Assembly: GCA_902589185.1 (NCBI GenBank)
Contig: CACIRZ010000001.1
Span: 1-64,000 of the forward strand
Source of the DNA: an uncultured SAR116 cluster alpha proteobacterium
Lineage (GTDB): Bacteria; Pseudomonadota; Alphaproteobacteria; Puniceispirillales; Marisalimonadaceae
Reading direction: 5' to 3'
Length of the DNA stretch: 64,000 nt
Below are positions 1 to 64,000 of the stretch, one piece after another (positions within the stretch are counted from its first letter, which is position 1; each line of letters starts with the position of its first letter). The notes beneath the pieces are model-generated. The model saw nothing but the letters and a program-made list of their open reading frames with translations, searched no databases and was not told the DNA's origin. The translations under genes were made by a program, and so were the position numbers.

Positions 1-184
1 CTTTGTGCCAATTGTGCATTAAAGTGTAGCAAAATTTTTAAAAAAACTTTTAAATCAAAATCTGGAAAATTTGTTTCAATTGGTTTGTTAAAATCCAGGA
101 AAGAAAGAAGTATTTTTTAATTCTATTCAAAAAAAACATTGAAAAATCTTTACCTCTAATTTTAAATTTGTTTAAATTAAGTGC
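1..184. other. Leading intergenic stretch
   Basis: AT-rich sequence before the cupin gene. Plus-strand frame 1 is open from base 1 to a TAA at 118-120, with a Cys/Lys-rich tail, so it could be the last 39 codons of a gene cut by the window edge. In DNA this AT-rich such a run is weak evidence, and the residues match nothing I recognise. The 74-aa minus ORF here overlaps the cupin gene and is judged a shadow. Confidence 0.3.
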
Positions 185-547
185 ATGACAAAACCAATAA
201 ATATATATTCTAAATTCAATAAATTTGATGATTACTGGTCTCCAAAAGTAATATCTGAGATGAATAATTATCAATTCAAACTAGTTAAAATAAAAGGGGA
301 ATTTATTAAACATCACCATTCAGACACAGATGAAGTTTTTATTGTAATCAAAGGTAGTATGAAAATAGAATTTGATGCAGAAATCATAGAAGTAAATGAA
401 GGTGAAATGATAGTAGTACCTAAAGGGGTGGATCACAAACCAACTGCTGAAAACGAGTGTCATGTGATGTTAGTAGAACCAAAAGGAATATTAAATACTG
501 GTAACGTAAAAGGAGATTTAACAGCTCCTAATGATGAATGGATTTAA
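185..547 (+). CDS. Small cupin-fold protein
   Basis: This 120-residue protein is a single-domain cupin. Cupin motif 1 is visible as a glycine, then HHH at about residues 43-45, Glu50 and a closing glycine near 57. Motif 2 follows with 'VPKGVDH' at about 78-84. These residues normally bind one divalent metal in a small beta barrel. Such proteins range from sugar isomerases to dioxygenases and ligand sensors, so the substrate cannot be named. There is no signal peptide, so it is likely cytoplasmic. The next gene starts 3 bases after its stop, suggesting cotranscription. Confidence 0.85.
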   Translation: MTKPINIYSKFNKFDDYWSPKVISEMNNYQFKLVKIKGEFIKHHHSDTDEVFIVIKGSMKIEFDAEIIEVNEGEMIVVPKGVDHKPTAENECHVMLVEPKGILNTGNVKGDLTAPNDEWI

Positions 548-550
548 GCA

Positions 551-1132
551 ATGATTTCAGTTTATATAAAATTCATTTGGATGATTTTTTTTACATTCCT
601 AATCTTTTTTACAGTTCGTTCTGTTCATAGTGAGACCATGGATGATTTAATTTGGGAAAAAGGAATTTATTATAAAAAAAATACCAATATTCCTTTCAGT
701 GGAAAGATAAATGGAAACATCAAAGGTCAGTTCCAAGATGGAAAGAAAGAAGGTACGTGGTTAAGATATTATAGTAATGGACAATTATTTTCTGTATCAA
801 ATTATAAAATTGGAAGAAAAAATGGTGCCTGGATTACTTATAGCAATGAAGGTCATTTAATAGAAAAAGGTCAATACAAAAATGATCTTGAAGATGGTCA
901 CTGGATACGTCTATTTGAAAATGGTGTAATTAGCTACAAAGGTAAATTTAAGAATGGCAAAAAGTCAGGATCTTGGGTTGCTTTATATTATAATGGACAA
1001 TTGAAATATCAAGGGAATTATAAAAATGGGACCAAGGATGGTTATTGGGAGTATTTTTCTCCATCTGGTTATTTATATGAAGATTATTCTGGTTATTTCA
1101 AAAACAATAAAAAAGTTAGCAGTAAAATTTGA
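551..1132 (+). CDS. Secreted YwqK/MORN-repeat protein
   Basis: An N-terminal hydrophobic segment (about residues 7-25, ending 'VHS') looks like a signal peptide. From about residue 50 to 190 the protein is a tandem array of roughly 23-residue repeats of the form G-x-W-x-x-Y-x-x-N/G-G-x-L, with at least five copies (near 69, 92, 116, 140, 164). This is the YwqK/MORN_2 pattern. In Bacillus YwqK is called an antitoxin, but most Gram-negative members are uncharacterised envelope proteins, and no toxin gene is adjacent here. Likely periplasmic or surface scaffold; function unknown. It lies 3 bases after the cupin gene. Confidence 0.8.
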   Translation: MISVYIKFIWMIFFTFLIFFTVRSVHSETMDDLIWEKGIYYKKNTNIPFSGKINGNIKGQFQDGKKEGTWLRYYSNGQLFSVSNYKIGRKNGAWITYSNEGHLIEKGQYKNDLEDGHWIRLFENGVISYKGKFKNGKKSGSWVALYYNGQLKYQGNYKNGTKDGYWEYFSPSGYLYEDYSGYFKNNKKVSSKI

Positions 1133-1152
1133 AAAAAATTACTAACTTAATT

Positions 1153-1398
1153 TTAGCCTGCAACTCCTCTTAACATTGAAATAAATGGAATTATTTTAGA
1201 GACAAAATTTTGAAATAAAGCAACAGGATTAATTCCAAATCTTGGCAAAATAAAAAATATAATTACTACAAGCAATAGTGTTAATATTATTGGAAAGATG
1301 AATTTAGCACTTCCATTCTCTCTATTAGACATAAATAAATTAAATACAAAATAAGCAATCGAAAAAATGATAACTAAAAATATTATAAGTTTTAACAT
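1153..1398 (-). CDS. Small two-helix membrane protein
   Basis: 81 residues with two clear hydrophobic helices (about 2-22 and 33-53) joined by a short polar loop containing 'SNRENGSAK'. The C-terminal third is moderately hydrophobic. No family is recognised. A 48-aa membrane ORF (1417-1563) ends 18 bases upstream on the same strand, so the two may form a unit. It converges with the MORN-repeat gene. Confidence 0.6.
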   Translation of the reverse strand: MLKLIIFLVIIFSIAYFVFNLFMSNRENGSAKFIFPIILTLLLVVIIFFILPRFGINPVALFQNFVSKIIPFISMLRGVAG

Positions 1399-1416
1399 TT
1401 ATTAAGTTTATGCTTT

Positions 1417-1563
1417 TTACTGTAAGTTTGGTTTTTTTGAAAAATGTTTAGTTAATATTTTTCTTATGTTGTCCTTAATTTTAGAGTAATTCCAAATACA
1501 GACAAATGAAGCTAAAGCTAATACAAAAGTAGAAAATAAACTTGTTGTAGAACCAATACACAT
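1417..1563 (-). CDS. Possible 48-aa single-pass membrane protein (not in ORF track)
   Basis: Read on the minus strand, an ATG at 1563 opens a 48-codon frame ending in TAA. The product has one hydrophobic helix (about residues 8-25, 'STFVLALASF') followed by a Lys/Arg-rich tail, typical of a small inner-membrane protein. There is no convincing Shine-Dalgarno sequence. It fills what would otherwise be a 250-base gap upstream of the 81-aa membrane gene. Function unknown; it could be chance. Confidence 0.4.
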   Translation of the reverse strand: MCIGSTTSLFSTFVLALASFVCIWNYSKIKDNIRKILTKHFSKKPNLQ

Positions 1564-1648
1564 AAAAGATATATTAATTTAAGAATAGATACTTTTCAAG
1601 TTGTATTTAAAAAATTAAACATTTTTAATTTAATATTTTTTCCTATAT

Positions 1649-2191
1649 TTAATAAATATCTGTAAGTGATGAATTATTATTTTTTGGATTATTTACATCC
1701 ATAGAAACACGATAAAAATTTATATTATTGTTTGCATTACTATTAAAAATATCATTTCCTAAAAGAAATGACGTAATTTCAGACTCTTCTAATAAGACAG
1801 GTTGTCTGTGATGTATATGATTTATTTGATCTACGGAATTTCTTGTCAATATTAAACAACCAATCTCATTATATAGACCAGCAAAATAATTAGTTTGGCA
1901 AAAGTGATAATAAGGTATTTTTTTATTGTCTTTTCTTTGCCACTCATACCAACCGTTGTTAAAAATTATACATCTCTTTGCATTTTTAAATGATGGCTTT
2001 TCATTCATAGTTTCAGAACGACAATTAATTAGGTTCAAATCTTGTTGCCATAATGGAGAATATGACCATTTCATTAACAACGATTTTTCTTTAGTTTTTA
2101 CTGGTACTAATTGTGACGGACATACATTATACGATACTTCATATTCTAAATTGAATGCATTTTTTGACGAAATAACAAATCTTCCACACAT
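1649..2191 (-). CDS. SRAP (YedK/HMCES-type) abasic-site protein
   Basis: SOS-response-associated peptidase family protein, which cross-links through Cys2 to abasic sites in single-stranded DNA and shields them. The start is moved from 2218 to the internal ATG so that the invariant 'MCGRF' forms the N-terminus, because Cys2 must be exposed after Met removal. Other family residues are present: 'NCRSET' (about 56-61, usually NARxET), 'GWYEW' with Glu83, and 'HHRQP' (about 127-131, usually HDRMP). At 180 residues it is shorter than E. coli YedK (about 222), mostly in loops. Confidence 0.85.
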   Translation of the reverse strand: MCGRFVISSKNAFNLEYEVSYNVCPSQLVPVKTKEKSLLMKWSYSPLWQQDLNLINCRSETMNEKPSFKNAKRCIIFNNGWYEWQRKDNKKIPYYHFCQTNYFAGLYNEIGCLILTRNSVDQINHIHHRQPVLLEESEITSFLLGNDIFNSNANNNINFYRVSMDVNNPKNNNSSLTDIY

Positions 2192-2299
2192 CTTTATAGA
2201 ATAACTTATTCCATTCAAAACTAGTAAACAAAAAAAAATTAATTAATAGTTATATTAAATATTTAAAAATTAATGTTTATGTTGTTCTAGGTTTAACAT

Positions 2300-2677
2300 T
2301 TGCTTGCTGATATTATTTTAATTTTACATTTTCTTGTTGTAATTTTTATTACTGTTGGTTTTTTATTGATACCTATTGGTTATTATTATGATTGGAGTTG
2401 GATAAAAAACTTTAAATTAAGATTATTTCATTTTGGTCTAATGTTTATAGTGACACTCGAAACTCTTGTTGGCATAACTTGTCCATTAACTTCTATTGAA
2501 AATTATCTTCGAGGAATAAATAATAGTAAATCTTTTATTTCTTTTTGGATTGAAAAGATTATTTACTGGGACTTTCCAACTAGTTTTTTTATGTTTTTAT
2601 ATTTTGTATTTTTAGGATGGACATTTTTGATGTGGAAGATTTATCCTCCAAAGTTTAAGGACAGTTATTTAAAATAA
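2300..2677 (+). CDS. DUF2784 family membrane protein
   Basis: 125 residues with about three or four membrane helices. It matches the DUF2784 pattern I know: an N-terminal 'ADxILxLHFxxVxFI' helix, a conserved R-x-F-H in the second segment, a 'GITCPLT' loop and a C-terminal tryptophan-rich helix. The start is TTG. Family function is unknown; it is a common single-copy inner-membrane protein in Proteobacteria. Confidence 0.8.
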   Translation: MLADIILILHFLVVIFITVGFLLIPIGYYYDWSWIKNFKLRLFHFGLMFIVTLETLVGITCPLTSIENYLRGINNSKSFISFWIEKIIYWDFPTSFFMFLYFVFLGWTFLMWKIYPPKFKDSYLK

Positions 2678-2724
2678 TTTATTATAAATATTGGATTAAA
2701 AACTTTAACAAATAAGAGATTAAT

Positions 2725-2898
2725 ATGGATTTTAAATATGCTCAAAGTTGGTTACTTGGAATTGTTTGTTTTGTATATGGAATTTATAGAGTTATAGGAG
2801 GATCGGATGAATCTTTAAATTGGGTAGACGCTGCAGCTATTTTTGGATTTTGCTATTCAATTTATTATACCCAATTCAAAAAATTAGGAGAAGATTAG
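2725..2898 (+). CDS. 57-aa two-helix membrane microprotein (not in ORF track)
   Basis: ATG at 2725 opens a 57-codon frame ending TAG at 2896-2898. It has two hydrophobic stretches separated by a polar turn ('GGSDES'). The pattern W...GI-x-R-x-I...AI-x-GFC...Y-x-T is shared with the 61-aa protein at 5654-5839, which argues that both are real and paralogous. It follows the DUF2784 gene by 47 bases on the same strand. No known family recognised. Confidence 0.65.
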   Translation: MDFKYAQSWLLGIVCFVYGIYRVIGGSDESLNWVDAAAIFGFCYSIYYTQFKKLGED

Positions 2899-2966
2899 AG
2901 ATATTCAATTATGAATAAATATAAACTTTATGTAAATGTATACATAATTTTAATGAATATTATTAA

Positions 2967-3161
2967 TTAATTTTTTTTCAATAAGTTTTTAATACTATTT
3001 AAAAGTTGTTGATCATCGTCTTTATACTTAAATTTTATTAATGCAATTTTATCATCAATGTTATTAGTTTTTTCCAGATAAGAGTTAAAAAAATCACTTT
3101 TCTTGGATTTTAGTTTTGCTTCAGCTTTAAATTTATTAAGCTTATCATTTTTTTTATTCAT
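2967..3161 (-). CDS. Small lysine-rich hypothetical protein
   Basis: 64 residues, strongly charged, with many Lys and Asp and no hydrophobic segment, so probably a small soluble helical protein. It stands between two plus-strand genes with its own spacer on each side. No family recognised. Codon use looks like its neighbours, but length and composition leave some chance that it is not a gene. Confidence 0.45.
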   Translation of the reverse strand: MNKKNDKLNKFKAEAKLKSKKSDFFNSYLEKTNNIDDKIALIKFKYKDDDQQLLNSIKNLLKKN

Positions 3162-3258
3162 AAATTATCGTACCACATATCAATTTTAAAAATAAATTAG
3201 AACTTGAAAATTTTTATTACTCTTTACGTTAAGCTATTAATCAGTTTAAGATTTATAT

Positions 3259-3591
3259 ATGATAAAAGATAAATTTTGCTTTGTATATGTAACAGTTGAA
3301 AATTTTGAGCAAGCAGAGCTAATTGCCGAACTTGCGATTAAAGACAAATTAGTTGCATGTGCAAATATTTTTCCAGAGTCTCATTCCATGTTTGAATGGA
3401 AAGGAGAAGTTAAACTGGAAAAAGAAACAGTTTTACTTTTAAAAACATTAGTTAATAAATATGATTTACTTGAAAAGTTAATAATTAAAAATCACGTATA
3501 CGAAACACCATGTATACTTAAGATAGACGTTTCTAAGGGGCATAAAGATTTTTTAAAATGGGTTGAAACGTCTGTAAGTCTATCTGATTAG
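3259..3591 (+). CDS. cutA: CutA-like divalent-ion tolerance protein
   Basis: 110 residues matching the full length of CutA1, a trimeric ferredoxin-like fold protein. Visible hallmarks are 'VACANI' near residues 33-38, the following F/W-containing strand, 'KTL' near 62, and 'NHVYETPCIL' near 77-86, corresponding to the conserved HxYExPxI segment. The family is linked to copper and other metal tolerance, though its molecular role is unsettled. The downstream DUF4174-type gene begins right after its stop. Confidence 0.9.
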   Translation: MIKDKFCFVYVTVENFEQAELIAELAIKDKLVACANIFPESHSMFEWKGEVKLEKETVLLLKTLVNKYDLLEKLIIKNHVYETPCILKIDVSKGHKDFLKWVETSVSLSD

Positions 3592-3607
3592 AATGTATAA
3601 ATTATAT

Positions 3608-4030
3608 ATGAAAAAAATATCTACTTTTTTAATGATTTCATTTATGTCTATTTCAATGAGTTATGCTTCTGAAAAAATAATCATGGAAGACTATATAAAT
3701 TCTTTTGCATGGGAAAAAAGGATAGTCCTTTTTATTTCAAAATCAAAATACGTTTATTTCATAAATGAAACCGATAATTTTTTTAAAAAAAACAAGTGTG
3801 AGAATGATAATAGAAATTTAAAATATATTCGAATAGTAGGTGATGAAGTAAAAAAATATAATATTTCAGAAAAATTTAAAAATAAATATGGAATGTGGTT
3901 GATTGGTTATGATGGTCAAATAAAATCATATTCATCAGACATCTCATTATTAAAAGAAATTTATAATATTGTAGACAAAATGCCTTTAAGGAAAAAAGAA
4001 ATATTAGAACAAAAAATTAAATGTAACTAA
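3608..4030 (+). CDS. Exported DUF4174-like protein
   Basis: The internal ATG at 3608 is preferred over 3593 because it gives a clean signal peptide (MKKIS..., hydrophobic to about residue 18, 'SYA'). The mature part starts with 'FAWEKRIVLFIS', which resembles the DUF4174 opening of a W-x-x-R-hydrophobic-strand, and continues as a small alpha/beta domain with 'GMWLIGYDG', also a family trait. About 140 residues, probably periplasmic and thioredoxin-like in fold, without a CxxC. It sits directly after cutA; function unknown. Confidence 0.65.
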   Translation: MKKISTFLMISFMSISMSYASEKIIMEDYINSFAWEKRIVLFISKSKYVYFINETDNFFKKNKCENDNRNLKYIRIVGDEVKKYNISEKFKNKYGMWLIGYDGQIKSYSSDISLLKEIYNIVDKMPLRKKEILEQKIKCN

Positions 4031-4118
4031 TAAATTTAGGTTGATAGTTGAATAAGATAAAAAAATTACCAAATACCTATATTATAATGAAATTAAAACT
4101 TCTGCCATACTCTACAAA

Positions 4119-4796
4119 ATGATATTTTATATAACTTTATTTCTAATACTATCAATCGCTCCAATGATATGGCTAAATTACGTATTTACTAAAAATGACA
4201 AAATTCTAGTAAACATGCCTTTTACTGGATTAGAATTTGGCAAAATTATTCTTAATGAGCTTGGCTTAAATGATGTTAAAATTGAAAAATCTTTGAGTAT
4301 AGATCATTATGATCTTAGTGAAAAAAAAGTAAAAGTTTCAGAAAACCGCCTTTCTCGGAAAAGTCTTACTGCAATATCAGTTGTCTGCCACGAAATTGGT
4401 CATGCAATGCAACATCATGAAAAATATAAACCACTTGAACAGAGGACAAGCCTTGTTAAGAATACAGCATGGATCTCACAGTTAGGTAGTGGATTATTAC
4501 TAATGGGTATACCGACAATCTTTGCAACTGGTTCTCATTCGTTAATAAAAGTTTGTCTAATATTAGTATTATTATCCCTTATAATAGGTGTAATAATTCA
4601 TTTAATAACTTTAGAAGTTGAATTAGATGCTAGTTTTAATAGAGCTTTACCAATAATTAAAAGTAAAGTTCCAGAAGAGTATCACGATGCGTGTCAATCT
4701 ATTCTAAAAGCTGCTGCTTTTACTTATGTTATTGGAGTTATAAGAAACTTTGTGTCTCTAAGATTTATTTGGTTATTACTTTCAAGAATTAGATAA
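4119..4796 (+). CDS. Membrane-anchored neutral zinc metallopeptidase (YugP type)
   Basis: 225 residues with an N-terminal helix (about 1-20), a zincin motif HEIGH at 91-95 followed by AMQH, and two central helices (about 122-165). A third-ligand segment 'EVELDAS' lies near 167-172, then a C-terminal hydrophobic stretch. This is the layout of the YugP/Zn_peptidase_2 family. His91, His95 and one downstream acidic residue would bind zinc, with Glu92 catalytic. Substrates of the family are not known. The next small gene starts 2 bases after the stop. Confidence 0.85.
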   Translation: MIFYITLFLILSIAPMIWLNYVFTKNDKILVNMPFTGLEFGKIILNELGLNDVKIEKSLSIDHYDLSEKKVKVSENRLSRKSLTAISVVCHEIGHAMQHHEKYKPLEQRTSLVKNTAWISQLGSGLLLMGIPTIFATGSHSLIKVCLILVLLSLIIGVIIHLITLEVELDASFNRALPIIKSKVPEEYHDACQSILKAAAFTYVIGVIRNFVSLRFIWLLLSRIR

Positions 4797-4798
4797 TT

Positions 4799-4993
4799 AT
4801 GACTAATAAAAAACAAAAATATATTATTACGCTTTTAGTAGATAATAGAGAATGGAACAGCCAACCTATAGAGGGAGAATTGGGTAACCTTCAGAGTATA
4901 ATTGATGAAGCATTAGAACAACACAGAATTTCTAGATTTTTTACGATTAGACCAAAGCACGTAGAATTTAAAAGAGCAACGTTATTAAAATAA
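4799..4993 (+). CDS. Conserved-looking 64-aa hypothetical protein
   Basis: A small soluble protein of 64 residues starting 2 bases after the metallopeptidase stop. It has alternating strands and helices ('KYIITLLVD', 'LQSIIDEALEQHRI', 'FTIRPKHVEF'), suggesting one compact alpha/beta unit. There is no hydrophobic helix and no recognised family. The tight spacing suggests cotranslation with the peptidase. Confidence 0.6.
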   Translation: MTNKKQKYIITLLVDNREWNSQPIEGELGNLQSIIDEALEQHRISRFFTIRPKHVEFKRATLLK

Positions 4994-5004
4994 ATATATT
5001 AGAT

Positions 5005-5559
5005 TTAATCTATAAAATTAATTTCTTTAATATAAATATCTGCTGAATGATCTCTCCCAAACGCAACAACTCCTACAGATGTAATATTTTCAGGATTAAT
5101 TTGTTTAGATAAGAAAACACTAGACCTTTTAAATTCATTAATTGGTAATTTAAATATTTTGAAATCATTAACGACTTTAAAACTAATTTGATAATATTGC
5201 CACGGTAGTAAAGTTCCAGATGTTCTCAAGTGAATGAAATAATTTTGATTATTACCTTTTGCAGTTATCTCAATAAATTTTGTGCCCTTTAAACTTGATT
5301 TTTCAAGTTTTCTTCTAATCTGAATGAAACCTCCCTTGTTTTCTGTGGAAACGTTTCCTGTCAATCGTGCATATAAATTATTATTGTCATTAAAAAATTC
5401 AACTTTACCCGAAGACACGCCGCCCATTACTTGATCTGTAATGAATTGCCACTTTTTTGGATTTTCAAAATTATCTTTAAATATCGTATTACCTACAGCT
5501 TCTTGGGTTAAAATAAAGAAAAGAAAAATAAATTTAAAAATATTCATACTAAATAACAA
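5005..5559 (-). CDS. Exported CIA30-domain protein
   Basis: 184 residues with an N-terminal signal-like hydrophobic segment (about 6-22), then a CIA30/NDUFAF1 galactose-binding-like domain. The diagnostic opening is 'W..ITDQVMGGVSSG' near 36-50, followed by 'GNVSTENKGGF' near 68-78 and a late 'VGVVAFGRD' segment. The mitochondrial relative helps assemble respiratory complex I. Bacterial members are often exported and uncharacterised, so a complex I role here is not implied. The first ATG could be 5559 or the internal Met5. Confidence 0.85.
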   Translation of the reverse strand: MLFSMNIFKFIFLFFILTQEAVGNTIFKDNFENPKKWQFITDQVMGGVSSGKVEFFNDNNNLYARLTGNVSTENKGGFIQIRRKLEKSSLKGTKFIEITAKGNNQNYFIHLRTSGTLLPWQYYQISFKVVNDFKIFKLPINEFKRSSVFLSKQINPENITSVGVVAFGRDHSADIYIKEINFID

Positions 5560-5653
5560 AATTACGTTTTATAATGATAATTGATTTAATTTTATTTGTA
5601 ATAAAAGTTTATCAATTTTTTGATTTAATAAAACTTAGATATATTGTGAAAAA

Positions 5654-5839
5654 ATGAAAAAACAAATTATTGGCTGGATTATTGTTGCATCTGCATTGAT
5701 ATGGGGCATATTAAGATGGATAGATTTAGTTGAACCCAATTTTGTAATAAATTTTTTTGCCATTGGTGGCTTCTGCTTCGGAGTTTACCTTACTAAAGAT
5801 CCAAATGAAGAAAATGATGAATTTAAGTCTAATAATTAG
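5654..5839 (+). CDS. 61-aa two-helix membrane microprotein
   Basis: Two hydrophobic helices (about 6-22 and 31-47) with an acidic C-terminal tail. It shares the spaced pattern W...GI-x-R-x-I...AI-x-GFC...Y-x-T with the 57-aa protein at 2725-2898. It is followed 36 bases later by a 55-aa charged protein and then MAPEG on the same strand. No recognised family. Confidence 0.7.
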   Translation: MKKQIIGWIIVASALIWGILRWIDLVEPNFVINFFAIGGFCFGVYLTKDPNEENDEFKSNN

Positions 5840-5875
5840 CATTTAAAATTTAGGTAATTTAAATTCGAGACTGAA

Positions 5876-6043
5876 ATGACCAAAAGAGATTATCCAAAAG
5901 AAATCAGCCAAGATGAGTGGCTAAAAAAACAAAATTATTTTCTTGAAGAACAAAACAGAAGACTAAAAAGTGAATTAGCTGAATCTAAGGAATATATAAA
6001 TGTTCTTATTAATAAATTGAAGTTATATCAATCAAAACAGTAA
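5876..6043 (+). CDS. 55-aa charged coiled-coil-like protein (not in ORF track)
   Basis: ATG at 5876 opens 55 codons ending TAA at 6041-6043. The product is rich in Lys, Glu and Leu with heptad-like spacing ('EEQNRRLKSELAESKEY'), suggesting one continuous helix or coiled coil. The MAPEG gene starts 13 bases later, so the trio 5654-6437 is probably one transcript. Function unknown. Confidence 0.6.
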   Translation: MTKRDYPKEISQDEWLKKQNYFLEEQNRRLKSELAESKEYINVLINKLKLYQSKQ

Positions 6044-6056
6044 ACTGGAGACAAAA

Positions 6057-6437
6057 ATGACGCTAACGAGTATTCTGATATTATCTTTTTTATTAGTCCT
6101 AATCCAAATTACCATTCCTGTACTAATAAGCTTGTTTACAAATAATGTAAAATTATCTTATTTATTCTCTTCCAGAGATAATGCAGCAAATACTTCAAAA
6201 TATATAGATAGAGCTAATAGGTCATTAAATAATTTATTTGAAACACTACCAATATTTATTGGATTAATTATTTTATCAATTATTAATGATGTAGATAACT
6301 CTTTACTAGCAATGACCTGGTTATTAGCAAGAATAATTTATGTTCCAGTATATATTATCGGAATAAATTATGTAAGGACAGGCATTTGGGCAATTGCTCT
6401 TATATGTTTAATTATGATGAGTGTCAGGTTTTTATAA
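6057..6437 (+). CDS. MAPEG family membrane protein
   Basis: 126 residues with four hydrophobic helices, the size of bacterial MAPEG proteins. The conserved polar core is visible: 'RANRSLNNLFETLPIF' near residues 52-67 matches the family R-A-x-R-A-x-x-N-x-x-E-x-x-P signature that binds glutathione in eukaryotic members. A later segment carries 'ARIIYVPVYIIGI'. Bacterial members are mostly of unknown substrate. Confidence 0.85.
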   Translation: MTLTSILILSFLLVLIQITIPVLISLFTNNVKLSYLFSSRDNAANTSKYIDRANRSLNNLFETLPIFIGLIILSIINDVDNSLLAMTWLLARIIYVPVYIIGINYVRTGIWAIALICLIMMSVRFL

Positions 6438-6441
6438 GAAT

Positions 6442-6738
6442 TTAAGAATTTGAATCAACTATAACCTCACCGCTATAAACAACTTCTTTGGGGGATAAAG
6501 AATTTGGTATGGAATTGTGTTTTGATAAATAAGATCTAATTTCCTTTAAATGTTTTTCATCATCATATTTCCAGATACTTGTCACTTGGTTTTTAAGTGA
6601 GATATTTTGAATCATTGTAAAATTTACTTTAAGTTTATCTTTAAGCGCATCTTCATAAATCTTTTGAGAAATAGCAATAAACATTTCTGCATGTTGTTCG
6701 TTTTGGAAGGTTCTAACTGTTATTCTCATTATTGACAT
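6442..6738 (-). CDS. Hypothetical small alpha/beta (ABM-like) protein
   Basis: 98 residues. The start may be the internal ATG, three codons in, giving 'MRITVRTF'. The pattern strand-helix-strand ('RITVRTF', 'AEMFIAISQKIYEDALK', 'VNFTMIQNISLKNQVTSIWKYDD', 'HLKEIRSYL') resembles a dimeric ferredoxin-like barrel such as antibiotic biosynthesis monooxygenases, but no clear signature is present. It converges with the MAPEG gene, leaving 4 bases between stops. Confidence 0.6.
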   Translation of the reverse strand: MSIMRITVRTFQNEQHAEMFIAISQKIYEDALKDKLKVNFTMIQNISLKNQVTSIWKYDDEKHLKEIRSYLSKHNSIPNSLSPKEVVYSGEVIVDSNS

Positions 6739-6835
6739 AAAAATATTCTATAAACTGATTACAAGAAATTCAAATATTTTATATGATACTACTGAAGTTT
6801 GAATTTTTTTATGTAATACAAGTATTGAGGTATAA

Positions 6836-7810
6836 ATGGCCAAAGCAATAGTCTTAAGAGAACACGGTAATTCTAATGTTTTAAAATTAGAAGACATTGA
6901 AATCAAAAAACCAAAAGAAAATGAACTTCTTATAAGACAAACAGCAATAGGTGTTCATTTTCATGATGTTTATGTTAGATCAGGGCTTTACAAAACACTA
7001 GAGCTGCCTGGAATACCAGGCCTTGAAGCTGTTGGTATGATAGAAGAAATAGGAGCAGGTATAGAAGACTTTAAAAAAGGAGATAAAATTGCATACATAA
7101 CAAAAAATTATGGTGCGTATTCAAGCCACAGAATTATAGATAAAAATCTAGCTGTTAAAATTCCTAATTTTATTTCAGATGAAATGATTGCTACAAATTT
7201 CTCAAGAGCAATTACAGTACAAATGTTAATTGAAGAGGTTTCCAAATTAAATGCTTCTGATACAATTTTAATTACAGCAGCCACAGGCGGTGTTGGAAGA
7301 ATTTTTTCTCAATGGGCTAAATCAAAAGGAGCTTTTGTTATTGGTACTGTTGGAAGTAAAGAGAAAATTATTACAGCAAAATCTTATGGGTGTGACCATA
7401 CGCTTACTTATCATCAAGAAGATTTTACAGAAACAGTAATGGAACTAACAAATGGTAAAGGTATAGATAAAATTTTTGATTCAGTTGGCAAAGATACATT
7501 TGAAAATTCTTTAAAGAGCATTAAAGTCTGTGGACATTTAATAAATTTTGGTCAATCATCAGGACCTATTGAACCAATTTCAATGTCTATTTTAGCTGCA
7601 AAATCCCTTACAATTTCAAGACCAATTTTGTTTGATTATATTTCTGATTTAACCTTATACCAAAAAATGGCTGATTCAGTTTTCCAAGCATTCAAAAATA
7701 ATAAAATAACATTACCAGAATTTCAGTCTTTCAAACTTAAAGATGCTAACTTAGCTCATAATATGTTAGAATCTAGAAGAGGTGGTGGAAGTGTGTATTT
7801 GGAACCTTAA
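6836..7810 (+). CDS. Quinone oxidoreductase (zeta-crystallin type MDR)
   Basis: 324 residues, full length for NADPH:quinone oxidoreductase of the zinc-free medium-chain dehydrogenase family. The N-terminal GroES-like domain includes 'GIPGLEAVGMIEEIG'. The Rossmann domain has 'AATGGVGRIFSQWAK' near 147-161 and ends with 'ARRGGGS'-like 'SRRGGGSVYLEP'. Zinc ligands of alcohol dehydrogenases are absent. It would reduce quinones or enals with NADPH in the cytoplasm. Confidence 0.9.
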   Translation: MAKAIVLREHGNSNVLKLEDIEIKKPKENELLIRQTAIGVHFHDVYVRSGLYKTLELPGIPGLEAVGMIEEIGAGIEDFKKGDKIAYITKNYGAYSSHRIIDKNLAVKIPNFISDEMIATNFSRAITVQMLIEEVSKLNASDTILITAATGGVGRIFSQWAKSKGAFVIGTVGSKEKIITAKSYGCDHTLTYHQEDFTETVMELTNGKGIDKIFDSVGKDTFENSLKSIKVCGHLINFGQSSGPIEPISMSILAAKSLTISRPILFDYISDLTLYQKMADSVFQAFKNNKITLPEFQSFKLKDANLAHNMLESRRGGGSVYLEP

Positions 7811-7843
7811 TTCAGTCTTTGTAAATATAGAAAATTAAAAATT

Positions 7844-8731
7844 ATGAAATTAGATACTTGGAAAAATCCTGAAGCAATTGTTAGCTGCGAGTGGTTAAGT
7901 CAAAATCTTAACAACTATAATATAAGGATATATGATTGTACAACTTATCTACATTACAGGGATAATGATCCTACTTTACCCTACATTGTAGAGAGTGGCA
8001 GAGAAAATTACGAACTTTGTAACATTCAGAATTCTAGTTTCTTAGATCTTCATTATGATCTTTCTGATCAAACTAGTCCGTTTAGGTTTACATTACCTAA
8101 ACTTGAAATACTCGCAGATAGTTTTAAAAAAAAGGGAATAGGAAGTGATTATCACGTAATACTCTATTCAAGAAATGGTTCACAATGGTCGGCACGTATC
8201 TGGTGGATGTTAAGAGCAGTTGGATTTGATAGAGCGAGCATATTAGATGGTGGATTTAATCAGTGGCAAAAAATGAACTTACCTACTGCAAGAAGTAACT
8301 TAACTTTTTCACAATCAGATTTTAATTTTTCACCAAGAAAAAATATTTTTATAAATAAAGACGTAGTATTAGAGGCAATAAATAATCCAAAGTTTAAAAT
8401 TTTAAATTCATTAACCGCCGATATTCATAATGGAGAAAATCCAAGGTATGGCAGACCTGGCAGAATACCAACAAGTATCAATGTGCCATTTCACGACTTA
8501 CTTGATAGTAAAACAGGTAAATTTAAAAAATTTGATGAATTGTCAAAAATTTTTCAATTAAGAGGCATTACTAAAGATAGCTGTGTTTTAAATTACTGCG
8601 GTGGTGGTATTGCCGCATCTTTAGAGGCATTTGTTCTATATCAATTAGGTTTTGAAAATATAACCATTTATGATAATTCACTTCATGAATGGGCAGCTGT
8701 TGATCAAACCTTACCAATGGAGAATAATTAA
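7844..8731 (+). CDS. Two-domain sulfurtransferase (rhodanese)
   Basis: 295 residues forming two rhodanese domains. The N-terminal one is inactive-looking, with 'SRNGSQWSARIWWMLR' where the Cys loop would be. The C-terminal domain carries the active Cys252 in the loop 'CGGGIAAS'. Family members transfer sulfur from thiosulfate or 3-mercaptopyruvate to cyanide or thiols. The loop is not exactly the classical TST (CRKGVT) or MST (CGSGVT) sequence, so the donor is uncertain. It follows the quinone oxidoreductase by 33 bases. Confidence 0.88.
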   Translation: MKLDTWKNPEAIVSCEWLSQNLNNYNIRIYDCTTYLHYRDNDPTLPYIVESGRENYELCNIQNSSFLDLHYDLSDQTSPFRFTLPKLEILADSFKKKGIGSDYHVILYSRNGSQWSARIWWMLRAVGFDRASILDGGFNQWQKMNLPTARSNLTFSQSDFNFSPRKNIFINKDVVLEAINNPKFKILNSLTADIHNGENPRYGRPGRIPTSINVPFHDLLDSKTGKFKKFDELSKIFQLRGITKDSCVLNYCGGGIAASLEAFVLYQLGFENITIYDNSLHEWAAVDQTLPMENN

Positions 8732-8786
8732 TTTTTAAACTCTTATTACTTAAAAAAATTTTTGAAATTTAGTTACAAAAAAACTT

Positions 8787-9371
8787 ATGTTAAAATGTTC
8801 TTTTATTGAAGGCCCAATATTACATAGATTAAAATACGGCAAAGGTAGAGGCCAAAACCTTGCTAAAGCTGTTGGTATGAAATTTAATAAAAATAGAAAT
8901 ATAATAGATGCAACAGCTGGGCTAGGATACGATTCTTTTATTCTTGCATCTCTTGGAGCCAAAGTCACATTAATTGAACGATCACAGAAAATACATGAAC
9001 TACTTCAAAATGGTATTGATGAAGGAATATCATTTGGTGGTGAAATTGAGAAAATTATAAATAGAATGGAATTATTATTTGGGGATTCTAAAGATATTTT
9101 ACCAAAACTTACACCTGAAGTTATTATGATCGATACAATGTATAAAGACAGAAAAAAAACAGCTCTTGTTAAAAATAATATGAGGTTAGTTAGAGAGATA
9201 GTAGGACCTGATTCTGATTATATTGAACTATTAAAAGTTGCTTTAAATTGTGCAAAAAATAGGGTGGTTCTCAAACAACCTAGATATGCCGAACCAATTA
9301 AAGAGATTAGAAAATGCTCCCACCAGATTTTAGGAAAAACTATACGCTATGACATATTTATGACCAATTAG
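8787..9371 (+). CDS. rsmJ: RsmJ-like 16S rRNA methyltransferase
   Basis: 194 residues of the RsmJ (YhiQ) family, which methylates guanine 1516 of 16S rRNA using S-adenosylmethionine. Seen are 'HRLKYGKGRGQNLAKAVG' (binding region), SAM motif I 'DATAGLGYDSF' near 47-57, acidic 'LIER' after motif II, and 'IDTMYKDRKKTALVKN', which replaces the usual LDPMYPxRKKSALVK. The Pro to Thr change in the catalytic loop is worth noting. Shorter than E. coli RsmJ (about 250) because the N-terminal part is missing. Confidence 0.82.
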   Translation: MLKCSFIEGPILHRLKYGKGRGQNLAKAVGMKFNKNRNIIDATAGLGYDSFILASLGAKVTLIERSQKIHELLQNGIDEGISFGGEIEKIINRMELLFGDSKDILPKLTPEVIMIDTMYKDRKKTALVKNNMRLVREIVGPDSDYIELLKVALNCAKNRVVLKQPRYAEPIKEIRKCSHQILGKTIRYDIFMTN

Positions 9372-9491
9372 CTTTCTAATAAAAAAAAATTTTGTGGACT
9401 TTAATAATATAATTTAAATTTTTTAGAAAAATATTAAATATTCTCATTCATAAGACGTAATATAATTTAATCAATTTTGGAATTGTTAATA

Positions 9492-9998
9492 ATGAAATTA
9501 TATTTTTTAATATTATTATTCATTTTTTTGTCTGGTTGTTTTCATGAAACATCACTCATAAGTAATTATGGTCAAAGTATTGTAAAAGTTCCTAACCAAA
9601 CAGAAGCAATTGATGACCTGAATACCGGCAAAAATGTTAATATGCCTAATGTTTCCAAATCAAATAAAGACAAAAAAGATACTAATAAAGTTGAAAATAT
9701 TGATTTCTCTTCTAGTAAATTTCTAAAAGGTGATCCTAGCTGTATCAATATTATGAGAGTTAGAGTGCTTGGTAGTTTAAACTATGATGAATTAATGTAT
9801 GAACTTAGAAAAAGAGCAGCTACTATGGGTGCAAATGCTATTGGAATTTATGATTTAAACGAAAATAAAGAAATCATTTACGCTAATAAAGAAATTGATG
9901 TTAAAAATAGTTTAAATGTACGCTATGAATTCATGAAACAGACTAATCTACTATCAAGTATAACTGCTGATATTTTCAGATGTAAATCAGATACATAA
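9492..9998 (+). CDS. Putative lipoprotein
   Basis: The ATG at 9492 is preferred over the tracked TTG at 9477, because it places a short lysine, a hydrophobic stretch and the lipobox 'LSGC' at about residues 13-16, the mark of a lipoprotein cut by signal peptidase II. The mature part has a polar, disordered-looking linker (to about 75), then a small domain with 'CINIMRVRVLGSLNYDELMYELRKRAA..GANAIGIYDL'. This recalls small YbjQ/RcsF-like domains in which one strand precedes a helix and an 'AxAI' turn. Function unknown. Confidence 0.7.
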   Translation: MKLYFLILLFIFLSGCFHETSLISNYGQSIVKVPNQTEAIDDLNTGKNVNMPNVSKSNKDKKDTNKVENIDFSSSKFLKGDPSCINIMRVRVLGSLNYDELMYELRKRAATMGANAIGIYDLNENKEIIYANKEIDVKNSLNVRYEFMKQTNLLSSITADIFRCKSDT

Positions 9999-10040
9999 TC
10001 AAAAGTTTTTTTCCTCTCAAAAAAATACTATTATTACAAA

Positions 10041-10244
10041 ATGAAATTTTTCATTTTAATATTATCTTTATTACTGCCATTTACGTTAGCCTATTTGATA
10101 AAAGTAACTCAAATTAGCATTTTTGTTACTTTTATAATTATAATTTTGTTCACAATTTTAGTAGTTAGTTATCTTAATAAAAATAATAAATATGCTCAAT
10201 TTTCCTTAAAAAGTTTTTTATTTAAAACTAAGAAAAAAAATTAA
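10041..10244 (+). CDS. Small two-helix membrane protein
   Basis: 67 residues. Two hydrophobic helices (about 2-20 and 27-46) are followed by a basic tail ending in KTKKKN. The C-terminus overlaps by 4 bases the end of the convergent gene at 10241-10654. No family recognised. Confidence 0.55.
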   Translation: MKFFILILSLLLPFTLAYLIKVTQISIFVTFIIIILFTILVVSYLNKNNKYAQFSLKSFLFKTKKKN

Positions 10245-10654
10245 GTCAAAGTTAATGTATTAACTAAATTCATTGCTATTGCAGTACAACTTACAGATGA
10301 GCCAATCATGATAGCTCTATCACCCCACTGCATTCCAACGTAAATCCAACCAATACAACTAACCACATACGCTATCTGTCCATAAAGAGTAAAAGAGGCA
10401 CTAATTAGGAATATACCTGCTACAGCTAAAAGCATAGCAATCCATTTTACATACCAATCACGCGTTCCAGTTGGGGTGGTGGGTTTAATTTCATCATACT
10501 CTGTCTGAAGCTCTTCTAGTTCTTGCTTAAGTCTCTTCTTCTCATGAGACAATTCCATTGCCAGCCTTCCAGCTTTTGTCATTGAACTTCCTGTAAGAGT
10601 AGTATTAGTCTCATTAGCTTGATCAGAAATTACAGTAATATTTTTATCTTCCAT
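10241..10654 (-). CDS. Membrane protein with N-terminal coiled coil
   Basis: 137 residues. The first 25 are polar and Thr/Asn-rich. Residues about 33-55 form a charged coiled coil ('SHEKKRLKQELEELQTEYDE'). After a Pro/Thr linker come 'DWYVKWIAM' and three hydrophobic helices to the C-terminus. The GC content seems slightly higher than in nearby small genes. I do not recognise a named family. It ends against the 67-aa gene with a 4-base convergent overlap. Confidence 0.7.
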   Translation of the reverse strand: MEDKNITVISDQANETNTTLTGSSMTKAGRLAMELSHEKKRLKQELEELQTEYDEIKPTTPTGTRDWYVKWIAMLLAVAGIFLISASFTLYGQIAYVVSCIGWIYVGMQWGDRAIMIGSSVSCTAIAMNLVNTLTLT

Positions 10655-10759
10655 AGCAGCAACCTTAAATAATAATGTGGATTACCTTGTAAATTATTTT
10701 AAAAAATTGTCAAAATTTAGTTCAAAAATTTTTTAATTAACATAATATATTTTATTTAA

Positions 10760-11272
10760 ATGTATCAGGGGAAAAGTTTTATGAAATGGGAGAGTGGAAC
10801 TTTACTACATATACATATCGCGCCTAAAGCTTCAGCTAATATGGTAGAATTAGAAGAAGCAGAATTAGTTGAAGGTAAAGGAATTGTTAATGATCGGTAT
10901 TATAACCAAACAGGTACATATTCTCCAAAACCAGACGTTAGGGATATAACTTTAATAGAAAATGAGGTTCTCGAAGCATTAGCAGATAATCAACCACCGC
11001 TTCAAGAAAAACCTATTATTTTGAAACCAATTGAACATAGAAGAAATCTTACAACTTCTGATGTCCCACTTAATTATCTAGTTGGGAAAAAGTTCAAAGT
11101 TGGTAATGCAATTTTATTTGGCGGAAGACTTAACTTTCCTTGTAAATATCTTGCTGATCTTCTTAAAAAACCACTTGTTCTGCCGTTATATAATAGATCT
11201 GGTCTTAATTGCTCTATAATTAAGGGTGGTATAATTAGAAAAGGTGACAATATAATTCAAATTGAGGATTAA
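10760..11272 (+). CDS. MOSC-domain protein
   Basis: A 170-residue stand-alone MOSC domain, related to the molybdenum cofactor sulfurase C-terminus and to YiiM. Seen are 'GIVNDRYYN' near 46-54 (family G-x-x-GDRY), 'RDITLIENEVLEAL' near 66-79, 'RRNLTTSDVPL' near 93-103 (family R-R-N-i-v), and a Cys in 'NFPCKYL', the position of the conserved cysteine. The alternative start at 10781 (MKWESG) is possible. Stand-alone members probably handle sulfur or bind reduced molybdenum cofactor. Confidence 0.88.
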   Translation: MYQGKSFMKWESGTLLHIHIAPKASANMVELEEAELVEGKGIVNDRYYNQTGTYSPKPDVRDITLIENEVLEALADNQPPLQEKPIILKPIEHRRNLTTSDVPLNYLVGKKFKVGNAILFGGRLNFPCKYLADLLKKPLVLPLYNRSGLNCSIIKGGIIRKGDNIIQIED

Positions 11273-11273
11273 T

Positions 11274-12476
11274 TTAAATATATACAAGCATCCAACCACA
11301 AAATGAAATAAGAAAAACAGCCCCCCATTGTGGTATTTTAGTAAAAAATAAAATTCCAAAAGAAATTAAAATAAGAACAAAATCATAGTAACTTTTTAGA
11401 CTAGAGACAATGATGGGATTATATAATGCTGCAATCAGTAATCCTATGACACTGGCATTAACGCCTTTAAAAGCACTAATTATTAAATCAAATTTTCTTA
11501 ATTCATTCCATATAGACAAAGTACCAAGAAGTAGGAGAAATGACGGTAAGAAAATAAAAAACAAACAAAATATACTTGTAAATAAAGTATTGATTTCGCT
11601 TTTTAAAAATATTCCTAAATAGGATGAAAATGTAAACAAAGGACCTGGTATAGCTTGTGATGCACCATAACCTGCCAAGAATAAATCATTTTCAATCATA
11701 CCACTAGCAACAAACTCTTCATTTAATAATGGTAATACAACGTGACCTCCTCCAAAAACCATGGAACCAACTTTAAAGAAACTATTGGCTAAATTTAATA
11801 GATTTGAATTAAAAATTTCATTCATAATTGTTAGAATTATTAAAAAAACAAAAAATAAAATTAATGGTGAAATTTTCCAAAAATTTATTTCAATAAAGAA
11901 CTTTTTATTTTTTTCTTTTCTTTTTTGGTCTCTGTAAACAAATACTCCAATTAGACCACTTATAATTAAACATATTAATTGATTAAGTGATGATGGAAAA
12001 ATTATTAAGAATAAAGCTGTGAAAAATGTAATTATATATCCCATGTTGTCTTTTAAAAGATTTTTACTCATACCTAATATTGCCTGAAATACAATTACGA
12101 CAACAATAGCTTTCAAGCCTTTTAGAACACCTTGAGGAATAGAACTATCATAATTTAAAATTGCGTAACCAAATAACATAAGAATTATTACTGAAGGCAT
12201 AGTAAAACCTATCCACGCTAAAATAGCTCCTTTTATGCCTTTGAAATGATAGCCAATAGATATACCAACCTGACTAGAAGACGGACCTGGCAAAAAGTTA
12301 CAAAGAGAAACAAAATCAGCATAAAGTTTTTCATCTAACCATTTTTTTTGTTTTACAAAAAAGTTCCGAAAATAACCAATATGAGCTATTGGTCCTCCAA
12401 AAGAGGTTAAGCCTAGTAATAGAAAGGAGAGAAATATATCTAAATTTTCAATTTTTGTTTTATTATTTTTTTTCAC
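11274..12476 (-). CDS. chrA: Chromate transporter-family (ChrA) protein
   Basis: 400 residues with about 10-12 membrane helices arranged as two homologous CHR halves. The first has 'LGLTSFGGPIAHIGYFR' near 17-33 and 'CNFLPGPSSSQVG' near 59-71. The second has 'VGSMVFGGGHVVLPLL' near 236-251 and 'GASQAIPGPLFTFSS' near 271-285. Long-chain CHR proteins export chromate by proton exchange. In a marine genome the natural anion may differ. The stop lies 2 bases from that of the convergent MOSC gene. Confidence 0.9.
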   Translation of the reverse strand: MKKNNKTKIENLDIFLSFLLLGLTSFGGPIAHIGYFRNFFVKQKKWLDEKLYADFVSLCNFLPGPSSSQVGISIGYHFKGIKGAILAWIGFTMPSVIILMLFGYAILNYDSSIPQGVLKGLKAIVVVIVFQAILGMSKNLLKDNMGYIITFFTALFLIIFPSSLNQLICLIISGLIGVFVYRDQKRKEKNKKFFIEINFWKISPLILFFVFLIILTIMNEIFNSNLLNLANSFFKVGSMVFGGGHVVLPLLNEEFVASGMIENDLFLAGYGASQAIPGPLFTFSSYLGIFLKSEINTLFTSIFCLFFIFLPSFLLLLGTLSIWNELRKFDLIISAFKGVNASVIGLLIAALYNPIIVSSLKSYYDFVLILISFGILFFTKIPQWGAVFLISFCGWMLVYI

Positions 12477-12550
12477 TATTAAGTAATCTAAATTTATTTT
12501 ATCCTATGATTTTATACTACTAAATCACTAAGCTTAATAGAGGATTAAAT

Positions 12551-13000
12551 ATGAAAATTAAAAATGTGATATTTTATATAAGCTTCTTATTAATCTCCAG
12601 CATTGTTTCTTTAACGCCTTTACTTGCTAATCAAGATGCAAAAGGAGTAGTCAAAGAAAGAATGGACAACTTTAAGATGAGCAAAAAAATGATGCAAACT
12701 ATTCATAAATCTATTCAAAATGAGGACTTTGTAACAATAGAAAAATCCGCAACTACACTTCACAATTGGAGCAAAGAAATGATAAAATATTTCCCAGAAG
12801 GAAGTGACGGAGCCCCTTCTGAAGCCTCTGCAAATATTTGGTTGGATCCAGATGGTTTTAAAAAAGCCGTAAATAATTTTGAGTTAGCTTCTTTAAAATT
12901 AATCAATAACTCTAAAGAAAAAGATTTTGATAAGACAGTAGATTCTTTCCGAAGCCTTGCTGGAACATGTAAAGGATGTCACCAAAAATTTAGAAATTAA
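12551..13000 (+). CDS. Class II cytochrome c (c'/c-556 type)
   Basis: 149 residues with a signal peptide (cleavage near 'LLANQ', residues 24-27) and a four-helix-bundle body ending in a C-terminal heme-binding CxxCH, 'CKGCHQKF'. An early 'ERMDNFKMSKKMMQ' supplies the Arg/Met region typical of the first helix. Placement of the single heme site at the extreme C-terminus is diagnostic of class II. It acts in the periplasm in electron transfer or gas binding. The neighbouring zinc alcohol dehydrogenase starts 24 bases later. Confidence 0.9.
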   Translation: MKIKNVIFYISFLLISSIVSLTPLLANQDAKGVVKERMDNFKMSKKMMQTIHKSIQNEDFVTIEKSATTLHNWSKEMIKYFPEGSDGAPSEASANIWLDPDGFKKAVNNFELASLKLINNSKEKDFDKTVDSFRSLAGTCKGCHQKFRN

Positions 13001-13024
13001 ATTATATTAATAAGGTATAGCATT

Positions 13025-14074
13025 ATGAAAGGAATTGTATTTCTAGGAGATAAAAAATTAGAAATTCAAGATTTTGACGACCCTTCTCCAGGGCCGGATG
13101 ATATAATTATTGAGATCAAAGCTTCAGGAATGTGTGGGAGTGATCTCAAATTCTACAGAGCAAATAGTGGTCCATCATCTCTAGGACTAGGTGGAGACGA
13201 CAAGCCAGTTATTGCTGGACATGAACCATGCGGGACAATCGTTGAAATAGGCGCCAACGTTTCAAAAACTAATTTTCAAATAGATACACGTGTAATGCAG
13301 CATCATTATGAAGGCTGTGGCACTTGCTCACACTGTTCCACAGGATGGCAGCAACTTTGTGTTGAAGGAGTAAAAGCCGTATTTGGAGTTACTGGTCACG
13401 GAGCCCATGCTAAATATATGAAATGCCCTTCTAGTACATTAGTTCCTTTAAGGGATGATATATCATTTATTTCTGGTGCGGCAATATCATGTGGAACTGG
13501 AACAGCATGGGGGGCTCTAGAAAGATTAGATTTAAAAGCAAGTCAAACCATTGCAATTTTTGGAATGGGACCCGTTGGATTATCAGCTGTAATGTTAGCT
13601 AATAAAATGGGATCTAAAGTGATTGCAATAGATATAAATAAAAAAAGATTACAGAGATCTATTGAATTTGGAGCTGATATCATTTTAAATCCAGAAGAAA
13701 GTAAAGACTTATTAATTGATATTAAAGATCTAACAAAAGGTCTTGGAGTTGATGCCTCACTAGATGCATCATCTTCACCAGTAGCACGATCAATAGCAGT
13801 AAAATGCGTAAAGACCTGGGGAAAAGCATGCTTTGTAGGAGAAGGTGGAGATGTCACTTTGGATGTAAGTAATGATCTTTTAAGAAGACAGGTTACAGTA
13901 ATTGGGAGTTGGACATTTTCAAAACACGGACAAGCTGAATGCGCTGACTTTGTCGCAGATAAAAAACTAAACGTAGACAAATTATTTACTCACAGATGGT
14001 CTCTAGATCAAGCTGAAGAAGCCTACAAATTATTTGACAAACAATCAGACGGCAAAGGTGTTATCATACCTTAA
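13025..14074 (+). CDS. Zinc-dependent alcohol dehydrogenase (MDR)
   Basis: 349 residues with catalytic zinc ligands in 'GMCGSDLK' near 37-44 and 'GHEPCG' near 65-70, and a structural zinc lobe 'CGTCSHCSTGWQQLC' near 97-111. The Rossmann motif is 'FGMGPVGLSAV' near 179-189. The closest general types are L-threonine, sorbitol and butanediol dehydrogenases. The substrate cannot be told from sequence alone. It is probably cotranscribed with the cytochrome c gene. Confidence 0.88.
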   Translation: MKGIVFLGDKKLEIQDFDDPSPGPDDIIIEIKASGMCGSDLKFYRANSGPSSLGLGGDDKPVIAGHEPCGTIVEIGANVSKTNFQIDTRVMQHHYEGCGTCSHCSTGWQQLCVEGVKAVFGVTGHGAHAKYMKCPSSTLVPLRDDISFISGAAISCGTGTAWGALERLDLKASQTIAIFGMGPVGLSAVMLANKMGSKVIAIDINKKRLQRSIEFGADIILNPEESKDLLIDIKDLTKGLGVDASLDASSSPVARSIAVKCVKTWGKACFVGEGGDVTLDVSNDLLRRQVTVIGSWTFSKHGQAECADFVADKKLNVDKLFTHRWSLDQAEEAYKLFDKQSDGKGVIIP

Positions 14075-14090
14075 ATCCTTCAGATTAATT

Positions 14091-15488
14091 TTATTTATAA
14101 TATAATTTCCAAGGTCCAAAGTGTAAACTTAGACTAATAAATAAGCCATAAATCATTAAACCAGATGACATTGTGAAAAACAATAAATAGGGGCTAGCTA
14201 GGTTATTGTAGAAAAAGATTAAAGTTAAGATTACTACATAAAACAATCTCAAAAATGTTCCAACCACAGGCCAAAATAAAGTATTAAATGCCTGGCAAAC
14301 AAAATAAAGACCAAGACCAAGAGCAAAAAAAGCATAAAATGGTGCAACTAAATTTAAATAAGCTTTTGCAGTAACTTTTGTCTGTAAATCACTCGTAAAA
14401 AGACCTGACCACAAATCAGGATATATTGAGAAGAACAACCCTATTACTCCTACTATTAAAACAGAGAATGAAGTACCTTTCCAAGTCATATGTATTGCTC
14501 TTTGAAATTTATTTGCACCTACATTTGCTCCCACTATTGCAATCAAAGCTCCTCCAATACCAAAAATTATTGGAATTAAAAGCAATTCCAATCTTATGGC
14601 GATCCCAAATCCAGCAGTCCAGTTGGTTCCAAACATACCAATAATTGTTGTACAAAATAATGCCAAAGCTATTGTCATTAATGACTGACAACTAGCTAAT
14701 GATCCAGATTTAATGAGATTGAAAAATCCTCTTAATTTAAATATCTCATGAAATTTGAATGAAAATGAATGATTTCCAAACAAATAAAATCCCAGAATAA
14801 AAATTATGCCTGCTAAATAACCTGATAATAATGAAATAGCTGACCATTCTAGTGACGTGAATAATAACGTCCCATTTAAAAGAGATACACTATTTGTCAA
14901 TAGAATATTTCTATCATCAAAATTAAAATTTAAAGTTGCAAATAAAATATGAAAAAATAAAACTATTAACCAACTAATTGCTGGAATGGTTGTATTTCCA
15001 GATCCTCTCGTTACAGAGATAATAATATTAAATAACCAAATTAAAAAAATACCTTTTAATAAAAGGTTTCCATATGTAATTGCTGCAAGACTAACTTGTT
15101 TATCAACTTTGTAATAAATTAAAAATTTTTCTGAAAAAGAAAAAAATAGAAGCATCATTATAATTGCTCCCAAAAAAGCAATTAAAATGGCTGACCTAAA
15201 TATACATTCAGCTTGCTTAATATTTTTGCTACCAAATGCTCTAGCAGTAGCTCCACTTATAGCTCCTCCAAATGCCCCATTAGAAAGCATACTTGTTAAC
15301 ATATAAATTGGGAAAATATATGCAACTCCTGCTAATTCAGAAATTCCAATTTTACCTATATACCAAAGATCAAATATAACTGTAGTAGCAGCAAAAAATG
15401 TTGCACAAACATTAGGAACTGCTAATTTGAAAAAAATTTTATTAAATGGTAATTCGGTTAAGCTGTCAGATAAATTTAATTTACTCAA
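14091..15488 (-). CDS. MATE family efflux transporter
   Basis: 465 residues with about 12 helices in two similar bundles. It begins 'LPFNKIFFKLAVPNVCATFFAATTVIFDLWYIGKIG', the standard MATE opening, and has a matching second-half segment 'GIGGALIAIVGANVGANKFQRA'. These carriers expel organic cations or metabolites using Na+ or H+. It is the last gene of a leftward run with 16 bases to the amidohydrolase upstream, so it may export a product or analogue of that pathway. Confidence 0.9.
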   Translation of the reverse strand: MSKLNLSDSLTELPFNKIFFKLAVPNVCATFFAATTVIFDLWYIGKIGISELAGVAYIFPIYMLTSMLSNGAFGGAISGATARAFGSKNIKQAECIFRSAILIAFLGAIIMMLLFFSFSEKFLIYYKVDKQVSLAAITYGNLLLKGIFLIWLFNIIISVTRGSGNTTIPAISWLIVLFFHILFATLNFNFDDRNILLTNSVSLLNGTLLFTSLEWSAISLLSGYLAGIIFILGFYLFGNHSFSFKFHEIFKLRGFFNLIKSGSLASCQSLMTIALALFCTTIIGMFGTNWTAGFGIAIRLELLLIPIIFGIGGALIAIVGANVGANKFQRAIHMTWKGTSFSVLIVGVIGLFFSIYPDLWSGLFTSDLQTKVTAKAYLNLVAPFYAFFALGLGLYFVCQAFNTLFWPVVGTFLRLFYVVILTLIFFYNNLASPYLLFFTMSSGLMIYGLFISLSLHFGPWKLYYK

Positions 15489-15504
15489 AACCCATCTTTC
15501 AAGA

Positions 15505-17262
15505 TTAATTTGTAAATTCTAATGTCTTTTCATCATCCTTAACTGACTTGACAACTGTACCTGGTCGTTCTTTGGTAAATTCTCCATTTTTATAAGTAAC
15601 TTTACCTGACACAATTGTGGTTACATAACCTTGCGTATGTTGCATTAATCTTTTTCCACCTGCAGGTAAATCTTGGGTCATAAAAGGATCAGAAGAACCT
15701 ACGTTTTCCCAGTCAATTATGTTAATGTCAGCTTTTAAACCAACTTTTAACAAACCTCTGTCATTCAACCCAGCAGCATTTGCTGTGTCAGAAGTTAATC
15801 TTCTAACTGTTTCTTCCATAGAGTATGCTTTTTTCTTAACTGACCAATATGATATAAGCCAAGTTGGATAACCTGCATCTAAAATAAAGCCAACATGAGC
15901 TCCACCGTCACCTAGTCCCATTATTGCATTTTTATCATCAAGCATTTTTTTACACACACCAAATGTATGATCTGCATAATTTACCAATGGGGCATAAATA
16001 AAGTTATTACCATCATTTTCTATTAGAATTTCATATGCTAATTTAGCTGCTGTCACTCCCTTTTCTTTTGCCATTGCTTCGATAGACTCTTCTGGCTTAG
16101 GATTATAATTGGGTGGTGAACCAAATCTATACATTTGAGTATATCCAATTCTATTTATTAGTGGGAAAGTGCTTCCCTTGATTGGATCTTCGGACAAAAT
16201 TTTATTTTTTATTTCATCTTTCCTCATTTCAACTACGCGTCTATCTAGCGGCAAATTTGAAATAGATTTATATGTATCTGTTCCAGAAAATGGATTTTGA
16301 CTTCCATTTAATCCTAATAACAAACCAATAGGTCTTGGAGTAACAACTGGTCTAATAGGTAAACCTTCTTTTTGGGCCTGCCTGGCCATTGACATAAGAT
16401 CTTCCCAAAAATGCGGCCTATCGTGTCTTTGTGTACAACTAAAGACTACTGGTCTCCCTGATTTTTTAACAATTCTCTTCAGAACTTCAAATTCTGTTTC
16501 AGGATCAGGTTCATTCCAATCTGAAACTATTTCCATAAATCCTGATCCTGCATCTGATAATCCCATTGCAATAGCTGTTAATTCATCTTCGTGCGCCCTT
16601 AAAGTTGGAGTGTATTCTCCTTTCAAACTCTTGTGACTAATTGTACGTGATGTTGAAAAACCAAAAGCTCCAGCCTCAACTGCCTCCTTTGCAAGTTTCC
16701 TCATTGTTTGCATATCTTCTTTTGTTGCAACTTCGTGCTTAATTGCCCTTTCACCCATCACATATACTCTGAGTGCTGCGTGAGGTAAAAGCGCACATAT
16801 ATCTATATCTAACTTATTTTTTTCGAGAGCCTTAATATATTCCTCAAAAGTCTCCCACTGCCAATTTAAACCTTCATGCATCACTGGAGCAGGAATATCT
16901 TCTACACCCTCCATAAGTTCTACCAATTTAACCCTATCTTCTGGTTTACAAGGTGCAAAACCTACTCCACAATTACCCATAACCACAGTAGTTACACCAT
17001 GAATTGATGAAGGTTTTAATTGACTATCCCAAATTGCTTGGCCATCATAATGAGTATGAATGTCAACAAATCCAGGGGTTACAACTAGATTAGTTGCATC
17101 AATCACTTCATTAGCTTTACCCGAAAAATTGCCAATAGCTGCAATTATACCATTTTTAATAGCTATGTTACCTAGTTTTGACTTAGATCCTGAGCCATCA
17201 ACTAGAGTACCGTTTTTAATAATTAAGTCAAAATTATTTATTTCTCTATTTAAGCCATCCAT
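15505..17262 (-). CDS. N-acyl-D-amino-acid deacylase-type amidohydrolase
   Basis: 585 residues of the amidohydrolase superfamily, D-aminoacylase/D-hydantoinase-like branch. The metal-binding 'GFVDIHTHYDGQAIW' lies near 64-78, 'GNCGVGFAP' near 97-105, and the late 'GDGGAHVGF' near 451-459 contains the catalytic Asp/His region. The C-terminal beta segment carries 'ADINIIDWENV'. The family hydrolyses N-acyl-D-amino acids, but some members act on other amides. Context with a CoA-transferase and a 3-hydroxyacyl-CoA dehydrogenase suggests a catabolic pathway. Confidence 0.88.
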   Translation of the reverse strand: MDGLNREINNFDLIIKNGTLVDGSGSKSKLGNIAIKNGIIAAIGNFSGKANEVIDATNLVVTPGFVDIHTHYDGQAIWDSQLKPSSIHGVTTVVMGNCGVGFAPCKPEDRVKLVELMEGVEDIPAPVMHEGLNWQWETFEEYIKALEKNKLDIDICALLPHAALRVYVMGERAIKHEVATKEDMQTMRKLAKEAVEAGAFGFSTSRTISHKSLKGEYTPTLRAHEDELTAIAMGLSDAGSGFMEIVSDWNEPDPETEFEVLKRIVKKSGRPVVFSCTQRHDRPHFWEDLMSMARQAQKEGLPIRPVVTPRPIGLLLGLNGSQNPFSGTDTYKSISNLPLDRRVVEMRKDEIKNKILSEDPIKGSTFPLINRIGYTQMYRFGSPPNYNPKPEESIEAMAKEKGVTAAKLAYEILIENDGNNFIYAPLVNYADHTFGVCKKMLDDKNAIMGLGDGGAHVGFILDAGYPTWLISYWSVKKKAYSMEETVRRLTSDTANAAGLNDRGLLKVGLKADINIIDWENVGSSDPFMTQDLPAGGKRLMQHTQGYVTTIVSGKVTYKNGEFTKERPGTVVKSVKDDEKTLEFTN

Positions 17263-17343
17263 GAATAACTACCCCCTGATGTAAATATTTTGTTATTTAA
17301 ATTATTTGATGTCAATAAGTGATTTTAATTTAGTTATTTGTAA

Positions 17344-18528
17344 TTAATTAATAATTTTGTTTTTCCTTAGCATCTGTATCTGTTTTTCTGATATTCCAAT
17401 CTCCTTAAGTACTAAATCTGTATCACCTCCCAAAGATGGTGCAGAATGTCTTATCTTTCCAGGAGTTTTACTTAATCTTGGAAAAGCTTGATGCATTAAA
17501 ACATTTCCATATTCTTTATTATAGTAGTCAATGAGGACTTCCCTGTCTTGTATATATGGATGCTCTATGATTTCTGATATATCTAGAACAGGTCCAACTG
17601 TAATTCCTTCTTTTGAGAAGATATCTAAGACTTCTTCTCTTTTATATTTTTTAATAAATTTTGAAATAGGTTTATCCAAATCATCTTGATTATTTAGTCT
17701 GTCACTATTAGTCAAAAATCTTGGATCCTTAATCAAATCACTTGAACCTATTGTTAAGGCTAGTTTTTCCCACATTGACTGCATTGATGCAGATAAAGAA
17801 ACATATTTATTATCTTTTGTTTTATATATCCCTCTTGGTGCAGCCACATTACTTCTATTTCCTATTCTTTCTGGCACCTTACCTGAAATTTTATAACTTG
17901 CGGCCCATGGACCTAAAATTGAAAAAAAAGGCTCAAAAAGAGACAAGTCTATTACTTGACCACCAGTATTATTTTTTTTTGAAGCCAAAATAGCCATCAA
18001 AATGGCACCGAATCCTGTTAATCCAGCAACCATATCAGCAAGAGCTAGGGGAGGTAAAAGAGGAGCTTGTTTTTCTTCACCAGTCATTGCTGCAAATCCA
18101 CTCATTCCTTCTACGAGAGATCCAAAACCTGGAGCATTTTTGAAAATCCCAGTTTGTCCCCAACCAGAAATTCTTAAAATAATTAATTTTTTGTTTAACT
18201 CATTTAATTGGTCTGGACCAATTCCCCATTTCTCAAGAGTGCCAGGCACAAAGTTTTCTATAAAAACATCTGCTGATTTTACTAATTCTTTTAAAAGATC
18301 CAAACCTTCATCTTTTTTGAGATCTATAGAAATACTTCTTTTGTTTCTTGAATAAACAGCCCACCAGTGCGAGATACCATTTATTTTCCAATTTCTTAGG
18401 TCGTCTCCTTTTCCTGGTTTTTCTACCTTAACTACATCTGCTCCAAAATCAGCAAACATATGACTTACCATATTGCCAGCTGCCAAACGAGAAAGATCCA
18501 AAATTTTAATATTTTCTAATGGTAACAA
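17344..18528 (-). CDS. CaiB/BaiF family CoA-transferase
   Basis: 394 residues, class III CoA-transferase. It begins 'PLENIKILDLSRLAAGNMVSHMFADFGADVVKVEKPG', the typical opening, has 'YSRNKRSISIDLKKDEG' near 59-75, and the catalytic Asp in 'LALADMVAG' near 161-169. It moves CoA between carboxylic acids such as carnitine, formate/oxalate or bile acids. It lies 19 bases downstream of the hydroxyacyl-CoA dehydrogenase gene on the same strand. The acid is unknown. Confidence 0.92.
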   Translation of the reverse strand: MLPLENIKILDLSRLAAGNMVSHMFADFGADVVKVEKPGKGDDLRNWKINGISHWWAVYSRNKRSISIDLKKDEGLDLLKELVKSADVFIENFVPGTLEKWGIGPDQLNELNKKLIILRISGWGQTGIFKNAPGFGSLVEGMSGFAAMTGEEKQAPLLPPLALADMVAGLTGFGAILMAILASKKNNTGGQVIDLSLFEPFFSILGPWAASYKISGKVPERIGNRSNVAAPRGIYKTKDNKYVSLSASMQSMWEKLALTIGSSDLIKDPRFLTNSDRLNNQDDLDKPISKFIKKYKREEVLDIFSKEGITVGPVLDISEIIEHPYIQDREVLIDYYNKEYGNVLMHQAFPRLSKTPGKIRHSAPSLGGDTDLVLKEIGISEKQIQMLRKNKIIN

Positions 18529-18547
18529 AATTTAAAATTCCTATTTT

Positions 18548-19480
18548 CTATGTTTCATCATTATCAATTTTTAATTTTCTAAGTTGTTTCAACAAGAAAT
18601 TTCTTTTTTTAGATCTTTTGTCTAAATCGTCTTCACTAAGAACCTTTCGTCGTTCTAACTCTAGTTTTTTACCTGCATTTTCTGACCAATCTGGTATTTT
18701 AGTTTGTGATTTAGCCATTTCAATAAACATAGAGCCATATCTAGCCATATAATCTTTGATTCCACCTGGTGCATTTAAATCAATTGTTTCAAAAGGTCCC
18801 ATAAATGCCCATCTTAGACCTAAACCGTCTTTTATAGTTGCATCAATATCTTCTGAACTAGCATATCCTTCTGAATATAATCGCATAGCCTCATTTAAAA
18901 GTGCACCTTGTAATCTATTTAATATAAAGCCATCAATTTCTTTATTAACGGTAACAATAGATGAGCCTGAGAGTTTAAAAATTTCTTTAGCTTTTTCAAT
19001 CGCTTTTGTTGATGTGTTCTCACCTGGGCAGATTTCCACACATGGTATTAGGTGCGGTGGATTAGCAGGGTGTGCTATCAGGCATCTATGTTGTCCTCTA
19101 AGGTTTTGTGTTATTTTTGAAATTGGTATCGCTGAGGAAGAAGATCCTATCACAACATTTTGAGGTGACAAGTTATCTAACTTTGCAAATAGTTCTTGTT
19201 TAACAGATAAAATTTCAGGTGCGCTTTCTTGAATATATTCAACTTGAGAACACAATTCTTCGAGTTTTACATTTTGAGAAATATTGTTTAAGCATCTATT
19301 AACATCAACTGTGTCATCTATAGCTTTTAATTCTTCGAGAAACAAAGTTACTCTTTCTTCATAACCATCAAAAACTTCAGGATATGGGTCATAAACAAAA
19401 ACATTAAAACCACTTTTAGAAAATATTGCCGCCCAACTAGAACCAATTAATCCACCACCAATTATGCCAATATTTTTCAT
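18548..19480 (-). CDS. 3-hydroxyacyl-CoA dehydrogenase family (carnitine DH / lambda-crystallin type)
   Basis: 310 residues. The NAD-binding Rossmann 'GIIGGGLIGSSWAAIF' is at the N-terminus. 'SSSSAIPISKI' near 112-122 and 'AHPANPPHLIPCVEICPG' near 136-153 carry the catalytic His. The C-terminal helical domain ends the protein. The HPxNPPH...VE pattern is shared with L-carnitine 3-dehydrogenase and lambda-crystallin/L-gulonate dehydrogenase more than with fatty acid oxidation enzymes. It heads the leftward four-gene run. Confidence 0.85.
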   Translation of the reverse strand: MKNIGIIGGGLIGSSWAAIFSKSGFNVFVYDPYPEVFDGYEERVTLFLEELKAIDDTVDVNRCLNNISQNVKLEELCSQVEYIQESAPEILSVKQELFAKLDNLSPQNVVIGSSSSAIPISKITQNLRGQHRCLIAHPANPPHLIPCVEICPGENTSTKAIEKAKEIFKLSGSSIVTVNKEIDGFILNRLQGALLNEAMRLYSEGYASSEDIDATIKDGLGLRWAFMGPFETIDLNAPGGIKDYMARYGSMFIEMAKSQTKIPDWSENAGKKLELERRKVLSEDDLDKRSKKRNFLLKQLRKLKIDNDET

Positions 19481-19614
19481 GTAAATTCCTTTAAGTTTAA
19501 TTTCTATTAATTCTTAAATTATTTATAATTCAACAAATGAATAACTTAAATTATTTATTTATATTTTGAAAATCATGATAGTTTATCACTAAATTTATTT
19601 TTTGGGATTAATTT

Positions 19615-20547
19615 ATGGGACAGTTGGTTAATGGTGTTTGGACAAAAGGCTCAGTTTCAAACAATCAAAAAGATGGAAGTTTTAAAAGAGTAGATAGTGT
19701 TTTCAGAAATGTAATAAGTGTTAATGACCAAGTTTATAAACCTGAAACAAATAGATATCACTTATATGTAAGTTATGCATGTCCATGGGCTCATAGAACG
19801 TTAATATTTAGATATTTAAAAAAACTTGAGAACCACATCTCTGTGGATTATGTACATCCAGATATGCTTGAAAATGGTTGGTCATTTTTAAAAAACTTTC
19901 CAAAAACGACAGGAGATAGTCTTAATAATAAAAAGTACATACATGAAATCTATCAAATTTCAGATAAAAAAGTATCTTCGAAGGCAACAGTTCCTATTTT
20001 ATGGGATAAAAAAACTAACACAATTGTAAATAATGAGTCTGCTGAAATAATTAGAATAATGAATAGTGCATTCAATGATATTACAAAAAATTATGATAAT
20101 TACTATCCATCAAATTTAAGAATTGAAATTGATAAAATTAATAAAGTAATTTACGAAAACATTAATAATGGTGTTTACAAATCTGGTTTTTCAAAAACTC
20201 AAGAAGCCTATGAGGATGCAGTAAAAAAGTTATTTTCATCATTAGAAATGATTGATGGAATCCTAGAAGATAAAGAATATTTAGTTGGGAATATACTAAC
20301 TGAAGCAGATATAAGATTAATTCCTACATTATTAAGATTTGACAGCGTTTATTATGTTCATTTCAAATGTAATTTAAAAAAAATAAGTGAATTTAAGAAT
20401 ATCAGTTCTTATGTGAAAAGAATGTTTAATAATCCAGCTATAAATACAACAACAAATTTTGATCATATCAAAAGACATTATTATTTTTCTCACGAACATA
20501 TAAATCCATATAGAATTATACCTTTAGGTCCAAACTCACCAATTTAA
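19615..20547 (+). CDS. Glutathionyl-hydroquinone reductase-like GST (Xi class)
   Basis: 310 residues, the length of Xi-class GSTs such as E. coli YqjG. The catalytic Cys56 is in 'SYACPWAHRT', a thioredoxin-fold N-terminal domain is followed by 'ATVPILWDKKT..IVNNESAEIIRI', and the C-terminal helical domain has 'YLVGNILTEADIRLIPTLLRFD'. These enzymes reduce glutathionyl-(hydro)quinones to hydroquinones, often beside aromatic-degradation pathways. Here the aromatic cluster is 15 kb away. Confidence 0.92.
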   Translation: MGQLVNGVWTKGSVSNNQKDGSFKRVDSVFRNVISVNDQVYKPETNRYHLYVSYACPWAHRTLIFRYLKKLENHISVDYVHPDMLENGWSFLKNFPKTTGDSLNNKKYIHEIYQISDKKVSSKATVPILWDKKTNTIVNNESAEIIRIMNSAFNDITKNYDNYYPSNLRIEIDKINKVIYENINNGVYKSGFSKTQEAYEDAVKKLFSSLEMIDGILEDKEYLVGNILTEADIRLIPTLLRFDSVYYVHFKCNLKKISEFKNISSYVKRMFNNPAINTTTNFDHIKRHYYFSHEHINPYRIIPLGPNSPI

Positions 20548-20556
20548 ATTATCGTA

Positions 20557-21324
20557 TTACTTTTTTTTTGAAAAAATTGAACATGCTGATCCAAACTCAT
20601 CAAACAAACATCTATTTAATTCGTTTTTTTCAGGTTCATATTCAGCATGCCACTGAACGCCTACTGCAAATGAAGGATGGTCAGGAATACTTACTGCTTC
20701 AATAATACCATCATCTGACAAAGCTTCTATTTTTAAATTATTAGCAATAATATCGATAGCCTGACCATGAAGTGAATTTACAAAACAAGAATCCTTTTTT
20801 AGTAATTTTGAAAAATAACCGTTTTTTACAAAATCAATTCTGTGTTTTAATTTAAAAATTTGCTCAACCGTTACATCATCTCCTCTAGGCATACGATGAT
20901 CATTTTTATCATCCAAGAGATGTACCCGATAATGCAATGTTCCACCATAGGCCACGTTCATTTCTTGAATACCTCTACAAATTCCAAAAATTGGAATACC
21001 TAAGCTAACACATTTAGGTATCATTTCTAAAACAATCTCGTCTCTTCCAACATCAATGGGCTCATCTGGCGGGAAAGGATCACCTCCAAAATGATGTGGC
21101 TCAACGTTTGCTCTACCCCCAGTTAAAACTATACCATCGACTTTTTTTAGGAGTAGATCTAAGTCTTTACCTTTTATATATGACGGGATTAAAATTGGTA
21201 TTGCGTTACTAAACTTAGATACAGCATTAACATACCTTAAACCGGTTGAATGAGAGACTTGCCTTCCACCAAAATTAATAATTTCATTAGTTGATATACC
21301 AATTATTGGTTTGGTTGAAGACAT
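20557..21324 (-). CDS. Gamma-glutamyl-gamma-aminobutyrate hydrolase-type (PuuD) amidase
   Basis: 255 residues, class I glutamine amidotransferase-like peptidase C26. The nucleophile is Cys116 in 'GICRGIQEMNVAYGG', with His226 in 'VQWHAEYEP' and a downstream Glu completing the triad. 'LTGGRANVEP' near 67-76 is typical of PuuD. The E. coli enzyme frees GABA from gamma-Glu-GABA in putrescine breakdown, but no other puu gene is present here, so the substrate is open. Confidence 0.88.
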   Translation of the reverse strand: MSSTKPIIGISTNEIINFGGRQVSHSTGLRYVNAVSKFSNAIPILIPSYIKGKDLDLLLKKVDGIVLTGGRANVEPHHFGGDPFPPDEPIDVGRDEIVLEMIPKCVSLGIPIFGICRGIQEMNVAYGGTLHYRVHLLDDKNDHRMPRGDDVTVEQIFKLKHRIDFVKNGYFSKLLKKDSCFVNSLHGQAIDIIANNLKIEALSDDGIIEAVSIPDHPSFAVGVQWHAEYEPEKNELNRCLFDEFGSACSIFSKKK

Positions 21325-21360
21325 GATTTATTTGAAACTTCCTATTATTTTAAATTTTAA

Positions 21361-22086
21361 TTAACAACCTAATTGTTTTGCTAAGTCTTTTAAATCTCTT
21401 GAAACTATATCCCATTCTCTATTATCTTTATAATCATTAACTTCAGCAATATCAAACAACTTATCCTTGCCATACTCAAAAGGTCTATGAACATAAGCTG
21501 TTTTCATCCCTTGTTGTCTTGCTGCTCTAAGATCGTCTTCGTGTGCAGCAACCATCAAACATTCTTCTGTTTTAAAATTTAGAGCATTGCAAGCTTTTAA
21601 ATAAGCTTCTGGCTCAGGTTTGTAATGACCAGTTACTTCTGCTCCTAAAATAACATCCCAATTGAGATTTGAAAATTTTGCCATGTTAAGAATTAAAGCT
21701 ATATTTCCATTAGATTGAGTGGCTAAAATATATTTTTTCTTGAGTAGGTTGATACCTTCACTGCTATCCGGCCAACCTGGAAGTCTATGCCATGCAGTTA
21801 CTAGCAATTTAAAATCTTCATCAGAAATATTATGCAAATTAAATTTTGGGGCAATTTTTTTCAAATTTTCCATGTGTAAAATGTCAAGAATAGTAAATGA
21901 TCTTCTACCCTTCCTTATCTCCTCCATAGCTGGCTGATATTCTGCTCTCCATGAATCAGCAAAATCAAAAGGATCTAATGAAATATTGTTTTTCTTTGCA
22001 AAACTCTCTACTTCTCTTGCTATACCAGTTCTCCAATCAACAACAGTTCCAAACACATCAAATAAAAGTGCTTTAACTTTTAACAT
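21361..22086 (-). CDS. Haloacid dehalogenase type II-like HAD hydrolase
   Basis: The start is set at the internal ATG (MLKVKALLFDVFGT). HAD motif I 'FDVFGTVVDW' carries the nucleophilic Asp, motif II is 'LATQSNGN', motif III Lys is in 'GHYKPEPEAY', and motif IV is 'AAHEDDLRAARQQGM'. This set, including SNGN and AAHxxDL, is that of (S)-2-haloacid dehalogenase, which turns 2-haloacids into 2-hydroxyacids. Activity on other phosphorylated or halogenated acids is possible. It precedes the PuuD-type gene by 36 bases on the same strand. Confidence 0.88.
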   Translation of the reverse strand: MLKVKALLFDVFGTVVDWRTGIAREVESFAKKNNISLDPFDFADSWRAEYQPAMEEIRKGRRSFTILDILHMENLKKIAPKFNLHNISDEDFKLLVTAWHRLPGWPDSSEGINLLKKKYILATQSNGNIALILNMAKFSNLNWDVILGAEVTGHYKPEPEAYLKACNALNFKTEECLMVAAHEDDLRAARQQGMKTAYVHRPFEYGKDKLFDIAEVNDYKDNREWDIVSRDLKDLAKQLGC

Positions 22087-22207
22087 TTTGCCTCCAATCA
22101 ATTAATATGTTAAGTATATTTGATAAGTATTTTTATAACTCAAATTTAATCTAGTTCAAAAGTATATAAAACCTATTTAAATTTATATTATAAATCTGTT
22201 CAGTTTC

Positions 22208-23122
22208 ATGAATAAAGATAAATTGAAAAAAATAAAATCATTACCACCTGCATTTTTAGCTGTGATATTCATGGTTTTATCAGGCATTTTTGCAACAACT
22301 ATGCATTGTTTAATAAGGTTTGCTACTGAGGATAGCCATCCATTTGAAGTTGCTTTTTTTAGAACAATATTTGTCCTCCTCATTTTTTTTCCTGTGGTTA
22401 CAAAAAATGGTTTAGCATCACTAAGATCTAATAATGTAAAATTACAATCATATAGAGCAGTTGTTGGAAGCGTAGCCATGTTATGTATGTTTTATGGGCT
22501 TAGTATAACAGAGTTGGCAAAAGCAACTGCACTCATGTTTACTGTTCCTATTTTTGCAACAATACTTGCAATAATTTTTCTCAAAGAGATTGTTGGAATA
22601 AGAAGATGGCTTGCAATGTGTGTGGGATTTATAGGAGCATTAATTGTTTTAAGACCAGATATCGAGTTAGGGTTTGGGCCATTACTTATATTATGCGCTT
22701 CATTAATGTGGTCTTCTTCAATGTTAATGGCAAAAAAACTTACACAAACAGATACCACAGTAAGTATAACATTTTGGCAAGCTGCAGGTCTGATACCAGC
22801 AACATTTATACTTGCCATACAAGTTTGGGAGTGGCCTACCCTTCAACAACTAATAATGTTTTTGTTTATTGCAATAGCAGGAACGTTAGTTCACTGGTTT
22901 CTAAATGAGGCTCTAAAAAGAGCTGATATTACTGCACTTCTTCCACTAGATTATTTAAGATTAATTTGGTCAGTATCACTAGGATTTATATTTTTTAATG
23001 AAATACCTCATATTGGTCTTTGGATAGGATCTGCACTTATTTTGGGTGCTTCAACATATATTGGTATAAGACAAGCAAAAAAGAAAGAACAGATAAATAC
23101 TAGCACAAATGTTAATATATAA
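22208..23122 (+). CDS. EamA (DMT) family permease
   Basis: 304 residues with ten hydrophobic helices in two EamA repeats. The first half contains 'RFATEDSHPFEVAFFRTIFVL' and the second 'WFLNEALKRADITALLPLDYLRLIWSVSLGFIFFNE', both family hallmarks. The family exports or imports small metabolites; the substrate is unknown. It is divergent from the HAD gene and convergent with the SDR, whose stop lies 2 bases away. Confidence 0.9.
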   Translation: MNKDKLKKIKSLPPAFLAVIFMVLSGIFATTMHCLIRFATEDSHPFEVAFFRTIFVLLIFFPVVTKNGLASLRSNNVKLQSYRAVVGSVAMLCMFYGLSITELAKATALMFTVPIFATILAIIFLKEIVGIRRWLAMCVGFIGALIVLRPDIELGFGPLLILCASLMWSSSMLMAKKLTQTDTTVSITFWQAAGLIPATFILAIQVWEWPTLQQLIMFLFIAIAGTLVHWFLNEALKRADITALLPLDYLRLIWSVSLGFIFFNEIPHIGLWIGSALILGASTYIGIRQAKKKEQINTSTNVNI

Positions 23123-23124
23123 AC

Positions 23125-23865
23125 TTAACGTCCTCCAGAGACAGGCACAACTGAACCTGAAATATAACTTGAGTCTTCACTTAATAACCACATTACAGTT
23201 TTTGCAACTTCTTCTGCGCCACCTATCCTTCCAAGTGGAACTGATGGCATTAATCTATCTACTCGAGAGGCGTCCCCTGCCTTGGCATGAATTTCAGTAT
23301 CAATTAAACCCGGAGCAACAGCGTTAACTCTTATTCCAAATTTTCCAAGCTCTTTTGCCATTCCATAAGTAAGGGAATGCATAGCGCCCTTAGACATTGC
23401 ATAGTGAACAAACTCTCCTCCACCACCAATATCTGCGGCTATTGAAGACATATTAACTATTGTTCCTGATTTCTGAGAAATCATAACTCTTGCTGACTCT
23501 TGAGCCACATAAAAAGCACCTAATATGTTTGTATCTATTACCATCTTCAAATCATCTGGGCTAAGATCTTGTATTGGTGAAATTGGTCCTGTTATTCCAG
23601 CGTTGTTAAAAACACCATCAATTGTTCCAGCTTTATCTAAGAAATCAGTAAACATACCTTTAACAGATTTATTATTAGCTACGTCACACTGTAATATAAT
23701 TCCATCACCACCTGAATCACGGACAAGTTTTAGACATTCTTCTGCTGCCTTTGAATTTTGATTATAGTTAATTCCTACAAACATTTGTGCTTTAGCGGCT
23801 TCAATTGCAGTAGCTTTTCCTATCCCTTGGCTTGCGCCTGTAATTAAAATATTTTTCATTTTCAT
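23125..23865 (-). CDS. Short-chain dehydrogenase/reductase (FabG-like)
   Basis: 246 residues with the classical SDR plan: 'TGASQGIGKA' cofactor motif near 9-18, 'NNAGITGP' near 90-97, catalytic Ser in 'NMSSIAAD', Tyr and Lys in 'YAMSK', and 'APGLIDTE' then the C-terminal 'YISGSVVPVSGGR'. Complete catalytic residues contrast with the atypical SDR at 34100. The likely reaction is NAD(P)-dependent oxidation or reduction of a hydroxyl or keto group. It is spaced 23 bases after the 2-hydroxyacid dehydrogenase and probably cotranscribed. Confidence 0.92.
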   Translation of the reverse strand: MKMKNILITGASQGIGKATAIEAAKAQMFVGINYNQNSKAAEECLKLVRDSGGDGIILQCDVANNKSVKGMFTDFLDKAGTIDGVFNNAGITGPISPIQDLSPDDLKMVIDTNILGAFYVAQESARVMISQKSGTIVNMSSIAADIGGGGEFVHYAMSKGAMHSLTYGMAKELGKFGIRVNAVAPGLIDTEIHAKAGDASRVDRLMPSVPLGRIGGAEEVAKTVMWLLSEDSSYISGSVVPVSGGR

Positions 23866-23888
23866 TTCCTTAATTATTTTTGTTTATT

Positions 23889-24908
23889 TTAAATTTTTTT
23901 AAATTTTTCTCGAAAAATATCTAATATAACTGGATTGACTGGCCTTAATGGATCCTTACCATCAAATATATCCAAAAGCTGTGTTGCAACAAATTCAGAC
24001 ATTTTATTGCGACTATCTCTAGTAATTCCAGCTGTGTGTGGGCTAGCTATGACATTTTCAAGTTTTAAAAGTTTATGTGTTGATGGAGGAGGTTCAAACT
24101 CCCATACATCTAAACCAGCTCCTGCTAAATGCCCTTCTGTGAGTATATCATATAAATCATCTTCATTATGGATTGATCCTCTGGATGTAGTAACAAAGTA
24201 ACTACCTTTTTTCATTTTCTTAAACCAATTTTTATTGATCATATTATTTGTTTCTTTATTTAAGGGTATATGTACAGAGACCACGTCACTTTCCGCTAAT
24301 AAAATATCTAATTCAGTTTTATTTGCATTTTTCTTCTTAAAAGAATCATCAGCCAAGTAAGGGTCATAAGCCAAAATATTACAGTTAAATGCAACCTTAC
24401 ATATTTCTGCAACCCTACCACCTGTGTTTCCAAGACCTATAATTCCAACGTTTTTATTTAAAAGATCTTTTCCCATTAAACTCACTCTTGGCTTGTTCCA
24501 ACCTCTCCTAAGAGCATGGTCACATTCACCAATTCTTTTAAATAAATTTAAAATCATTCCTACTGCGTGCTCAGCTACACCTTCAGCATTTCCGCCAGTT
24601 TGGTTAACTACTAATACACCTGCATCTGTACATGCCTCAACATCAATAGTGTCGTAGCCTGCACCAGAAGATGAGATAACAATTAAGTTAGGTACTTTAC
24701 TTAAAAATTGTTTATCAACTTGTAAATATTTTGGGACCTCATCTCTTGCTGCTCCAACTTGATATGCATCTGCTTTTTGTAAAATTGACATGCACTTTTC
24801 TTCATTATCAGAACTATTAATTTTTAATATTTCAACTTTAGATTGAGAATGTAAAATATCTAAACCATTTTGGGCAGGCAAAGTATCTAAGTAAACTATT
24901 GTAGGCAT
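23889..24908 (-). CDS. D-isomer-specific 2-hydroxyacid dehydrogenase
   Basis: The start is taken at 24908 rather than 24947 because 'GAGGAT' sits just upstream of that ATG and the protein then begins in the first strand. About 339 residues. Rossmann motif 'GIIGLGNTGGRVAEI' is central, 'TTSRGSIHNEDDL' carries the substrate Arg, and 'SPHTAGIT' the catalytic His, with Glu in 'DVWEFEPPP'. Enzymes of this group oxidise or reduce D-2-hydroxyacids such as glycerate, lactate or phosphoglycerate. Divergent from RidA, with which it may share a promoter region. Confidence 0.88.
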   Translation of the reverse strand: MPTIVYLDTLPAQNGLDILHSQSKVEILKINSSDNEEKCMSILQKADAYQVGAARDEVPKYLQVDKQFLSKVPNLIVISSSGAGYDTIDVEACTDAGVLVVNQTGGNAEGVAEHAVGMILNLFKRIGECDHALRRGWNKPRVSLMGKDLLNKNVGIIGLGNTGGRVAEICKVAFNCNILAYDPYLADDSFKKKNANKTELDILLAESDVVSVHIPLNKETNNMINKNWFKKMKKGSYFVTTSRGSIHNEDDLYDILTEGHLAGAGLDVWEFEPPPSTHKLLKLENVIASPHTAGITRDSRNKMSEFVATQLLDIFDGKDPLRPVNPVILDIFREKFKKI

Positions 24909-25055
24909 ATTATCCTCATAATGAAAATACTCCCATATGATATTCATTTTCCAAATTCATGCAAAGTAAATGAAACTATTTTTTTAAGTATATTTTGTAA
25001 GATACTATTGTAGGATAATAATATACCGGTTTAATTTATATTTATGAGGATTAAA

Positions 25056-25439
25056 ATGATTAATAGAATATTGATTCCAGATATACTTCAGCCAGTAAGT
25101 CATTATTGTCATGTAGTTGAAGCAAATGGTGTGGTTTGGGTTTCAGGATTAGTAGGCATGAATTTTGATGAAACAATTCCAGAGAGTACTAAGGATCAGT
25201 TTGATATTGCTATGCGAGATCTAGATACTTGTCTTATTGCAGCTGGAAGTTCGTCAAATGATGTAGTTAAGGTGAGAGTCTTTTTAACTGATATTAGAGA
25301 TAGATCTATTATTAATCCAAAAAGAATTGAATATTTTGGAGAACATAAACCTGCATCTACTTTATTAGAAGTATCTGCTCTTGTAGACCCAAAAATGAAA
25401 GTTGAAATTGAAGCTGAAGCAATTGTTACAAAATCATAA
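25056..25439 (+). CDS. RidA family protein
   Basis: The start is at 25056, since 'GAGGAT' lies 6 bases upstream, while the tracked ATG at 25044 overlaps that ribosome site. About 127 residues of the RidA/YjgF/UK114 trimeric fold, with 'PVSHYCHVVEANGVVWVSGLVG' and 'KVRVFLTDI', and a late 'VDPKMKVEIEAEAI'. The canonical imine deaminase has an Arg near residue 105 in 'R.xVxV'; here the corresponding segment reads 'STLLEVSAL' with no Arg, so it belongs to a non-RidA subgroup. It is 16 bases before the amidase gene. Confidence 0.88.
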   Translation: MINRILIPDILQPVSHYCHVVEANGVVWVSGLVGMNFDETIPESTKDQFDIAMRDLDTCLIAAGSSSNDVVKVRVFLTDIRDRSIINPKRIEYFGEHKPASTLLEVSALVDPKMKVEIEAEAIVTKS

Positions 25440-25455
25440 TAAGAGAGAAATTTAG

Positions 25456-26772
25456 ATGGACTTAATTAAACTAAGCGCTAACGAAGCATTAAAGATGATG
25501 AAAGAAGACAATCTTTCTTCTGAAGAGTATGTGAAAGCATTTTTAAAACAAATAGAATTACGAGAAAATGAAGTTGGCGCTTGGATTTTTTTAGATCCTA
25601 AACTTGTATTAGACCAAGCAAGAGAAGCTGATAAAAGATGGAAAGATAAAACTGCAGGTAAATTAAACGGCCTCCCAATTGGTATTAAAGACATCATCGA
25701 TACAAAGGATATGCCTACAGAAAATGGATCTCAATTATGTAAAGACAGAAAACCATCTAAAGATGCTCATTTAGTTAAATTACTGAGAGATGAGGGCGCT
25801 GTTATTATGGGTAAATGTGTTACAACTGAGTTTGCCTTATCAGGACCTGGTAAAACAAAAAATCCAAAAGATCTAGAATGTACCCCAGGTGGCTCTTCAT
25901 CGGGTTCTGCTGCCGCTGTATCAGACTATATGGTACCGCTAGCAATTGGTTCACAAACGGGTGGTTCTGTTTTAAGACCTGCATCATTCACAGGTATATT
26001 AGGATTTAAACCAACCTTTGGGACAATATCAAGATCTGGAATGTCGCCAATTTCTCAAAGATTAGACCACCCTGGTATTTATGCTAATTGTGTGGAAGAC
26101 ATAGACTTAGTTGCCTCAGTGATTTTATCATATGACAGTGAAGATTTAGATATGATCCAAAATTACCAATATAAAAACGATCTCAATTTAAACAAATCAC
26201 TTAAATTTGGATTTGTTAGAGGACCTGTTTGGAATTTTGGTGATGAAGATATGAAAAATGGAATTGAAGAGTTTGTAAAAAATTCACGACTTGATATTGA
26301 AGAGTTAGACCTTGGAAAAGATTTTGAAGATGCGGCTAAAGCGCACGAAATTATAATGAACGGCTCTATAGCCAATTCTCTAATTAATTATTATCAAGCT
26401 GATAAATCTATGCTTCATACATTTACCGTTAAAAGAATAGAAGCAGGAATACCAGTATCTGCAAAGGATTACGTATCAGCAATAGAAAAAGCAAAGAAAA
26501 TGGAAAAAATTTTAAGACAATTATTTCTTAAATACGATTCTATTATTACCCCTGCAGCGCCAGGACAAGCCCCTCGTGATCTAATGAATACTGGAAATGC
26601 AATTTTTAACGGATATTGGACTATGATGGGCGTTCCAGCAATCAGCCTTCCTTTTTTAAAAGGTAGAGACAATTTACCTATTGGCATTCAATTTATTGCA
26701 AATTGGAGTGAAGATTTAAAATTATTGGAAATTTGTAAGGAAGTCTTAAAAAAAGAAAAGCTTGCTGACTAG
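25456..26772 (+). CDS. Amidase-signature hydrolase
   Basis: 438 residues of the amidase signature family. The Ser-Ser-Lys triad is visible: Lys78 in 'GIKDIIDT', the cis-Ser in 'PGGSSSGSAAA' near 144-154, and nucleophile Ser171 in 'GSQTGGSVLRPAS'. It hydrolyses a carboxamide to acid and ammonia. It follows RidA closely, so the pair may process a nitrogenous substrate. The stop codon lies inside a long hairpin shared with the convergent TRAP gene. Confidence 0.92.
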   Translation: MDLIKLSANEALKMMKEDNLSSEEYVKAFLKQIELRENEVGAWIFLDPKLVLDQAREADKRWKDKTAGKLNGLPIGIKDIIDTKDMPTENGSQLCKDRKPSKDAHLVKLLRDEGAVIMGKCVTTEFALSGPGKTKNPKDLECTPGGSSSGSAAAVSDYMVPLAIGSQTGGSVLRPASFTGILGFKPTFGTISRSGMSPISQRLDHPGIYANCVEDIDLVASVILSYDSEDLDMIQNYQYKNDLNLNKSLKFGFVRGPVWNFGDEDMKNGIEEFVKNSRLDIEELDLGKDFEDAAKAHEIIMNGSIANSLINYYQADKSMLHTFTVKRIEAGIPVSAKDYVSAIEKAKKMEKILRQLFLKYDSIITPAAPGQAPRDLMNTGNAIFNGYWTMMGVPAISLPFLKGRDNLPIGIQFIANWSEDLKLLEICKEVLKKEKLAD

Positions 26773-26787
26773 AGCAGTCAGCAAGCT
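26759..26787. terminator. Bidirectional hairpin spanning the amidase stop codon
   Basis: A perfect 12-bp inverted repeat, AGCTTGCTGACT and AGTCAGCAAGCT, with a 5-base loop (agagc). The amidase stop TAG at 26770-26772 falls at the top of the left arm. On the minus strand the stem is followed by a T-rich run (cttttcttttttt), a good intrinsic terminator for the TRAP binding-protein gene. On the plus strand the tail is less T-rich. Confidence 0.75.
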
Positions 26788-26802
26788 AAATTAGTTATGT
26801 TT

Positions 26803-27819
26803 TTAAAGTAAACCTATTTTCTTCATATAAGATAGATTTGACTCTAGAGCCTCTTTAGCAAGTGGGCTTTTTGAAGCAGCAGAGTTCCATGCATCAACAG
26901 CAATTTTTCTGAACTTAGCTCTCTCAGTAACAGGCCAATCGATGATTGTTAAATCACCAGCTGCCTTGTCTTTTTCAACCTGAGCTCTACCATCAAGGCC
27001 AGCATCTCTTAGTTTAGCTGTCCAAGTCATGTAGGTCCAAACTGTTAAGGCAGTTTGATGTTGTTTACTTAACTTATTAAAAACTTTCTTGTTAATAATA
27101 GTCTGTAGGTTAGCCATTGAGTGAATACCCGGATACAATGGATATTTAGCAATTTTATGGAAACCACTAGCATGGTTGTTTATGTAGACTGAAGCGTCAG
27201 CGGCATCAACAATACCTTTTTCTAATGAAGTATAAACCTCAGAGAAAGGAATTGAAGAAGGTGAAGCACCTGCTCTTCTGAAAACATCAGCAGCTAAACC
27301 TTCAGGTGATCTAATTTTCACACCTTTAAGATCTGCAACTCCATTGATTGGCACTTTTGAAACAAGAGCTTCTTTTCCATATGGACCACAGCCTAGAACA
27401 AGAATTTTACCTGGTAGAACGCTATCATATATTTTTTGTAACATTTCTTTTCCACCACCGTGCATACAATATTCTTGATATTGTTTTGGTGTGTCGTAAC
27501 CAGCAATCAAGTCACCCATAATTGCAAAAGCTGGATCTCTTCCTGCAAAATACGCAATAGCATTGAAATCGCCGTCTAGGATACCATTTGCAACTGCATC
27601 AATTGTTTCTCTGTGAGGTACAACAGACTTTGTCGGTAATCCTTCAATTTGTAATTTACCATCGGTAAGGTCTGACAATATTTTTGCCTTTTCCCCCATA
27701 TAAGTATGAGCCCAGTCACCGGCTTTAGAGCTCATCTGAAATTTTAATTTTTTTGCACTAGCGGCACCAGTAAAGGTTAGACCAGCTACTACTAAGGCAC
27801 TTATTAATATTTTTTTCAC
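26803..27819 (-). CDS. TRAP transporter substrate-binding protein (system 1, DctP/TakP-like)
   Basis: The true start is GTG at 27819: an 'AAGGAGG' box lies just upstream and the product opens with a clean signal peptide (KKILISALVVAGLTF...ASA). The tracked ATG lies before this ribosome site. About 338 residues. Typical DctP features are 'LKGVKIRSPEGLAADVFRRAGA' with the carboxylate-binding Arg, and 'EVYTSLEKGIVDAADASVY'. The overall pattern is nearer to keto-acid binding TakP-like proteins. The periplasmic protein would feed the fused permease at 28069. Substrate unproven. Confidence 0.9.
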   Translation of the reverse strand: MKKILISALVVAGLTFTGAASAKKLKFQMSSKAGDWAHTYMGEKAKILSDLTDGKLQIEGLPTKSVVPHRETIDAVANGILDGDFNAIAYFAGRDPAFAIMGDLIAGYDTPKQYQEYCMHGGGKEMLQKIYDSVLPGKILVLGCGPYGKEALVSKVPINGVADLKGVKIRSPEGLAADVFRRAGASPSSIPFSEVYTSLEKGIVDAADASVYINNHASGFHKIAKYPLYPGIHSMANLQTIINKKVFNKLSKQHQTALTVWTYMTWTAKLRDAGLDGRAQVEKDKAAGDLTIIDWPVTERAKFRKIAVDAWNSAASKSPLAKEALESNLSYMKKIGLL

Positions 27820-27841
27820 TATATTCCTCCTTTTGTGAAAA

Positions 27842-27964
27842 TCAACTGAAACCATCAGCTATGTAGAACATCATCCATGTAATCAAAACCGCGAAAGCAA
27901 ATCCAGCAATCCAAGCCCAGGGACCGTAGGTATCTACATGATCGCTTCTAACAGGTTTAGCCAC
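27842..27964 (-). CDS. 40-aa TRAP-associated membrane microprotein (not in ORF track)
   Basis: On the minus strand a GTG at 27964, preceded by 'AAGGAGGA' at good spacing, opens 40 codons ending TGA at 27842. The product has a short polar start ('AKPVRSDHVDTYGPW') and one tryptophan-rich helix ('AWIAGFAFAVLITWMMFYIADG'). The TRAP binding-protein GTG lies 22 bases beyond its stop, so both are on one transcript. It could be a small accessory subunit of TRAP system 1. No known family recognised. Confidence 0.72.
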   Translation of the reverse strand: MAKPVRSDHVDTYGPWAWIAGFAFAVLITWMMFYIADGFS

Positions 27965-27983
27965 AATTTCCTCCTTGGTTCTT

Positions 27984-28003
27984 GACATACGAAAATATAT
28001 GTC
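27984..28003. promoter_or_regulatory. Inverted repeat over a TTGACA box between divergent TRAP genes
   Basis: GACATA and TATGTC arms lie 8 bases apart, giving a 20-bp operator-like site. A TTGACA (27982-27987) overlaps its left arm. The site sits between the 40-aa/binding-protein operon and the fused permease gene, where a regulator could control both. Base pairing is short, so confidence is low. Confidence 0.3.
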
Positions 28004-28030
28004 TCTAATAATGTTAATGTGTTAATTGTT

Positions 28031-28036
28031 TATAAT
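28031..28036 (+). promoter_or_regulatory. Probable -10 box of TRAP system 1 permease
   Basis: A perfect TATAAT lies 38 bases before the permease ATG, with TG two bases ahead of it. A strong -35 at normal spacing is not evident. A GGGGGA ribosome site follows at about 28057. Confidence 0.35.
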
Positions 28037-28068
28037 GCAAGTATAAAATTCATATTGGGGGAAATTTA

Positions 28069-30126
28069 ATGGCAGAAACAGTCCAAAAGCAAAATTTAGA
28101 CTTGGATAATATGGAAAATTTTGAGACTGGGAAAGATAGTTTTGCCTTCTTTGACCACTTCAGTAAGTTTTCTGGGCTAGCTGTAGCACAACTTTATTTA
28201 ATATGTGCTGCTGTAACAGGATACGAAGTTATTTCCAGATATGTTTTTGACAACCCAACCCAATGGGTATTTGAAGTTGTTATGGTTTTAGCTGCTACGG
28301 CATGGATGTTATCAGCTGCATATGTAACACTTCATAAAAGACATATTGGTATCACTGTCTTTTATATAATGGCATCTGACAAGGGTAAATGGTGGCTTGA
28401 TTTCATTGCTTATGTTGTAGGTATCATAGCCTTGTGGCTACTTATAGATGACTCAGTTATTCGCGCACTTGATTCCGTAATGATGCTAGAAAAAGCAGGT
28501 AGTGCGTGGAACTCTCCACAACCAATGATATTAAAATCTATGCTCACCATCGGTGCAACAACTTACATAATTCAATTGATGATTAATCTTTATAGGCATT
28601 TTAGCTCAAATATTGCAAAAAAAATAGTTTTAGCAATTTGTGGTTTGATAATTTTGAGAATCACTTGCGTTATTATAGTACATTTTATAGGAGAAGAGAG
28701 TTTTGCTGGATACATAAATTCCATCTATGCTGCAGTTGGAAGTCATATTAATCCACAAGATTACCTTAACATGCAGGATATGAATATAGGTACTGCAAGC
28801 ATATTAATTGTTGTATTAATGCTAGTATTGATGATGACAGGTATGCCTTTGGGCGTGGTTACTTTATTTGTATCAGTTCTTAGTGCACTTTGCTATTTTG
28901 GTTATGGTGGTCTTTATTTAGTTTCTACTAATGCCTTTGGATTATTAGAAAAATATCCATTAATTGCTGTGCCATTATTTGTGTTAATGGCTTCAATTTT
29001 AGAAAGAGCTGGTGTCGCTGAAGATTTATTTGACGCTATGTCAATTTTTGCAGGTAAGTTACGTGGTGGCGTTGCCATTCAAACAATCGCTGTGGCAGTT
29101 GTTTTAGCTGCTATGTCAGGTGTTATGGGTGGAGAAATTGTTATGCTTGGCTTAGTTGCCTTACCTCAATTACTTAGATTAGGTTACGACAGAAAAATGT
29201 CAATTGGACTAATTTGTGCGTCTGGGGCATTAGCAACTCTTATTCCACCAAGTATCATAATGATTATTTATGGATTGTCTGCCCAAGTTGCCATTGGTGA
29301 TTTATTTATGGCTGGAGCTGTTCCTGGTTTAATGCTAGCTGGTCTTTATGCCATTTATGTACTTGCAAGATGTAATATAAATCCTTCAATGGCACCAACT
29401 GCAGAAGAAGTAGCAAAAGCAAGACAAAAAGAAATGAAGATGTCTAAAGATAAGCTTTATGCTGTATTTTTGAGTATCTTCTTAATTTTCTGTGTAATGG
29501 GATCAATTTATGGCGGGATTGCATCAGTAACCGAAGCTGCAGCAGTAGGTGTTTTAGGAGCTATTTTTGTTGCATGGTTTAGAAATGCTTATAGTTGGAA
29601 CCTACTACAAGTAGCTCTTGCTGGAACAATGTCTACTGTTGGAACAATTATTTGGTTAATTTTAGGGGCTGTAGCATTTGTAGGAATTTACAATCTTATA
29701 GGTGGGGCAGATTTTATGAGATCCTTATTTTCAGGATTAGGATTGCCTGCTATAGGAATAGTTTTTGTTATGATGGGGATTTTAGTTATCCTTGGAACAT
29801 TTATGGAGTGGATTGCAATAGCATTTATAACTGTTCCTGTGTTTGCTCCTGTTGTTGTTGGAATGGCACCAGAACTAGGTTTAGAACCTGAGTGGGCTGC
29901 TGTGTGGTTTGGTGTGTTATTTGTTATGAACATCCAAATTTATTTCCTATCACCACCATTTGGACCTGCATGTTTTTGGTTGAAATCCGTTGCACCAGCA
30001 GATATTACCTTACAAGAAATTTTTGTATCTGTTCTTCCATTTATAGCTCTACAAATAACAGGTATGTTATTAGTAATGTTTTATCCTGAAATTGCTCTTT
30101 GGTTTCCAAAGTGGCTTGGATCATAG
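28069..30126 (+). CDS. TRAP transporter fused DctQM permease (system 1)
   Basis: 685 residues joining both TRAP membrane subunits. Residues about 35-180 form the small four-helix DctQ part ('VISRYVFDNPTQWVFEVVM' is typical). A linking helix follows, and from about 240 the DctM part contains 'MTGMPLGVVTLFVSVLSALCYFG', 'VPLFVLMASILERAGVAEDLF', 'GEIVMLGLVALPQLLRLGYDRKMSIGLICASGALATLIPPS' and 'TEAAAVGVLGAI'. It is a Na+-driven importer in the inner membrane. Divergent from its probable binding protein. Confidence 0.93.
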   Translation: MAETVQKQNLDLDNMENFETGKDSFAFFDHFSKFSGLAVAQLYLICAAVTGYEVISRYVFDNPTQWVFEVVMVLAATAWMLSAAYVTLHKRHIGITVFYIMASDKGKWWLDFIAYVVGIIALWLLIDDSVIRALDSVMMLEKAGSAWNSPQPMILKSMLTIGATTYIIQLMINLYRHFSSNIAKKIVLAICGLIILRITCVIIVHFIGEESFAGYINSIYAAVGSHINPQDYLNMQDMNIGTASILIVVLMLVLMMTGMPLGVVTLFVSVLSALCYFGYGGLYLVSTNAFGLLEKYPLIAVPLFVLMASILERAGVAEDLFDAMSIFAGKLRGGVAIQTIAVAVVLAAMSGVMGGEIVMLGLVALPQLLRLGYDRKMSIGLICASGALATLIPPSIIMIIYGLSAQVAIGDLFMAGAVPGLMLAGLYAIYVLARCNINPSMAPTAEEVAKARQKEMKMSKDKLYAVFLSIFLIFCVMGSIYGGIASVTEAAAVGVLGAIFVAWFRNAYSWNLLQVALAGTMSTVGTIIWLILGAVAFVGIYNLIGGADFMRSLFSGLGLPAIGIVFVMMGILVILGTFMEWIAIAFITVPVFAPVVVGMAPELGLEPEWAAVWFGVLFVMNIQIYFLSPPFGPACFWLKSVAPADITLQEIFVSVLPFIALQITGMLLVMFYPEIALWFPKWLGS

Positions 30127-30762
30127 ATAATCATTAATGTAAGGATAGATTTGCAACCAACCATCTAAAGTCATTTTAGATGATAGGTAAACTAAAAAAG
30201 CAAGACCTAAATATGATAGCCATTTAAACTTGGTTAACAATTTAACTATAGCGGTTGCAAATAGAGCCATAATTAAAATGGCAAAGGCAATTCCTAAGAT
30301 CAACAATGTTTTATTATCCCTGGCTATTGCGGTTATGGCTATAACATTATCAAGAGACATCGAGATATCAGCTATGATTATAGTTATAAGTGCACCTTTT
30401 AATCCTTTTCCAGATACATCTTTTTGAAGCTTTTCTTTATCTTCATCAGATGATGAGAATTCTTTTATGTCATTGTAAAATTTCCAACAAACCCAAAAAA
30501 GTAATAATCCACCTAATAAAAGTAATCCAGGAATGCTTATTAAATAAGAAGCAATAAGAGCAAATAATATTCTAAGGACCGCAGCAGCCATCAAGCCAAT
30601 AAAAATTACTTTTTTACGATTTTCTTCTGGAACTGCTGCTGCTGCCATTCCAATTATTAGAGCATTGTCCCCAGATAATACAATATCAGCAATAATTATT
30701 TGAGTTACATCTAATATCCACTCAAGCAAATTTAAATCTCCAAATTTTCGGATAAGTAACAT
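30121..30762 (-). CDS. TerC family integral membrane protein
   Basis: 213 residues with seven hydrophobic helices. The two inverted repeats each carry the family acidic motif: 'IIIADIVLSGDNALIIGMAAA' near 22-42 and 'IIIADISMSLDNVIAITAIA' near 127-146. This short form resembles YjbE/YkoY, members linked to manganese export during exoenzyme metalation. It overlaps the convergent TRAP permease by 6 bases. Confidence 0.9.
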   Translation of the reverse strand: MLLIRKFGDLNLLEWILDVTQIIIADIVLSGDNALIIGMAAAAVPEENRKKVIFIGLMAAAVLRILFALIASYLISIPGLLLLGGLLLFWVCWKFYNDIKEFSSSDEDKEKLQKDVSGKGLKGALITIIIADISMSLDNVIAITAIARDNKTLLILGIAFAILIMALFATAIVKLLTKFKWLSYLGLAFLVYLSSKMTLDGWLQIYPYINDYL

Positions 30763-30875
30763 TGTTTAAATTTTTAATCAATGAAGTCCTAAATTTAATT
30801 TAACCCAATTATTATATTTAAATATTGATATGCGAATATAATTGACTAGTATCACCTGAAACAAAGGGAAAAATA

Positions 30876-32471
30876 ATGAATAAGGATTACAATTATATCA
30901 TAGTTGGAGCTGGCTCTGCTGGTTGTGCTGTTGCAAATAGGTTATCAGAAAATCCAAATAATAAAGTATTATTAATAGAAGCTGGTAGATCTTCACATCC
31001 TGTTTCAAGGCTTCCAGCAAGTTTTGCACTTTTAATTGATAATCCTAAAGCTAATTGGAGATATAGATCTGAACCTGAAGAAAATACCTCTAATAGACAA
31101 ATCCCTATACCACGTGGAAAATTACTTGGTGGCTCTAGTTCTATTAATGGGCTTGTATATGTCAGAGGCAATAAACTCGATTATGACACTTGGGCTCAAA
31201 TGGGTAATACTGGGTGGTCTTATGACGATGTCTTGCCTTTTTTTAAAAAAATTGAGAATTACCAAGGTGAATTAACAGAACTTAGAAGTTCTGAGGGTCC
31301 ATTAAAAATTTCTGAAGTAGTAGATAGAAATCCTATTTATGAAGGGTTATTCAAAGGTGCAAGTGAAATAGGTATACCAACCAATAAAGACTATAATGGC
31401 GATGAACAAGAAGGCATAAGTTATACTCAAACGACAATTTTTAAAGGCGAAAGAATGAGTGCAGAAGTAGCTTATTTAAAGCCGATTAGATCAAGAAAAA
31501 ATCTTACTATAATTACTAATTCACTTGTTACAAAATTGTTGTTTGATGGTAAGACATGTATTGGAGTAAAAGTTAAAAACAAAAATAAAGTTAATGAATT
31601 TTTTGCCCAGAACGAAGTTATTTTATGCGGTGGAGCTATAAATTCACCACAAGTATTAGAATTATCTGGAATTGGAAATCGATCTATTTTAGAAGAAAAA
31701 GGAATATCTTTAGTTCATGAATTAAAAGGAGTTGGAGAAAATTTAAGAGATCATCTAGGTCCAAGATTAGTATATAATATTACTAAGAGAGGAATATCGT
31801 ATAATGATAAGGCCAGAGGTTTAAATTTAATAAAACAAGTTCTGACTTATGCTTTTAAGAGAGAAGGTTTTTTAACTTTACCGTCAGCTCCAGTTCTTGG
31901 ATTTTTCAAAACTAGAAAAGAATTAGTTGCCCCGGACATTCAGGTACATTTTATTCCATATAAGGTTGTATTAAATAATGGAAAAAGAACCTTAGGAAAG
32001 GAACCAGGTATTACGTGCACTGTTAATCAAAACTTACCTGAAAGCAAGGGAACTATTCATATTAAATCGGACAATCCAGAAGAATATCCTAGTATAAAAT
32101 ATAATTTTCTATCTAGCGAGTTAGATAGAGACACTCTAGTTGCAGGAGTTAAATTAATAAGAAAACTAATGCAATCAGAAGCAATGAAAGAATTTTGTGA
32201 TACAGAAATTCAACCTGGGTACGATTTTTCTTCAGATGAAAACATTATGCAATTTATCAGAAACAAAGCTGAGACGCTTTATCATCCTTCAGGTACATGT
32301 AAAATGGGATTCGACCAAGAATCAGTTGTTGACAAAAATTTAAAAGTTCATGGCATTAAAGGTCTTCGTATTGCTGATGCTTCAATAATGCCAACACTAG
32401 TCTCCGGGAATACAAATGCAGTTTGTATGATGATTGGTGAACGTTGTGCTGACTTTATATTGAATAACTAA
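30876..32471 (+). CDS. GMC oxidoreductase (choline dehydrogenase-like)
   Basis: 531 residues, FAD-dependent GMC family. The N-terminal dinucleotide motif is 'IIVGAGSAGCAVANRLSE', followed by GMC signature 1 'PRGKLLGGSSSINGLVYVRG' near 78-97 and signature 2 'GGAINSPQVLELSGIG' near 253-268. The catalytic His lies in 'LYHPSGTCKMG' and a second active-site residue in 'SGNTNAVCMMIGERCADFI'. Oxidises an alcohol to an aldehyde or acid; choline is only one possibility. The next gene starts 2 bases after the stop, so the two are coupled. Confidence 0.92.
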   Translation: MNKDYNYIIVGAGSAGCAVANRLSENPNNKVLLIEAGRSSHPVSRLPASFALLIDNPKANWRYRSEPEENTSNRQIPIPRGKLLGGSSSINGLVYVRGNKLDYDTWAQMGNTGWSYDDVLPFFKKIENYQGELTELRSSEGPLKISEVVDRNPIYEGLFKGASEIGIPTNKDYNGDEQEGISYTQTTIFKGERMSAEVAYLKPIRSRKNLTIITNSLVTKLLFDGKTCIGVKVKNKNKVNEFFAQNEVILCGGAINSPQVLELSGIGNRSILEEKGISLVHELKGVGENLRDHLGPRLVYNITKRGISYNDKARGLNLIKQVLTYAFKREGFLTLPSAPVLGFFKTRKELVAPDIQVHFIPYKVVLNNGKRTLGKEPGITCTVNQNLPESKGTIHIKSDNPEEYPSIKYNFLSSELDRDTLVAGVKLIRKLMQSEAMKEFCDTEIQPGYDFSSDENIMQFIRNKAETLYHPSGTCKMGFDQESVVDKNLKVHGIKGLRIADASIMPTLVSGNTNAVCMMIGERCADFILNN

Positions 32472-32473
32472 AA

Positions 32474-33298
32474 ATGGTAAATAGATCTGATATAGAAACT
32501 TTTTGGACTCGAGGTGATATTCATTCAAGAATCCATAAAGCTATGTCAGAGGCTGGTTTAAATGATAGAAAATTAGAGATTGAAGATTTATTTCCTATTG
32601 ATCAGTATCATGCTCGAGGGATTGCAGCTACTGTAGATCTCGGGAAAAGAATGCCAATATCTGAAAATCAAAGCATCATAGATATTGGATGTGGACTTGG
32701 AGGACCTGCAAGATATTTTGCAAAACAATTTAGATGTTTCATAACAGGAATAGACATAACACCTAGCTTTATAGAAATTGGCAATAAGTTTAACAATCTT
32801 ACCTCAATGTCCAAGCAAGTATCTCTTCAAATAGGTAATGGTGAAACTCTAGATTTTGAAGATGAAACTTTTGATGGTGGATATTCGCAACATGTAACTA
32901 TGAATATCAAAAATAGAAAAGAGTTTTTTTTGGAAGCATTTAGAGTTTTAAAAAAAGGGACTTTTTTTGCTTTTTCAGAACATGGATTAGGGCCAAAAGA
33001 AAATCCAATTTTCCCATTACCATGGGCAGACACAGCGGAGATGAGTTTTTTGTTCTCTCCTGAAAATACAATAGCCTTATTAGAAGAAGTTGGATTTTAT
33101 GATATTCAAATTATAGAAACATCTGAGAAATATATTTCAGGTTATGAAAAAATGATCAATACTAAATCTAAAAAAGAAAATCCTATTCTAGGAATTCATG
33201 TAATAGGAGGAAAAACAATGAAACAAAGATCTAAAAACTCTATGCAATGTATTAAAGAAAAGCGTACGTTACCATTTGAGATTGTATGTAAAAAATAA
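32474..33298 (+). CDS. SAM-dependent methyltransferase (sarcosine/dimethylglycine MT-like)
   Basis: 274 residues, class I methyltransferase fold. Motif I is 'IIDIGCGLGGPARYFA' near 72-87, motif II ends 'GIDITPSFIEIG', motif IV reads 'DGGYSQHVTMNI' and a post-motif 'FRVLKKGTFFAFSEHG' follows. The pattern resembles sarcosine/dimethylglycine N-methyltransferases, which make glycine betaine. Beside a choline dehydrogenase-like GMC enzyme this hints at betaine or other N-methyl metabolism, but the substrate is not proven. Confidence 0.85.
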   Translation: MVNRSDIETFWTRGDIHSRIHKAMSEAGLNDRKLEIEDLFPIDQYHARGIAATVDLGKRMPISENQSIIDIGCGLGGPARYFAKQFRCFITGIDITPSFIEIGNKFNNLTSMSKQVSLQIGNGETLDFEDETFDGGYSQHVTMNIKNRKEFFLEAFRVLKKGTFFAFSEHGLGPKENPIFPLPWADTAEMSFLFSPENTIALLEEVGFYDIQIIETSEKYISGYEKMINTKSKKENPILGIHVIGGKTMKQRSKNSMQCIKEKRTLPFEIVCKK

Positions 33299-33307
33299 TT
33301 TTAAAAC

Positions 33308-34000
33308 CTAAAAATTCAAAATTATTCTTTTATTCATTTTACCTTTGTTTTCTATTTTTACAGATTTAACATGATTGATCTCAGATGTTTTATTTACATG
33401 TGTTCCACCACATGGCTGAAAATCAATATCATCTCCAATTTTTATCATTCTAATTTGCCCTGATCCTCTTGGAGGTTTCACCGACATAGTTCTAACTAAT
33501 TCTGGATTTTCGTCTAACTCTTTATCTGTTATACTTGATATATAAATTGAATAGTCTTCGTCAATTAATTTATTAATTTTATCTAATACTTCTTCTTTAT
33601 CAGGCTTGCTTTCAAGATCAAAGTCTAGACGACCTCTTCCGTCACCTATAGAACCTCCTGTGACAGGAAAAGGTATAATTGAACATAACAGGTGAAGTGA
33701 AGTATGCACTTTCATATAACTATATCTTTTAATCCAATTTAAATTTAATCTAACCTTTTCATCTTTTTTTAAACCATCAATATTTTCTATCAAATGAACT
33801 AATTTATTATCAATATATCTAGTTCCAATAACGTTAATTGTTTGATTATCTATTGTGATTGAACCTTCATCTCCAGGCTGTCCTCCACCTTCAGGATAAA
33901 AAATAGTTTCATTTAGTACTAAACCTTCAGGTACAATTTCAGAGATAATTGTATTATGTTCTTTCAAATATGAATCGTTTCTGAATAACTCAATTGTCAT
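33308..34000 (-). CDS. Alanyl-tRNA editing protein (AlaX-like)
   Basis: 230 residues matching the AlaRS editing domain. An N-terminal beta barrel has 'FYPEGGGQPGDEG' near 34-46; zinc ligands are His99 and His103 in 'HTSLHLL', and Cys197 and His201 in 'QPCGGTHV'. It would hydrolyse Ser- or Gly-mischarged tRNA-Ala in trans. Length fits AlaX-M/L type rather than the short AlaX-S. Divergent from the SDR at 34100. Confidence 0.92.
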   Translation of the reverse strand: MTIELFRNDSYLKEHNTIISEIVPEGLVLNETIFYPEGGGQPGDEGSITIDNQTINVIGTRYIDNKLVHLIENIDGLKKDEKVRLNLNWIKRYSYMKVHTSLHLLCSIIPFPVTGGSIGDGRGRLDFDLESKPDKEEVLDKINKLIDEDYSIYISSITDKELDENPELVRTMSVKPPRGSGQIRMIKIGDDIDFQPCGGTHVNKTSEINHVKSVKIENKGKMNKRIILNF

Positions 34001-34099
34001 TTTAATACCTTTACTATATCTTAAACTTTACTAACAAATCTCAAAGTAAAATGTTATAAAAATTTTCTGAATTATAAATAAATTTAAAGGATAAATAAA

Positions 34100-34804
34100 A
34101 TGGATATTAATGGTAAAAAGGCTATTGTTTTTGGAGGCACATCTGGGATAGGACTTTCAGCAACTCAGTTGTTGTCAGATAAAGGTGCTCATGTAATAGC
34201 ACTCAGCCGGAACCCAGAGAAATTAGGAAATGTTCCCAAAAATGTTATAACAAAAAAAATGAATGTTTTAGATAGAGATGCGTTAGAAAAGTTTTTTCAA
34301 GAAGAAGGCGAATATGATATTTTAGTTAATTCCGCTACCGGCGGCGCCAGAGCCGTTGGACCATTTTTATCCATGGATTTAGATGGTTACAAAGCCTCAT
34401 TTGATAAGTTGTGGGGATATACTAATGTAGTTAGATATGGTACTAAATTTCTTAAGGATAATGGAAACATTGTTTTAGTAAGTGGCTCTCCTGCTAGAAA
34501 ATGTAGACCTGGGCAAATTGCCATTTCATCAGTAGGCGGTGCTGTAGAAGCATTTGCAAGAGGTATAGCTCCTGAGATAGCTCCAAAAAGAATTAATATA
34601 GTTTCACCTGGAATTATTGATACCCCCATGAGTCCTCTTCAAGGTAAAGAAAGAGAAGATTATTATAAAAACACAACAAACCACAATTTAATTCCTAGAG
34701 CAGGAACTCCAGATGAAGTAGCGACTGGAATAATTTTTGCAATTGAAAACGAATTCATTACTGGAACAACAATTGATATTGATGGTGGTTGGTTAATTTC
34801 ATAG
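34100..34804 (+). CDS. Atypical SDR lacking the YxxxK motif
   Basis: 234 residues with an SDR Rossmann fold: cofactor motif 'FGGTSGIGLSATQLL' at 11-25, 'LVNSATGGA' in place of NNAG near 76-84, and 'SPGIIDTPMSP' with C-terminal 'TGTTIDIDGGW'. Where a classical SDR reads YSASKAA, this protein reads 'ISSVGGA', so both the catalytic Tyr and Lys are missing while Ser ('VSGSP') remains. Such SDRs exist in divergent subgroups of unclear activity. It may bind NAD(P) without classical catalysis. Confidence 0.85.
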   Translation: MDINGKKAIVFGGTSGIGLSATQLLSDKGAHVIALSRNPEKLGNVPKNVITKKMNVLDRDALEKFFQEEGEYDILVNSATGGARAVGPFLSMDLDGYKASFDKLWGYTNVVRYGTKFLKDNGNIVLVSGSPARKCRPGQIAISSVGGAVEAFARGIAPEIAPKRINIVSPGIIDTPMSPLQGKEREDYYKNTTNHNLIPRAGTPDEVATGIIFAIENEFITGTTIDIDGGWLIS

Positions 34805-34813
34805 AAAAATTAA

Positions 34814-34838
34814 AGGAGAGTATATTTTGTACTCTCCT
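34814..34838. terminator. Hairpin between convergent SDR and DUF445 genes
   Basis: AGGAGAGTA and TACTCTCCT pair as a perfect 9-bp stem with a 7-base loop. On the minus strand the stem runs into TTTAATTTTTC, suiting termination of the leftward aromatic/DUF445 transcript. The plus-strand tail is less T-rich. Confidence 0.65.
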
Positions 34839-34847
34839 ACTTGTACT

Positions 34848-35540
34848 TTACAAAATATTAAATCCTATAGGACTTAATACTAAACCTAAAAAACCACCAA
34901 AAAAGCCTCCCCAAACTACGAGCCAGCCTAAATGCTCTTTAATCATTTTTTGAATAATAATTTTTATATCTTCAGGGGATAAATCGGCTAACCTTGCGTC
35001 TAATATATTTTCAATCTTTAATAATAAAGATGCAGTAGTTTCAGAACTATTTTCATTGGAAGTATTTTCAGTCACAAAGTCTTCAATAATTATTTTTATT
35101 TTTTTAGTAAAAGGATCTTTAAGAGGATCAAGAGCTTTTCGACCACCAACCATTGCAAGCATACCACCTAATTGTGAACCCTCTATCGCTTCTACTAAAC
35201 CTAAAAAAACCTTATCAAAATCAATCTTATTAATGATTGTTTCCGAAGCACTAACTTTATTGTCTAATAAAAAATTATTTATTTGAGTTTCAGTAAATAA
35301 CTCTTGTAAAATAAGGTTCTTTATTCCTAGTTTAATATCTTCGAACTTATCTAGAATAACTCCTGATCCATAAAAAAGGGGTATTTTTTCAAACAACATA
35401 TGAATAGCTAACCAATTAGTTATGCTGCCAGATAGAGCAAATACTCCTATGATTATAATGAATGGATAGTTTTCTTGATAAATATAACCTACAATTATAA
35501 TTAATATTGATAATAAATTTGTTATTAAAGATTTATTCAT
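34848..35540 (-). CDS. DUF445 family membrane protein
   Basis: 230 residues. Two N-terminal helices lead into 'GSITNWLAIHMLFEKIP', the family hallmark (A-x-TNWLAI-x-MLF), then a long amphipathic region and a C-terminal glycine-rich helix ('GGFFGGFLGLVLSPIG'). Members are inner-membrane proteins of unknown function. It starts 26 bases after the FAH gene and probably shares its transcript. Confidence 0.88.
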   Translation of the reverse strand: MNKSLITNLLSILIIIVGYIYQENYPFIIIIGVFALSGSITNWLAIHMLFEKIPLFYGSGVILDKFEDIKLGIKNLILQELFTETQINNFLLDNKVSASETIINKIDFDKVFLGLVEAIEGSQLGGMLAMVGGRKALDPLKDPFTKKIKIIIEDFVTENTSNENSSETTASLLLKIENILDARLADLSPEDIKIIIQKMIKEHLGWLVVWGGFFGGFLGLVLSPIGFNIL

Positions 35541-35566
35541 TATTTATAAATCCTCATAAATTTAAT

Positions 35567-36424
35567 TTATAACTTTGGTGCTGCAATCACTGGGTTTTTT
35601 AAGACTCCTAATAACCCGATATCAACTTCAACAATATCCCCTGGAACCATATATACAGGTGGATTCCTTTTATCTCCAACACCACCAGGAGTGCCTGTTA
35701 CAATCACGTCTCCAGATGATAATGCAGTAAATTCTGAAATATAACTAATTAATCTTGGAATTGGAAAAATAAGATCAGCTAATGTAGCTTTCTGCATTAT
35801 ATTTCCATTTAATCTTAATTCAATTGGTAGCTTTCTATAATCACCCACTTCACTTGGTGTAACTAAAAAAGGTCCAAATCCGCCTGTACCTGGAAAAGTT
35901 TTTCCTGGGGTAAATTGAGAAGTGTGTCTTTGATAGTTTCTTACACTTCCATCATTATAACATGTATAACCAGCAATATGATCTAGTGCCTCTTCTTCAG
36001 ATATAAACCTACCACCTTTACCTATAACGATTGCCATTTCAGCTTCATAATCAAAACGGTCAGAATTGTCGGGTTTGATTAAAGGTTGCAAGTGAGCAAC
36101 TTGAGAGTCCGCAAACCTTGTGAAAATTGTTGGGTTATCAACATCAGGTCTCCCAGTTTCTTTTTTATGTTCTAAATAATTTAACCCAATGCACATAATT
36201 TTTTCTGGATTTGGAATTACAGGTAAAAAAGTAAAATCTGAAAAAGATAAATCTTTTGTTTTACCTGCAATATACTCTTCTGCTTCATTTTCCATATTAA
36301 GTGAGATTAATTCTTTAATAGAATTAATTTCTGGATCTAATTTGCCAGTAAGATCAACAATTCCATCTTTTACAACTGCTCCAAAACCTGTTTTTCCTAA
36401 TCTAGTAAAACTTAGTAATTTCAT
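35567..36424 (-). CDS. Fumarylacetoacetate hydrolase family enzyme
   Basis: The start is set at 36424, where 'AGAGAGGA' precedes ATG and the product begins MKLLSFTRLG; the tracked start would lie inside the upstream VOC gene. 285 residues. The FAH core shows 'MCIGLNYLEHKKETG', metal ligands in 'DYEAEMAIVIGK' and 'CYNDGSVRNYQ', and 'GDVIVTGTPGGVG'. Members hydrolyse acylpyruvates or hydrate 2-hydroxypenta-2,4-dienoates, both products of aromatic ring cleavage. Last catabolic gene of the five-gene leftward operon. Confidence 0.9.
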   Translation of the reverse strand: MKLLSFTRLGKTGFGAVVKDGIVDLTGKLDPEINSIKELISLNMENEAEEYIAGKTKDLSFSDFTFLPVIPNPEKIMCIGLNYLEHKKETGRPDVDNPTIFTRFADSQVAHLQPLIKPDNSDRFDYEAEMAIVIGKGGRFISEEEALDHIAGYTCYNDGSVRNYQRHTSQFTPGKTFPGTGGFGPFLVTPSEVGDYRKLPIELRLNGNIMQKATLADLIFPIPRLISYISEFTALSSGDVIVTGTPGGVGDKRNPPVYMVPGDIVEVDIGLLGVLKNPVIAAPKL

Positions 36425-36437
36425 TTTATTTCCTCTC

Positions 36438-37280
36438 TTAAGATCTCCTAATTGCTTTTCCCCATAAATTGAGGGTTCTTTCTTCTTGAGGCCAGTTCTT
36501 TGGCGGTCGACCAATTACCGTTTCCAATTCAGCTGATATTTCTATCCAATTTCCATCAATATCTTCGATAAATACGAATAAATTATTTCCTGGACCATGT
36601 CTACCAGGACCCCACATCAATTTTACATTATTTTGAGCAAAATGATCACACCATGTTTTTATATTATTCCATTCACCAGCTTCATATGAGTGATGATCCA
36701 TTCCATTTTGTGATGATTTAAAACACGCAATTGTGTGATGTTCGTGATTAGATGTTGTAAAACAAGTTGCAAGTTCACCAGTGCTTTTTATTACTCTGTC
36801 GGTTACTTGAAACCCAAGTTTTCTTTGATAGAAGTTTTGAAACCTTTCAACGTCTTTAGATGCAAAAGTTAGATGCTGTAATGGTGCATGAATACTTTTA
36901 GTGTAAAAATTATTTTCTTTTTTTTGAACACCAAGACAAATCATATTATTATCAGGATCTTGCAATGAAAAAGATCCTGATTGATAAAATTCTGAAACAA
37001 AGTCATTGATTTCACATTTATTTATTTTTAAAAATTCTTTATACCTCTCTAAATTTTCTTCATTTTTACAAACCATTCCTGCATAGCCGAGTGTATTGTT
37101 TTTCCCTGTTTTTATTATTATTTTACGACCAGGTCCCTCACACAAAAACTTTTGATTTGTCAGCCTATTTATCTTCATATCCATTACATTTGAATAAAAT
37201 TCAGCTAATCTTTTTGGATCACGACTTTCAATTTCAAGATGATTTAATGAAATATTAGCTTGAACAGCATCTAGGGACAT
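36438..37280 (-). CDS. VOC protein, possible second extradiol dioxygenase
   Basis: 280 residues forming two vicinal-oxygen-chelate modules. The second module has a His in 'LQHLTFASKDVERF' near 139, another in 'GMDHHSYEAGEW' near 205, and a Glu in 'DGNWIEISAELE'. This is the His-His-Glu iron or manganese set of type I extradiol dioxygenases. It is four bases downstream of the IclR gene. It may cleave a second ring substrate or act as an isomerase; the sequence does not decide. Confidence 0.82.
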   Translation of the reverse strand: MSLDAVQANISLNHLEIESRDPKRLAEFYSNVMDMKINRLTNQKFLCEGPGRKIIIKTGKNNTLGYAGMVCKNEENLERYKEFLKINKCEINDFVSEFYQSGSFSLQDPDNNMICLGVQKKENNFYTKSIHAPLQHLTFASKDVERFQNFYQRKLGFQVTDRVIKSTGELATCFTTSNHEHHTIACFKSSQNGMDHHSYEAGEWNNIKTWCDHFAQNNVKLMWGPGRHGPGNNLFVFIEDIDGNWIEISAELETVIGRPPKNWPQEERTLNLWGKAIRRS

Positions 37281-37284
37281 TTAT

Positions 37285-38067
37285 TTACCTCATTGAATTT
37301 GTTTCATGATGATACTTTTGAATATCGTCAAAAATTTCATTAATATATTTTTCTACTAATAAACCGTAAGTCGTAAGATTAGCATAAATTATAGGCTCAT
37401 GCTCTAAAAGAAAATCATCTAAATTAAATATTGAACTTAGAGACGCTACAATGCCCAATTTTTTATTACTGATTGAAACTGCAAAACCAATGAGACCTTT
37501 ATCTACTTGACCTTCTGTAAAACAATATCCTTTTTTTCTGTCATTTTTTAACTCTTTCAAAAAATTAGTTTTATCTTCATCTGATTTAAAATTTTCTAAA
37601 TTAATTAAATTTTCTAATCTTTTGCCTGTAATTTGCATAATTATTGCCCTGGAAGTTGCACCGTATATTAAAGGCATCAATTTACCTCTTTGATAACTTG
37701 TATTTTTTTTAAAAGTTGGACTTTTGTAATCAGCAACACACATCACATTATTTCCGTAGAGTCTTGCTAAAACGTTAACACTTGTTATAGGATTTTCATT
37801 AGCTAGTTTTTTTAAAAATGGTTGTCCTGCTCTAACCAAAGGATCAGAAAAATTAATAATTCTATTAAATTTAATGAATGCCGGACCCAATCTAAAATAA
37901 GATCCTGAAGCACTTTCAAGAAATTCTGCTGTGACCATTTCTCGCACAATTCTATATATTGTACTAGATGGTGTTTTAAGTGATTTTGAAATTTCCAAGA
38001 CAGTCCAAAAACTTCTCTCTTCAGAGAAAAGATCTAAGATTTTTTTATACCTTTGAAAACCAGACAC
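37285..38067 (-). CDS. IclR family transcriptional regulator
   Basis: 260 residues. An N-terminal winged helix ('VLEISKSLKTPSSTIYRIVREMV', near 22-44) is followed by the C-terminal ligand-binding domain ('GATSRAIIMQ', 'GYCFTEGQVDKGLIGFAVSI'). IclR proteins commonly control aromatic catabolism with a pathway compound as effector. The gene lies inside the operon it likely controls, 9 bases after the hydroxylase gene, and the palindrome at 40585 is its likely operator (inference). Confidence 0.92.
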   Translation of the reverse strand: MSGFQRYKKILDLFSEERSFWTVLEISKSLKTPSSTIYRIVREMVTAEFLESASGSYFRLGPAFIKFNRIINFSDPLVRAGQPFLKKLANENPITSVNVLARLYGNNVMCVADYKSPTFKKNTSYQRGKLMPLIYGATSRAIIMQITGKRLENLINLENFKSDEDKTNFLKELKNDRKKGYCFTEGQVDKGLIGFAVSISNKKLGIVASLSSIFNLDDFLLEHEPIIYANLTTYGLLVEKYINEIFDDIQKYHHETNSMR

Positions 38068-38075
38068 CTTTATCC

Positions 38076-39542
38076 CTATGAAGAAAAAATTTGATTGAGA
38101 TAAAAGCGAGAAAAATCTTTTAAGTCATTTTTATCTGTACTAGCAAGAACAAACCGATCAGGTCGAATAATTAAGCTATTTGAATTAAATTTTTTTAAAA
38201 TTATTTCTATTTCCGGTATATCAATTGTACTGTAAGTTCTAATTTTTAATTTATTTTCACTTACCTCCTTATTTGTAATTAAGATTGGATGACATGAAAA
38301 TAAATCATCAAATTCTTTATTAAAATTAATTTTTAGATATGGAACAATTTTACCTCTATTTTTATCATCCTTATTACCTAATCCTTTTCCAAGTTTCGGC
38401 TTTATACTATTCATTTTTATTGTGCCGTCTTTTTCCTCATAAACAGTGTCTGACACCTTTGATCCACCAATTGAATTAAGTAGCTCACCCATCTTCATGG
38501 CAGTATTTATATAATCTTTCACATTTGAAGATCTCTCACTTTGATAAGTATCAAGTAATTTTTCATTATGACCTTTTTTACAACATATGTTAATTTTCCA
38601 AGCTAAATTAGATGCATCTCTAATTCCAGCACACATTCCTTGCCCCATAAATGGCGGTGTCAAATGAGCAGCATCTCCAACTAAAAATTGACGACCTATT
38701 CTCCATTTTTTTGCAATTGCTGATTGAAATGTATAGACAGTTTTTCTTTCAATCCTTGCTTCATCCTGAGACACCCATTGACTTAAAAATTTCCAAAGTG
38801 TTTTACTATCAAAAAAATTTTCTACACTTTCTTCTTCTTTTAGAGCTATTTCCCATCTTCTTCTTTTTCCTACATTTCTGCAGTATGTGGCTGGTCTTTT
38901 TGAGTTGCAATATTGTATTGTTCTATCTGGCAAATTTGTTTTTTTTGTTTTTAAAATTAAATCTATTACAGCCCAACGTTGTTCGAAACCTAGATGTTCC
39001 ATTTCACTTTTAATTTGCTTCCTTAGAAAAGAGTTAGCACCATCACAGCCAATTACATATTTAGACTTTACAGAAAAAATCTGTTTGGTTTTTAAATTTT
39101 TGTATTGAATTATTGAATAATTTTTATGACTGATAGTTTTATATACTTCAGAGTTTTGGGAAATAATTACCTTTTCAAATTTTTTTAATTTATGACGTAG
39201 GCTTCTTTCTAAATCAGGTTGATGAAACCTATAACTAGGATACCATCCATTTTCTGTAATAACTTTTGGTCTTGGCCAATCAAGAAGAAGGTTACCTTTT
39301 TCATCAACAAATTTTGTTCCTTTATTAATAATTAATTTTTTTGTTAAACTTTTAGTTATCCCAATTGTATTAAATACTCTCATAACTTCATCATCAAAAT
39401 GAACTGCTCGTGGAAGATTATATATACTTGCTTCTTTTTCTAAAACTAGAATAGATAAATTGTTCATAGCTAAAAGATTAGCTAATGTACCTCCTGCAGG
39501 ACCTAATCCAATTATAACAACATCAAAATCTTGAGTACTCAT
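38076..39542 (-). CDS. FAD-dependent aromatic hydroxylase (MhpA-like)
   Basis: 488 residues, group A flavin monooxygenase. The FAD Rossmann motif is 'IIGLGPAGGTLANLLA' at 10-25, 'VIGCDGANSFLRKQI' is the DG motif, and 'FLVGDAAHLTPPFMGQGMCAGIRDASNLAWK' the GD motif, as in 3-(3-hydroxyphenyl)propionate hydroxylase. It is shorter than MhpA (about 550). The gene overlaps the upstream extradiol dioxygenase by ATGA, showing tight coupling. It likely makes the catechol-type substrate for that enzyme. Confidence 0.9.
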   Translation of the reverse strand: MSTQDFDVVIIGLGPAGGTLANLLAMNNLSILVLEKEASIYNLPRAVHFDDEVMRVFNTIGITKSLTKKLIINKGTKFVDEKGNLLLDWPRPKVITENGWYPSYRFHQPDLERSLRHKLKKFEKVIISQNSEVYKTISHKNYSIIQYKNLKTKQIFSVKSKYVIGCDGANSFLRKQIKSEMEHLGFEQRWAVIDLILKTKKTNLPDRTIQYCNSKRPATYCRNVGKRRRWEIALKEEESVENFFDSKTLWKFLSQWVSQDEARIERKTVYTFQSAIAKKWRIGRQFLVGDAAHLTPPFMGQGMCAGIRDASNLAWKINICCKKGHNEKLLDTYQSERSSNVKDYINTAMKMGELLNSIGGSKVSDTVYEEKDGTIKMNSIKPKLGKGLGNKDDKNRGKIVPYLKINFNKEFDDLFSCHPILITNKEVSENKLKIRTYSTIDIPEIEIILKKFNSNSLIIRPDRFVLASTDKNDLKDFSRFYLNQIFSS

Positions 39543-40513
39543 TTTTTACTGATATTTTGATACAACCACGGACAATCAATTATCATAGGTGATCTTTTAC
39601 CTTGCTGAGCAGTTTCAATACGTTTTATTCTAAACTTTAATCTTTCATCATCAGGTAAATATAATCTTTCATGCCCCCAAAAACTTGGACCTTCGTTTGT
39701 TTCATGAGGAACCCATGTAGTAGGATTGATAATTCTACCACCCCATCCATTTTCAATAAAAAAACCTGAAGGAGTGTGTGCATAAAAAGAAGTCATATAA
39801 TCGTTTGTGTGTCGACCCAAAGTGTAAGCTATTCCATTTTTATGGTTATATTGGAGTAAATCATATCCTTGCCCAACATCATCTAAGTTTTTATATTCTA
39901 CCATAAAATGATGAAATCCTTGTTGACCACTTCCAATTAGAGCGAAGCTATGATGGCGACCATTAACATGAAAAAAACATAATGAAATTGGATCAAAACT
40001 ATAATCACTTATTTTGAAATCTAAAATATCTCTGTAAAAAGGAATTAACATATCAACATTAGATACATGTAAAACTGCATGACCAAGTCCACAAACGTCA
40101 GTCTTAAATCCAGAAATTGGTCTTCCCGGGACAAATGGGCTATTATCAATATGAGGCCTATAAACAAGTTCAATTCTATTTCCTAACGGATCATCAAAAT
40201 ATATTAATTCATCAACAAACCGCATATCAGTAAGATTTTTATCACCTTCGAAAACTTCTATTCCAGTGTCTTCCAACTTTTTGGCATATTTTTGAAGATC
40301 TGATTTTTCTTCTACTTCCCACCCAAGGAAAGCAAGTTTGTCACCAGGTTCACCAGAGATTGTGAATCTTTGTTTTTGATCATCCATACGGAAAAACAAA
40401 GATTTTTTAGAATAATCAGTTTTTTGCATTCCTAGGTTCTTAGTCGCAAAGTCTTGCCACTCTTCGATTTTATCTGAATTAACTCCAATATAACTCAAAG
40501 CATTGATCGACAT
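39539..40513 (-). CDS. Type I extradiol dioxygenase (BphC-like)
   Basis: The start is set at 40513 (MSINALSYIG), with 'AGGAT' upstream. 324 residues in two VOC modules. The metal set is visible: His in 'CGLGHAVLHVSN', His in 'GFHHFMVEY' and Glu in 'GFFIENGWGG', matching BphC His146, His210 and Glu260. 'YAHTPSGF' is another family trait. It would cleave a 2,3-dihydroxylated ring next to the hydroxyls. First gene of the leftward operon, divergent from TRAP system 2. Confidence 0.92.
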   Translation of the reverse strand: MSINALSYIGVNSDKIEEWQDFATKNLGMQKTDYSKKSLFFRMDDQKQRFTISGEPGDKLAFLGWEVEEKSDLQKYAKKLEDTGIEVFEGDKNLTDMRFVDELIYFDDPLGNRIELVYRPHIDNSPFVPGRPISGFKTDVCGLGHAVLHVSNVDMLIPFYRDILDFKISDYSFDPISLCFFHVNGRHHSFALIGSGQQGFHHFMVEYKNLDDVGQGYDLLQYNHKNGIAYTLGRHTNDYMTSFYAHTPSGFFIENGWGGRIINPTTWVPHETNEGPSFWGHERLYLPDDERLKFRIKRIETAQQGKRSPMIIDCPWLYQNISKK

Positions 40514-40568
40514 AAAATAAATCCTAATTAGAGACTTATTAAATAATATATCATTTTGATAAAAAAAC

Positions 40569-40623
40569 AATAATTTTTTAAAAGAATTATCATATTATGA
40601 TAATTAGTAATAATTTTTTAAAA
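40569..40623. repeat. Paired 15-bp direct repeats around the operator palindrome
   Basis: The sequence AATAATTTTTTAAAA occurs at 40569-40583 and again at 40609-40623, exactly 40 bases apart, about four helical turns, on either side of the palindrome at 40585-40605. A-tract repeats at this spacing could bend DNA or bind regulator dimers. Confidence 0.5.
40585..40605. promoter_or_regulatory. 21-bp palindromic operator candidate
   Basis: AATTATCATA and TATGATAATT are perfect inverted 10-mers around one central base. The site lies in the 197-base divergent space between the dioxygenase start (40513) and the TRAP binding-protein start (40711). Its size and position suit an IclR dimer or tetramer site. 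The tracked ATG at 40597 falls within it and is not used. Confidence 0.6.
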
Positions 40624-40710
40624 TTAGAATTTGATTTATATAAATATCTAGTTAATGATTTAATATTACATAAATTAAAATTATTTAAAATTTTATATGG
40701 AGGAATATTA

Positions 40711-41745
40711 ATGAATAAATTGATTGGCGTAGTAGCGACAACAATTATCAGCGCTGGATTATCATTTTCAGCACTAGCTGATAAAGTTACTTTAAAATTT
40801 CACACTATGGTCCCAATGCCAGCAAATTCAAATGCTAAATTTGTTAAACCATGGGCTGACAAAGTAAAAAAAGAAAGTAATGGAGAAATTATTACTGAAA
40901 TGTATCCTTCAATGCAGCTTGGAGGGAAACCACCACAGCTAGTTGATCAAGCTCGTGAAGGTGTTGTAGATATTGTTTGGACTGTTGCAGGTTATACTCC
41001 TGGAAGATTTCCAAGGTTATCAGTTTTTGAATTACCTTTCATGCCAACAAGCGCAAAAATCACAGCCCAAGCTGTTCAAGAATTTGTAGAAACCTCAGGT
41101 GCAGAAGATCTTAAGGATTATAAAATTCTTGCAGTTCACGTTCATGCCCCAGGTATGATACACACTAAAAAAACATTGATTAAATCAGTAAGCGATTTTA
41201 AAGGTCTTAAGCTACGAGGTCCAACTCGTTCAGCAACAAGTTTATTAAAAAAGTTGGGAGCCACTCCTGTTGGTATGCCAATACCAAAAGTTGCTCCTTC
41301 TTTGTCAAAAGGTGTTATAACAGGAATGGTTGTTCCATGGGAGATAATGCCATCTTTTAAACTTCAAGAGTTAACTAAATCACATACCAACGTAGCAGGT
41401 AATAGAGGGCTTTATACAACTCCATTTCTATTTGTCATGAACAAGGCAAAATACGATTCATTATCACCAGCTCATAAAAAAGTTATCGATAATAATTCTG
41501 GAATGTCCCTAGCAAGGCAAGCTGGAGTACTATGGGATGATTTTGAAGGACCTGCTCGTGAATTAGCAGTTAAAGCTGGAGGCGAATTTCATACTTTAAG
41601 TGGAGCACCTCTGGCAGAGATAAAAAAAGCAGCAGATCAAGTTATTCAAGATTGGATAAAAGATGCTAACAGTAAAGGTCTGGATGGACAAAAACTTTAC
41701 GATACTGCGAAATCTCTTATTAAAAAATACGAAAAAAAATTATAA
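40711..41745 (+). CDS. TRAP transporter substrate-binding protein (system 2, DctP)
   Basis: The start is at 40711, preceded by GGAGG and giving a clean signal peptide ('IGVVATTIISAGLSFSALADK'). 344 residues. DctP traits are 'TLKFHTMVPMPANSN', 'SDFKGLKLRGPTRSATSLLKKLGATPVGMPIPKV' with the substrate-binding Arg, and 'LSKGVITGMVVPWE'. Divergence from the aromatic operon across a shared operator suggests an aromatic acid as cargo, as with known TRAP systems for phenylpropanoids. That is inference. Confidence 0.92.
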   Translation: MNKLIGVVATTIISAGLSFSALADKVTLKFHTMVPMPANSNAKFVKPWADKVKKESNGEIITEMYPSMQLGGKPPQLVDQAREGVVDIVWTVAGYTPGRFPRLSVFELPFMPTSAKITAQAVQEFVETSGAEDLKDYKILAVHVHAPGMIHTKKTLIKSVSDFKGLKLRGPTRSATSLLKKLGATPVGMPIPKVAPSLSKGVITGMVVPWEIMPSFKLQELTKSHTNVAGNRGLYTTPFLFVMNKAKYDSLSPAHKKVIDNNSGMSLARQAGVLWDDFEGPARELAVKAGGEFHTLSGAPLAEIKKAADQVIQDWIKDANSKGLDGQKLYDTAKSLIKKYEKKL

Positions 41746-41760
41746 TTCCATTATAATATA

Positions 41761-42291
41761 ATGTTTTTTTGGAAAAAAATTATTTCATCTAAAATACGTC
41801 CAGATAATCAATTTGGACGTATTTTAAATTTTATCTCTAGATATTTTGCAATTTTCGGTGGCTTTATTCTTTTAACAGCTGCTTTAATTAGTATTTTTTC
41901 GATTTTTGGAAGAGTAGTATTCTCATCTCCCATTTTGGGTGACTTTGAACTAGTAGAAATTGCTTGTGCAGTTGCTATTGGATCATTCTTACCATTATGT
42001 CATCTTAAAAATGGAAATGTTATTGTAGATTTCATAACTGCCAAACTTTCCAAAAATAAAATTAATTTATTAGACTCTATTAGTTCTCTAATATTTGGTG
42101 TAGTGGCTCTGTTCTTTACTTCTCGCATGATTTTAGGAGCAAGGGATATGTACGTTTATCAAGAAGAAACTATGCTTTTAGCATTTCCTATTTGGTTACC
42201 TTTTTTACCTGTAATTGCTTCTTTTTTTCTTCTAACAATTTGTTGCCTTTATACATTCATAATTAAAATTAACCTCATAATAGGAAAATAA
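41761..42291 (+). CDS. TRAP small permease subunit DctQ (system 2)
   Basis: 176 residues with four hydrophobic helices (about 27-50, 60-78, 97-120, 140-165). The family motif region 'FGRVVFSSPILGDFELVEIACAVAIGSFLPLCHLKNGNVIVDFI' is clear. A weak AT-rich hairpin (41740-41756) lies between the binding-protein stop and this ATG. The large subunit begins 4 bases after the stop. Confidence 0.9.
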   Translation: MFFWKKIISSKIRPDNQFGRILNFISRYFAIFGGFILLTAALISIFSIFGRVVFSSPILGDFELVEIACAVAIGSFLPLCHLKNGNVIVDFITAKLSKNKINLLDSISSLIFGVVALFFTSRMILGARDMYVYQEETMLLAFPIWLPFLPVIASFFLLTICCLYTFIIKINLIIGK

Positions 42292-42295
42292 TTTT

Positions 42296-43612
42296 ATGGA
42301 TAAATTTACATTAGGCATTATTGCTTTTCCTATTTTATTTTCTATGCTTGCACTAAGAATGCCAATCGGTTTAGCTATGCTAATAGTTGGTTGTTCAGGT
42401 ACTATTATAATAGCTGGATGGCTTCCAATTTTATCTCAAGTTAAAACTAGCGCATGGCATTTATTTTCTAATTATTCTTTATCTGTCATTCCACTATTTT
42501 TATTAATGGGAAATTTTGCTGGTAAAGCTGGTATGAGTGAAGCACTTTTTAAATTTACTGGGGCTTGTCTAGGCCATAGAAAAGGTGGAGTTGCAATGGC
42601 AGCAATTGGTGCTTGTGCAGGATTTGGAGCTATTTGTGGATCATCACTAGCAACAGCCGCTACAATGGGTAAAGTTGCACTTCCTGAACTAAGACGATTA
42701 GGATATTCTGGAGCTCTAAGCACAGGAACTCTAGCTGCTGGTGGAACTTTAGGGATATTAATTCCACCATCAGTTATATTAATAATCTATTCAATTTTAA
42801 CAGAACAAAATATTGCCAAAATGTTTTTAGCTGCCTTCATTCCTGGTATTCTCGCTGCTTTGGGATACATACTTGCAATCGCATTATATGTTAGATTTGT
42901 AAAGGAATCTGGACCAACCAAAGAAAGGGTTGGGTGGAAAGAGAGATTTTCTTTATTTAAGGATATATGGCAGATAATTCTAATTTTTTTAGTGATGATA
43001 GGAGGTATTTATTTAGGTTGGTTTACTCCCACAGAAGGTGGTGCTATCGGTGCAGGTGGAGCTGGTCTAATTGCAATTTCTAATAAAAATTTTAAATTTA
43101 AAGACTTGGTTGAAGTAATTGAGAGCACTGCAATTACTTCTGCTATGATATTTTTAGTGCTTTTAGGCGCAGAATTTTTCAACTCATTTATAGCATTAAC
43201 ACAACTTCCAAACCAATTAGGAGAGATTGCATTAAAAAACAATCTCTCACCTTATCTAATTGTAGCATGTATTCTTGTTTTATATCTGTTATTGGGCTGT
43301 TTGATGGATAGCTTGGCAATGATTTTACTTACAATACCAGTTTTCTTTCCTTTGATAATGACATTGGATTTTGGGATGTCTGCTGAGGAAACTGCAATAT
43401 GGTTTGGAATATTAACACTTATTGTCGTAGAAGTAGGATTAATTACACCTCCAGTTGGATTAAATGTTTTTATTATTAATAAGATGGCAGGTGATGTAAG
43501 TATTGCTGAAACTTTCAAAGGAGTTTTACCATTTTTATTTAGCGATATTTTAAGAGTAATATTATTGTTTTCATTTCCAGGCATCACATTATTTTTATTA
43601 AAAGTATTTTAA
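42296..43612 (+). CDS. TRAP large permease subunit DctM (system 2)
   Basis: 438 residues with about 12-13 helices. Family blocks include 'LRMPIGLAMLIVGCSGT', 'VIPLFLLMGNFAGKAGMSEALF', 'GSSLATAATMGKVALPELRRLGYSGALSTGTLAAGGTLGILIPPSVILIIY' and 'TEGGAIGAGGAG'. It is the Na+-coupled carrier of system 2. The next small gene starts after a single base, so it is probably translated together. Confidence 0.93.
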   Translation: MDKFTLGIIAFPILFSMLALRMPIGLAMLIVGCSGTIIIAGWLPILSQVKTSAWHLFSNYSLSVIPLFLLMGNFAGKAGMSEALFKFTGACLGHRKGGVAMAAIGACAGFGAICGSSLATAATMGKVALPELRRLGYSGALSTGTLAAGGTLGILIPPSVILIIYSILTEQNIAKMFLAAFIPGILAALGYILAIALYVRFVKESGPTKERVGWKERFSLFKDIWQIILIFLVMIGGIYLGWFTPTEGGAIGAGGAGLIAISNKNFKFKDLVEVIESTAITSAMIFLVLLGAEFFNSFIALTQLPNQLGEIALKNNLSPYLIVACILVLYLLLGCLMDSLAMILLTIPVFFPLIMTLDFGMSAEETAIWFGILTLIVVEVGLITPPVGLNVFIINKMAGDVSIAETFKGVLPFLFSDILRVILLFSFPGITLFLLKVF

Positions 43613-43613
43613 G

Positions 43614-43859
43614 ATGAATCAAGATAACAAAAAATATTTATGGAAGTTAATCCAACTAACTGGAGATAGTTTAATTAATAAATTACCAGATCATCCAAAT
43701 CATCCTAATGGAAGAAACCCCTATGCTCACGTTGCATTAAAAGTAAAAAACAAGTTTGGAAAAAGCTATAAAGATCTTCTTGACGAGAAAGTTCATGAGG
43801 TCATTAATTATTTAAATATATTGAAACAAACTGAGGGAGATACAAAAAACTTACATTAA
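43614..43859 (+). CDS. 81-aa soluble protein coupled to TRAP system 2
   Basis: ATG comes one base after the DctM stop, so translation is likely coupled. The protein is charged and helical, with no membrane segment or signal peptide, and a central 'DHPNHPNGRNPYAHVALKV' that looks like a conserved turn rich in His, Asn and Pro. No family recognised. It ends the system 2 transcript. A role in the catabolic route rather than in transport is possible. Confidence 0.65.
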   Translation: MNQDNKKYLWKLIQLTGDSLINKLPDHPNHPNGRNPYAHVALKVKNKFGKSYKDLLDEKVHEVINYLNILKQTEGDTKNLH

Positions 43860-43988
43860 TGACATCTAATTTTTTAAAAATTTCTACTAGCTAAATTTTA
43901 AATTTTTAATTTGTTAATCATTTAAATTTGACTAATCTTACTTAATAAGCTTATCTAAATTTTTAATCTATTACTTAGGGGAAAATAT

Positions 43989-45029
43989 ATGAAAAATTTA
44001 AAAAGAATGTTTGCCGTTTTCCTAATGGTTCTGATGTCAAATTTTTTGGCGAACCTTGTTCTTGCTAGTGTAGACGGCCCTAGTGTTTTTTGGAAGTATA
44101 GTCTATGGGGAAAAAGACGTGCATTTACTGAGGGTGCAGAAACTTTATCTAAAAGACTTGCAGAGGAAACTGGTGGTAAATTTAAACTAAAAATTTTCTA
44201 TGGTGGCCAATTGGCAAAATCAAGAGAAAATTGGGATGGTTTGAAAGCTAATTCTTTTGAAATGGCAACTGTTTGTAACTTTTATCATCCAAAGAAAAAC
44301 CCAGGTTTAATGGCGTTAACACTTCCATTTTTACCACTTGGACAAAGCTTTGACAGAGATGCAAAATTAAGACAAGCAGTCTACGATCATCCAATACTAA
44401 AAAAAGAAGCATCAAAATTTAATGGTATATATTTTATGACTTCAAATTTACCACAATATGAATTTATGGGTAAGGGAAAGCCACCATTAAAACTTTCTGA
44501 CTTTAAAGGATTAAGAGTTAGAGCTGGTGGTGGTGTTGGAACAGCAATGGTAAGATTAGGGGCTACAAAAATGTCAGTTCCTGCGCCAGAGACATATACA
44601 CTTATTGCTAGAGGTGCAGTTGATGCTGTATCATTTCCATTCACTTATGCTCATGCTGCTTACAAAATTGATGAAGTAGCTGATTGGTATACTGCAAACT
44701 TGTCTCCAGGGACATCAGATTGTCCATATGTAATGAATATGCAAGCCTACAATAAACTTCCAAAACAATATCAAAATTTGTTAAACAGTCTTCGCGGTGA
44801 AGCTTTAGAATCTCTTAAAGCTGCATACAAGAAAGCTGATGATAAAAATTTACCTGTTTGGAAGAAAAAATTCACAGAGATTAGATATGATAATAAAACC
44901 CTCGCTGAATTTAAAGCAAAAGTAGGTAAGCCGATTTGGGCTGAATGGGTTGCTGCTAACAAGGATCAATTTGATGCTCAAGCAGTATTAGACGTCATTC
45001 TTAACTTTAAATATTCAAATGTAAATTAA
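43989..45029 (+). CDS. TRAP transporter substrate-binding protein (system 3, DctP)
   Basis: 346 residues with a signal peptide ('MFAVFLMVLMSNFLANLVLA'). DctP traits: 'GGKFKLKIFYGGQLAKSRENWDGLKANSFEMATV', 'SDFKGLRVRAGGGVGTAMVRLGATKMSVPAPETYTLIARGAVDAVSFPF'. The Arg in 'LRVRAGGG' should bind the cargo carboxylate. A strong hairpin follows the stop, before the permease genes. Substrate unknown. Confidence 0.92.
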   Translation: MKNLKRMFAVFLMVLMSNFLANLVLASVDGPSVFWKYSLWGKRRAFTEGAETLSKRLAEETGGKFKLKIFYGGQLAKSRENWDGLKANSFEMATVCNFYHPKKNPGLMALTLPFLPLGQSFDRDAKLRQAVYDHPILKKEASKFNGIYFMTSNLPQYEFMGKGKPPLKLSDFKGLRVRAGGGVGTAMVRLGATKMSVPAPETYTLIARGAVDAVSFPFTYAHAAYKIDEVADWYTANLSPGTSDCPYVMNMQAYNKLPKQYQNLLNSLRGEALESLKAAYKKADDKNLPVWKKKFTEIRYDNKTLAEFKAKVGKPIWAEWVAANKDQFDAQAVLDVILNFKYSNVN

Positions 45030-45040
45030 TATACAAATAG

Positions 45041-45072
45041 AAACATGTGTGTAATTCTTTACACACATGTTT
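45041..45072 (+). terminator. Intercistronic hairpin after system 3 binding protein
   Basis: AAACATGTGTGTAA and TTACACACATGTTT form a perfect 14-bp stem with a 4-base loop (TTCT), beginning 11 bases after the dctP stop. The tail TATCTT is only mildly T-rich. It probably attenuates readthrough or protects the binding-protein mRNA. Confidence 0.75.
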
Positions 45073-45088
45073 TATCTTAGGATTTAAA

Positions 45089-45655
45089 TTGTTAGATTTA
45101 TTTAATAAAAAACTAAGCAAAATTGAAAATTTTCTTGTTTTATTTGTTGGAATTTCGATTTTCATTGTGATGATTTTAACATCCATCCAAATTATATCTA
45201 GAGTTGTTGGCTATCCTTGGCCTGCATTTTTAGAATTATCAGAATTAGCAATTTCAATTTTTGCTTTTCTAGGAGTTGCTTTTGCTCAAAGAATGGATGC
45301 TCACATTCGTATGGAACTTCTTGTTGCAAATTTAAAAGGAAGAATTAAATGGATAATTGAGTTTATTGCTACATTTTGTGCATTCATAGTAATAGGTATC
45401 CTAATATATTATAGTAGTTTATTTGCTATAGACGCTTATGTGATTGGTGACAGTACAATGGATTACTTATTTCCTACGTGGCCAGCAAAAATTTTAGTTC
45501 CAATAGGTTTTAGCATTTGGTTTTTAAGACTGTTTTTAGAATTAATTGGCTATTTCAGATTAGCTATAAATGTTAATGCTGAACCAATGTATGTACCAAT
45601 TATTAAAACAGCAGAAGAATTAGCAAATGAAGAAATTAAATCAATAAGAGAATAA
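45089..45655 (+). CDS. TRAP small permease subunit DctQ (system 3)
   Basis: The tracked GTG at 45047 lies inside the hairpin stem, so it is rejected. TTG at 45089, preceded by AGGA six bases upstream, is chosen, giving 188 residues that start LLDLFNKKLSKIENFL. Four helices follow, with 'ISRVVGYPWPAFLELSELAISIFAFLGVAFAQRMDAHIRMELL' as the family core. The DctM gene begins 1 base after the stop. Confidence 0.88.
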   Translation: MLDLFNKKLSKIENFLVLFVGISIFIVMILTSIQIISRVVGYPWPAFLELSELAISIFAFLGVAFAQRMDAHIRMELLVANLKGRIKWIIEFIATFCAFIVIGILIYYSSLFAIDAYVIGDSTMDYLFPTWPAKILVPIGFSIWFLRLFLELIGYFRLAINVNAEPMYVPIIKTAEELANEEIKSIRE

Positions 45656-45656
45656 T

Positions 45657-47066
45657 ATGATTTTTGAAAAATTACTTCAGGGACAACCTGAAGGAATATT
45701 TGGAATTGGTTATAATGACCCTTCGACTGTTGGTATTATTTGTACAATAATTCTACTAGTCTTAGTTGTCTGCGGTGTAAGGGTTGTAATTGCGGCAAGT
45801 ATTGCAGGTATGATTGGTCTAGTTGAATTGATAGGTATCGGTCCAGCACTAGGTAATATTGGTGCAATACCATATTCAAAATCAGTTACTTTTGTACTTG
45901 GATTACTACCAATATTTATTTTAATTGGATTTTTAGCTTACCAAGCAGGTATAACTAGACAATTGTTTGAAGCGGCAAAAGCTTGGGTAGGTTTTGTTCC
46001 AGGCGGTCTTGCAGTTGCAACTGTTTTCGCTACTGCAGGTTTTGCAGCTGTTTCAGGAGCTTCCACAGCTACCGCTGCCGTTTTTTCACGAATAGCAATA
46101 CCTGAAATGTTAAAGGAAGGTTATGATAAAAAGCTTGCTGCTGGTGTTGTTGCTGCAGGTGGAACTCTAGCTTCATTAATTCCTCCATCTGCAATTTTAA
46201 TTATTTACGCTATAATTGTTGAAGAATCAGTTGGTGCCTTATTATTAGCTGGATTTTTACCAGGTGTTTTTTCAGCACTTGTTTACGCATTAATAATAAT
46301 TCTTTGGGCTAAAAAGAATCCTCAATTAGGACCACCATCTAGGAGATACACTCTTAATGAAAAATTAAGAACATTACCAGGAATAATTCCTATTGCTCTA
46401 GTCATCTCTGTTATCATTAGTGCCATATATGCCGGTTGGGCAACCCCAACTGAAGCAGGCTCCTTAGGAGCTTTTGTAGTTTTATTAATGGCTATTTATA
46501 ATAAAGTGAAAGTTTCAGCACTTAAAGCAGCTTTGATTGAAACTGCAAAATTAGTTGCGATGATTTTTTCTATAATATGGGGTGTTCTAATATTTGTAAG
46601 ATTTTTAGGATTTTCAGGACTTCCTGAGGATTTTGCCAATTGGATCATTTCATTACCATTAGATCCATATGTAACCCTTTTGCTAATTTTACTTGGATAC
46701 GTCATCCTTGGAATGTTTATTGATGCAATTGGACTATTATTACTAACACTACCTGTTGTTTATCCCGCTGTAATGTTGTTGAATGGTGGTCCAGATGTCA
46801 CCGCTGCAGAAAGTGCATTTGGAATGACTTTTAATCAGGTGAGTGTGTGGTTTGGGATAATAGTAGTTAAAATGGCAGAAGTCTGCCTGATTACGCCACC
46901 TATTGGATTGAATTGTTTTGTAGTTGCAGGTGTAAGAAAAGATATACCCGTTACTGACGTGTTTAAGGGTGTAACGTTATTTTTCATTGCAGATATTTTA
47001 ACAATATTAGGCCTTGTATTATTTCCACAAGTAATCACATGGCTTCCAGACTTAATGATGTCATAA
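45657..47066 (+). CDS. TRAP large permease subunit DctM (system 3)
   Basis: 469 residues with about 12-14 helices. Blocks include 'VTFVLGLLPIFILIGFLAYQAGITRQLFEAAKAWVG', 'GASTATAAVFSRIAIPEMLKEGYDKKLAAGVVAAGGTLASLIPPSAILIIY', 'TPTEAGSLGAFVV' and a C-terminal 'EVCLITPPIGLNCFVVAG'. It is the Na+-coupled carrier of system 3. A 73-base spacer separates it from the ABC binding-protein gene. Confidence 0.93.
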   Translation: MIFEKLLQGQPEGIFGIGYNDPSTVGIICTIILLVLVVCGVRVVIAASIAGMIGLVELIGIGPALGNIGAIPYSKSVTFVLGLLPIFILIGFLAYQAGITRQLFEAAKAWVGFVPGGLAVATVFATAGFAAVSGASTATAAVFSRIAIPEMLKEGYDKKLAAGVVAAGGTLASLIPPSAILIIYAIIVEESVGALLLAGFLPGVFSALVYALIIILWAKKNPQLGPPSRRYTLNEKLRTLPGIIPIALVISVIISAIYAGWATPTEAGSLGAFVVLLMAIYNKVKVSALKAALIETAKLVAMIFSIIWGVLIFVRFLGFSGLPEDFANWIISLPLDPYVTLLLILLGYVILGMFIDAIGLLLLTLPVVYPAVMLLNGGPDVTAAESAFGMTFNQVSVWFGIIVVKMAEVCLITPPIGLNCFVVAGVRKDIPVTDVFKGVTLFFIADILTILGLVLFPQVITWLPDLMMS

Positions 47067-47139
47067 AATTTGATTCGCCTATACTAATTTATTTCTATAT
47101 ATATATTTATGTTTATCCAATTAATATAAGGGGGATACA

Positions 47140-48366
47140 ATGAAGAAAAATTTACTACCAGTGGTTTTGATAGCTGGTTTAATCGTTGTAGGAATATTTC
47201 TATATATTCAAGATAGTACTAAAACCGATAAGGTGGCTGACAAAAACATCAAAATTGGAATTATACTAGGCTTCACAGGACCAATAGAATCTTTGGCTCC
47301 AGTTATGGCTAAAAGTGCTGAATTAGCAATTGATGAAGTTAATAAATCAGGTGAATTATTTGACGGATCTAGCCAAGTAACTGCTGTAAGAGCTGACTCA
47401 ACTTGTGTTGATGCTGCGGCTGCTCAGGCCGCCGCAGAAAGATTAATAACTTCCGATAAAATCAATGCCATAATGGGAGCAGATTGTTCTGGTGTTACAA
47501 CAGCTGTTCTTAAGAACGTGGCAATGCCTAATGGGGTTCTTATGATTTCTCCGTCGGCTACATCACCTGCACTTTCAACAGAACCAGATAATGACTTGTT
47601 TTTTAGAACAGCTCCTTCTGATGCTAGACAAGGTGAAGTTATTGCTGACCTACTAATGGAAAAAGGGTTCAAATCTGCAGCCCTAACTCATACCAATAAT
47701 GATTATGGTAAAGGTTTAGCTGCTAGTATTAAGAAAAATTATGAAGCTAAAGGTGGTAAAATAACAATTACTGCATCTCATGAAGACGGAAAAGGTGACT
47801 ATAGTTCTGAGGTTGCTGCTTTAGCTCAAGCTTCAGGAGATATACTAATTGTTGCTGGTTATTTAGATCAAGGTGGTAAAGGTATTATTCAAGCATCTCT
47901 TGATGCTGATGCTTTTAACAAGTTCTTCTTACCAGATGGTATGATTGGTGACTCCCTTCCTAAAGCAATTGGACCAGCTTTAAATGGTTCTATCGGATCA
48001 GTTCCTGGAACTGATAGCCCAGGTAATGCAAAATATGCTGAATTAGCTAAAGCCGCAGGTTTTGAGTCAGGACCTTATGGTCCAGAGTCATATGATGCTG
48101 CTGCTTTGATAATGCTAGCAATGCAAGCCGCAAATTCAACTGATAGTAATGTATTCAAAGATAATATTATGGATATAGCAAACGCTCCAGGAGAGAAAAT
48201 TTTTCCTGGAGAACTTGGTAAAGCTATTAAGTTGATAAAAGAAGGTAAAGATATTGACTACGTAGGTGCTACAGCTCTAGAGTTAGTAGGTTCAGGAGAA
48301 TCCGCTGGTAGTTTTGCAGAAATCTTAATTGATAACCAAAAAACTAATAAAGTAGGTTATAGATAA
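47140..48366 (+). CDS. ABC branched-chain amino acid-type binding protein (LivJ-like)
   Basis: 408 residues. An N-terminal hydrophobic segment ('LLPVVLIAGLIVVGIFLYI') lacks an obvious cleavage site, so it may stay as a membrane anchor. The periplasmic-binding body is the Liv/amide type: 'IKIGIILGFTGPIESLAPVMAKSAELAIDEVN', 'SGVTTAVLKNVAMPNGVLMISPSATSPAL', 'GPYGPESYDAAALIMLAM'. AGGGGG precedes the ATG. A hairpin follows its stop, then the ATPase and permease genes. Cargo could be amino acids, amides or urea. Confidence 0.92.
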   Translation: MKKNLLPVVLIAGLIVVGIFLYIQDSTKTDKVADKNIKIGIILGFTGPIESLAPVMAKSAELAIDEVNKSGELFDGSSQVTAVRADSTCVDAAAAQAAAERLITSDKINAIMGADCSGVTTAVLKNVAMPNGVLMISPSATSPALSTEPDNDLFFRTAPSDARQGEVIADLLMEKGFKSAALTHTNNDYGKGLAASIKKNYEAKGGKITITASHEDGKGDYSSEVAALAQASGDILIVAGYLDQGGKGIIQASLDADAFNKFFLPDGMIGDSLPKAIGPALNGSIGSVPGTDSPGNAKYAELAKAAGFESGPYGPESYDAAALIMLAMQAANSTDSNVFKDNIMDIANAPGEKIFPGELGKAIKLIKEGKDIDYVGATALELVGSGESAGSFAEILIDNQKTNKVGYR

Positions 48367-48373
48367 AACTTAA

Positions 48374-48407
48374 TGGGCTTAAGGTTTAACCTTAAGCCTA
48401 TTTTATT
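48374..48407 (+). terminator. Intercistronic hairpin after LivJ-like gene
   Basis: GGCTTAAGG and CCTTAAGCC form a perfect 9-bp stem with a 5-base loop, extended by a G-T and a T-A pair, and followed by TTTTATT. It lies between the binding-protein and livG genes, where partial termination would favour the binding protein. Confidence 0.78.
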
Positions 48408-48416
48408 AAATCTAAG

Positions 48417-49172
48417 ATGCTTAGTATCAAAAATTTATACAAAAGTTTTGGTGGTATACAAGCCATTAATAACGTTTCTGTTGATGTAAAACAAGGATCT
48501 ATAACTGCATTAATAGGACCTAATGGTGCTGGCAAGACAACTTTATTTAATGTTATTAACGGATCAATTAAACCCGATGCCGGTGAAATAACATTAGATA
48601 ATATAAATATAACTGGTCATGAACCTCATCAACTATTTAATCTTGGAATTCTAAGAACTTTTCAAATTGCGCATGAATTTTCTTCTTTAACTGTGAAAGA
48701 TAATCTCATGATGGTCCCTCCTAACCAAAAAGGAGAGTCAATTTTGCAAACTTGGATATCTCCTCAAAAAATAAAGATAGAAGAAAATGAAATATCTAAA
48801 AAAGCAGATGAGGTGATGGATTTTTTGCAGTTAAAACATTTATCCAATGAATACGCAGGAAATTTATCAGGAGGACAAAAAAAATTATTAGAATTAGGTA
48901 GAACAATGATGGTTAAACCAAAAATTGTTTTATTAGATGAGGTAGGCGCTGGTGTTAACAGAACCTTACTAAACAACATTGCTGATGCTATTTTGAGGCT
49001 TAACAAAGAATTAAATTATACTTTTTGTATGATTGAGCATGACATAGAATTCATAAGTAAATTATGTAACCCTGTAATTGTGATGGCTGAAGGTGCAATT
49101 TTGATGGAAGACACTATTTCTAATGTTAAAGAAAATGAAAAAGTAATCGAAGTATATCTTGGTAGAAGCTAA
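48417..49172 (+). CDS. livG: ABC ATP-binding protein LivG-like
   Basis: 251 residues with Walker A 'GPNGAGKTT' at 34-42, Q-loop region 'ILRTFQ', signature 'LSGGQKK', Walker B 'IVLLDEVGAGV' and H-loop 'EHD'. The inserted 'RTFQIAHEF' segment is typical of LivG rather than LivF. It powers the HM permease from the cytoplasmic side. livF follows after 15 bases. Confidence 0.93.
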   Translation: MLSIKNLYKSFGGIQAINNVSVDVKQGSITALIGPNGAGKTTLFNVINGSIKPDAGEITLDNINITGHEPHQLFNLGILRTFQIAHEFSSLTVKDNLMMVPPNQKGESILQTWISPQKIKIEENEISKKADEVMDFLQLKHLSNEYAGNLSGGQKKLLELGRTMMVKPKIVLLDEVGAGVNRTLLNNIADAILRLNKELNYTFCMIEHDIEFISKLCNPVIVMAEGAILMEDTISNVKENEKVIEVYLGRS

Positions 49173-49187
49173 ATAAAAGGACTTTAA

Positions 49188-49892
49188 ATGTATTTATTAC
49201 ATGGGAAAAACATTACATGTGGCTATGACACTGTTGATATCTTATCAGAATGTACAGTTGGTGTTAAGAAAGGTGAGATAGCCTCTATAGTTGGCCCTAA
49301 TGGTGCAGGCAAATCAACTGCTATGAAGTCAATATTTGGATTACTCAAAATAAGGTTGGGTAAAATATTTCTAGATAATGAAGATATTACTAACCTTCTT
49401 CCTCAAGAAAGAGTGCTAAAGGGAATGGGTTATGTTCCCCAGACTAATAACATATTCCCAACATTATCAGTCCAAGAAAACTTAGAAATGGGCGCATTTA
49501 TTCAACACGAAGATTTTTCAGATATTTTAGATTATGTTTATGACCTTTTCCCTGTTTTGAAAGAAAAAAGAAATCAACAAGCTGGTGAATTATCTGGAGG
49601 ACAACGACAGCAAATTGCGGTTGGCAGAGCCTTAATGACAAAACCCAAAGTCTTGATGCTTGATGAACCATCTGCTGGAGTATCTCCTATAGTCATGGAA
49701 AGCTTATTTCAAAAAATTATAGAAATAGCACAACAAGGTACAGCTGTCCTTATGGTAGAACAAAATGCCAAACAAGCTTTAGAAATATCTGACCTAGGCT
49801 TTGTGTTAAATCAAGGTAAAAACCTCTACACTGACACTGGGAAAGCACTTCTTTCCAACAAAGAAGTAAGACAAGCTTTCCTAGGAGGGTAA
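49188..49892 (+). CDS. livF: ABC ATP-binding protein LivF-like
   Basis: 234 residues with Walker A 'GPNGAGKST', 'GMGYVPQTNNIFPTLSVQENLEMGA', signature 'LSGGQRQQIAVGRALM', Walker B 'VLMLDEPSAGVSP' and 'MVEQNA' at the H-loop, where LivF has Gln instead of His. It pairs with LivG. LivH starts 5 bases after the stop. Confidence 0.93.
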   Translation: MYLLHGKNITCGYDTVDILSECTVGVKKGEIASIVGPNGAGKSTAMKSIFGLLKIRLGKIFLDNEDITNLLPQERVLKGMGYVPQTNNIFPTLSVQENLEMGAFIQHEDFSDILDYVYDLFPVLKEKRNQQAGELSGGQRQQIAVGRALMTKPKVLMLDEPSAGVSPIVMESLFQKIIEIAQQGTAVLMVEQNAKQALEISDLGFVLNQGKNLYTDTGKALLSNKEVRQAFLGG

Positions 49893-49897
49893 TTTTA

Positions 49898-50911
49898 ATG
49901 GAATTTTTAAACAGTTTTATTTTAATTACTAACTATATAATCATTCCAGGTTTAACTTATGGTAGCCAATTAGCTCTTGGAGCTTTAGGAATAACAATTG
50001 TTTACACTGTTCTTAGATTCTCTAACTTTGCACATGGTGAATTTATGTCTTTTGGCACAATGAGCACTATACTCCTTACGTGGGCACTCATAGATAGTAA
50101 TATTAAATTTGGTACTTTTCCTACCGCAATAATAGTTTTGCCATTCAGTATAATTTTCACAATAATTTATTGTTTATTAGTTGATAAATTTGTTTTTAAA
50201 TTTTATCGGCAACAAAAATCCAAAAGTGTAATAGCATTAATAGTTTCAATAGGAGTCATGTTTTTTACTGGTGGCTTAATAAGATTCATTATTGGGCCAG
50301 GTGATAAAAATTTTATGGACGGAGAAAGATTTATTTTAAAAGCAAAAGATTTTAAAATGTTAACTGGTTTAGATGAAGGACTTACTATAAAATCTACACA
50401 AGGTGTAACAATAATTTTAACAATCTTATTAGTAATTATTCTCTTTTGGTTTTTAAATAAAACAAAAACAGGCAAGTCAATGAGAGCTTACTCAGACAAT
50501 CAAGAACTTGCACTTTTATCAGGTATTAATCCTGAAAGAATAGTTTTAATTACCTGGATAATTACTGGCACATTAGCCTGTGTTGCTGGAACTTTGTATG
50601 GCCTAGATAAAAGTTATAAACCATTTACTTATTTACATCTAGTGTTACCAATATTTGCAGCAGCTATAGTTGGTGGCGTTGGCAATCCTATAGGTGCAAT
50701 TATAGGGGGATTTGTAATTTCTTTTTCTGAACTACTCATTACATTTGCATATAAAAAATTCTTCTTTTACATTCTTCCAGATAATTTTTTGCCCGATGGA
50801 TTATTACAAATCCTTTCTACTGATTACAAAATTGCAGTTTCATTTATTATACTTGTATTGGTTTTGTTAATTAAGCCAACTGGTATCTATAAAGGTAAAA
50901 TTATAGAATAA
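49898..50911 (+). CDS. livH: ABC permease LivH-like
   Basis: 337 residues with about eight helices. The family opening 'GLTYGSQLALGALGITIVYTVLRFSNFAHGEFM' and the coupling loop 'TKTGKSMRAYSDNQELALLSGINPERI' are visible, followed by 'AAAIVGGVGNPIGAIIGGFVI'. It forms half of the membrane channel with LivM, which begins 22 bases after its stop. Confidence 0.92.
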   Translation: MEFLNSFILITNYIIIPGLTYGSQLALGALGITIVYTVLRFSNFAHGEFMSFGTMSTILLTWALIDSNIKFGTFPTAIIVLPFSIIFTIIYCLLVDKFVFKFYRQQKSKSVIALIVSIGVMFFTGGLIRFIIGPGDKNFMDGERFILKAKDFKMLTGLDEGLTIKSTQGVTIILTILLVIILFWFLNKTKTGKSMRAYSDNQELALLSGINPERIVLITWIITGTLACVAGTLYGLDKSYKPFTYLHLVLPIFAAAIVGGVGNPIGAIIGGFVISFSELLITFAYKKFFFYILPDNFLPDGLLQILSTDYKIAVSFIILVLVLLIKPTGIYKGKIIE

Positions 50912-50933
50912 AAAGAAATAATAGGAAAGTCGA

Positions 50934-52247
50934 ATGCAAGATAAACAACATATTATTTTACTTTTTTTAAGTATGTTTATATTAATTGCATTTGTAGGAT
51001 TTTTTCAAAGCTGGAATCTAGCTCTTAATATTTTTAATTTATGTATAATTTCTTCCATAATGTCATTAGGAATTAACATTCAGTGGGGAAACGCAGGAAT
51101 AGTTAATTTTGGTGTGATGGGTTTTGCTGCTTTAGGAGGACTAGCAAATATTATAGTATCCATGCCGCCAACTGCTAAAGCATGGGATGCAGGTGCTATT
51201 TATATTCTTATTGGAATAATTATATTTATACTATCAATTATTTTTTCAATTTTAGTTTGGTTGAAATCTAGACTGAGCAAAAAAAAGAAATACATCATAA
51301 ATTTCTTGTTAATAATACTTGGTTATTTTTTGATGAGATATATTATTGATTCTCCAATAAAAGCAATAGAGGCTATAGAGCCAGCAAAAACTGGATATTT
51401 AGGAGGACTTGATTTACCCGTAATTATATCGTGGCCAATAGGTGGTTTGTTAGCTGCTATGATAGCATACGTCATTGGTAAAATTTCATTAGGTCTAAGA
51501 TCTGATTACCTTGCAATTGCTACCTTAGGCATTTCTGAGATTATTATATATATACTTAAAAATGAAGATTGGCTCTCAAGAGGTGTTAAGAATGTAAATG
51601 GACTGCCAAGACCAGTTCCTTATGAGATTGACCTTCAATCTGAACCACGGGTTTTAGAGTTAACAAAGTTTTTCAACATCCCTGTTTCTGAAATTTCTTC
51701 CATTATAGTAAAGCTCTCTTATTCTTGTATCTTTCTTTTGATTTTAATTGGAATTTTGCTTTTATTAGAAATTGCCCAAAAGTCTCCCTGGGGCAGAATG
51801 ATGAGGGCAATTAGAGACAATGAAGTTTCTGCTAATGCAATGGGAAAAGACATAAAAACAAGACATTTACAAGTTTTTGTAATTGGATCTGCAATTATTG
51901 GAATAGCAGGTGCAATGTTAACCACTCTAGATGGACAGTTCACACCTGTTACTTATCAACCTTTAAGATTTACTTTTTTAATATGGATAATGGTAATTAT
52001 AGGAGGTTCTGGAAATAATTTTGGTTCAATAATTGGTGGATTTTTAATTTGGTTTTTTTGGGTACAATCTGAACCACTCGGTTTGTGGTTTATATCTCAA
52101 ATTACTGCTTATATATCTGATACAAATATAATTAAGAGTCACTTATTAGAGAATGCTGCTCATATAAGGTTAATGTTCATGGGAATGATATTATTGATCA
52201 CATTAAGGTTTGCCCCTAAAGGCCTAATACCTGAGGTGAAACGTTAA
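50934..52247 (+). CDS. livM: ABC permease LivM-like
   Basis: 437 residues with about ten helices, longer than typical LivM (about 320-420) because of an extra charged loop near 110-125 ('KSRLSKKKKY') and an insertion before the coupling loop. Hallmarks are 'GINIQWGNAGIVNFGVMGFAALGG', 'SLGLRSDYLAIATLGISEI' and 'SPWGRMMRAIRDNEVSANAMG', then 'GGSGNNFGSIIGG'. It completes the importer. Confidence 0.92.
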   Translation: MQDKQHIILLFLSMFILIAFVGFFQSWNLALNIFNLCIISSIMSLGINIQWGNAGIVNFGVMGFAALGGLANIIVSMPPTAKAWDAGAIYILIGIIIFILSIIFSILVWLKSRLSKKKKYIINFLLIILGYFLMRYIIDSPIKAIEAIEPAKTGYLGGLDLPVIISWPIGGLLAAMIAYVIGKISLGLRSDYLAIATLGISEIIIYILKNEDWLSRGVKNVNGLPRPVPYEIDLQSEPRVLELTKFFNIPVSEISSIIVKLSYSCIFLLILIGILLLLEIAQKSPWGRMMRAIRDNEVSANAMGKDIKTRHLQVFVIGSAIIGIAGAMLTTLDGQFTPVTYQPLRFTFLIWIMVIIGGSGNNFGSIIGGFLIWFFWVQSEPLGLWFISQITAYISDTNIIKSHLLENAAHIRLMFMGMILLITLRFAPKGLIPEVKR

Positions 52248-52249
52248 TT

Positions 52250-53128
52250 ATGTCAAAAATTAAAAGTTTTCCTTATATGATTGAACAAGTGAATTTTAAC
52301 TTTATTAAATTGTTATTAATCTTTTTATTACTGAAAACATTTCCTTGCTTTGCAACAAATAATTTAATTATAAATATTAATGATACCAAAATCATACTTG
52401 AAGGTAATTTTGTTCAAGGTGGCCTGGTAATAGGTAAGGTCAGTAAGAATTTAGATGTAAAATTTAAAGAAAAAGTTTTAAGAAAAACGTCCGATGGAAG
52501 TTTTGTGATAGGTTTTGGAAGAGACCATCCTAAAGAAGCTGATTTATATTTTTTTATCAATCAAAATTGGATTTTGAAAAAATTAGAGATAAAACAAAGA
52601 AAATATAAAACTCAAGTTATTAATGGCCTTGAAAAAAAAATGGTGACCCCACCCAAATCTTTTTGGGATAGAATTAAAAAAGAAAATAAAGTAATTAAAG
52701 AAGTTAGAAGTTTAGATAGTGATGTAGATTTTATATTTCAAAAATTTGATTGGCCTACTAAAGGGATAATTTCTGGAGTTTTTGGAAGTCAAAGAATACT
52801 TAATGGAAAACCGAAACGTCCACATTATGGTGTTGACATAGCTGCTCCAGAGGGAACTGATATACTTGCTCCCACAGAAGCTATAGTTAGAATGGCAGAA
52901 AAAGACTTATATTATACAGGCGGAACTGTCATGTTAGATCATGGATACGGGGTAACTTCAGTATATTCTCATTTATCTTCTATTAATGTAAAAGTTGGCG
53001 ATAAAATAAATAAAGGTCAAAAAATTGGTGAAGTTGGATCAACTGGAAGATCGACAGGACCTCACTTAGATTGGAGAATCAATTGGTTTTCTGAACGCTT
53101 AGATCCAGCACTATTTATAAAAAAATAA
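52250..53128 (+). CDS. M23 (LytM-domain) peptidoglycan endopeptidase
   Basis: 292 residues. A signal-type segment ends near 'CFATNN' (about residue 37), a beta-rich N-terminal region follows, and the LytM domain begins near 165: 'GVFGSQRILNGKPKRPHYGVDIAAPEGTDI' holds the first His and Asp zinc ligands, and 'GSTGRSTGPHLDWRINW' the last histidine. The usual HxH reads HLD here, a variant I recall from other proteobacterial homologues. It begins 2 bases after livM, probably by chance. Confidence 0.9.
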   Translation: MSKIKSFPYMIEQVNFNFIKLLLIFLLLKTFPCFATNNLIININDTKIILEGNFVQGGLVIGKVSKNLDVKFKEKVLRKTSDGSFVIGFGRDHPKEADLYFFINQNWILKKLEIKQRKYKTQVINGLEKKMVTPPKSFWDRIKKENKVIKEVRSLDSDVDFIFQKFDWPTKGIISGVFGSQRILNGKPKRPHYGVDIAAPEGTDILAPTEAIVRMAEKDLYYTGGTVMLDHGYGVTSVYSHLSSINVKVGDKINKGQKIGEVGSTGRSTGPHLDWRINWFSERLDPALFIKK

Positions 53129-53176
53129 ATAAATAGAAAATTGTTTAATAGGATGTAATTTACATCATCTTAAAAC

Positions 53177-53204
53177 TTGACAGATTACAGTATCAAGCTA
53201 TATT
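53177..53204 (+). promoter_or_regulatory. Promoter of the rplU operon
   Basis: TTGACA (53177-53182) and TATATT (53199-53204) are separated by 16 bases, the clearest sigma70-type promoter seen. The tracked long ORF start is the TTG of this -35 box. The leader of about 60 bases before rplU contains an 8-bp hairpin. Confidence 0.65.
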
Positions 53205-53222
53205 CCCAAGACAATTTAGATA

Positions 53223-53240
53223 TGATTATTTTAATAATCA
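53223..53240 (+). promoter_or_regulatory. Possible hairpin in the rplU leader
   Basis: TGATTATT and AATAATCA form an 8-bp stem with a 2-base spacer, 29 bases before the rplU ATG. It is AT-only apart from one pair and may be a weak leader structure for feedback control of ribosomal protein synthesis, or chance. Confidence 0.3.
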
Positions 53241-53269
53241 TTATATTAACTATTTATCGGATTATAAAA

Positions 53270-53809
53270 ATGTATGCAGTAGTTAAAACCGGTGGAAAAC
53301 AATATCGCGTTCAAAAAGAGGATGTGGTTTTAGTTGAAAAACTTAACGCTAACGATGGTGATCAGTTAGTGCTTGGTGATGTGTTAATGGTAGGTGATGG
53401 CAAAAAAGTAACACTAGGAACCCCGCTTGTTAATGATGCTGCAGTAATGGCTCAAGTTATTAGACAAACTCGTGGTCCAAAAATTACAATGATATATAAA
53501 CGTAGGAGAAAGAATAGTAGAAGAAAACAAGGTCATAAACAAGATCTTACACTTCTTAAAATAATTGATATAGCTGAAACTGGTGGATCTAAGTTATCTC
53601 CCAAAAAAGCTACCGTTAAGACAACTGAACAAAAGACTAAAGTTGAGGCTAAACCAAAAACTGAAACCCCGTCTAAAGTAGTTGAAGAAAAAGTTAAAAA
53701 AGAAGTTAAAGCCAAGACAACCCCAAACAAGAAAACTGATACAAAAACAAAATCAGCTTCTACAAAAACTGATACAAAAGTTAAAACAAAAAAAACTACT
53801 AAAAAATAG
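53270..53809 (+). CDS. rplU: Ribosomal protein L21 with Lys/Thr-rich tail
   Basis: The start is set at 53270 (MYAVVKTGGKQYRVQ), the invariant L21 N-terminus. Residues 1 to about 105 form L21 ('KITMIYKRRRKNSRRKQGHKQDLTLLKI'). A further 75 residues form a low-complexity tail of Lys, Thr, Pro and Ala with repeated TKT units. Such tails occur on alphaproteobacterial L21. It binds 23S rRNA in the large subunit. rpmA follows after 14 bases. Confidence 0.95.
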   Translation: MYAVVKTGGKQYRVQKEDVVLVEKLNANDGDQLVLGDVLMVGDGKKVTLGTPLVNDAAVMAQVIRQTRGPKITMIYKRRRKNSRRKQGHKQDLTLLKIIDIAETGGSKLSPKKATVKTTEQKTKVEAKPKTETPSKVVEEKVKKEVKAKTTPNKKTDTKTKSASTKTDTKVKTKKTTKK

Positions 53810-53823
53810 TAAAGGATTAACAA

Positions 53824-54093
53824 ATGGCACATAAAAAAGCAGGCGGTAGTTCTAGAAATGGTAGAGACTCAGCTGGAAGAAGATTAGGTGTTAAAAAGTT
53901 TGGAAGCGAAGCAGTCGTTGCTGGCAATATTATAATTAGACAACGTGGTACAAAGTATCACCCAGGTTTGAACGTTGGAATGGGAAAAGATCATACAATT
54001 TTTTCACTTATAGATGGCCATGTTAAGTTTAAAGAACATAAAGGTAAAAAAATGTTTGTTTCTGTAGAACCAATAAAACAAGCAGCTGAATAA
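53824..54093 (+). CDS. rpmA: Ribosomal protein L27
   Basis: 89 residues, full length. It begins '[25 protein letters not shown]', the conserved N-terminus that reaches the peptidyl-transferase centre, and has '[22 protein letters not shown]'. A clear terminator follows. Confidence 0.97.
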
Positions 54094-54117
54094 TCTAACC
54101 TTTATTTTTTGAACTTT

Positions 54118-54145
54118 GGAATAGCTTTATTAGCTATTCCTTTTT
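54118..54145 (+). terminator. Intrinsic terminator after rpmA
   Basis: GGAATAGCT and AGCTATTCC pair as a perfect 9-bp stem with a 5-base loop and are followed by TTTTTC. It separates the ribosomal pair from obgE. Confidence 0.85.
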
Positions 54146-54191
54146 CATTTAAACTCTTTTCATCTAGAATACTATATATTAGGGTTTTATT

Positions 54192-55235
54192 ATGAAGTTT
54201 TTAGATCAAGCTAAAATCTATATAGCTAGTGGGCATGGTGGACCTGGATCTATTTCTTTTAGAAGAGAAGCACATGTTCCCTTTGGTGGGCCAGATGGCG
54301 GCAATGGTGGCCGAGGGGGCGACGTAATTGCTTTGTGTTCCGATGGTCTCAATACACTTATAGATTTTCGTTATCAACAACATTTCAAAGCCAGACCTGG
54401 AGAGGGTGGCAAAGGTAGAGATAGAAGTGGAATAAGTGGCAAAGATATTATTTTAAGGCTTCCTGTTGGAACACAGATATTAGATGAAACAAATAATTTT
54501 ATATTAGCTGATATGACAAAAATTGGGCAAAAAATTATTTTAGCTAAGGGAGGTGAAGGGGGTAAAGGTAATGCTTTTTTTAAAACTTCTGTAAATCAAG
54601 CACCAAGAAAAGCACAACCTGGAGGTCCATTTGAAGAAAAATGGATTTGGCTTCGACTAAAATTAATAGCAGATATAGGCTTAATAGGACTACCAAATGC
54701 AGGTAAAAGCACTTTACTTTCTAGAATTACAGCAGCTAAACCTAAAATAGCCGACTACCCCTTTACAACACTTCATCCAAATCTTGGGGTAGTAAACCAA
54801 GATAATATGGAATTTGTAATAGCGGATATTCCTGGATTAATAGAGGGTGCTCATGAAGGATCTGGCTTAGGTCATAGATTTTTAGGTCATGTTGAACGTT
54901 GCCAAGGATTATTGCATCTAATAGACGTTACCTCTAAAGATATTAAAAAGGATTACCTTACGATTATTCGTGAAATTAAAGCATATGATAGTAATTTATC
55001 GAAGAAAAAACAAATCTTAGTTTTAACAAAATGCGATGCTGTTGAAGATAAAAAAGTTAAGTCTGCGAAAGAAATTTTAACAAAACTGAATGTAGATAAT
55101 GTTATTAATATTTCTTCAGTTTCAGGAGAAAATATTACTTACCTAATTAGAGAGTTACAAAACTTTATAGTAAAGATGAAAAATAAAGAAAACAGTAAAG
55201 ATCAAAGAAAAAAGATTATAACTTGGTCTCCATAA
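54192..55235 (+). CDS. obgE: GTPase ObgE/CgtA
   Basis: 347 residues. The glycine-rich Obg domain (1 to about 158) includes 'GGPGSISFRREAHVPFGGPDGGNGGRGGDV'. The G domain follows with G1 'GLPNAGKST', G3 'DIPGLIEGAHEGSGLGHRFL' and G4 'LTKCD'. No C-terminal OCT domain is present. It acts in late 50S assembly and stress signalling. proB begins 3 bases after the stop. Confidence 0.96.
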   Translation: MKFLDQAKIYIASGHGGPGSISFRREAHVPFGGPDGGNGGRGGDVIALCSDGLNTLIDFRYQQHFKARPGEGGKGRDRSGISGKDIILRLPVGTQILDETNNFILADMTKIGQKIILAKGGEGGKGNAFFKTSVNQAPRKAQPGGPFEEKWIWLRLKLIADIGLIGLPNAGKSTLLSRITAAKPKIADYPFTTLHPNLGVVNQDNMEFVIADIPGLIEGAHEGSGLGHRFLGHVERCQGLLHLIDVTSKDIKKDYLTIIREIKAYDSNLSKKKQILVLTKCDAVEDKKVKSAKEILTKLNVDNVINISSVSGENITYLIRELQNFIVKMKNKENSKDQRKKIITWSP

Positions 55236-55238
55236 AGA

Positions 55239-56375
55239 ATGTCACAAATGAAAAAAGAAAATTTAATAAAAGACTCAAAAAGAATTGTAATAAAAATAGG
55301 CTCCTCACTTTTGATAGACAAAAATGAGGATAATCTTAAAAGTGAGTGGCTAAGGTCTTTAGCTCAAGAAATAAATCAACTTATTAAACAAAAAAAAGAA
55401 ATTATAATAGTTTCCTCAGGATCAATTGCACTTGGTCAAAAACAATTGAAACTAAGAGGCAATTTATCTTTAGACGAAAAACAAGCCGCTGCTGCAACAG
55501 GTCAGGTAAGCCTAGCTCATGCTTGGAAAGAGATTATGGAAAAATTTGGCCTCAATATAGCACAAATTTTACTTGCACCTGACGATACTGAGACAAGAAG
55601 AAAACATCTAAATGCACGAGCGACGTTATTAAAACTTATTGAATTACAAGTAATTCCTGTAATTAATGAAAACGATACTGTCTCTACTGAAGAGATTAGA
55701 TTTGGAGACAATGACAGGCTGGCAGCAAGAGTTGCACAAATGTGTAGCGCAGATTTACTTATATTACTGTCAGATATAAATGGTCTTTATTCTTCTGATC
55801 CCAATAAGAATAAGGGGACAATATTTATAGAAAAAATTCCTGATATTACAGATGAAATTGAAAGAATGGCAGGCCCACCAATGACAAGCATGTCATCTGG
55901 GGGTATGGTTACCAAAATTGCTGCCGCTAAAATAGCCACCAAAGCAGGATGTCATATGATCATTTGCAATGGACACTTTAATAGTCCTTTATCAAAGTTA
56001 GAAATTGATGGAACGCAATTTAGTTGGTTTAGTGCGATCGAAAAACCATTAAACTCAAGAAAACAATGGATTTCTGGTGCATTGCAAGTTAAAGGAAAAA
56101 TAACTATAGACAAGGGTGCGGCCGAGGCTATGAAAAAAGGTTTTTCTATGTTGTCTGCTGGTATAATTAGTACAGAAGGCAACTATGAAAAAGGTGATTT
56201 GATACAAATAGTAGATGAACAACAAAACTTTGTAGGAAAAGGCTTAATACACTTTAATAATTCTGAAGTAGATTTAATTAAAGGATCAAAAAGTAATGAT
56301 ATTGAATCTATCTTAGGCTACAGAGGTAAGGACGAAGTTGTCCACAGGGATGATCTAGTACTAGAAAAAAAATAA
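55239..56375 (+). CDS. proB: Glutamate 5-kinase
   Basis: 378 residues: an amino-acid kinase domain ('RIVIKIGSSLLIDK', 'IIIVSSGSIALGQKQL', 'PVINENDTVSTEEIRFGDNDRLAARVAQM', 'GTIFIEKIPDI') followed by a C-terminal PUA domain from about 280. It phosphorylates glutamate in the first step of proline synthesis. proA follows 9 bases later. Met4 is an alternative start. Confidence 0.96.
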   Translation: MSQMKKENLIKDSKRIVIKIGSSLLIDKNEDNLKSEWLRSLAQEINQLIKQKKEIIIVSSGSIALGQKQLKLRGNLSLDEKQAAAATGQVSLAHAWKEIMEKFGLNIAQILLAPDDTETRRKHLNARATLLKLIELQVIPVINENDTVSTEEIRFGDNDRLAARVAQMCSADLLILLSDINGLYSSDPNKNKGTIFIEKIPDITDEIERMAGPPMTSMSSGGMVTKIAAAKIATKAGCHMIICNGHFNSPLSKLEIDGTQFSWFSAIEKPLNSRKQWISGALQVKGKITIDKGAAEAMKKGFSMLSAGIISTEGNYEKGDLIQIVDEQQNFVGKGLIHFNNSEVDLIKGSKSNDIESILGYRGKDEVVHRDDLVLEKK

Positions 56376-56384
56376 GAGTAAAAA

Positions 56385-57650
56385 ATGAGTGATAGCAATA
56401 TTTTTGAATATATAAAAAATATAAACAGAAAATCAAAAGAAGCTTTTGATGTCATCTCTATAAGCAGTTCAAAAGATAGAAATTTAGCTATATTAAATAC
56501 ATCTAAAATTATAAAAAAAGAACAAGAGGAGATCCTTAAAGCAAATAAAATTGATATTGAAAATGCTAAAAAAAAGCAACTTAACAATGCGTTTATTGAT
56601 AGGCTTTTTCTGGACAATAAAAGAATTGATAATATTGTCGAGGGTTTAAAGCAAATTTCAGAAATGAGTGATCCAATAGGTGTTGAGATATCAAAATGGA
56701 TACAACCAAACGGTCTAAATATTTCAAGAGTTTCAGTTCCATTGGGCGTAATTGGCATTATTTACGAATCGAGACCTAATGTAACTATTGATGCTGGTAG
56801 CCTATGCATTAAATCTGGCAACACAGCAATACTTAGAAGTGGATCTGACTCGATTAATTCTTCTAAAATATTAGCTAAATGCATTCAAAAAGGCCTAGAA
56901 AGTGCCAATTTACCTGGCAACTCTGTACAATTGGTTGAAAATACCGATAGAGAGGCTGTTTCAGCGATGCTTACATCGACTGGAGAAATTGACATAATCA
57001 TACCTCGTGGAGGGAAATCTCTTGTTAAAAAAATTCAAGATGAAGCAAGAGTTCCTGTCTTCGCTCACTTGGAAGGAATATGCCATATTTATGTAGATAA
57101 AGATGCAGATATAAACAAAGCAATAAAAATCATAATAAACGCAAAAATGAGAAGAACAGGGATATGTGGTGCCTTAGAAACTTTACTTGTAGATAGAGAT
57201 ATCTCTGAAAAAGCAGTACCAATCATAGTTAAAAAGTTAATTGAATCAGGATGTCATATTAGAGGGGATATTGAGACAAAAGAAATTGTAAATGAAATTG
57301 AATTAGCATCTGAAAAAGACTGGCATACTGAATATCTTGACGCTATTTTATCCGTAAAATTAGTCGATGGTGTATCAGGAGCTATAGACCACATTAGTAA
57401 ATATTCATCAAACCATACAGAATCTATCATAACTGAAAATATAAAAGTAGCTGAGACTTTTCTTACTAATGTTGATAGCGCGATTGTTATGCATAACACT
57501 TCAACTCAATTTGCAGATGGAGGAGAATTTGGAATGGGTGCAGAAATAGGGATATCTACAGGTAGAATACATGCTAGAGGTCCAGTAGGAGCTGCTCAGT
57601 TAACTAGTTTTAAATACATCGTTAGAGGAAATGACCAAATACGTGAATAA
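56385..57650 (+). CDS. proA: Gamma-glutamyl phosphate reductase
   Basis: 421 residues, aldehyde dehydrogenase superfamily. 'SVPLGVIGIIYESRPNVTIDAGSLCIKSGNTAILR', 'IPRGGKSL' and the catalytic Cys in 'MRRTGICGALETLLV' are diagnostic of ProA. It reduces gamma-glutamyl phosphate with NADPH, the second step of proline synthesis after ProB. Its end overlaps nadD by 20 bases. Confidence 0.96.
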   Translation: MSDSNIFEYIKNINRKSKEAFDVISISSSKDRNLAILNTSKIIKKEQEEILKANKIDIENAKKKQLNNAFIDRLFLDNKRIDNIVEGLKQISEMSDPIGVEISKWIQPNGLNISRVSVPLGVIGIIYESRPNVTIDAGSLCIKSGNTAILRSGSDSINSSKILAKCIQKGLESANLPGNSVQLVENTDREAVSAMLTSTGEIDIIIPRGGKSLVKKIQDEARVPVFAHLEGICHIYVDKDADINKAIKIIINAKMRRTGICGALETLLVDRDISEKAVPIIVKKLIESGCHIRGDIETKEIVNEIELASEKDWHTEYLDAILSVKLVDGVSGAIDHISKYSSNHTESIITENIKVAETFLTNVDSAIVMHNTSTQFADGGEFGMGAEIGISTGRIHARGPVGAAQLTSFKYIVRGNDQIRE

Positions 57651-58290
57651 AGATCTGAAAGTAAATTTTAAAAATAGTATTCCAATATGTTATTCTTACT
57701 CTAGAAAAAGAAAAATCGGTATTTTAGGCGGTTCATTTAATCCAGCACATATTGGACATATCCACATTACTAATACTGCACTTATAAATCTTGGATTAGA
57801 TGAGATCTGGTGGCTGGTCGCCCCTCAAAATAGATTAAAATCTAGTTCAGATATGGAGCATTTTGACAAAAGACTGAGTTATGCTAGGCTGATTACAAAA
57901 AATATTTCTTATATAAAAGTCTTAGACCTTGAACAAAAAAATAAGCTATATGCCACATACAGAACAGTCAATTTTTTAAATCAAAGAACACGAAAGGTAA
58001 AATTTATTTGGCTAATGGGAAGTGATATTTTAGATAATTTAAATAAATGGCTTTATCCTAATATAATAGCTCAGAATATTCATATTGCAGTTATTTCTAG
58101 ACCAGGTTTCGTAAATTCTTTTTTAAACACCTCAAAAATTCCATATCTTGGGAAAAAACTTAAATCACATAAAAGTAGAATTATATTTTATAAAAAAAAA
58201 CCTATCTGGGTTTTTTTAAAGAATAAATTATTATCTATCTCATCATCGGAGATAAGAAAAACTAAAACTTGCACTAATGGGATTATATAA
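57631..58290 (+). CDS. nadD: Nicotinate-nucleotide adenylyltransferase
   Basis: 219 residues. The nucleotidyltransferase motif 'GILGGSFNPAHIGHIHI' begins near residue 29, and the C-terminal 'SISSSEIRKT' is the second signature. The 28-residue N-terminal extension overlaps proA; a later start is not excluded, but there is no internal ATG before the motif. It joins ATP to nicotinate mononucleotide in NAD synthesis. Confidence 0.93.
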   Translation: MTKYVNKDLKVNFKNSIPICYSYSRKRKIGILGGSFNPAHIGHIHITNTALINLGLDEIWWLVAPQNRLKSSSDMEHFDKRLSYARLITKNISYIKVLDLEQKNKLYATYRTVNFLNQRTRKVKFIWLMGSDILDNLNKWLYPNIIAQNIHIAVISRPGFVNSFLNTSKIPYLGKKLKSHKSRIIFYKKKPIWVFLKNKLLSISSSEIRKTKTCTNGII

Positions 58291-58664
58291 TGCAAAAAAC
58301 AAAAAGTTTATCTTCTAAAGAATTATTAAAATTTACATTAAAATCGTTGGAAAATGACAAAGGAATAAACATTGTAAGTATTGATCTGATAGGAAGAAGT
58401 AGCATTGCGGATTATATGATAGTGGTAAGTGGGAATACTGTCAGACAGGTAACTGCTATGGCAAATAACCTAATAAAAAAATATAAAGAAATAGGCCTTC
58501 GCCTATCATCTCCAGAGGGGATGTCAAATGGAGATTGGGTTTTAATTGATGCTAATGACATTTTAATTCATATTTTTCGACCAGAAGTAAGAGAATTTTA
58601 TAGTTTGGAAAAAATGTGGGAAAAAAAACAAGATAATATATCAAATGACGCTATAAAAAAATAA
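58290..58664 (+). CDS. rsfS: Ribosomal silencing factor RsfS
   Basis: 124 residues of the RsfS/Iojap family. 'VSIDLIGRSSIADYMIVVSGNTVRQVTAMANNL' and 'GDWVLIDANDILIHIFRPEVREFYSLEKMW' are diagnostic. It binds L14 and prevents subunit joining in starvation. Its ATG shares the last base of the nadD stop codon. Confidence 0.96.
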   Translation: MQKTKSLSSKELLKFTLKSLENDKGINIVSIDLIGRSSIADYMIVVSGNTVRQVTAMANNLIKKYKEIGLRLSSPEGMSNGDWVLIDANDILIHIFRPEVREFYSLEKMWEKKQDNISNDAIKK

Positions 58665-58665
58665 A

Positions 58666-59115
58666 ATGAAATATAGAATTTCAACAGTTGGTAAAATTAA
58701 AAGTAATGATGAAGACATAATTACTAGAAAGTATCTTCAGAGAATTAAAAATATTGAATTAAAACAATATGAAGTTAAAACAAAAAATAAAGAAAAAAAA
58801 TTAGAAGAAGAAGCTGATAAGTTAATTAATTCAACACCTAAAAATGGTAAATTGATCTTGCTTGATGAAGAAGGTGAGAATATATCTAGCGCAGACCTAG
58901 CAAAATTAATATTAAATTGGAGTAATAATAACATAACAAGTGTAAATTTTGCGATTGGTGGTGCATTTGGAAATGGTATGAAAATTAAAACAACAGCTGA
59001 TAAAATTATTGCTTTTGGTAAACTTACTTGGCCACATCAAATGGTTAAAATGATGATTGCTGAACAAATTTACAGAATAGAAACTATTATTCAAGGTCAT
59101 CCTTACCATAAATAA
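58666..59115 (+). CDS. rlmH: 23S rRNA pseudouridine1915 N3-methyltransferase
   Basis: 149 residues of the SPOUT family. 'LILLDEEGENISSADLA' and 'VNFAIGGAFGNG' form the knotted SAM site, and 'QMVKMMIAEQIYRIETIIQGHPYHK' is the conserved C-terminus. The family GGxxG motif reads GGAFG. It follows rsfS by one base. Confidence 0.96.
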   Translation: MKYRISTVGKIKSNDEDIITRKYLQRIKNIELKQYEVKTKNKEKKLEEEADKLINSTPKNGKLILLDEEGENISSADLAKLILNWSNNNITSVNFAIGGAFGNGMKIKTTADKIIAFGKLTWPHQMVKMMIAEQIYRIETIIQGHPYHK

Positions 59116-59138
59116 AAATTTCTTATTGGATTTAATTG

Positions 59139-60671
59139 ATGAAAAACAGAAAAAATAAACCAATCGTTTTATGTATAATGGATGGCTGGGGAATTAACGA
59201 AAATATTGAAAATAATGCTGTAGCATTAGCAAAAACTCCAAATGTAGATTTTTTAAATAAAACATTTCCATATTCAACCCTAGATGCGTCTGGTGTAGAT
59301 GTTGGATTGCCTATAGGTCAAGTAGGAAACTCTGAGGTTGGCCATATGAACCTTGGTTCTGGAAGAGTGGTACTACAAACTCTACCAAAGATAAATAAAG
59401 CTTTTGACAACAATGAAATTGAAAAAAATAACAATTTTCAGAATTTTTTGTTAAATCATAATAAAAATAAGACTGTCCATCTGCTTGGTTTGTGTAGTGA
59501 TGGTGGAGTACATTCTCATTCAAGTCATATGATTGAAATGTCAAAACTTTTAGAAAAAAATAAATGTAAAACTTGGTTACACATTTTTTCAGATGGGCGA
59601 GATTGTTCTCCAAAACAATTAGGCCAGCATATAAAAAAATTTGAAATGTCCCTCCCAAAAAATATAAAAATAGCCTCACTTGTAGGTAGATACTACTCAA
59701 TGGATAGGGATAATAGATGGGAGAGAATAAAAAAGGCTTTTGATCTTATTGTATACGGAAAATATGACAGAAAGTTTCCTAATATATCAGAAGGATTAGA
59801 AGAAGCGTATAAAAACAACGAAACTGACGAATTTATTTCACCAACTCTGATTGGGAATTATAAAGGTTTTAAAGATGGTGATAGCTTAATTATGGTCAAC
59901 TTTCGGGCAGACCGAGTTAGAGAGTTATTAACAGCATTACTAGATCCTACATTTAGAGAATTTGAAAAAGATATTAATACACCAATTTTATCAAACAATC
60001 TTGGAATGACAGAATATTCAACAGAATTATCAAAATTTATTAATTCTATTTTTGTAAAAGAAAATATTAAGAACACACTTGGGGAGGTCATATCAAAAGC
60101 TAATTTAAAACAATTGAGACTAGCTGAAACAGAAAAATATCCTCATGTTACTTTCTTTTTTAATGGAGGCAACGAAACTGTTTACCCAGGCGAAACTAGG
60201 GTAATGATACCCTCACCCAAAATATCTACCTATGATTTACAACCTGAAATGTCCGCAAAGAAAGTAGAGACTAAATTGATATCTTCTATAAAAAATAAAA
60301 CTTATGATCTAATTGTAATTAATTTTGCAAATCCTGACATGGTTGGACATACAGGTGATTTAAAGGCAGCAATTAAAGCTGTGGAAACCGTTGATAGTGC
60401 AATTGGAAATATAAAAGATATAATAATTAAATATGATGGTCTCATGTTATTAACCGCAGACCATGGAAACTGCGAAATTATGTTTGATGAAACAATGAAC
60501 TTACCTCATACCTCGCATACGTGTAATAAAGTTCCCTTAATACTAATTTCTAAAAATAATGATTATAAGTTAAGAGATGGAAAATTAGCTGACATTGCTC
60601 CAACAATTTTAGAGCTTATTTCTATCAAAACACCCGAAAACATGAGTGGGAAATCACTTTTAGTAAAATAA
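59139..60671 (+). CDS. gpmI: 2,3-bisphosphoglycerate-independent phosphoglycerate mutase
   Basis: 510 residues from the ATG at 59139; the tracked TTG one codon earlier is not needed. Alkaline phosphatase superfamily: 'LCIMDGWGIN', nucleophilic Ser in 'GQVGNSEVGHMNLGSGRVV', 'SDGRDCSP', 'GRYYSMDRDNRWER', 'NFRADRVRELL' and 'TADHGNCE'. It interconverts 3- and 2-phosphoglycerate using manganese. Confidence 0.96.
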   Translation: MKNRKNKPIVLCIMDGWGINENIENNAVALAKTPNVDFLNKTFPYSTLDASGVDVGLPIGQVGNSEVGHMNLGSGRVVLQTLPKINKAFDNNEIEKNNNFQNFLLNHNKNKTVHLLGLCSDGGVHSHSSHMIEMSKLLEKNKCKTWLHIFSDGRDCSPKQLGQHIKKFEMSLPKNIKIASLVGRYYSMDRDNRWERIKKAFDLIVYGKYDRKFPNISEGLEEAYKNNETDEFISPTLIGNYKGFKDGDSLIMVNFRADRVRELLTALLDPTFREFEKDINTPILSNNLGMTEYSTELSKFINSIFVKENIKNTLGEVISKANLKQLRLAETEKYPHVTFFFNGGNETVYPGETRVMIPSPKISTYDLQPEMSAKKVETKLISSIKNKTYDLIVINFANPDMVGHTGDLKAAIKAVETVDSAIGNIKDIIIKYDGLMLLTADHGNCEIMFDETMNLPHTSHTCNKVPLILISKNNDYKLRDGKLADIAPTILELISIKTPENMSGKSLLVK

Positions 60672-60761
60672 AAGTTATAATTAAATTTTTCTATAGTAGC
60701 TGTACTAAATATATTCTATATTATGATTTTACGCTTTCAACTTAAATTAAGGCCTGATCAA

Positions 60762-62132
60762 ATGATTAAAAAAATCTATATTGATAATAAGATTAATATT
60801 TTTTTAGCATTTTTTTTAGTTTTTAGTATCTGTTTGATTGAGAGCAATATAGCTAGAGCTGAAAATCGTCAAGAAACCTACAAACAGCTAAATCTTTTTG
60901 GTGATGTTTTTCAAAGAGTTCAAGAACAATACGTAGAAGAAGTTACAGACAAGAAACTTATTGAGTCTGCAATTTCAGGAATGCTTCAATCTCTTGATCC
61001 ACACTCCTCTTATTTAAGTCCAGAATCATATAAAGACATGCAGGTAAAGACCAAAGGAAAATTTGGTGGCTTAGGCATCGAAATAACTATGGAAGATGGT
61101 GTGGTAAAGGTTGTCTCACCCATAGACGAAACTCCAGCAGCTAACGCAGGTATGAAGTCGGGAGATTTAATTATTGGGATAAATGGAGAATCAATCAGAG
61201 GACTCTCGATAAATGATGCAGTTTCACAACTTCGAGGGCCTGTTGGAAGTAAGGTTGTTATAACTGTTGTTCGTGATAAAAAAGATCCTTTTGAAATTGA
61301 GATAATTAGAGACGTTATAAAAATAAGATCTGTTAGACATAACATTATTAAAAATATAGGTTATGTACGTTTAACTACCTTTTCGGATACAACAACTTCT
61401 GGTCTAGAAAACTCAGTAGATGAAATAAAAAAAGAACTTGGAAAGAAATTTCAAGGACTAATACTAGATTTAAGAAATAATCCAGGAGGCCTTTTAAACC
61501 AATCAATTTCAGTTACTGACTCTTTCTTAAACCAAGGAGAAATAGTGTCAACCCAAGGAAGAAAAGATGATGATACTTCAAGAATTTTTGCAAAAAAAGG
61601 TGATATAATTGACGGCAAACCAATGATAGTTCTCATCAATAGTGGATCAGCATCTGCTAGCGAAATTGTAGCAGGAGCACTCAAAGATCATTCAAGAGCA
61701 ATCATAGTTGGTACTCGCAGTTTTGGAAAAGGATCGGTTCAATCTATAATTCCTTTAGCAGGTAATGGTGCAATGAGACTTACAACTGCAAGATATTACA
61801 CACCTAGTGGTATATCAATACAAGCCAAAGGTATTGAACCAGATATTGTTGTAGAAGCTGGTATAACTGAGTTAACTAAACAAATGCCAGCAAATAGGAG
61901 AGAAGAAAATTTAAGAGGAGCCTTGGATAAAAAAGAACAAGATACAAAAAAAGATAGTACTGATAAACCAGAATTAACTCCAGTTGAAAAACTTTTACAA
62001 GATAATCAAATATCTAGAGCAGTTGACCTTATAAGAGGAATTAATTTGTTCAGTAATAAAAAGAAAACAACTTCTACGGCAAAAATCATAAAAAAACCTA
62101 TCAAAAATAAAGTTAGTAGTTTTATCAATTGA
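60762..62132 (+). CDS. ctpA: S41 carboxy-terminal processing protease
   Basis: The start at 60762 (MIKKIYIDNK) gives a better signal peptide than 60723; either is possible. About 456 residues. The PDZ domain ('GKFGGLGIEITMEDGVVKVVSPIDETPAANAGMKSGDLI') is followed by the S41 core with Ser in 'INSGSASASEIVAGAL' and Lys in 'GTRSFGKGSVQSI'. A Lys/Asp-rich tail ends the protein. It trims periplasmic proteins. rppH overlaps its stop. Confidence 0.93.
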   Translation: MIKKIYIDNKINIFLAFFLVFSICLIESNIARAENRQETYKQLNLFGDVFQRVQEQYVEEVTDKKLIESAISGMLQSLDPHSSYLSPESYKDMQVKTKGKFGGLGIEITMEDGVVKVVSPIDETPAANAGMKSGDLIIGINGESIRGLSINDAVSQLRGPVGSKVVITVVRDKKDPFEIEIIRDVIKIRSVRHNIIKNIGYVRLTTFSDTTTSGLENSVDEIKKELGKKFQGLILDLRNNPGGLLNQSISVTDSFLNQGEIVSTQGRKDDDTSRIFAKKGDIIDGKPMIVLINSGSASASEIVAGALKDHSRAIIVGTRSFGKGSVQSIIPLAGNGAMRLTTARYYTPSGISIQAKGIEPDIVVEAGITELTKQMPANRREENLRGALDKKEQDTKKDSTDKPELTPVEKLLQDNQISRAVDLIRGINLFSNKKKTTSTAKIIKKPIKNKVSSFIN

Positions 62133-62644
62133 ATATAATAAAAAATAATATTCCTCTTTCAGAAAGACCTTATCGCTCTTGTGTTGGCTTAATGGTCTTT
62201 AACAAAGAAGGAAACGTCTTTTGTGGACAAAGACTTGATAACAAAGCTGAAGCATGGCAATTACCACAAGGAGGTATTGATAAAGGGGAAATACCTATTG
62301 AAGCTGGATATCGAGAATTAAAAGAAGAGACCAGTATAATTAATGTTGAGTTCGTAAGCGAATATCCAGAATGGTTGAATTATGATATTCCTTTACCATT
62401 AGCAGACAACCTTTGGGAAGGAAAGTTTAGAGGACAAACACAAAGGTGGCTTTTATTTCATTTTATGGGTGAGGATAAAGAAATAGATATTAATACTAAC
62501 CATCCAGAATTTAAGGACTGGATTTGGCTTGATCCACAATTATTGCCTGAAAAAGCAATTTCATTTAAGAAAAATGTTTACAGAAAAATCAATGAAATCT
62601 TCATTCCCATGATCAATAACTTTAACGCGTCAAACTATAATTAA
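62129..62644 (+). CDS. rppH: RNA pyrophosphohydrolase
   Basis: 171 residues from a TTG that overlaps the ctpA stop (TTGA). The Nudix box is 'GGIDKGEIPIEAGYRELKEETSI' (G-x5-E-x7-RE-L-x-EE), and 'LSERPYRSCVGLMVFNKEGNVFCGQR' opens the domain as in RppH. It removes pyrophosphate from mRNA 5' ends to start decay. The Box glycine after EE is Ser, as often in this family. Confidence 0.92.
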   Translation: MNIIKNNIPLSERPYRSCVGLMVFNKEGNVFCGQRLDNKAEAWQLPQGGIDKGEIPIEAGYRELKEETSIINVEFVSEYPEWLNYDIPLPLADNLWEGKFRGQTQRWLLFHFMGEDKEIDINTNHPEFKDWIWLDPQLLPEKAISFKKNVYRKINEIFIPMINNFNASNYN

Positions 62645-62649
62645 TTATT

Positions 62650-63939
62650 ATGAAAAAAGATATAAACTCAAATAATGAAGAGCTTGTTGATAAAGTTTTT
62701 AAAATACTAACAAAATTTAAAAACAATCCGAAAAAAATTGAAAATATATTCACTGAGCTTTTTGAAAAAGATTTTGATGTACAGCTGAATGAAATAAGTC
62801 AACTTGAAAATGGATTATTAAAGGGATTAATAATATCTGTAAAAGATTTATTTGATGTTAAGGGGTACATTACAAGAGGGGGAACTAAGTTTCTGAAACC
62901 CGATATTTCTATAAGTGATGCAAAATGTATTTCTAATATCAGAAAAGCTGGTGGTTTACTCCTTGGTCATACCAATATGACTGAACTTGCTTACTCAGGT
63001 TTGGGTATTAATCCTCATTATGGAACTCCGGATAACCCTTTATATCCTGGTGCTGTGCCAGGTGGATCAACATCTGGTGGAGCTGTGTCAGTTGTCTTAG
63101 ATTTGTCTGACATTGCTATTGGAACAGATACTGGAGGTTCAACTAGAATACCAGCAGCGTTCACAGGAATTACAGGCTTCAAACCTACACAAGACAGTAT
63201 TTCAAGAGATGGTGTCCTTTCCCTCTCCTCTAGCTTAGATAGTGTTGGATTAATGGCCAGAAACGTTGAACTTTGTAAACTTGGCTTCCATGCCATGAGA
63301 GGAAAAATAAATGAAAAACAAGAGAAATCACAAAATAAAAACCCAAAATTAATAATTCCTTCTAATTTTGGATTTGAAAATATAGATACTGAGATTAAAG
63401 TTGCTTTTGATTTTGCTAAGAAAAAAATTTCTGAAAGTGGATTTGAAGTCATTGAAATGAATGTACCAGTTTTAGATTTATACAAAAAAGTACCAATATG
63501 GCAGTTTGCATCAGTAGAGTGTGCAACGGAGTACTTTTATTTATATGATCAAAAAAAACATTTAATTGATCCAAACGTATTAAGGCGAATAGAACGAGCA
63601 AATGAAGTTATGGCTGTTGAATATAATTTATTACAAAAAATTAGAGTAGATTTAATTGAAGAGTTTAACAAATTTTTAAAAAATAATTTTTTACTTATGC
63701 CAACTGTAACTATAAAACCGCCTTTACAAGAAAAATGTAAAAATAATGAATTTTATGATGAAGCAAATTTAATTTCGTTAAGAAATACAACTTTAGCTAA
63801 TTATATGAATGGTTGTAGTATTTCTATACCTTATTTTGAAAATAAAAAACCTATTGGGATTATGTTAAACGCAACCACAAATGAAGATGATTATCTTTTA
63901 AAAATAAGCTCTGAAATAGAAAAAGTATTGGAGAAATAA
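62650..63939 (+). CDS. Amidase-signature hydrolase (second copy type)
   Basis: 429 residues, distinct from the amidase at 25456. The triad is Lys65 in 'ISVKDLFD', cis-Ser142 in 'PGGSTSGGA' and Ser164 in 'TDTGGSTRIPAA'. It is closest in pattern to bacterial amidases of the GatA-like superfamily without being GatA (no C-terminal GatA core). Amide substrate unknown. It starts 5 bases after rppH. Confidence 0.9.
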   Translation: MKKDINSNNEELVDKVFKILTKFKNNPKKIENIFTELFEKDFDVQLNEISQLENGLLKGLIISVKDLFDVKGYITRGGTKFLKPDISISDAKCISNIRKAGGLLLGHTNMTELAYSGLGINPHYGTPDNPLYPGAVPGGSTSGGAVSVVLDLSDIAIGTDTGGSTRIPAAFTGITGFKPTQDSISRDGVLSLSSSLDSVGLMARNVELCKLGFHAMRGKINEKQEKSQNKNPKLIIPSNFGFENIDTEIKVAFDFAKKKISESGFEVIEMNVPVLDLYKKVPIWQFASVECATEYFYLYDQKKHLIDPNVLRRIERANEVMAVEYNLLQKIRVDLIEEFNKFLKNNFLLMPTVTIKPPLQEKCKNNEFYDEANLISLRNTTLANYMNGCSISIPYFENKKPIGIMLNATTNEDDYLLKISSEIEKVLEK

Positions 63940-63940
63940 A

Positions 63941-64000
63941 TTAACCTATCTTATCTAAGACTGCCTTAATAAAAGAAGAATTTTTGATTGCGAGTTCTGC
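63941..64000 (-). CDS. C-terminal end of a leftward gene (partial)
   Basis: The minus strand is open from the window edge to a TAA at 63941-63943, encoding 19 residues of a helical terminus ('AIKNSSFIKAVLDKIG'). The stop lies 1 base past that of the convergent amidase. The product cannot be identified from this fragment. Confidence 0.55.
   Translation of the reverse strand, partial: AELAIKNSSFIKAVLDKIG

Follow-up and report, generated by a model that had tools for sequence, protein, structure and literature searches.

Work on TRAP transporters (DctP-DctQ-DctM, SiaPQM; TC 2.A.56), from their description to their structures and reconstitution, has treated them as three-part systems. Other transporters have one-helix partner proteins, an example being KdpF of the Kdp potassium pump. 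AcrZ, MgtS, and MgtR are further one-helix partners of other transporters (PMC10710835). SiaQM is a monomeric elevator whose scaffold is enlarged by the Q subunit (PMC9971032). The TRAP reviews and structure papers that we consulted give three parts, and the sole extra component found in them was TatT of a Treponema TRAP operon (TPAT), which is soluble, all-helical, and has a central pore (PMC5812351). No paper reporting a small TRAP subunit came up in a literature search, with most subscription journals outside its coverage.

The window (the whole stretch of 64,000 nucleotides analyzed here) comes from an ocean bacterium and carries a small gene that adjoins a nutrient-uptake transporter of the TRAP type. 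The locus has the following features, with coordinates on the window.

26759..26787, minus strand: stem-loop (13 pairs) and T-run directly 3' of dctP (pattern match only)
26803..27819, minus strand: dctP, encoding the TRAP solute-binding protein; starts with GTG, 22 bases 3' of the small gene
27842..27964, minus strand: the small gene, 40 codons (GTG...TGA), for a single-span membrane protein
27965..28068, no strand: intergenic region of 104 bases separating the divergent small gene and dctQM (coordinates only)
27969..27976, minus strand: Shine-Dalgarno box AAGGAGGA of the small gene (direct reading; retained by most relatives in the genus)
28069..30126, plus strand: dctQM, encoding a fused TRAP permease with domains PF04290 and PF06808; divergent from the small gene

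The DctP and DctQM proteins are ordinary TRAP proteins by Pfam (PF03480 at E=5.4e-37 for DctP; PF04290 at E=1.7e-16 and PF06808 at E=4.4e-65 for DctQM). As in SiaPQM, the P, Q, and M parts are all present and the QM model matches SiaQM; unlike the described systems, the TRAP branch to which this locus belongs has a constant extra single-span protein. TatT, too, is encoded alongside a TRAP transporter as an additional component, but it is a soluble protein of many helices, whereas the small protein here has 40 residues and a single hydrophobic helix (PMC5812351). AcrZ, MgtS, MgtR, and KdpF resemble it in size, in having one helix, and in being tied to one transporter; they belong to other transporter classes, no family model in the libraries searched matches the small protein, and its binding to the transporter is putative. 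DctQ, a scaffold-side partner of DctM, is a four-helix protein that these loci already encode, fused or separate.

Translation of 27842-27964 on the minus strand gives MAKPVRSDHVDTYGPWAWIAGFAFAVLITWMMFYIADGFS. The sequence immediately 5' of the GTG is CCAAGGAGGAAATT, and exactly 22 bases, occupied by AAAAGGAGGAATATA, separate the TGA from the GTG of dctP at 27819; the AAGGAGG box of dctP lies within this spacing. The original prediction, made from the letters of the window, had described a GTG start, 40 codons, a ribosome-binding box, a 22-base gap, and the AAGGAGG box, all of which proved accurate on direct reading; it left the strand, minus, unnamed. The single Trp-rich helix that it described agrees with the translation, which has three tryptophans (W16, W18, and W30) and one hydrophobic stretch. 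Maximum hydropathy was 2.09 over 18 residues, as for a single membrane helix, and charge-based prediction of the topology of the small protein gave no consistent answer. The frame had been said to be missing from the ORF track; the mechanical ORF list in fact holds it as a 48-aa version that begins with the ATG at 27988. We rejected this longer version: in the sister genus g4, the frame is interrupted by a stop two codons 5' of the ATG that is homologous to the GTG of the window, and the 40-codon start is thus the conserved one. The 24 bases ATGTCAAGAACCAAGGAGGAAATT at 27965-27988, 5' of the small gene, are nearly invariant in the genus, and the ATG frame across them is broken in g4 despite this near-invariance. 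The stretch of ATGTCAAGAACCAAGGAGGAAATT upstream of the Shine-Dalgarno box could serve as a regulatory element.

Comparison with relatives confirmed that the small ORF is a real, conserved protein-coding gene. Homologues with E<1e-9 were found, far in excess of chance, in 40 of the 58 genomes of the window's family (the raw tally of 41 includes a chance match in G018 at E=0.37), and the frame, the stop, and the short spacing to dctP were seen in 41 loci. Against several species, the small gene had 0 nonsynonymous and 5-7 synonymous changes; at 78-88% protein identity, dN was 0.08-0.10 and dS about 1-3, and dN/dS was ~0.05. A frame or Shine-Dalgarno sequence that was not conserved in relatives, or third-position changes in no excess, had been named in advance as grounds for abandoning the gene. 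Both the frame and the box turned out to be conserved, and nearly all changes were synonymous. One MAG (G045) contains two near-identical copies of the whole locus (contigs C42 and C79; L032 and L033), which probably reflect a strain mixture, as this MAG has 5% contamination.

The 104-base intergenic region presumably carries the promoters of the small gene and dctQM, and a promoter scan of 27965..28068 performed no better than on shuffled sequences. The stem-loop at 26759..26787 is a probable terminator of a small gene-dctP transcript, judging from its pattern. Genes at 21361-26772 encode a HAD-family hydrolase, an EamA transporter, an SDR, a D-2-hydroxyacid dehydrogenase, a RidA-like protein, and an amidase. 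The solved binding proteins closest to the window DctP are 4pe3 (the closest, E=6.6e-68) and the lactate-binding TTHA0766. This similarity, together with the nearby 2-hydroxyacid dehydrogenase, hints at a hydroxy- or oxo-acid as the substrate of the window TRAP system.

Searches of Pfam and NCBIfam with 46 members of the small-protein set gave no family match (best E 0.02), and neither did a search of PHROGs with three members (best E 0.022). The core over the 46 sequences is [YF]-G-x-W-[PA]-x-[IV]-x-G-x3-[AG]-...-MF-x-x-A-x-G, with G21 and F33 present in 45/46 sequences and W16 and M32 in 37/46. The original prediction had expected conserved W and D/H-V-D-T-Y residues; the W stands in the [YF]-G-x-W core, and the N-terminal D/H-V-D-T-Y is only partly general among the 46. 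The N-terminal tail, often acidic, ranges in length from about 12 to 40 residues. Groups of the small protein match one another in profile-profile comparison, where scores taken alone are weak for short hydrophobic segments and here agree with gene position and the tree; the most divergent copies, L146 and L144, were assigned mainly by position. Distances between small proteins correlated with those between the DctM proteins (r=0.80; permutation maximum 0.27). Judged against the libraries searched, the small protein represents a new family, one whose partner is defined. TRAP transporters themselves are known, and what is new is a TRAP branch with a fourth conserved gene.

Across the window's order, the small gene was found in 50 of 136 genomes (the listing of 51 includes a chance match in G083), and all 50 also encode the QM orthologue. 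Two further genomes have a QM fragment and no small gene; each of these fragments is cut off by a contig end on the side where the small gene would lie. Many of these genomes encode a second, distant DctM (~36% identical), as does that of the window at G000:C13, and the small-gene search found only one small-gene copy in the window genome. The small protein was shown to be a constant genetic partner of one TRAP branch.

Because a small-gene search finds the gene only where it is sought, we also conducted a census with DctQM as the query and without the small gene, and then sought one-helix ORFs with a Shine-Dalgarno box beside each dctM. All loci with a DctM >=54.9% identical to that of the window carried the small gene, and none was found at loci with a DctM <=54.7% identical, where the detector fired on unrelated ORFs (L169, L170, and L174) that do not match the family. 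In G376, G525, and G297, an all-frame reading located the small gene convergent to dctM or, in G297, on another contig. In this draft genome (L219, 10739-10876), the small gene lies on a different contig from dctM and is directly followed by a longer frame that overlaps it; the gene may really have moved, or the assembly may be broken between the two. A profile built from the P-QM-small arrangement alone matched 35 of the 39 other loci with the small gene at E<=0.01 and none of the 41 loci without it, even at E<=1. "Without" here means that there is no small gene near dctM, and one may lie elsewhere in the genome.

We built a maximum-likelihood tree from 95 DctM proteins (54 with and 41 without the small gene). 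In it, the label changed once, on a branch with SH-aLRT 100, against a mean of 31 changes for shuffled labels; near-identical species inflate these counts. Thirty of the 54 "with" rows had been reached via DctM and five via DctP, the rest having come via the small gene and being biased in that respect, and the independently found rows gave the same picture as the full tree. The tree is unrooted, and gain in one branch looks the same in it as loss in the other. Every assembled locus examined in the DctM branch has the small gene, and none of the 41 sampled DctM genes outside has one adjoining.

Five gene arrangements of the small protein and its TRAP branch were found, spread over Alphaproteobacteria and some Gammaproteobacteria. 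Profile and pattern scans found relatives in other families of the window's order and, beyond it, in Neomegalonema, Roseovarius aestuarii, and two Granulosicoccaceae MAGs (Gammaproteobacteria), with taxon names taken from public records. The gene is thus not restricted to the low-GC marine Alphaproteobacteria in which it had been expected. Relatives were also found on plasmids: in a Sulfitobacter dubius record, WP_276521414.1 ("hypothetical protein") lies between divergent dctQM and dctP; in an Acuticoccus record, WP_309199684.1 lies 3' of dctQM; in a Marinovum record, MALG_04920 lies 3' of separate dctQ and dctM; and in a Thalassospira record, the small ORF lies 3' of dctQM and is unlisted. 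Culturable members of the branch with plasmid-borne copies include Sulfitobacter dubius DSM 109990, Thalassospira marina, and Marinovum algicola. Annotation of the small gene is uneven, with some copies entered as "hypothetical protein" and others unlisted; the PLSDB gene table is incomplete, and a gene unlisted there may be annotated in the original record. No relatives of the small protein were found in viral contigs.

The small gene lies 22 bases upstream of dctP in the SAR116-type arrangement, and in other arrangements it lies directly 3' of dctQM or dctM and apart from dctP. At L156-L160, L195, L216, L217, L220, L144, and L146, it accompanies Q and M encoded as separate genes. The small gene stays with the transporter through changes of gene order, strand, and Q-M fusion, and G759 has two TRAP systems of the branch, each with its own small gene of the matching type. 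In the separate-Q/M branch, a gene for an IlvD/Edd-type dehydratase (annotated in Marinovum and elsewhere recognized by eye from translations) often follows 3' of the small gene (L146, 7089 onward; L227, about 5200 onward; L144, 7008-8738), which suggests sugar acids as substrates of these systems.

The AlphaFold model of QM alone was a complete Q and M with a linker helix (pLDDT 70.8, pTM 0.64), and it matched SiaQM (8thi) over its length (Foldseek E=2.3e-19, TM 0.70/0.77). Since QM is already complete, the small protein would be an addition and not a replacement. We rejected the idea that it substitutes for a missing QM helix, because the QM model is complete and separate-Q/M systems also carry the small gene; for the same reasons, the link to Q-M fusion drawn in the original prediction was not borne out. 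For a natural QM-small read-through chain of a relative, AlphaFold predicted the helix, with its placement at pLDDT 35-47 and no interface found.

The small protein is probably a fourth subunit of one TRAP branch, a single-span membrane protein that is the constant genetic partner of its transporter. A small fourth TRAP subunit had been proposed in the original prediction, and this is the best-supported reading, as the gene follows the branch through every rearrangement; physically, the subunit is a putative one. The helix may pack against the Q/M scaffold of the complete QM complex. Its Gxxx[A/G] pattern and aromatic ends suit a helix packed at an interface, with contact and membrane anchoring provided by the near-invariant G21 of Gxxx[A/G] and, toward the two ends of the helix, by W16 and the MF pair. 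Like other one-helix transporter subunits, the small protein could stabilize or tune the Q/M scaffold or the way it couples to DctP; enlargement or stabilization of the scaffold is plausible because Q enlarges the scaffold in SiaQM (PMC9971032). We lean slightly toward the more specific view that this whole TRAP branch, whether its Q and M are fused or separate, is four-part throughout its range in Alpha- and some Gammaproteobacteria, with a one-helix subunit of 39-60 residues required for scaffold stability or for DctP coupling.

Co-inheritance would be equally expected of a subunit, a regulator, or an assembly factor. A small factor for regulation or stability, like MgtS, MgtR, or AcrZ, would bind QM conditionally and non-stoichiometrically and alter its activity or its turnover by an FtsH-type protease. 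Size and a single helix are as in the known small regulators of transporters (PMC10710835), and the genetic data for such a factor would be identical to those for a subunit; the known regulators, however, are usually under separate control, whereas the small gene lies within the transporter unit in nearly all loci, and its presence is constant across the branch and not patchy. We consider a regulator unlikely, if the most credible of the alternatives. An assembly or insertion factor needed only during QM synthesis is a role of which conserved one-helix proteins are capable, but related permeases outside the branch manage without such an adjoining gene, and we give this explanation very little weight.

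The small protein might instead act on DctP and not on QM, as a membrane-anchored docking or export helper. Its cotranscription with dctP, 22 bases upstream of it in the SAR116-type arrangement, and its often acidic tails are in keeping with this; its position directly 3' of dctQM or dctM elsewhere, away from dctP, argues against it, as does the usual signal sequence that DctP has of its own (read from the translation), and a helper of DctP appears improbable. That no working protein is made, the ORF being a leader peptide, a chance frame, or a conserved DNA element, is scarcely credible: the ORF is short and near the dctP Shine-Dalgarno box, as a leader would be, but strong purifying selection acts on its amino acids, and homologues downstream of or convergent to dctM lie where a leader role is impossible. 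We rejected the leader peptide and the chance ORF on these two grounds, amino-acid conservation and relocated homologues.

For the branch to which the small gene belongs, the description of TRAP systems as "only P, Q, and M" probably does not hold, as a fourth conserved gene occurs branch-wide, with its product a candidate component. The defined partner makes the function of this new small-protein family directly testable. If the branch does have a constant fourth part, its reconstitution from P, Q, and M alone may yield inactive or misleading transporters, and studies of its substrates and coupling would need to include the small gene.

Follow-up and report, generated by a model that had tools for sequence, protein, structure and literature searches.

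A 21-bp palindrome between divergent genes for aromatic ring cleavage and TRAP-type uptake in a SAR116-cluster alphaproteobacterium (assembly of 1.47 Mb, 62% complete) is, with high probability, bound by the IclR-family regulator encoded in the ring-cleavage operon itself. Comparative data support its assignment as a new operator resembling group 1 of the IclR family, an ordinary switch of a kind already known. The preliminary description of this DNA had proposed that one regulator, probably the IclR of the operon, acts on uptake and ring cleavage together from this palindrome, and four computed lines of evidence support the proposal: the dyad and the IclR gene co-occur; some relatives that retain the divergent gene pair have neither; the dyad recurs in GC-rich rhizobial DNA at promoters beside IclR homologues; and position 40587 ranks first in the window, i.e., in the whole analysed stretch of 64 kb, by a matrix derived from sites outside SAR116. 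Four points were computed directly: that the dyad exists, that it is conserved, that it follows the IclR gene and that it recurs at homologous operons.

Genes of the locus

The intergenic gap of 197 bp (40514–40710) extends from the start codon of the dioxygenase gene (40513, minus strand) to that of dctP (40711, plus strand). The ring-cleavage operon on the minus strand begins with a gene for a BphC-like extradiol dioxygenase of the VOC fold (39539–40513), followed by a gene for a FAD monooxygenase of the 3-(3-hydroxyphenyl)propionate hydroxylase subfamily (38076–39542; NF004829, 492 bits against a cut-off of 390) and, as the third gene, by that of the IclR-family regulator, the proposed binder of the palindrome (37285–38067). 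Gene spacing suggests that these three genes are transcribed as one unit. Genes for a second extradiol dioxygenase-like (VOC) protein (36438–37280) and a protein of the fumarylacetoacetate hydrolase (FAH) family (35567–36514) follow on the same strand. The plus strand carries genes for the TRAP transporter solute-binding protein DctP (40711–41745) and the small and large permeases DctQ and DctM (41761–43612). The same gene order is found in relatives of the genus with sufficiently long contigs.

The regulator belongs to the IclR family, as both its N-terminal domain HTH_IclR (Pfam PF09339, 25.8 bits, cut-off 22) and its C-terminal domain IclR_C (Pfam PF01614, 26.7 bits, cut-off 24) exceed the Pfam cut-offs. 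The nearest named subfamily by profile score is PcaR/PcaU/PobR (TIGR02431), with 60.4 bits, under the curated cut-off of 284.75.

An open reading frame of 81 amino acids located 3' of dctM (43614–43859) had no match in Pfam or NCBIfam; many relatives of the genus share it, as does G041. The dctP gene of the very close relative AG-430-M22 (L078, 2031–3063) is split into two overlapping frames, which points to a frameshift or an assembly error. A literature search for a ligand clue, using the PDB codes of the structures nearest to DctP, turned up unrelated work only.

Palindrome, direct repeats and predicted promoters

The preliminary description had reported a 21-bp palindrome in the 197-base space between the dioxygenase and TRAP genes. 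This was confirmed: the perfect palindrome AATTATCATATTATGATAATT, i.e., AATTATCATA-T-TATGATAATT, occupies positions 40585–40605 and is assigned to neither strand. Its putative functional core, O1, is the 17-bp dyad TTATCA-N5-TGATAA (40587–40603, centre 40595), which precedes both the regulator's own dioxygenase–monooxygenase–IclR operon and the adjacent dctPQM genes. A genome search, proposed in the same description, found the copy in the window to be the only exact one in the whole assembly; three further places in the assembly resemble it with 2 or 3 mismatches. Among 2000 dinucleotide shuffles of the gap, 4.2% contain a palindrome with arms of at least 10 bp; in DNA this rich in AT, the palindrome alone is barely out of the ordinary.

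Two copies of the 15-bp direct repeat AATAATTTTTTAAAA lie on the plus strand at 40569–40583, overlapping the edge of the predicted −35 element of the dioxygenase promoter, and at 40609–40623. The earlier claim that they frame the palindrome held as far as both copies exist, exactly 40 bp apart; they are not conserved and are not part of the site. A direct repeat of at least 15 bp was found in 0.8% of the same shuffles. In every relative the pair is absent as a repeat, the longest repeat in the relatives' gaps being at most 13 bp, and the repeats were accordingly rejected as part of the operator; by this comparison they appear to be lineage-specific noise. Since the shuffles give p of about 0.04 for the palindrome and about 0.008 for the 15-bp repeat, this sequence alone would settle nothing.

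The aligned gaps of relatives have three conserved parts: the dyad, a block that precedes dctP, and a promoter predicted on the minus strand. This putative promoter (40543–40570) would serve the ring-cleavage operon; it coincides with conserved alignment columns and consists of a −35 element TTGTTT (40570–40565), a 16-bp spacer and a −10 element TATTAT (40548–40543). The aligned sequences in relatives, TTGATA-16-TATAAT in L048 and TTGTTA-16-CATAAT in L051, support this reading, and a simple promoter scan of the window did not list this promoter. A weaker second site, O2 (ATATATCATTTTGATAA, 40546–40562, assigned to neither strand), lies inside the −35/−10 spacer. It matches 9 of the 12 consensus positions with the right half TGATAA intact, may alternatively be read as a short dyad TATCA-N3-TGATA (40549–40561), and is located 41 bp from O1; many of its columns are near-invariant in the alignment of relatives.

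The block AGAATTTGATTTATATAAATATCTAGTTAATGATTTA (40625–40662, plus strand) is the most conserved part of the gap, above the palindrome. It is probably the dctP promoter, an uncertain assignment, with candidate hexamers TTGATT (40631–40636) and AATGAT (40654–40659) separated by 17 bp, and extends beyond what promoter hexamers need. The part CTAGTTAA of this block was considered as a general element and rejected, as no enrichment was found. O1 lies outside both predicted promoters and upstream of both predicted start sites, by about 59 bp for the dioxygenase and about 71 bp for dctP.

Conservation of the dyad within the genus

The core dyad is present at the aligned place with at least 10 of 12 matching positions in 17 of the 26 IclR-bearing gaps, while shuffled gaps, scored at their best position, average about 8.8 of 12. 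Matched changes in both arms (TTCTCAT...ATGAGAA) were found in L038 and L039, and one arm of each type, TTATCA-like and TTCTCA-like, in L047 and L049. Centre 40595 ranks second of 359 for dyad symmetry in SAR116, with a complementary fraction of 0.735 against a mean of 0.398. Being good and not unique among these centres, SAR116-only symmetry was rejected as proof, so that distant loci were needed.

In the subclade L050–L055 the IclR gene is retained (about 74–79% identical) and the dyad is degenerate; in L035–L037 the dyad is weak or deleted. The subclade, together with these weak sites, is real counter-evidence to an IclR operator. The preliminary description had expected the palindrome in relatives that keep the gene pair; this was borne out for the core in most of those within the genus and not in some relatives, seven of which have no IclR gene.

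Association of the dyad with the IclR gene

Within the genus, all 28 genomes that contain this dioxygenase also contain the IclR gene, and the 12 genomes without the dioxygenase all lack it. Thirteen genomes of other genera in the family contain the dioxygenase and no IclR at an E-value of 1e-20. Gaps of seven IclR-less relatives that retain the divergent dioxygenase/dctP pair were examined, namely, L087 (G041), L088–L090 (G042, G047 and G045) and L093–L095 (G040, G046 and G050). In all seven operons the monooxygenase gene runs straight into that of the second dioxygenase, and no dyad was found in these seven gaps (best match 7–9 of 12; matrix score at most 2.8 bits). G041, which has neither IclR nor the dyad, and G044, which has both, belong to the same genus. 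The IclR-less gaps differ throughout, most of the gap being replaced, and loss of the dyad is thus not isolated from promoter turnover. Regulation of the IclR-less catabolic operons must differ.

A non-divergent layout was observed in L059–L070, single-cell genomes labelled Pelagibacteraceae with a dioxygenase 66–68% identical: a co-directional dctP-like gene is located about 70 bp upstream of the dioxygenase gene and is preceded, in most of them, by an FAH gene.

Occurrence of the dyad in distant genomes

A search of 385 genomes of the class for IclR at an E-value of 1e-25 returned only the window's own gene, and distant homologues were therefore taken from plasmid records and from the family of L072. 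They are about 34–50% identical to the regulator, and the dyad is found near them in GC-rich DNA, where it is otherwise rare. In L072, a MAG labelled 'Rhizobiaceae group' with a GC content of 57%, the genes for the dioxygenase (62% identical), monooxygenase and IclR (49% identical) are in the same order as in the window, and TTATCATATATTGATAA is located 73–89 bp before the dioxygenase start. The plasmid IclR homologues mostly adjoin genes for VOC dioxygenases, FAH proteins and hydroxylases. In Rhizobium ACO-34A (L119) and Shinella (L121) the dyad precedes genes for a VOC dioxygenase, an aldehyde dehydrogenase and an ABC solute-binding protein; in R. bangladeshense (L120) it is located upstream of the VOC gene and in R. 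leguminosarum CB782 (L115) upstream of the aldehyde dehydrogenase gene. In rhizobial plasmids it is also present before the regulator genes, and in G562, G613 and G580 it lies within a few kb of the IclR gene. The strong site of L119–L121 is centred about 39–41 bp before the dioxygenase ATG. No convincing site was found at L117 and L135, and no second regulator gene recurs across the distant IclR loci.

In whole plasmids, all matches with one mismatch allowed fall within the locus in ACO-34A (4 of 4), R. bangladeshense (1 of 1) and Shinella (2 of 2), as does the single match in G580 (5.6 Mb), while the reversed-pattern control gave none in each of these four. CB782, G562, G613 and G516 have one such match each in the locus and others elsewhere; the locus match of G516 is the sole perfect one. 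These counts are not independent, as the consensus was already known when the distant sites were chosen, and L119–L121 are closely related. The circularity of sites partly found by the motif that they confirm is limited by the whole-record counts and by a matrix test. A matrix built from 12 non-SAR116 sites only ranks position 40587 first in the window with 27.0 bits, the next best scoring 13.2. With the reverse matrix, built from 17 SAR116 sites, the expected promoter sites come out on top in most of the distant loci; this matrix also gave extra weaker sites in Phaeobacter (L116, 7660), before a TRAP binding-protein gene, and in Aminobacter (L122, 9549), before dctP.

Partner sites were scanned at offsets of 18 to 120 bp from 31 primary sites of distant loci. 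The top offset is 41 bp (mean score 5.19 against 3.79, sd 0.47, z about 3), and among 101 groups of three neighbouring offsets the one centred on 41 scores highest; despite this optimum, partner sites are degenerate or missing at many distant loci. The meaningful spacing of about 41 bp thus appears to be that between O1 and O2, the 40-bp spacing of AATAATTTTTTAAAA being a separate, unconserved feature.

Several dyads per promoter, some of them overlapping 8 bp apart, were observed in rhizobial DNA (L119, 2260–2440 and 8538–8630), hinting at binding of several dimers.

Comparison with known regulatory systems

Operators of IclR group 1 are described as GKTYCRYW3-4RYGRAMC with the core YCRY-W3-4-RYGR (Suvorova and Gelfand 2021, PMC8222616). 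According to the same study, tandem sites are mostly 18–22 bp apart, three- and four-turn spacings being less pronounced, aromatic catabolism is often under IclR control, and DctPQM is one of the transporters in these regulons. The site in the window resembles this group in its exact core TCAT-ATT-ATGA (40590–40600), in being an odd-length inverted repeat of 17 bp, in its location upstream of aromatic catabolism and DctPQM genes and in its possible tandem partner; the nearest subgroup is WTT-11-AAW. It differs in the outer boxes, which are TTA...TAA instead of GKT...AMC or TGT/GTT/WTT (A in the third position, not T), and in the partner spacing of about 41 bp instead of the usual 18–22.

With PcaU, PcaR and PobR, regulators of the beta-ketoadipate pathway, the locus shares an inverted repeat near aromatic catabolic genes; however, their half-sites are of the type GTTCGAT/GTCCGAT, not TTATCA, and the window contains extradiol genes of the meta-cleavage type. 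MhpR of E. coli (3-(3-hydroxyphenyl)propionate catabolism), compared by family, cluster and motif, is also an IclR-family regulator, and its cluster likewise combines an MhpA-like hydroxylase with an extradiol dioxygenase, but its motif GGTGCACCTGGTGCACA (PMC8222616) is unlike TTATCA-N5-TGATAA. A literature search for the exact motif and for IclR regulation in SAR116 found nothing relevant.

Proposed regulation and alternative explanations

From these comparisons we infer binding by IclR, its tetrameric state, an inducer and the sign of regulation. An IclR dimer would bind O1 as the main operator, and the second dimer of a tetramer would reach O2, the weaker and half-conserved site, over a distance of 41 bp, about four turns. 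Without an aromatic inducer, the tetramer would most likely cover the predicted dioxygenase promoter and repress ring cleavage and iclR itself; with the inducer present, the complex would change, and the catabolic operon would be expressed along with the divergent dctPQM.

Repression is somewhat preferred over activation because O2 lies in the predicted promoter and the rhizobial sites are located about 40 bp before the ATG. The same operator could also serve an IclR that mainly activates both divergent promoters from O1, with O2 as an auxiliary site or a feature of the promoter spacer; this is a less favoured reading that still deserves serious weight. The distances of O1 from the two predicted starts and its position outside both predicted promoters permit activation, and both activators and dual regulators occur in the IclR family (PMC8222616). 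The nearest named subfamily of the regulator is PcaR/PcaU/PobR. Regulators of the PobR and MhpR type work as activators. Against this, the site position in L119–L121 is more usual for repression, and O2 falls within the −35/−10 spacer.

It is improbable that a regulator encoded elsewhere binds the site and that the link to IclR is coincidental co-inheritance of the cluster. Such dyads are not unique to IclR proteins, and gene and site are inherited together within the SAR116 genus, but the dyad lies beside IclR homologues in other orders despite different gene orders, three whole GC-rich plasmids have no copy within one mismatch outside the locus, no further regulator gene is found repeatedly at the distant loci, and none of the seven IclR-less relatives examined has the dyad. 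Still more improbable is a palindrome that arose by chance in an AT-rich gap: the frequency of palindromes of this length in shuffled gaps (4%) and the unconserved direct repeats would fit it; against it stand the conservation of the dyad, with changes matched between the arms, its absence where IclR is also absent, and its reappearance at distant loci in GC-rich DNA.

Binding of O1 by the operon's own regulator is thus retained as the preferred reading. A wider one is about as likely as not: TTATCA-N5-TGATAA with a weaker partner four helical turns away would form a distinct class of IclR operators (TTA-11-TAA), common to a regulator clade from streamlined ocean SAR116 to soil rhizobia, and a long-range tetramer would govern the uptake of aromatics (TRAP or ABC) jointly with their meta-cleavage. 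The locus provides a concrete candidate operator/regulator pair for the use of aromatic compounds in SAR116, for which most of the genomes here come from single cells, and links it to a clade of regulators in soil rhizobia, where the same site lets regulons be drawn. A promoter element from raw sequence may accordingly be matched with its regulator from nothing more than gene loss and recurrence in distant genomes.

A genome-wide search with the 17-bp pattern was rejected as a way of defining the SAR116 regulon, being unspecific: with one mismatch allowed, it gave 34–73 matches per genome in SAR116 and sister genomes. A copy of the palindrome with two mismatches, AATAATCAAACTATGATAATT, is located in contig C2 of G000 (10394–10414; L002, 1501–1521), about 60–80 bp before a gene for a methylmalonyl-CoA epimerase-like protein. 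Its dyad TAATCA-N5-TGATAA is retained in near relatives and is degraded in those further away, among them G001 and G022, where the window dyad decays too; the epimerase-like gene is a possible second target of the regulator.
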